From positions 1 to 13,541 of the forward strand of contig JAISQQ010000085.1 of the NCBI GenBank assembly GCA_031274075.1: a DNA stretch of 13,541 nucleotides, given 5' to 3'. This document shows, piece after piece, positions 1 through 13,541 of this stretch (its first letter is position 1; each line of letters starts with the position of its first letter). A program made the position numbers and the translations under genes. This DNA is from Accumulibacter sp. GTDB lineage: Bacteria > Pseudomonadota > Gammaproteobacteria > Burkholderiales > Rhodocyclaceae. The notes under the pieces are model-generated. The model was not told where the DNA came from and made no database searches. It saw nothing but the letters and a program-made list of their open reading frames with translations.

Positions 1-338
1 GCGCCGACGGCGACGGTCAGGCCGAACTGGCCCCAGGTGGCGCGTCCGTTGTGGATTTCCGAGTAGCGGCCGTAGGCGTGGTAGCAGACGCCGATGAACA
101 TCGAGGCCACCACCAGCAGGGCGACCAGCATGATGATGTCGTAGCCGTAGTTTTGCAGCGTCTGCAAAATGCCGCTGCCCTGGCCGCGCGTGGGGTCTTC
201 CATGGTCGGCAGGCCGGCGGCGAAGGCGGCGGGCGGCGCGGCGGCGAGGAGCAGGGTAAGGACCGGGGCCAGGACACGCGCGGCGAGGCGCGAAGCGGCG
301 GGGTGCGAAAGGAGGCGATGGCGGGAAGGAACAGGCAT
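1..338 (-). CDS. Conjugative element membrane protein, PFL_4702 family (TIGR03745), 3' end cut by window
   Basis: Small inner-membrane protein of the G-type conjugative secretion system, thought to be part of the membrane platform of the mating channel. Exact role unknown. Visible: an N-terminal signal sequence (hydrophobic about residues 22-40, cleavage probably after AAFA), the family signature LPTMEDPTRGQGSGI at 43-57, then a transmembrane segment at about 66-88, followed by the conserved YSEI..GR.TWG.FG stretch at 92-106. The last 2 bases in the window are an incomplete codon 113; the rest, normally a second membrane segment, lies outside. The start at 338 has an AAAGG purine stretch about 8 bases upstream and sits 18 bases after the preceding gene's stop. 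It follows the PFL_4701-family gene, the usual order in these elements. Family assignment is from remembered sequence signatures. Confidence 0.9.
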   Translation of the reverse strand, partial: MPVPSRHRLLSHPAASRLAARVLAPVLTLLLAAAPPAAFAAGLPTMEDPTRGQGSGILQTLQNYGYDIIMLVALLVVASMFIGVCYHAYGRYSEIHNGRATWGQFGLTVAVG

Positions 339-356
339 GGTGAGACCTTTCGTGAG

Positions 357-590
357 TCAGGACAGGAGAAGAAAACCCAGCACCAGGTAGATCGCCAGGA
401 AGCGGATGACGACGCCGAAGAACTGGCCCGGGGTGAGATGCTGGTCGGCCCAGCCGGCGTAGGCGGTGCGCATCGCCCACACGCCCCACACCAGCAGCAC
501 GGCGAAGACGACGCCGAGCACGACGCCGGAAACTTCCGCGGGCGAAAACCCGGCGTTGGCCTGGAAGGCGGCGCTCTGGGCGGCGTTCAT
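357..590 (-). CDS. Conjugative element small membrane protein, PFL_4701 family (TIGR03758)
   Basis: A 77-residue integral membrane protein of the conjugative transfer operon, biochemical role unknown. Two transmembrane segments are evident, about residues 20-42 and 57-76, separated by a short polar loop (MRTAYAGWADQHLTPGQ). This is the usual size and topology of the family. Its ATG overlaps the stop of the RAQPRD gene in an ATGA, so the two are probably translationally coupled. The next gene (PFL_4702 type) starts 18 bases downstream. Identification rests on size, topology and position between RAQPRD and PFL_4702-type genes, which is the conserved order; the sequence itself is weakly diagnostic. 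Confidence 0.85.
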   Translation of the reverse strand: MNAAQSAAFQANAGFSPAEVSGVVLGVVFAVLLVWGVWAMRTAYAGWADQHLTPGQFFGVVIRFLAIYLVLGFLLLS

Positions 591-934
591 GGCGTCGCCT
601 CCGGCCGGGAGGGAACGGGCTGGCGGTAGTCGCCCGAGAGTTCGAGCGGATCGCGCGGCTGGGCGCGCGGCGGCGCGAGGTAATCCTGGAGGCCCGCGCG
701 CAGGCGCGCGAGGTCTTCGCGCAGGCGGACATAATCGAAATGGTAGCGGGCGCGTTCCCGGGACGCGGTCTGGGCCGCGTGCTCGGCCTGGCGGTCGATC
801 CCGTCGAGCTGGCGGAGGATTGCGGCGAGGCGTTCCCGCTCCGGGCCGTCGCCGGCGAGGACGAACCCCGGGACGGCCAGCAGCAGCGCGGCCAGGAGGC
901 GCCGGGCCGCTACGGGAATTCGGGAAGGGAACAT
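587..934 (-). CDS. RAQPRD-family integrative conjugative element protein (TIGR01690)
   Basis: A 115-residue secreted or periplasmic protein of PFGI-1/SXT-TOL-type elements, named for its conserved motif; function unknown. The motif RAQPRD is present exactly at residues 90-95, preceded by the typical YHFDYVRLREDLARLRAGL helix at about 64-82. The N-terminus is a signal peptide (Arg-rich, then hydrophobic LLAALLLAVPGFVLA, about residues 13-27). The start at 934 is chosen because the signal peptide follows directly and a GGAG lies about 11 bases upstream, a rather long spacing. Its stop overlaps the next start (ATGA). Unlike the usual arrangement, it does not follow the PFL_4697-type gene closely: about 2.6 kb of accessory DNA lies between them, so it probably needs its own promoter. 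I could not pick one out with confidence. Confidence 0.92.
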   Translation of the reverse strand: MFPSRIPVAARRLLAALLLAVPGFVLAGDGPERERLAAILRQLDGIDRQAEHAAQTASRERARYHFDYVRLREDLARLRAGLQDYLAPPRAQPRDPLELSGDYRQPVPSRPEATP

Positions 935-1090
935 CGCACGCTCACTCCAGGGATACGGGAGAGGCGATGCTGAGGCTTTTATTGGTTGAGCGCAGCAAAC
1001 AATCGGGATTCGGGCGTCCCCCTTTTCCGGGCGAGCGTTAAAAAAATCTTGAGTTTTGCGGCGTGGAAGGCTAACGGATTTGCTTGGAGC

Positions 1091-1112
1091 CGCGCCCGGC
1101 AAGCCGGGCGCG
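1091..1112. other. GC-rich hairpin downstream of the 35-residue frame
   Basis: A perfect 10-bp inverted repeat, CGCGCCCGGC, AA, then its complement. It lies 24 bases after the stop codon of the small minus-strand frame. No T-run follows on either strand, so it is not a classical intrinsic terminator. It could stabilise the 3' end of a transcript. Confidence 0.6.
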
Positions 1113-1136
1113 GTGGGTACTTCAACGATACTTAGG

Positions 1137-1244
1137 CTACCAGACCGGCGTATTGCACATTGCCAGCAACATCGCTAAGATGCACATAACGACGTATCGC
1201 AAGATGCGTCGCCGTCTGGAATTACCGCGCGTGGTATCTTCCAT
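1137..1244 (-). CDS. Possible 35-residue single-span membrane protein
   Basis: Too short to be found by length alone, but preceded by a near-ideal ribosome-binding site (AAGGAGGA at 1251-1258, 6 bases before ATG), the strongest in this part of the window. The product starts acidic (MEDTTRGNS), has a basic patch RRRRILR at 10-16, then a hydrophobic helix YVVMCILAMLLAM at about 17-29, and ends CNTPVW. That topology suggests an inner-membrane microprotein with its basic end in the cytoplasm. Its size resembles small hydrophobic peptides such as type I toxins, but I see no sequence match and no antisense RNA can be proved. It lies between a bidirectional terminator (1287-1312) and a hairpin (1091-1112), inside DNA separating two parts of the transfer operon. 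Function unknown; it could still be a chance frame. Confidence 0.5.
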   Translation of the reverse strand: MEDTTRGNSRRRRILRYVVMCILAMLLAMCNTPVW

Positions 1245-1250
1245 CGACTT

Positions 1251-1258
1251 TCCTCCTT
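1251..1258 (-). promoter_or_regulatory. Strong ribosome-binding site of the 35-residue frame
   Basis: Read on the minus strand, AAGGAGGA is 6 bases upstream of the ATG at 1244. It matches the anti-Shine-Dalgarno sequence over at least seven bases and is the main reason the short frame is taken seriously. Confidence 0.6.
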
Positions 1259-1286
1259 TCTCCCTTGCGGGATATTGGAGGGCGAC

Positions 1287-1312
1287 AAAAGCCCCGTTGG
1301 CGCGGGGCTTTT
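1287..1312. terminator. Bidirectional intrinsic terminator
   Basis: A perfect 10-bp stem, AAAAGCCCCG paired with CGGGGCTTTT around a 6-base loop. It is followed by T5 on the plus strand and T4 on the minus strand. It lies upstream of the 35-residue minus-strand frame and in the region upstream of the plus-strand gene. It should reduce read-through from the AlbA_2 gene into the downstream RAQPRD gene group, supporting the view that the transfer operon is split into two transcription units here. Confidence 0.75.
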
Positions 1313-1446
1313 TCGTTCGCCCCCGCCGTCATTCTCTCATTTTTTGGGTGGGAGCCGCGCCGTGGGGAGGGAAAGCGGCCCCTCCCAAAACTACAAAACC
1401 GGACCGGTCTGAAAACTCCCGACACCCTTTTCCGGGCGAGGCGCTT
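1313..1446. other. Remainder of the 1245-1580 intergenic stretch: hairpin, no gene
   Basis: No convincing gene is seen in this part. It contains a possible 7-bp hairpin (GGGAGGG paired with CCCTCCC, about 1364-1388) without a T-run, and the second 16-bp direct repeat at 1425-1440. Reading frames crossing it lack ribosome-binding sites and recognisable products. Confidence 0.5.
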
Positions 1447-1470
1447 TCGTCGTCCGGATCGTCGTCCGGA
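1447..1470 (+). repeat. Two perfect tandem copies of a 12-bp sequence upstream of a promoter
   Basis: TCGTCGTCCGGA occurs twice head to tail (1447-1458 and 1459-1470). Each copy ends in the palindrome TCCGGA. The pair sits about 40-60 bases upstream of the consensus -10 at 1508, a normal place for activator or repressor binding. The operator role is inference. Confidence 0.55.
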
Positions 1471-1507
1471 CCCGGGCGGCGCCGGGAGACGCGCCGGTCC
1501 CGCGCGG

Positions 1508-1513
1508 TATAAT
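1508..1513 (+). promoter_or_regulatory. Consensus -10 element (TATAAT) for the plus-strand small gene
   Basis: A perfect TATAAT in otherwise very GC-rich DNA, with no good TTGACA at 16-18 bp upstream, so transcription may depend on an activator or be weak. It would give a leader of about 60 bases before the ATG at 1581. It is the only gene promoter pointing against the transfer operon in this window. Confidence 0.5.
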
Positions 1514-1580
1514 GGCCGCGAGGTTCATCGACCCAAGACCGGCCCGCCGGGACCGACGAGAAGCGGAGGAGGAACGGACG

Positions 1581-1820
1581 ATGTTCGCGGAAAGGAATCC
1601 GCGGGTAGCGAAAGCGGAGGAGAAAGTGGAGGCGGGGCCGAATTCCTGGGAGGCCTTGCGGCGCGACCTGTGCGCGCGGGTGCGCGCCGCGGAAAACCAA
1701 GCCCGGAAAAGGGAGAAGTTTTTACTGGCCTGCCAGCTCCTCGACCTCGATCAGCCGGTGGAGGTGATTGTCCAGGCCACGGGGCTGCCGCGGGAAGTGA
1801 TCGAGTCCCTGACGCACTGA
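1581..1820 (+). CDS. Small protein resembling the C-terminal tail of Rpn/PD-(D/E)XK transposase-like nucleases
   Basis: A 79-residue product on the opposite strand to all the transfer genes. The start at 1581 is preceded by GGAGGA about 10 bases upstream. An earlier in-frame ATG at 1512 overlaps the -10 box and has no ribosome-binding site, so it is not used here. The protein is charged and helical; residues about 51-77 (ACQLLDLDQPVEVIVQATGL, then PREVIES) resemble the tail of Rpn-type recombination-promoting nucleases and related PD-(D/E)XK proteins, where a 'GLDxExIAxxTGLSxEEIxxL' helix pair ends the protein. No nuclease core is present, so this is either a stand-alone small domain or the surviving 3' part of a longer gene. 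The resemblance is from memory of the motif. It converges on the AlbA_2 gene, whose stop lies 70 bases away. Confidence 0.55.
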   Translation: MFAERNPRVAKAEEKVEAGPNSWEALRRDLCARVRAAENQARKREKFLLACQLLDLDQPVEVIVQATGLPREVIESLTH

Positions 1821-1890
1821 AACCCCGGCCCGGCCGCGCGTCCCGCCGGCCGCTTCGATGCCACTCAGAGATATTTCTTGACGGCCAGAC

Positions 1891-3456
1891 TCATGAATCC
1901 TGTTCCGGGCAGGCCGCAAGCGCGGCGCGGCCCGCGCCGGTCGTGCGGTAGCGCTGTCGGTTGCTGGTGGGTTTGTCGGGAACCGTCATTTCCAGCCATC
2001 CCGCGATGAGCAGGGGTCTGAGCACCTGATCCCTGAACTTGGTCCGGTGGGCGCGTCCGGCCAGCCTCATCAAGTCGGTGATTTCGCGCTCGATCAGGCA
2101 GCGACGAAGAATCCTGGCTTGATCCCCGCTTGGTCCCCACTTGGTCCCTTCCTGGTCCCGGCCCGATTCCGATCCGGCAGGGAGCGGTCTTTCCCGCCCC
2201 GCGCGCGCCAGCGCATGGATCGGCAGGCGCACCAGGAAATAGCTGCGCCCCTCGTCCGTCTCGAACTCGGGCGGCGGCGAGCCATTGGCCGCCATGGCGC
2301 GGAGGATTTTGGGGATGCCCGTCGCGCGGCCCTCGGTGAGATCCAGTTCCTTCAGGAATTCGCCGATGCGCCGGTTGCGGTAGCGGCGCGCCTGGGCACG
2401 CCCGCGTCGCAGCTGGTCGAGCGTCACCGAGCGATCCGGGCCAGGATAACTGAGCACCACCAGTGCGTCGGCGTCGATGCGCACCTCGACCGGCTCGCGT
2501 TCTTCGTAACTGCGGTGGTAGACGGCGTTGACGACGGCCTCCTCCACGGCCTCGAACGGAAAGTTATTGACGCGCGTCGCCTCGGCCCGGTGCGCATGCT
2601 TGGTGACGATCTCGTCGATGTGGTTGCGGTAGATGTAGTCCAGGGCTTCGCGCAACATGCGGGGCAAAGGGCCGTGAAAGGTCTTTTCGACGAAGGTGTC
2701 GCCCGCCGCACCCTGTGGAAAGCAGACCACGTCGATCTGCGTGGCCGGAAAGAAGCGGCGGGGCGCTTCGCTGAAAAACAATAAACCCACGTTGAGCGGA
2801 AACGGCGCCTCCCCCGGACCGCCGACGACATTCATCCGTCGCCCGAGTTCCAGCGCCGGGAGCGTCCCGGCCTCGCTGGCCAGGTCGCTATCGACTTCGG
2901 CAAGATATTCGGCCATCAACGCGTGCGACAGGTCGTCGACGCGCGCCTGCGGGTTGAGGCGGTCGTCGAACGGCACGCTGGCCGCCAGCGACAAAAGTTC
3001 GATTTCCTCCGCACCTTTGGCGCGCACGGTGCTCGATTGCTTGCGGATGAAATAGGCGTACTCCCGGCCATCCTTGGCCAGGCTCAACCTGGCCTTGTAG
3101 GGCCGGGTCTGCCCACCGGGAGACCAGATGACCAGGATCGCCGCGCCGTCGATGACGCAGGGCGCGACGATGGGATGGTAAGCCGGTTGGATGGCGTGAT
3201 AACCCAGCTTGAGGATCTCCTTTTGGATGGCGTCGATTCGCTCGCTGTCGATTCCGGCAGGCGGCAGGACGGGGCGGCCGTTCTTCTCGCCCACGCCGAT
3301 GACGACGTAGCCGCCCCCCAGGTTGTGGAAATCGTTGGCGAAGGCGCACAGCGTGTGCAGCACGTCGAGCGGATTCCACCCGGCCTTGAATTCCAGGCGT
3401 TCCCATTCGACGGACTTGCCGTGCAGGAGGTCGGTGAGGTTGATGGGCAGGGGCAT
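1891..3456 (-). CDS. AlbA_2 (Schlafen-like) domain and ATP-binding-domain protein, RecG-like regulator family
   Basis: A 521-residue protein of the widespread group often annotated 'putative DNA-binding protein' or 'RecG-like helicase', although it has no helicase motor. Domains in order: AlbA_2 at about residues 18-145 (E-FK-G near 22-26, GGGYVVIGV at 47-55, FIRKQSSTVRA at 136-146). Next a linker, then a GHKL/HATPase_c_4 domain at about 295-412, with EEAVVNAVYHRSY at 305-317 as the N-box and a Gly-rich EGRATGIPKI at 375-384. Last, a winged-helix-like end at about 445-510. It probably binds nucleic acid and ATP as a regulator; many relatives occur on mobile elements and in defence islands. 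It is cargo here, inserted between PFL_4697- and RAQPRD-type genes. The ribosome-binding site is weak, but a plausible promoter lies at 3488-3515. Specific function unknown. Confidence 0.88.
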   Translation of the reverse strand: MPLPINLTDLLHGKSVEWERLEFKAGWNPLDVLHTLCAFANDFHNLGGGYVVIGVGEKNGRPVLPPAGIDSERIDAIQKEILKLGYHAIQPAYHPIVAPCVIDGAAILVIWSPGGQTRPYKARLSLAKDGREYAYFIRKQSSTVRAKGAEEIELLSLAASVPFDDRLNPQARVDDLSHALMAEYLAEVDSDLASEAGTLPALELGRRMNVVGGPGEAPFPLNVGLLFFSEAPRRFFPATQIDVVCFPQGAAGDTFVEKTFHGPLPRMLREALDYIYRNHIDEIVTKHAHRAEATRVNNFPFEAVEEAVVNAVYHRSYEEREPVEVRIDADALVVLSYPGPDRSVTLDQLRRGRAQARRYRNRRIGEFLKELDLTEGRATGIPKILRAMAANGSPPPEFETDEGRSYFLVRLPIHALARAGRERPLPAGSESGRDQEGTKWGPSGDQARILRRCLIEREITDLMRLAGRAHRTKFRDQVLRPLLIAGWLEMTVPDKPTSNRQRYRTTGAGRAALAACPEQDS

Positions 3457-3487
3457 GATCTGGCATAGCCTGTTTTCGGCACGGGGA

Positions 3488-3515
3488 AGTATAGCTTCGC
3501 CGGCGATCCTGTCGC
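3488..3515 (-). promoter_or_regulatory. Probable promoter of the AlbA_2 gene
   Basis: On the minus strand, GCGACA (3510-3515, four of six matches to TTGACA, as GACA) is followed after 16 bases by TATACT (3488-3493, five of six matches to TATAAT). It lies in the 64-base gap between the stop of the PFL_4697-type gene and the AlbA_2 start, 31 bases before the ATG, suggesting the cargo gene is expressed independently. Confidence 0.4.
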
Positions 3516-3520
3516 CGCGG

Positions 3521-4255
3521 CTAAAGGTATTTTTTGAACGTCGCCGCCGCGACGCAGGTGGCCGCGCCGAGCAGGATCGCGCCGGGCAGCAGGATCCCGA
3601 GCGGCGACACGCTGACCGGCAGCGCGAGGTAGATCACCCACGGCAGCGTGGCGAGCGGCATCAGGGCCGCCCGCGCGCGGTGATAGACGAAGCCCGACTC
3701 GCGACCCGCGCCGAAGCGGCGCAGGTCGCGGCGCACCAGGCCGTCGACCAGGCCGGCGAGGGCCGCCGTCAGGAAGAGCGGCACGCTCAAGGCCAGCACC
3801 ATGAGGCGCACGAGGAAGACCAGCACGGTATAGGCCGCCGCGACCAGGTAGGTTTGCGCGTGCCCGGCCGCGCGTCGCAGATAGTCGCGGAAGCGGGCGG
3901 GTTTCTGCCCTGCCCGGACGGACGCTTCGTGCAGTCCGTCCGAGAGGCCGCTCTTCACGAACAGTCCGTCATACGCCCACTCGACGAGTTCGCGCGCGGT
4001 CGGTCCCGGCGCGCGCAGCAGCAGGCTGCGGGTGAAATTCTCCGAGAGCTGCCCCAGCTCGTACCGCAGCATGTCCCGGGCGTGGCGTTCGCCCTCGTCG
4101 GCCCAGAAGAAGGCGACGCCGAGGCACTCGACGGTGATCGACAGGAGCAGCGAACCGCAGAGCACGCCGAAGAGGTGGAAAGGCAGCAGCACGAGCTTTG
4201 CCAGCAGGCTCTGCGGCGGTGGCGGCGCACGCGACGCCGCGGCCGGATCGCTCAC
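3521..4255 (-). CDS. Conjugative element integral membrane protein, PFL_4697 family (TIGR03747)
   Basis: A 244-residue polytopic inner-membrane protein encoded directly after traD in this class of element, function unknown. Hydrophobic segments lie at about residues 22-48, 136-170 (long, possibly two spans), 198-216 and 218-238. The family signature is clear: FWADEGERHARDML at 50-63, VDGLVRRDLRRFGAGRESGF at 170-189, then VYHRA, and the C-terminal FKKYL. The start is a GTG that overlaps the traD stop as GTGA, with AAGGAG at 4263-4268, 7 bases upstream; that binding site lies within the traD 3' end, so translation is probably coupled. Length is normal. In related elements the RAQPRD gene follows at once; here an accessory patch intervenes. 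Confidence 0.93.
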   Translation of the reverse strand: MSDPAAASRAPPPPQSLLAKLVLLPFHLFGVLCGSLLLSITVECLGVAFFWADEGERHARDMLRYELGQLSENFTRSLLLRAPGPTARELVEWAYDGLFVKSGLSDGLHEASVRAGQKPARFRDYLRRAAGHAQTYLVAAAYTVLVFLVRLMVLALSVPLFLTAALAGLVDGLVRRDLRRFGAGRESGFVYHRARAALMPLATLPWVIYLALPVSVSPLGILLPGAILLGAATCVAAATFKKYL

Positions 4256-6528
4256 GCCGCGTCTCCTTCCCCGAATCCTTCCCCGAATCCTTCCCCGAAT
4301 CCTTCTCCATCCGCTTCCCCGAAACGCGCTCCCAAGCCCTCCCCGAGATCTTCCCCGTGGCCCACCTCACGGCTTGCCACGATCTCAAGCGCTTCCGCGG
4401 CCTTTCCAGGCTTTCCGCCTTCCCACCCCTCCGCTGGCGCTTCCTCCCGATCCGGCCCAGCCGGGCCTTCCCACCATTCATCGCCCTCGACGTAGCGCCG
4501 CCGCATCCCCTCGGCCATCTCGCGCAGATCCTTCGGCATCGCCTCGTCGGGATCGGCCACCGGCAGCGGCATGCGGACTTTCCACAATTTGCCGCCCTCG
4601 ATCAAGGCGAAGCACTGGCCCTTGGGCAAGGCGACGACGTGCGCCGGCTCGATCAGCGGCACGCTGGCCGGGGTGAGGCGGTCCTGGGTATTGGAAGTGA
4701 AGGCCGACGCGCCGCGCGGATCGGAACTGTCGGTCGCCCCGCTCATCAAGGTGGCGGCGTAGACCTCGACCTTGGGCAACTGCTTCGTGAGCAATTCGGC
4801 GGTCGCCGTCTCGCGCACGCGCAGCATGAAGAGGTTGTTGAAATTGCCGACCACCTGCCCCGCCTTGGCGCGATTGCCGATCTTCGCCTCGATGTCGGAC
4901 AAGGTCTGCGTATAGGCCGTGACCTGCACTCCGGCGCCGCCGCCTTTGTTCACCAGCGGGATGAACTCGTCGCCCATCAGTTCGGCGAACTCGTCGGCGT
5001 GCAGATCGATCGGCGCCCTGGCCGGGGCCGCCCCCGGCAGGCCGTCGTCGATGCCGAACTTGTAGAGGTGCCCGGCGACCGACACCAGGTCGGCGAACAT
5101 CGAATTGCCCACGGCGGCCGCGACTTCCGCGTCCGACAAGGCGTCGAGCCCGACATAGACGATGCCGCGCTTGCGGAGAACCTGCATCCAGTCGAAGATC
5201 GGGCGCGGATCCTTCAAGTCCGAATAATTCGGCGCCAGAAGCTGCGCGATCTTGCCGGTGGTGAGTTTTTCCAGGAGCGGCAGCAGGGAAGCGACGATCT
5301 TGTCGAAATAGGTGCGGTCGTAGCGTACCGCGCTTCTCAGGCCGTCGAGCACCGGATCATAGATCCTGACCTGTGACAGATACTGCTCCAGCGCCACGAC
5401 GCGCTTCTCGCGTCCGGTCATGTGGCGCGGGATGTTCTTGTCGTTCAGCCTCGATTCGAGCTGGACGACGACTTCCCAGGCCTTCGGCTCCGTCCGGGCG
5501 AAGAAGTGCTGCGCGTACTCGATGAACAGCGCGTCGATGTTGATGACGTGCCGCTGGATCAGCAGGTAGTCCGGGCGCTGTCCCAGTTCCACCAATGCCC
5601 GCGCGATGATGTTCACGAAACGCAAGGCAAATTCGCGGAACGCGGCGCTGTTGCCTTCGCCCGACAACTGCCCGGCGATGCGGGAGGCGACTTCGGAGAT
5701 GCGCCCGAAGCGGCCCACGGCGTTGTAGCGCGCCGAAATATCGGGCCAGCCGAGGTGAAAGACATAGAACTCGCCCTCGCGCCCGGCGCGCTTCGCCTCG
5801 ACGTACATGCGCTTCAATAAATCCGCATCGCCCTTCGGGTCGAAGACGATGACGACCTCATGCTCGCCGTCGGCGTTCCGGCGCCGGATGTCCTGGGTAA
5901 TGAAGAGTTCGGCGAGGCGCGTCTTGCCGACGCGCGTCGTGCCCAGCACCAGGGTATGCCCGACGCGCTCGGAGAGCGGCAGGCTGACGTCGACTTCCCG
6001 CGGCTCGATGCCGTGCAGGCGCGGCAGGCCGCCGACCGGCGGGAGCGGCCGCACCGGATTCAGGGGACTGTCCCAGGCGAGGACCCCGGCGAGCCGGGAG
6101 AGCGGGAACGGCGCGAACTCCAGGCGTTCTTCGATCCTTCGGGCCAGCCGGTAAAGACACGCCGGTTCCACATAGCGGCGAAACTCCGGGCGCCAGGTCT
6201 GCATCAGGCGATGCGTGTGCTTTTGTTCCCACAAAAAACCCTTGCCGACGAACAGGCGCTGCCGGCTGACCGGCACCTCGCGGCTCGTCATCGCGTAGCG
6301 CGGCAGGCGGCGGATGTGGCGGCGATAGCGCAGGACGATCCAGGCGTCGCGCAGGCGGAGCGCGCCGAAGACGAGAAACGCCAGCGCGCCGCAAACGCCC
6401 AGCCGCGGACTCAGCGCCAGCGCCCACGGCGCCGCCAGGCACAAAAACGCGGCGGCGAGAGACACCGCCACGGTATAGAGTTCCACCGCCGGGCGCAGCA
6501 GGACTTCGACGGCTTGGGATTGTGCCAT
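4252..6528 (-). CDS. traD: Conjugative coupling factor TraD, SXT/TOL subfamily (TIGR03743)
   Basis: Type IV coupling protein: a membrane-anchored ATPase that recruits the relaxase-DNA complex and delivers it to the secretion channel. The 758-residue product has two N-terminal membrane segments (about 17-35 and 43-58). It has a Walker A GTTRVGKT at 196-203, VIVFDPKGD at 226-234, and a Walker B IDLHADEF at 507-514 with acidic D512/E513. A polar motif AYTQTLSD follows at 538-545. The start at 6528 is chosen because the membrane anchor follows directly; the frame stays open upstream only through repeat DNA that does not resemble TraD. No Shine-Dalgarno sequence precedes this ATG, only pyrimidine-rich repeat DNA, which is odd for this operon. 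The C-terminus is acidic and Gly-rich, ending in GEGF repeats encoded by a 12-bp tandem repeat. The stop overlaps the next start (GTGA). Confidence 0.96.
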   Translation of the reverse strand: MAQSQAVEVLLRPAVELYTVAVSLAAAFLCLAAPWALALSPRLGVCGALAFLVFGALRLRDAWIVLRYRRHIRRLPRYAMTSREVPVSRQRLFVGKGFLWEQKHTHRLMQTWRPEFRRYVEPACLYRLARRIEERLEFAPFPLSRLAGVLAWDSPLNPVRPLPPVGGLPRLHGIEPREVDVSLPLSERVGHTLVLGTTRVGKTRLAELFITQDIRRRNADGEHEVVIVFDPKGDADLLKRMYVEAKRAGREGEFYVFHLGWPDISARYNAVGRFGRISEVASRIAGQLSGEGNSAAFREFALRFVNIIARALVELGQRPDYLLIQRHVINIDALFIEYAQHFFARTEPKAWEVVVQLESRLNDKNIPRHMTGREKRVVALEQYLSQVRIYDPVLDGLRSAVRYDRTYFDKIVASLLPLLEKLTTGKIAQLLAPNYSDLKDPRPIFDWMQVLRKRGIVYVGLDALSDAEVAAAVGNSMFADLVSVAGHLYKFGIDDGLPGAAPARAPIDLHADEFAELMGDEFIPLVNKGGGAGVQVTAYTQTLSDIEAKIGNRAKAGQVVGNFNNLFMLRVRETATAELLTKQLPKVEVYAATLMSGATDSSDPRGASAFTSNTQDRLTPASVPLIEPAHVVALPKGQCFALIEGGKLWKVRMPLPVADPDEAMPKDLREMAEGMRRRYVEGDEWWEGPAGPDREEAPAEGWEGGKPGKAAEALEIVASREVGHGEDLGEGLGARFGEADGEGFGEGFGEGFGEGDAA
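4265..4308 (-). repeat. 12-bp tandem repeat at the 3' end of traD
   Basis: Three perfect copies of CCTTCCCCGAAT (4265-4276, 4277-4288, 4289-4300, plus-strand reading) and a partial fourth. They encode repeated Gly-Glu-Gly-Phe at residues about 742-754 of TraD. Because the unit is 12 bases, gain or loss of copies keeps the frame, so tail length may vary between relatives. The AAGGAG ribosome-binding site of the next gene lies at the edge of the repeat. Confidence 0.85.
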
Positions 6529-6533
6529 GGTGT

Positions 6534-6666
6534 GTTCAGAGGACAGAGGACAGAAGACAGAAGACAGTAAAGTTACCGGGCGCGAAGCGCCCGCATATTG
6601 ACTGTCCTCTGTCCTCTGTCTTCTGTCCTCTGAACCCTGTCCTCTGAACCCTGTCCTCTGACCCTT
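6534..6666. repeat. Heptanucleotide-repeat inverted repeat with nested hairpin, inserted before traD
   Basis: Two 35-base arms (6534-6568 and 6601-6635), built from 7-base units of the CTGTCCT / CTGTCTT type, are inverted complements with 32 of 35 matches. The 32-base spacer holds a perfect 7-bp hairpin (6577-6593, CGGGCGC, loop GAA). Further heptads, such as CTGAACC and CTGTCCT, continue to about 6666 on one side only. In the minus-strand RNA two of the three mismatches become G-U pairs, so 34 of 35 positions could pair. The element supplies the last 30 residues or so of the PFL_4695-family protein and ends 5 bases before the traD ATG. I recall similar heptad runs, often mistranslated as QRTEDR-type or SVLCSLSS-type peptides, in other proteobacterial genomes. 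That memory is unverified. Confidence 0.85.
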
Positions 6667-7199
6667 GTCGCGGTGATCAATACCGGGTAATGGCGGACGC
6701 CCAGGCGCTGGGCGAGGTCGTCGCCGGAGACGGGCGAGAGCGTGAGTCCCGGCGCGAGGCGGCGCAGATCGGCGAGCGCCGCGGGGGTGTCCACCTGGAC
6801 CACCAGCCCGAACGCGCCCAGCTCGCGCAGCGCCGGCGCCATCTGCAGGAGCCAGGCGCGCGAACGTTCGTCGTCGCCGATGAGGAACAGGGGCGTCAAG
6901 CCGGGCGCGTGGATGACGCGGTCCGGTTCGAGGCCCGGCGAGAGCCGTTCCGAGCGCACCGGCAGCAGCGCCGCCTCGGCGTCGGCGGGAGCGCCGATCC
7001 GGGGCGCCGGGCGGGCGGGGGACGTTACGGGCGTTTCGGCCGGTTCCGCGTCCTGGGGATTCAGGGCCGGGTAGTACGGCCGCGCCGAAACGCCGCCGCG
7101 ATCCTCGACGACGATCAGTTCGGTGGCGATGGCCGCGGCGGACAGCAGGCCCAGGGCGAGCGTGGCCGGAAAACGAAGATTCAGGGCGGGAGGCTTCAT
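6573..7199 (-). CDS. Conjugative element protein, PFL_4695 family (TIGR03765), with repeat-derived C-terminus
   Basis: Exported protein of G-type conjugative systems, role unknown. A signal sequence occupies about residues 1-26 (LNLRFPATLALGLLSAAAIA), then a proline-rich linker, then the conserved family core: LPVRSERLSPGL at 79-90, PLFLIGDDERSRAWL at 103-117, and DLAQRLGVRHYPVLITAT at 161-178. Family members usually end soon after this YPVLI motif. Here the frame runs on through the heptad repeat, adding about 30 highly charged residues (RGQGSEDRVQRTEDRGQR and so on) before a TAA inside the hairpin loop. This tail is almost certainly foreign. The start overlaps the stop of the transglycosylase gene (ATGA). 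Core intact, so probably functional unless the tail disturbs folding. Confidence 0.9.
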   Translation of the reverse strand: MKPPALNLRFPATLALGLLSAAAIATELIVVEDRGGVSARPYYPALNPQDAEPAETPVTSPARPAPRIGAPADAEAALLPVRSERLSPGLEPDRVIHAPGLTPLFLIGDDERSRAWLLQMAPALRELGAFGLVVQVDTPAALADLRRLAPGLTLSPVSGDDLAQRLGVRHYPVLITATRVRGQGSEDRVQRTEDRGQRTVNMRALRAR

Positions 7200-7771
7200 G
7201 GCGTGGCAATCCCAAGGGCAGAAAGGGAAGAAAGGGAAGTGTCCGCGCCCAAGACGCGGACGAGATGGCGGCTGACGTGATCGCGGTAGCGCGCCGCAAT
7301 CTCGCCGCCCGCCGGACGGTGATAGCGGCCGATGGCGGCCAGCCAGTCTTCGCCGGGGACGTACTGTTCCTTGAGGATTTCGGCGGCGATCGCCAGGTTG
7401 CGGTAGGGGTCCAGAAGCTCGCAGGGCTCGGTGTAGCGTTGCGCGTGATAGCCGAGGTTGACCTGGGCGAGACCCACGTCGATCTGTTTTGCCGTGGTCC
7501 GGCCCAGCGCCCGGCGCACTCCCGCGCAGGCTTCGGCGCGCGTGGCGTAGCGTTCGGGCTGGCCGGCGACGTTGAGCGTCCAAGGCCAGGGGATCAGGCG
7601 GCCGCGCCGCGGCAGGCCGCTCTCTTGCAGGGCGACCGCGTAGAGCACCGGCGACGGGATGCCGGCCTGCCGCGCGGCGAGCTGGTAGGCCGGCGGCGGG
7701 ACTTCCCGGGCGTGCGCGGAAAACGCCGCCAGCCCCAGGAAGGCGAAGCGGGCGAGACGGCGGCGCATCAT
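7196..7771 (-). CDS. Conjugation-associated lytic transglycosylase (SLT domain)
   Basis: Periplasmic enzyme that would cleave the glycan strands of peptidoglycan so that the mating channel can cross the wall. The 191-residue product has a signal peptide (MMRRRLARFAFLGLAAFSAHA, about 1-21) and an SLT-type catalytic domain from about 25 to 150. The likely catalytic glutamate is E50 in YAVALQESG (44-52). Supporting motifs are VGLAQVNLGYHAQRY (99-113), DPYRNLAIAAEIL (121-133) and AIGRYHRP (146-153), all typical of transglycosylases in conjugation loci. Two adjacent ATGs are possible; the first, at 7771, gives an ATGA overlap with the previous gene and is chosen, the second would start at 7768. 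The stop again overlaps the next start. Confidence 0.93.
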   Translation of the reverse strand: MMRRRLARFAFLGLAAFSAHAREVPPPAYQLAARQAGIPSPVLYAVALQESGLPRRGRLIPWPWTLNVAGQPERYATRAEACAGVRRALGRTTAKQIDVGLAQVNLGYHAQRYTEPCELLDPYRNLAIAAEILKEQYVPGEDWLAAIGRYHRPAGGEIAARYRDHVSRHLVRVLGADTSLSSLSALGIATP

Positions 7772-8502
7772 TGCCGCCGCCACGCGCCGTCCACCTCGCG
7801 CAGCACGGCGGGCAGCTCGCCCGGCAGCCCCAGCGCCCGCCAGCGGCCGCCGTCGTGGTTGAGCGTGATCGTGCGCGCGCGCACCCGCGCGGGATCGATG
7901 CCGGCCTTCCGGGCCCACTGGCGCAGGCGGGCGTCGTCCGCGGGGGCGTCGACGAAATAGAGGTCGAACGCCGTCCCGGCCGCGTGCAGTTGCCTCACCC
8001 GTTGCTCGCACGGGACGCAGTCGTCCTTGACGAAGACGGCCAGTCGCCCGGCGTCTCCGGGGCCGACCCCCATGCCGGACAGGTCGACGCGCGGCCGATC
8101 CGGATAGAGGCGCCGCCAGGCGTCGTCGTAGGCGCGTTGATAAGCCAGCAGCTTCTCGACGCGCCGGGCCTCGGCCCGCACCTGCAATTCGGCGTAGCGA
8201 GTGCGTTCTTCGTCATGGCGTGCCTCGATGCCGAGGGCCGTGAGCGGGTCGAGGTTCGGGGAATAGACGCCGAGCGGCCCCTGCATCAGTTGCCGGTAGC
8301 GCGTCCACTCGTCGGGACGCAAGTCCCAGTCCCGCGCCCGGCGTTCGTCGAGCGCGGCGTCCCGGTTGTGGCTGTACTCGGTCGCCTCGGGGGCCAGGCG
8401 GGAGTTCGCCGCCGGCGTCTGGGCGAAGAGCGGAGCGCCGGCGGCGGCGAGGGCCAGGGCCAGGGCCAGGGTAAAACGAAGGCAAAATGTCCGGGGGTTC
8501 AT
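7768..8502 (-). CDS. Conjugative element protein, PFL_4693 family (TIGR03759), with a CxxC motif
   Basis: Exported 244-residue protein conserved in this transfer operon, function unknown. Residues 1-27 form a signal peptide. The family signature spans about 59-134: DWDLRPDEWTRYRQLMQGP, then SPNLDPLTALGIEARHDEER, then YAELQVRAEARRVEKLLAYQ, and RLYP. The C-terminal half contains VFVKDDCVPCEQRVRQL at 156-172, where C162 and C165 form a CxxC in a context (strand, CxxC, helix, then FDLYFVD) resembling a thioredoxin fold. A periplasmic disulfide role is inference. AGGAG overlaps the stop of the upstream gene 9 bases away, showing the start at 8502 is right. It overlaps the transglycosylase gene by 4 bases. 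Confidence 0.92.
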   Translation of the reverse strand: MNPRTFCLRFTLALALALAAAGAPLFAQTPAANSRLAPEATEYSHNRDAALDERRARDWDLRPDEWTRYRQLMQGPLGVYSPNLDPLTALGIEARHDEERTRYAELQVRAEARRVEKLLAYQRAYDDAWRRLYPDRPRVDLSGMGVGPGDAGRLAVFVKDDCVPCEQRVRQLHAAGTAFDLYFVDAPADDARLRQWARKAGIDPARVRARTITLNHDGGRWRALGLPGELPAVLREVDGAWRRQ

Positions 8503-8511
8503 GGCCGGCTC

Positions 8512-9222
8512 CTAGGGCAGCGCGACGCGGAGCATGCGGCCGTCCACGCGGAACACGGCGGCTTGCGCCTCGATGGTTTGCAGCCGCCAGGCGCCGGCGG
8601 CGTCGCCCTCGCGCAAGAGGCGCACGTCGGAGAGCGCGCGGGCGCCCGGCGCGGCGACCGCCAGGAAGCGTTCGCCGCCGCGCCGTTCGACGCCGAGGAC
8701 GCTGAACGGCGGTTTGGCCGTCCGGGGTTTTGAGGGTTCCGTGACGGGTTTGGGCGCCGCTGGGGGCGCCGCGGCCGGCGGCGGGGGCGCGGGGGGTGGT
8801 GAAGGTAAGGAGGACGGCGGCGGCGCGGACTCCAGGCGCGTCTCGATCTCGCCCAGGCGAAGCCGCAGGGCGTCGAGGCCGGCGGCCACGGCCTCCGCGG
8901 GCGGCGCCGCTTCGATCCGCGCCAGCCGTTCGTCCAGGGTTTGACGCAGATCGTCGAGATCGGCCGGGGTCGGCGCTTCGGGCGCGCGCCGGAACGTTTC
9001 GGCCTGTTGTTCGAGGGCGTCGACCCGCGAGGCGAGCGCCTGGATGAAGGCGTCCCGGACCTCCTGGGCGCCCGGCGCGCGGGGTGCTTCCCGGCGCGTC
9101 AGTTCGACACTGTGGAAGAGCAGCAGGAGCGACACGGCGCCGGCCAGCAGCAGTCCGACGATTGCCGCGATCTTCGGCCAACGCCGCGCCGGGCTTTTGG
9201 AAGCGAAGGGCGGAAGACTCAT
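8512..9222 (-). CDS. Bitopic inner-membrane protein with coiled coil and Pro-rich linker, between PilL and PFL_4693-family genes
   Basis: I do not recognise a named family, but a protein at this place is usual in these operons (the second gene, after pilL). The 236-residue product has a short cytoplasmic N-terminus, one transmembrane helix at about 18-36, a long heptad-like alpha-helical region at about 53-132 (VRDAFIQALASRVDALEQQ and similar), then a proline-rich linker at about 133-172. A compact C-terminal domain at about 173-236 (SVLGVERRGGERFLAV to the end) looks beta-rich. This architecture suits a periplasmic scaffold linking inner membrane and envelope parts, reminiscent of PilP/PilO-like proteins by shape only. 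The ATG overlaps the pilL stop (ATGA). The 3' end carries the ribosome-binding site of the next gene. Confidence 0.85.
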   Translation of the reverse strand: MSLPPFASKSPARRWPKIAAIVGLLLAGAVSLLLLFHSVELTRREAPRAPGAQEVRDAFIQALASRVDALEQQAETFRRAPEAPTPADLDDLRQTLDERLARIEAAPPAEAVAAGLDALRLRLGEIETRLESAPPPSSLPSPPPAPPPPAAAPPAAPKPVTEPSKPRTAKPPFSVLGVERRGGERFLAVAAPGARALSDVRLLREGDAAGAWRLQTIEAQAAVFRVDGRMLRVALP

Positions 9223-9740
9223 GGCCGGGCCTCCCGGGATTCGGAAAGCGGCGCCGGATCGCCCGCGGGAATCGCCGTCCGGCGTCCGAAACACACCTCG
9301 CGGGCGAGCGTGTCGACCGCCAGTTCCCAGGCCGGGCCGGCGAGGACGCGCAGCGCGTCGGACAGCGCCAGGGGGCCGAGGCGCCGGTGCGCGGCGGGCA
9401 GCGGCAGCGTGGTCAGCGCCTCGATTTCCGCGCTCGCGCACAGGCGATAGCCCGAGTGCCGGAGCAGGTGCTGCAGGGCGTCGCCGACGCTGGCGTCGAG
9501 CGTGGGCGGAATCGCGATCTCGACGACCTGCCGCAAGAGGTCGCGCTGCGCCGCGTCGGGCGCCAGTTCGACCAGGGTATAGCGGCCGTGGCGGGTGACC
9601 GGGATCGATTCCTGCGCCGGGCACGCTACGGCTTCGGACGGTGAAGCGTCCGCGTGTTCGGAGGAAACCGGCGTCGCGCAGCCGGACAAGGCGCCGAGCG
9701 CGGCAAGAAGGTAAAGCAGCGAGAGCGAAGAGAACGGCAT
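9219..9740 (-). CDS. pilL: PilL-type lipoprotein of PFGI-1-like elements (TIGR03748)
   Basis: Outer-membrane lipoprotein encoded first in the transfer operon of PFGI-1/ICEHin1056-type elements. In some relatives PilL belongs to a conjugative type IV pilus. A lipoprotein signal is clear: hydrophobic residues 4-17 and a lipobox LSGC with C21 as the lipidated residue. The conserved domain spans about 51-151: GRYTLVELAPDAAQRDLL, then GDALQHLLRHSGYRLC, and the diagnostic PLPAAHRRLGPLALSDAL (113-130) followed by LAGPAWEL and VCF. Length 173 residues, within the range for the family. The start at 9740 lies 157 bases downstream of the previous gene and after a strong terminator, so pilL should begin a new transcript. 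Its ribosome-binding site (GGA) is weak and no clear promoter was seen. Confidence 0.93.
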   Translation of the reverse strand: MPFSSLSLLYLLAALGALSGCATPVSSEHADASPSEAVACPAQESIPVTRHGRYTLVELAPDAAQRDLLRQVVEIAIPPTLDASVGDALQHLLRHSGYRLCASAEIEALTTLPLPAAHRRLGPLALSDALRVLAGPAWELAVDTLAREVCFGRRTAIPAGDPAPLSESREARP

Positions 9741-9840
9741 GGGACGGTCCAGGGCCAGGAAATGCCGGCAGCTTCACCCGAAAGCGCCGCTCCGGTCAGC
9801 AAAGAATGCGCCGCCCGGAAAAACGCTTTTTTTACGCCGC

Positions 9841-9877
9841 AAAAAAAACCGGCGCTTCCCTGGAAGGGAAACGCCGG
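9841..9877 (-). terminator. Strong intrinsic terminator ahead of pilL
   Basis: On the minus strand, a 13-bp stem (CCGGCG, a U-G wobble, then TTCCCT paired with AGGGAA and CGCCGG) has a 3-base loop and is followed immediately by T8. It lies 20 bases after the stop of the 81-residue gene, so it ends the helicase block and separates it from the transfer operon. Confidence 0.88.
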
Positions 9878-9897
9878 CCGGCGATCGGGTTCCGGGA

Positions 9898-10143
9898 TTA
9901 CCCGGCGGCCCGGGGCGCCGGCGACAGCCTTCGCGCCGCCGACACGATGGCGCCCTGCTCGGCTTCGTCGAAGCAGACGAAGGGCGCTTCATAGCCGTGT
10001 TCTTCGGCCAGGATCTCGGCCATCTCATAGTGAATGCCGAGCTCATATTGTTCCCCGGTAACGGAGACGGTGAAGACCGGCAGGTCGGAGAGACCCGAGG
10101 CGTTGCGGCACGCGACCGCGATGCGTATCGAGGTTGACGTCAT
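9898..10143 (-). CDS. Unknown 81-residue protein
   Basis: Not recognised. A small, mildly acidic, soluble protein with alternating strand-like and helical stretches: IRIAVACRNASG (6-17), LPVFTVSVTGEQYELGIHYE (21-40), MAEILAEEHGYEAPFVCFDE (41-60), and a Pro/Ala-rich end. No membrane segment or signal peptide. The start at 10143 is fixed by AAGGAG 7 bases upstream. The leader CCAAGGAGTCTTCC is nearly the same as that of the next upstream gene (CCAAGGAGCATTCC). A 121-base spacer with (AG)12, A10 and a hairpin precedes it, and a strong terminator follows. The spacing and regular codon use suggest a real gene. Accessory proteins of this sort are common near helicase genes in conjugative elements. 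Confidence 0.8.
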   Translation of the reverse strand: MTSTSIRIAVACRNASGLSDLPVFTVSVTGEQYELGIHYEMAEILAEEHGYEAPFVCFDEAEQGAIVSAARRLSPAPRAAG

Positions 10144-10264
10144 GGAAGACTCCTTGGATAAAGGAAAGAAAAGAAAAAAGAGAGAGAGAGAGAGAGAGAG
10201 AGACAAAAAAAAAAGAGGAAGAACCCCCCGGCGGCCCGAAGGCCGCCGCGCGGGCGGGGCCCAA
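10144..10264 (-). promoter_or_regulatory. Spacer with hairpin, A10 run, (AG)12 tract and ribosome-binding leader
   Basis: Reading along the minus strand after the upstream stop: a CGGCGGCC stem with TTCG loop (10229-10248), a pyrimidine stretch including T10 (10205-10214), then (CT)12 (10179-10202), then AAGGAG before the ATG. The hairpin copy is identical to the one after the helicase gene, but its T-run is about 15 bases away, so termination may be weaker. The transcript leader would be almost pure pyrimidine. Confidence 0.7.
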
Positions 10265-10786
10265 TCACGTGGGTCCGTGTTGCCGGGCGAGGAGGATGGC
10301 GAGCGCGCGATCTTCCAGGCTCCGCGTTCCAGGCCGCTCTTCGCGCGGCGCGGGCGGCGCCGGGAGGCCCACGGATTCCGGGATTTCGCCCGATCCGTCG
10401 TCCCGCGCCAGGTCCATGCGCTCGCGCATTTCGGCGACGAAGGCGCCGGGATCCGTCAGGCCGTAGCGCGCGAGGCGCGTGGGAATATCTTCCGCGGCGA
10501 GCTGGCCGTCCTCGATGCCTTGCCGCAGGAACGCGGCGATCGCGGACTCCACGGCGTGAAACCCGGGCGCCGGCCACGCGGGCGGCGGAAGGGAGACGTC
10601 GATCGCGCAGTCCGCCACTTCCGCCGCCGTCTCGCCGGTCAGCAGGCCGTTGTCGAAAGCGAACCGGCCTAACTCGCGCAGGCAGGCGATCATCGCGGCG
10701 GGGGTTGCGCCGTTGAGGAGATAGGTCACGTCCAGTGTCAGGCGGACCTGGGCGGCGTCGGACGCCGCCGGAGGGTTGTCGATCAT
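10265..10786 (-). CDS. Unknown 173-residue protein
   Basis: Not assigned to a named family. The N-terminal part (VRLTLDVTYLLNGATPAAMI, then LLTGETAAEVADCAIDV, residues about 14-64) has the look of a short domain common in uncharacterised plasmid and conjugative-element proteins. The middle (IAAFLRQGIEDGQLAAEDIP at 83-102, then TRLARYGLTDPGAFVAEMRE) is another such helical module, so it may be a fusion of two small accessory domains. The C-terminus is Pro-rich, then helical. No membrane segment. The start at 10786 is set by AAGGAG 7 bases upstream. It lies downstream of the helicase gene, behind two hairpins, and its own stop is embedded in a repeat shared with the helicase gene's stop region. 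Confidence 0.8.
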   Translation of the reverse strand: MIDNPPAASDAAQVRLTLDVTYLLNGATPAAMIACLRELGRFAFDNGLLTGETAAEVADCAIDVSLPPPAWPAPGFHAVESAIAAFLRQGIEDGQLAAEDIPTRLARYGLTDPGAFVAEMRERMDLARDDGSGEIPESVGLPAPPAPREERPGTRSLEDRALAILLARQHGPT

Positions 10787-10808
10787 GGAATGCTCCTTGG
10801 TGATAAAA

Positions 10809-10850
10809 AAGACGAGACGGCGCCCGGCCCCGCGGGGGCCGGGACGTCTT
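10809..10850 (-). terminator. Second hairpin with T-run, just before the ribosome-binding site of the 173-residue gene
   Basis: A 9-bp perfect inner stem (CCCGGCCCC, loop CGC) is nested in a 6-bp outer stem (AAGACG with CGTCTT, 10845-10850 with 10809-10814). T6 at the 3' side lies only about 10 bases before AAGGAG. It could be a second terminator or a leader structure limiting expression of the 173-residue protein. Confidence 0.55.
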
Positions 10851-10859
10851 CGCCGGATT

Positions 10860-10886
10860 AAAAAACCGGCGGCCCGAAGGCCGCCG
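10860..10886 (-). terminator. Intrinsic terminator of the helicase gene
   Basis: On the minus strand, CGGCGGCC, loop TTCG, GGCCGCCG (stem 10867-10886, 8 bp perfect) is followed by one G and T6. It lies 17 bases after the helicase stop. The same stem-loop recurs at 10229-10248 after the next gene. Confidence 0.85.
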
Positions 10887-10902
10887 CGAAGGCTGGGCCC
10901 AA

Positions 10903-13188
10903 TCACGCGGCGACGAGTTGCCGCGCCAGCGCCACCTCGATCGAATCGCCGTCCGGGTTCAGGACGTCGAGCCCGGATTCGGGCACGTCGCCCGAAGTGG
11001 ACTGCGCCACCGCGATCTTCCTGGCCATGAGTTCCAGGCAAGCGATCTGCGAGGACTCGGCGTAGCCGAGATAGATCACGCGCACCGGCTGTTTCTGGCC
11101 GATGCGCCACGAGCGGCGGGACGCCTGTTGCAGGCTATAGACGTTGTATCCCGACTGCATGAACACGAGGGTCGGAAACTCCAATAGATCCAGCCCGGTC
11201 TTGACCAGCTCCGGATTGGTGATCAGCACGTCGAGGCCGCGGTCGAGCTGCTCGGCGATCCAGTCCTCGCGGCGGGACGCCTCGACGCTCGCGCGCAGCA
11301 CCGCCGCCCTGAAGCCTTCCTGCTTGAGCCGCCGCAGCAGGCGCGAGGTGGTGTCGCGCGTGCCGGTATAGACCGTATAGACCAGGGTCTTGCGGCCGGC
11401 CGCCTTCTCCGCCTTGCAGATTTCGATCAGCTCGCGCTCCTTCGGCATCACTTCCCACTCGTCGAACTGAGCGGGGACGGAGGCCAGGGTCACTCGATGG
11501 TGCGGATGCACCACCGTCTCCGGCCGGAAGCAGCAATCCGGCCAGGCCAGCAGCACGTTGAGCACCACGCCCAGCAGCGTCGTGTCGCGCCGCGCCAGGG
11601 CCCGGCGCAGCTCGGCGGTCAGAGACCACGACAGACCGCGGTAGGCCGCGGCTTGCGCGGTGTCCATCGCGACTTCACGAAACTCCTCGTCGTAGGGCGG
11701 CAAGACGTTGCCGCCAATATCCCGAAGTTTGAGAAAGACGGTGAACGGCAGGATGCCGCGCAGCACGCCCTTCGGCCCGAAACCCGGCGCCTTGACCGTG
11801 CGCACCGAAACCTTGGTGCCCTTGGCCGTCTTGTGCGCCGTGCCGGCGCTCTCGGAATAGATGTCCTTCAAGACCCCGTGGTCGCGCATGAACGCCATCG
11901 CCGCCGAGTTCATCGAGCCGTTCTTCGCCGGCCGGTAGCCGTCTTCGATCATTCGCCCGGGCAGCGCCCGGAACAGCAGGTAGAACAGGTCGTCGGCATA
12001 ACCGCCCATGAGCGTTCCGGTGAGCAGCAACACCTTCTTTGCCTTGGCCGCGAGCACGCCCATGGCCTGGCCCTGGGCCGAACCGCTGTTTTTATACTCG
12101 TGGCCTTCGTCCACGATCAAGAGGTCGAAAAAGCCTTGCGGCAAGTAGCGCTTGATGAATTCCGAGGGCTGGTAGCCGCCCTCGCCAAAACCGAACTCCA
12201 TGTTCGCCAGGGCGCGTTCCATGCGGCTCGCCTGGCGGTCCGAGAAGACCAGTTCGCCCTGGCCGTCCATGAGATTGATGAATTCATGCACGTTGTCGCC
12301 GAGCATCGACGCGAGGAACGATTCGCCGAAGGTCTGCATCAGCTTCTTCGCGGTCATTTCCCCGATGGTGGGAATACGCTTCAGCGCCTTGAGCACGGCG
12401 GAAGACTGGTCGCGGGCGGACAAGCTTTTGGGGCGCATCAGCGTCCATAAAGCCGCGCCGCAGTGGCCGCACTTCCGGCGCGACTCCTCGGCTTCGAGAT
12501 CGGCCGGGGGGATCGGCTCGCCGTCGAGGTTGGTGACGAGGCCGCCGCAGTCGGGGCAGACCGCCCCGTGGCCGCGGCGGGTGCGCCGCCGGGCGAAGGC
12601 GGGTTGCCAGTGGAATCCCATGCGCATGCGCACGCGGCCGAGGACGAAGAACTCCGGACCCTGCGCCGGCGCGTCCAGCGCCTCGCGCAGTTTCAAGAGC
12701 TTCATCAGCGTGTCCGGGCCATTGAGCACCCAGACCTTGGCGCCGGCAACCGTTTCCAGGATTTCGCGCCGCCATTTGTAGACCAAGTGGGGCGGCGAGA
12801 GCACCAGGGTGCGCCGGAAACCTTCGGCGCGGAGCACGGCGGCCACCGCGATGCCGACGATGGTCTTGCCGCAGCCCATTTCACCGTTGACGATCGCCGC
12901 GTGTTCGTTGCGGCCCAGCAGGAGTTCGGCGACGGCATGGACGACCTCGGCCTGCGCCGGGAAGAGCGAGCGCTTGAGTCCCGCGAGGACGATCTGGCGA
13001 GGCGCGCGCGGCACGCCGGTGTAGACCGGCGGATTGGCGCGGTTGAGCGAATCGAGCAACTCGTCGCCGAACTCGGCGACGAAGTCCTGCAGCTTCAGCG
13101 TCCGGGAAGGATCGTCCGCTTCGATGAGCTCGTCCGGGACGGACGGGTCTTCGGTGGGGGGAACCGTTTCAAGATCGATAAGGGACAT
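10903..13188 (-). CDS. SNF2-like superfamily 2 helicase with zinc-ribbon insert
   Basis: A 761-residue ATP-dependent DNA translocase or helicase. Motif I is NGEMGCGKT at 101-109. The DEAH-box-like motif II is VDEGHEYK at 359-366. Motif III is LLTGTLMGG at 388-396. The second RecA domain contains TLVYTVYTGTRDT (601-613), VLITNPELVKTGLDLLEF (654-671) and motif VI QQASRRSWRIGQ (687-698), typical of SNF2-related enzymes. Between motifs I and II sits an insert with CPDCGG at 211-216 and CGHCG at 240-244, a probable four-cysteine zinc ribbon. The frame stays open upstream to 13431 through purine/pyrimidine repeat DNA. The true start is 13188, with GGAG 9 bases before it. Such helicases are common in accessory regions of conjugative elements; the substrate is unknown. 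Roles in replication, maintenance or defence are all possible. Confidence 0.9.
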   Translation of the reverse strand: MSLIDLETVPPTEDPSVPDELIEADDPSRTLKLQDFVAEFGDELLDSLNRANPPVYTGVPRAPRQIVLAGLKRSLFPAQAEVVHAVAELLLGRNEHAAIVNGEMGCGKTIVGIAVAAVLRAEGFRRTLVLSPPHLVYKWRREILETVAGAKVWVLNGPDTLMKLLKLREALDAPAQGPEFFVLGRVRMRMGFHWQPAFARRRTRRGHGAVCPDCGGLVTNLDGEPIPPADLEAEESRRKCGHCGAALWTLMRPKSLSARDQSSAVLKALKRIPTIGEMTAKKLMQTFGESFLASMLGDNVHEFINLMDGQGELVFSDRQASRMERALANMEFGFGEGGYQPSEFIKRYLPQGFFDLLIVDEGHEYKNSGSAQGQAMGVLAAKAKKVLLLTGTLMGGYADDLFYLLFRALPGRMIEDGYRPAKNGSMNSAAMAFMRDHGVLKDIYSESAGTAHKTAKGTKVSVRTVKAPGFGPKGVLRGILPFTVFLKLRDIGGNVLPPYDEEFREVAMDTAQAAAYRGLSWSLTAELRRALARRDTTLLGVVLNVLLAWPDCCFRPETVVHPHHRVTLASVPAQFDEWEVMPKERELIEICKAEKAAGRKTLVYTVYTGTRDTTSRLLRRLKQEGFRAAVLRASVEASRREDWIAEQLDRGLDVLITNPELVKTGLDLLEFPTLVFMQSGYNVYSLQQASRRSWRIGQKQPVRVIYLGYAESSQIACLELMARKIAVAQSTSGDVPESGLDVLNPDGDSIEVALARQLVAA

Positions 13189-13370
13189 GGCAATACTCCA
13201 GAGAAAGAAGAGAAAGAGGAAAAAGAAGAGAAAGAAAAAACAGAAAGAAAAGAGGCCGCCTCCTCCCCGCAGGGCGAAGACCGGCCCCGGGGTGGGAAGA
13301 GAAAGAGAGAAAAAGGAAAGAAAGAGAGAGAGAGAAAAAAAAAAAACGGCGCCGGGCCGCAGGCTGGGGA
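13189..13370 (-). promoter_or_regulatory. Long purine/pyrimidine-biased spacer before the helicase gene
   Basis: A 182-base gap in which the plus strand is mostly purine and the minus-strand transcript mostly pyrimidine. Reading along the minus strand it holds a small 4-bp hairpin followed by T12 (13335-13359, a possible weak terminator), (CT)6 at 13323-13334, a GC-rich middle near 13255-13300, more C/T-rich DNA, and GGAG before the helicase ATG. No clear promoter was found. Confidence 0.65.
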
Positions 13371-13541
13371 TCAGTATTCGCCGGGCAGGAGCCGCGTGGT
13401 GACGCTGCGATCCCATTCGGTGATGATCCACAGCGTCAGGTCCGGCGCGACCCGGTAGGACGAGAACAGACGATCCTTTCCGGATTTGAGCGCGGCGTCG
13501 TTTTGCCGCCGATCGTGGGGGTCCAGATCGCCCCAGTCGCC
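13371..13541 (-). CDS. C-terminal part of an unknown accessory protein ending in a WIITEWDRSVTT motif
   Basis: The 5' end lies beyond the window; 56 residues are visible. They read GDWGDLDPHDRRQNDAALKS, then a short linker, then SSYRVAPDLTLWIITEWDRS and VTTRLLPGEY. I recall a very similar ending (WIITEWDRSVTTLLLP) in uncharacterised plasmid and conjugative-element proteins of gammaproteobacteria, sometimes given misleading names such as restriction subunit; no function can be stated. Likely soluble. It lies upstream of the helicase gene in the same direction and shares the unusual spacer style. The continuous frame with good codon use and a TGA at 13371-13373 supports a real gene. Confidence 0.8.
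   Translation of the reverse strand, partial: GDWGDLDPHDRRQNDAALKSGKDRLFSSYRVAPDLTLWIITEWDRSVTTRLLPGEY

What the first reader, a model, noticed from the sequence alone, without database searches (positions are those of the whole stretch)
6534..6666. Heptanucleotide-repeat inverted element inserted at the PFL_4695/traD junction
Seen: 35-base arms made of 7-base units, 32/35 inverted identity, nested 7-bp hairpin in the spacer, and extra heptads on one side. In RNA 34 of 35 positions could pair. Two neighbouring copies of an ordinary tandem repeat would be direct, not inverted, so this looks like an organised element (a MITE- or REP-like insertion or a folded-back duplication). It breaks the otherwise gapless packing of an essential conjugation operon. 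If such elements recur in the host genome with the same nested hairpin, they would form a little-described repeat family.
Basis: partly seen in the sequence, partly recalled or inferred. Interest (0 to 1): 0.72.

Follow-up and report, generated by a model that had tools for sequence, protein, structure and literature searches.

The report
Heptad-armed hairpin repeat at gene ends
A short hairpin flanked by inverted runs of a seven-letter DNA word was inserted between two conjugation genes, and it belongs to a repeat present in hundreds of copies in this bacterium's genome, often right behind the end of a gene.

Summary
The inverted heptad element at 6534-6667 is real and well above chance. It is one copy of a large dispersed family: in the host draft genome the core motif has 247 matches (reversed control 0). 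Heptad arrays flank the core, never in outward order in the part examined.

The insertion is derived: 15 of 15 related PFL_4695/traD junctions lack it. In the window it replaced the last codons and stop of PFL_4695.

Copies often sit right behind genes. Where the stop lies before the element, 36 of 50 are within 30 nt (random points 100 of 568). One copy lies in frame inside mutM.

It fits no named family well. No target duplication shows in 79 elements. No Y1 transposase was found in the host draft, so REP/RAYT is disfavoured. The two arms of an element are no more alike than arms of different elements, so a folded-back duplication is not supported. In 55 copies with exact flanks the hairpin loop is TTC in 46 and its reverse complement GAA in 7, which suggests flipping.

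Some relatives carry similar heptads around other hairpins. The closest published precedent is the inverted GGGAATC arrays of Xanthomonas. Spread by template switching is my favoured, unproven mechanism.

The parts
6537..6564 (+). left heptad arm: CAGAGGA, CAGAGGA, CAGAAGA, CAGAAGA
6565..6604 (.). core, CAG to CTG, 40 nt here (41 nt in 73 of 81 copies with a clear anchor)
6577..6593 (.). 7-bp GC-rich stem CGGGCGC/GCGCCCG with loop GAA on the + strand, where the core reads in consensus orientation; the commonest loop in that orientation is TTC
6605..6632 (-). right heptad arm; on the - strand, from the outer end: CAGAGGA, CAGAAGA, CAGAGGA, CAGAGGA
6633..6667 (-). five more heptads on one side only, CAGGGTT type alternating with CAGAGGA; the outermost is degenerate
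6573..7583 (-). ORF of the PFL_4695-family ICE protein (TIGR03765; start codon uncertain). After ..YPVLITAT the native end is replaced by 30 residues encoded by the element, which supplies the stop codon
4252..6529 (-). traD (TIGR03754, type IV coupling protein); 7 nt separate its ATG from the first heptad

Best explanation
The element is one copy of a high-copy, dispersed, non-coding repeat: a GC-rich hairpin core with two inverted arms, each a tandem run of CAG-N4 heptads. Shown here: its core motif has about 250 matches in the host draft; this copy was inserted into a formerly tight PFL_4695/traD junction and overwrote the end of PFL_4695; copies are often just behind stop codons; no target duplication is visible; arms vary freely while the core stays nearly constant; the hairpin loop occurs in both orientations. 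Inferred: copies spread when a replication fork switches template, entering a donor element at one heptad and leaving at another, with short CAG/CTG matches and the self-complementary core helping the switch. Slippage and exchange then change number and order of heptads. Sites behind stop codons survive because they harm genes least. In the operon the long RNA stem probably acts as an RNase III or stability site between the two messages. I put the identity as a dispersed inserted repeat at about 0.95, the template-switch mechanism at about 0.35 and the RNA effect at about 0.3; the confidence given is for the whole statement.
For: Copy number: core 113+134 matches at up to 3 mismatches, reversed control 0; heptad 17-mer 568+549 against control 48+60. 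Order: of 78 heptad groups in 306.9 kb 39 are +-, none is -+. Insertion: 15 of 15 junction loci lack the element; the copy at L222 8458-8561 is absent from G518 (flanks 93% and 88% identical) and G533; the copy at L215 is absent from paralogues L047 and L226 of the same genome. No duplication: 79 of 98 elements tested, observed equals permuted. Arms: left/right similarity 0.251 against 0.247 permuted, 466 of 1000 at or above (57 of 81 clearly anchored copies; 0.244 against 0.243 for 60 of 98); 132 distinct arms among 177. Loop: TTC 46, GAA 7, others 2, of 55 copies with exact flanks. Array length before the start codon of two paralogous genes: 5 against 14 heptads (L033, L219). 3'-end position. 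No Y1_Tnp match in the host draft.
Against: No insertion was caught in the act; the junctions compared are 7% or more diverged, so lost target DNA may partly be later change. A constant core also fits a protein that recognises it, and its gene could lie in the missing part of an 88.7% complete draft. Neighbouring heptads are identical only slightly more often than chance (0.278 against 0.238), so slippage is not dominant. Copies with identical cores share arms only weakly (51 of 500 permutations reach the observed value). A CAG/CTG dyad at the target is clear at one locus only (G518 side of L222); G052 has none at the window junction. 74 of 156 classified sides face gene starts and 11 of 60 elements with both sides classified lie between two starts, so gene ends are not the only sites.
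Confidence: 0.6

Rival explanations
1. A MITE moved in trans by an unrecognised transposase or nuclease: the heptads are its terminal inverted repeats, and target duplications are too short or too decayed to see.
For: Short, inverted ends, high copy number, empty sites. A rare core plus its heptads (84 nt at 97.6%) is shared by L020 and L045 while most of the flanks is not, so whole copies do spread. Transposase_31 (PF04754) genes occur in the host, 4 of 5 places with heptads close by.
Against: No direct repeat above the permuted level at 79 borders. Arms run from 0 to 12 heptads. Similar heptads flank other cores in other genomes. The contigs read were chosen for heptads, so closeness to any gene is expected to be high.
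Confidence: 0.25
2. A REP/REPIN-type element moved by a Y1 (RAYT) transposase that recognises the hairpin.
For: GC-rich hairpin, inverted doublet layout, occasional ordered tandem clusters (L080; L045). Y1_Tnp matches occur in G518, G146 and G111.
Against: No Y1_Tnp match in G000, which has by far the most copies among the genomes searched with the core pattern, nor in G527 and G521. All six are drafts.
Confidence: 0.12
3. A selected regulatory element, for example an RNA stem processed by RNase III or a transcription stop placed behind genes.
For: Position behind genes, very stable fold, conserved core stem.
Against: Arms do not co-vary; orthologous sites are empty in relatives; one copy lies in frame inside mutM. 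The conserved stem is partly a product of how copies were selected.
Confidence: 0.15
4. A folded-back duplication of a local heptad array, unrelated to copies elsewhere.
For: The two arms are nearly complementary.
Against: Arms of one element are no more alike than arms of different elements; about 250 places share one core motif.
Confidence: 0.02

Closest known systems
GGGAATC heptamer arrays of Xanthomonas campestris and X. axonopodis (PMC4692102; passages and sections 10 and 16 read)
   Same: 7-nt tandem arrays of variable length, four units commonest; 186 and 183 arrays per genome; 70 and 75 inverted pairs; mostly intergenic and nearer to the 5' neighbouring ORF; function unknown.
   Different: G-rich unit shown to form G-quadruplexes; CAGARGA lacks such G runs. 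The sections read describe no shared hairpin core between the arms. Two such pairs matched here in G483 have spacers of 19 and 14 nt without an obvious GC hairpin.
REPINs / REP elements with RAYT transposases (PMC3116915; passages read)
   Same: Inverted doublets forming hairpins, high copy number, extragenic, sometimes in ordered tandem clusters.
   Different: No Y1 transposase match in the host draft; arms are heptad arrays of variable length, not two fixed REPs; no compensatory pattern between arms.
Bacterial MITEs such as Correia/NEMIS and RUP (PMC2229807; passages read)
   Same: Under 200 bp, inverted ends, repeated; some affect mRNA of neighbouring genes.
   Different: No target duplication detected, no TA ends in the consensus flanks, GC-rich core, ends not of fixed length.
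Rickettsia palindromic elements (PMC2229807; passages read; in-frame insertion into genes is recalled)
   Same: 105-146 bp with a long stem-loop; here too one in-frame insertion in a protein gene.
   Different: No heptad arrays known to me; here copies are often behind genes.
TAACTGA repeats of Beggiatoaceae (PMC4679880, outline and abstract) and heptanucleotide elements of Geobacter metallireducens (PMC2700814, passages)
   Same: Dispersed seven-letter repeats at many sites.
   Different: Other units, described as direct tandem repeats; most TAACTGA repeats lie just before start codons.

Membership tests
MITE | short element with inverted ends in many copies | tested here: met
MITE | target-site duplication | tested here: not met
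   79 elements: mean border direct repeat 2.90 against 2.88 permuted; 6 nt or more in 1 against 1.7 permuted
MITE | ends shared with a full transposon in the same genome | not tested
   no transposon with heptad ends was seen among the 14 largest repeat groups of 511.8 kb; 84% of the genome was not read
REP/REPIN with RAYT | Y1 transposase gene in the genome | tested here: not met
   0 in G000 while 5 of 14 control genomes ring; draft 88.7% complete; matches in 3 of 6 genomes with heptad-armed hairpins
REP/REPIN with RAYT | inverted doublet forming a hairpin | tested here: met
REP/REPIN with RAYT | compensatory changes on the two sides of the hairpin | tested here: not met
   arms do not co-vary; two compensated stem pairs in 58 distinct cores
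Xanthomonas-type heptamer arrays | 7-nt tandem units, modal four, often as inverted pairs | tested here: met
   mode four: 37 left and 32 right arms of 81 clearly anchored copies; 38 and 38 of 98; pairs
Xanthomonas-type heptamer arrays | GGGAATC unit / G tracts | tested here: not met
   units mostly CAGAGGA and CAGAAGA; GGGANTC pair pattern 0 in G000
Rickettsia palindromic element | in-frame insertion into protein genes | tested here: inconclusive
   one case, mutM of L014 against G052; other copies are often at gene ends
Rfam RNA families | match to a curated family at gathering score | tested here: not met
   0 matches in the window

The most novel reading that the evidence does not exclude
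The heptads are not inherited ends but are rebuilt on both 3' ends of a hairpin each time it is copied, by template switching or a repeat-adding polymerase. CAGARGA heptads would then be portable caps able to mobilise any GC hairpin without a dedicated transposase. This would explain independent left and right arms, a constant core, and similar heptads around unrelated hairpins in other genera. The shared core and heptads of L020 and L045 count against rebuilding at every step.
Probability: 0.12. Interest if true: 0.85.

Novelty: new variant of a known kind. Interest (0 to 1): 0.52.

Why it matters
Inverted heptamer arrays have been noted in bacteria without an explanation of how they arise. 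A large family with a constant core, measurable arm variation and empty sites makes that question testable. It also shows a small repeat rewriting gene ends, and in one case a protein loop, including on an integrative conjugative element.

Tried and rejected
Folded-back duplication: rejected by the arm comparison. Plain tandem repeat: rejected, because the two arrays point inwards and never outwards in the groups seen. Plasmid or phage origin: no match to the element in 72,556 plasmid or 50,697 phage records (low-complexity filter on), and no exact match of a 30-nt core pattern in viral contigs. Rfam: no family. Transposase_31 (PF04754) genes as mobiliser: five places in 511.8 kb, four with heptads or an element close to the gene (L033, L047, L215, L219; none in the stretch of L226 printed). 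I treat this as weak, because the contigs were chosen for heptads. A first crude gene-context count was replaced. The mafft junction alignments were poor and were read by eye. In one search two pairs (L032 482-578, L037 1228-1324) have 55-nt spacers only because a heptad escaped the pattern.

Corrected on re-check: the window copy was matched on the wrong strand by the loose pattern, so loop counts (TTC 72, GAA 13 of 98) were redone with exact flanks (46 and 7 of 55), and core length and arm counts with clearly anchored copies (81 of 98; 17 dropped). The heptad count of L219 is 14, not 13.

Literature: searches listed no paper whose title or abstract describes this family; the library lacks most subscription papers. 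One search lists Coxiella typing papers containing part of the heptad string; they were not read. One genome-contig scan with an exact 30-nt core pattern found two MAGs, Accumulibacter sp. Pcl387_bin123 and Zoogloeaceae bacterium Pcl387_bin2; the window's own genome may be left out there.

Full report
WHAT IS THERE. Between the PFL_4695-family ICE gene (TIGR03765, 128 bits) and traD (TIGR03754, 1083 bits), both on the minus strand, lies an element of 131 bp plus a few end bases. Arms of CAG-N4 heptads point inwards around a 40-nt core, whose 7-bp GC stem has a three-base loop. Five further heptads extend one side. It folds to -81 kcal/mol, z -10.6, and its 34 of 38 arm matches exceed 10 of 10 shuffles (24-25). 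No Rfam family matches.

IT IS A FAMILY. In the host draft genome (G000, 3.18 Mb, 474 contigs, 88.7% complete) the core motif TACCGGGCGC-NNN-GCGCCCGCAAATATTACTG has 247 matches at up to 3 mismatches, reversed control 0. A heptad-spacer-heptad pattern has 152 matches per strand in G000 (its reverse complement is itself, and some elements match more than once), control 0, and none in 368 other genomes of the class. In 306.9 kb 78 heptad groups were found: 39 are +-, 19 + only, 17 - only, 3 other, none -+. These contigs were chosen because they carry heptads, so their density is not the genome's. In 511.8 kb I collected 98 copies at up to 5 core mismatches. In the 81 with a clear anchor the core is 41 nt in 73, and four heptads is the commonest arm (37 left, 32 right).

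DISTRIBUTION. In 101 genomes of the family, own included, only the own genome has the core at up to 3 mismatches. In 28 of the genus 3 do: own 216 matches with this longer pattern, G527 10, G518 1. BLAST finds many more places in G518; the two of them read in full, in L138 and L266, have a stem one base pair shorter. A scan of the named genome collection with an exact 30-nt core pattern found two MAGs, Accumulibacter sp. Pcl387_bin123 and Zoogloeaceae bacterium Pcl387_bin2 (the own genome may be left out there). Flanks printed show that G527 is the former or a twin of it, so the window's genus holds a genome that its submitters called Accumulibacter. A passage of PMC12887300 names a Pcl387 MAG as from a lower termite. 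Similar heptads flank different hairpins at one locus in G521, two in genus g61 (G111, G146) and one in the Zoogloeaceae MAG. G024 and G055 have heptad arrays mostly without such a core.

INSERTION. Fifteen related PFL_4695/traD junctions, one per genome (L095-L109), were compared. All 15 lack the element: 25-44 nt lie between the aligned gene parts where 137-155 would be expected with it. Their PFL_4695 genes end in ITATGIEQ or a close variant, then stop. In the window the frame runs ITAT and then 30 residues encoded by the element, which supplies the stop. Other empty sites: L222 8458-8561 against G518 and G533; L215 against two paralogues in the same genome (about 53 nt replaced); L029 (12 nt in G052 at the place of 305) and L028 (65 nt in G052 at the place of 104). 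At L222 the G518 sequence has a native dyad ATCAG-TC-CTGAT at the spot, and the element appears to sit between its halves; I see this clearly only once, and G052 has no such dyad at the window junction. In 79 of 98 elements tested no direct repeat marks the borders.

POSITION. Of 196 element sides 156 could be classified: 82 face a gene's end, 74 a gene's start, so there is no strong bias in orientation. For the 82, the stop codon lies a median of 2 nt from the border; in 32 it lies inside or beyond the border, in 36 within 30 nt, in 14 further away. Of those with the stop before the border, 36 of 50 are within 30 nt, against 100 of 568 random points behind stops (Fisher p 2.6e-15). Of 60 elements with both sides classified, 17 lie between two gene ends, 32 between an end and a start, and 11 between two starts. 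The gene calls are simple frame calls, not curated. One copy lies in frame inside a formamidopyrimidine-DNA glycosylase gene (mutM) of L014: the frame stays open through a net 45 residues that G052 lacks, and all three Pfam domains are found.

ARMS, CORE AND LOOP. The heptads are mostly CAGAGGA and CAGAAGA with a minority of CAGGGAT-like units. Left and right arms of the same element are as alike as those of different elements (0.251 against 0.247, 57 copies). Of 177 arms with two or more heptads 132 are distinct, while the commonest core occurs 21 times. L020 and L045 share a rare core and its heptads, 84 nt at 97.6%, while most of the flanks is not shared, so whole copies do spread. In 55 copies with exact flanks the loop is TTC in 46, its reverse complement GAA in 7, GGA and TCT in 1 each, and no one-step variant of TTC; this suggests that the hairpin has flipped. 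At up to 3 mismatches the numbers are TTC 71 and GAA 12 of 87. The stem changes less than linker or loop, but copies were found by their stem, so that contrast is partly built in.

MECHANISM. Inverted, unequal, independent arms, a nearly constant self-complementary core, loop flipping, absence of target duplications and target loss fit replication template switching between heptads better than a cut-and-paste enzyme. This is inference. Y1_Tnp has no match in G000, G527 and G521 but matches in G518, G146 and G111, so REP-type movement is disfavoured, not excluded. A role of the RNA stem in separating the PFL_4695 and traD messages is plausible from the fold alone and untested.

NOVELTY. Inverted pairs of heptamer arrays are in print for Xanthomonas, function unknown (PMC4692102). 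What I did not find, in the listings, is a heptad array family with a conserved hairpin core, independent arms, and similar heptads around different cores in different genera.

Noticed in passing
L014 9724-9834: An element copy lies in frame inside mutM and adds a net 45 residues that G052 lacks, with the frame kept open.
   Followed up: partly
L010 828-1194 and other contigs: The host genome holds other small palindromic repeats, for example a GTAGGGCGGGAAAGC...CCCGCC type and CGTCATTCCGGCGCAAGCCGGAATCCAG; one linked group has 52 members in 511.8 kb.
   Followed up: no
L033, L047, L215, L219, L226: Copies of a Transposase_31 (PF04754) gene; the L047 copy was scanned. In four of five places heptads or an element lie close to the gene, with 5 against 14 heptads before the start codon of two paralogues.
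   Followed up: partly
L084 986-2042: In G024 inverted heptad arrays flank a stretch of about 0.9 kb that looks to me like a small toxin-antitoxin gene pair (not scanned); possibly a cargo-carrying version.
   Followed up: no
L045 810-1274: Three element copies in tandem with core starts 184 bp apart.
   Followed up: no
window 7214-7239, 10179-10203, 13200-13335: Purine-rich tracts at several places of this ICE, some near gene junctions.
   Followed up: no
window 4264-4323: A 12-bp tandem repeat at the 3' end of traD encodes a GEGF-type tail.
   Followed up: no
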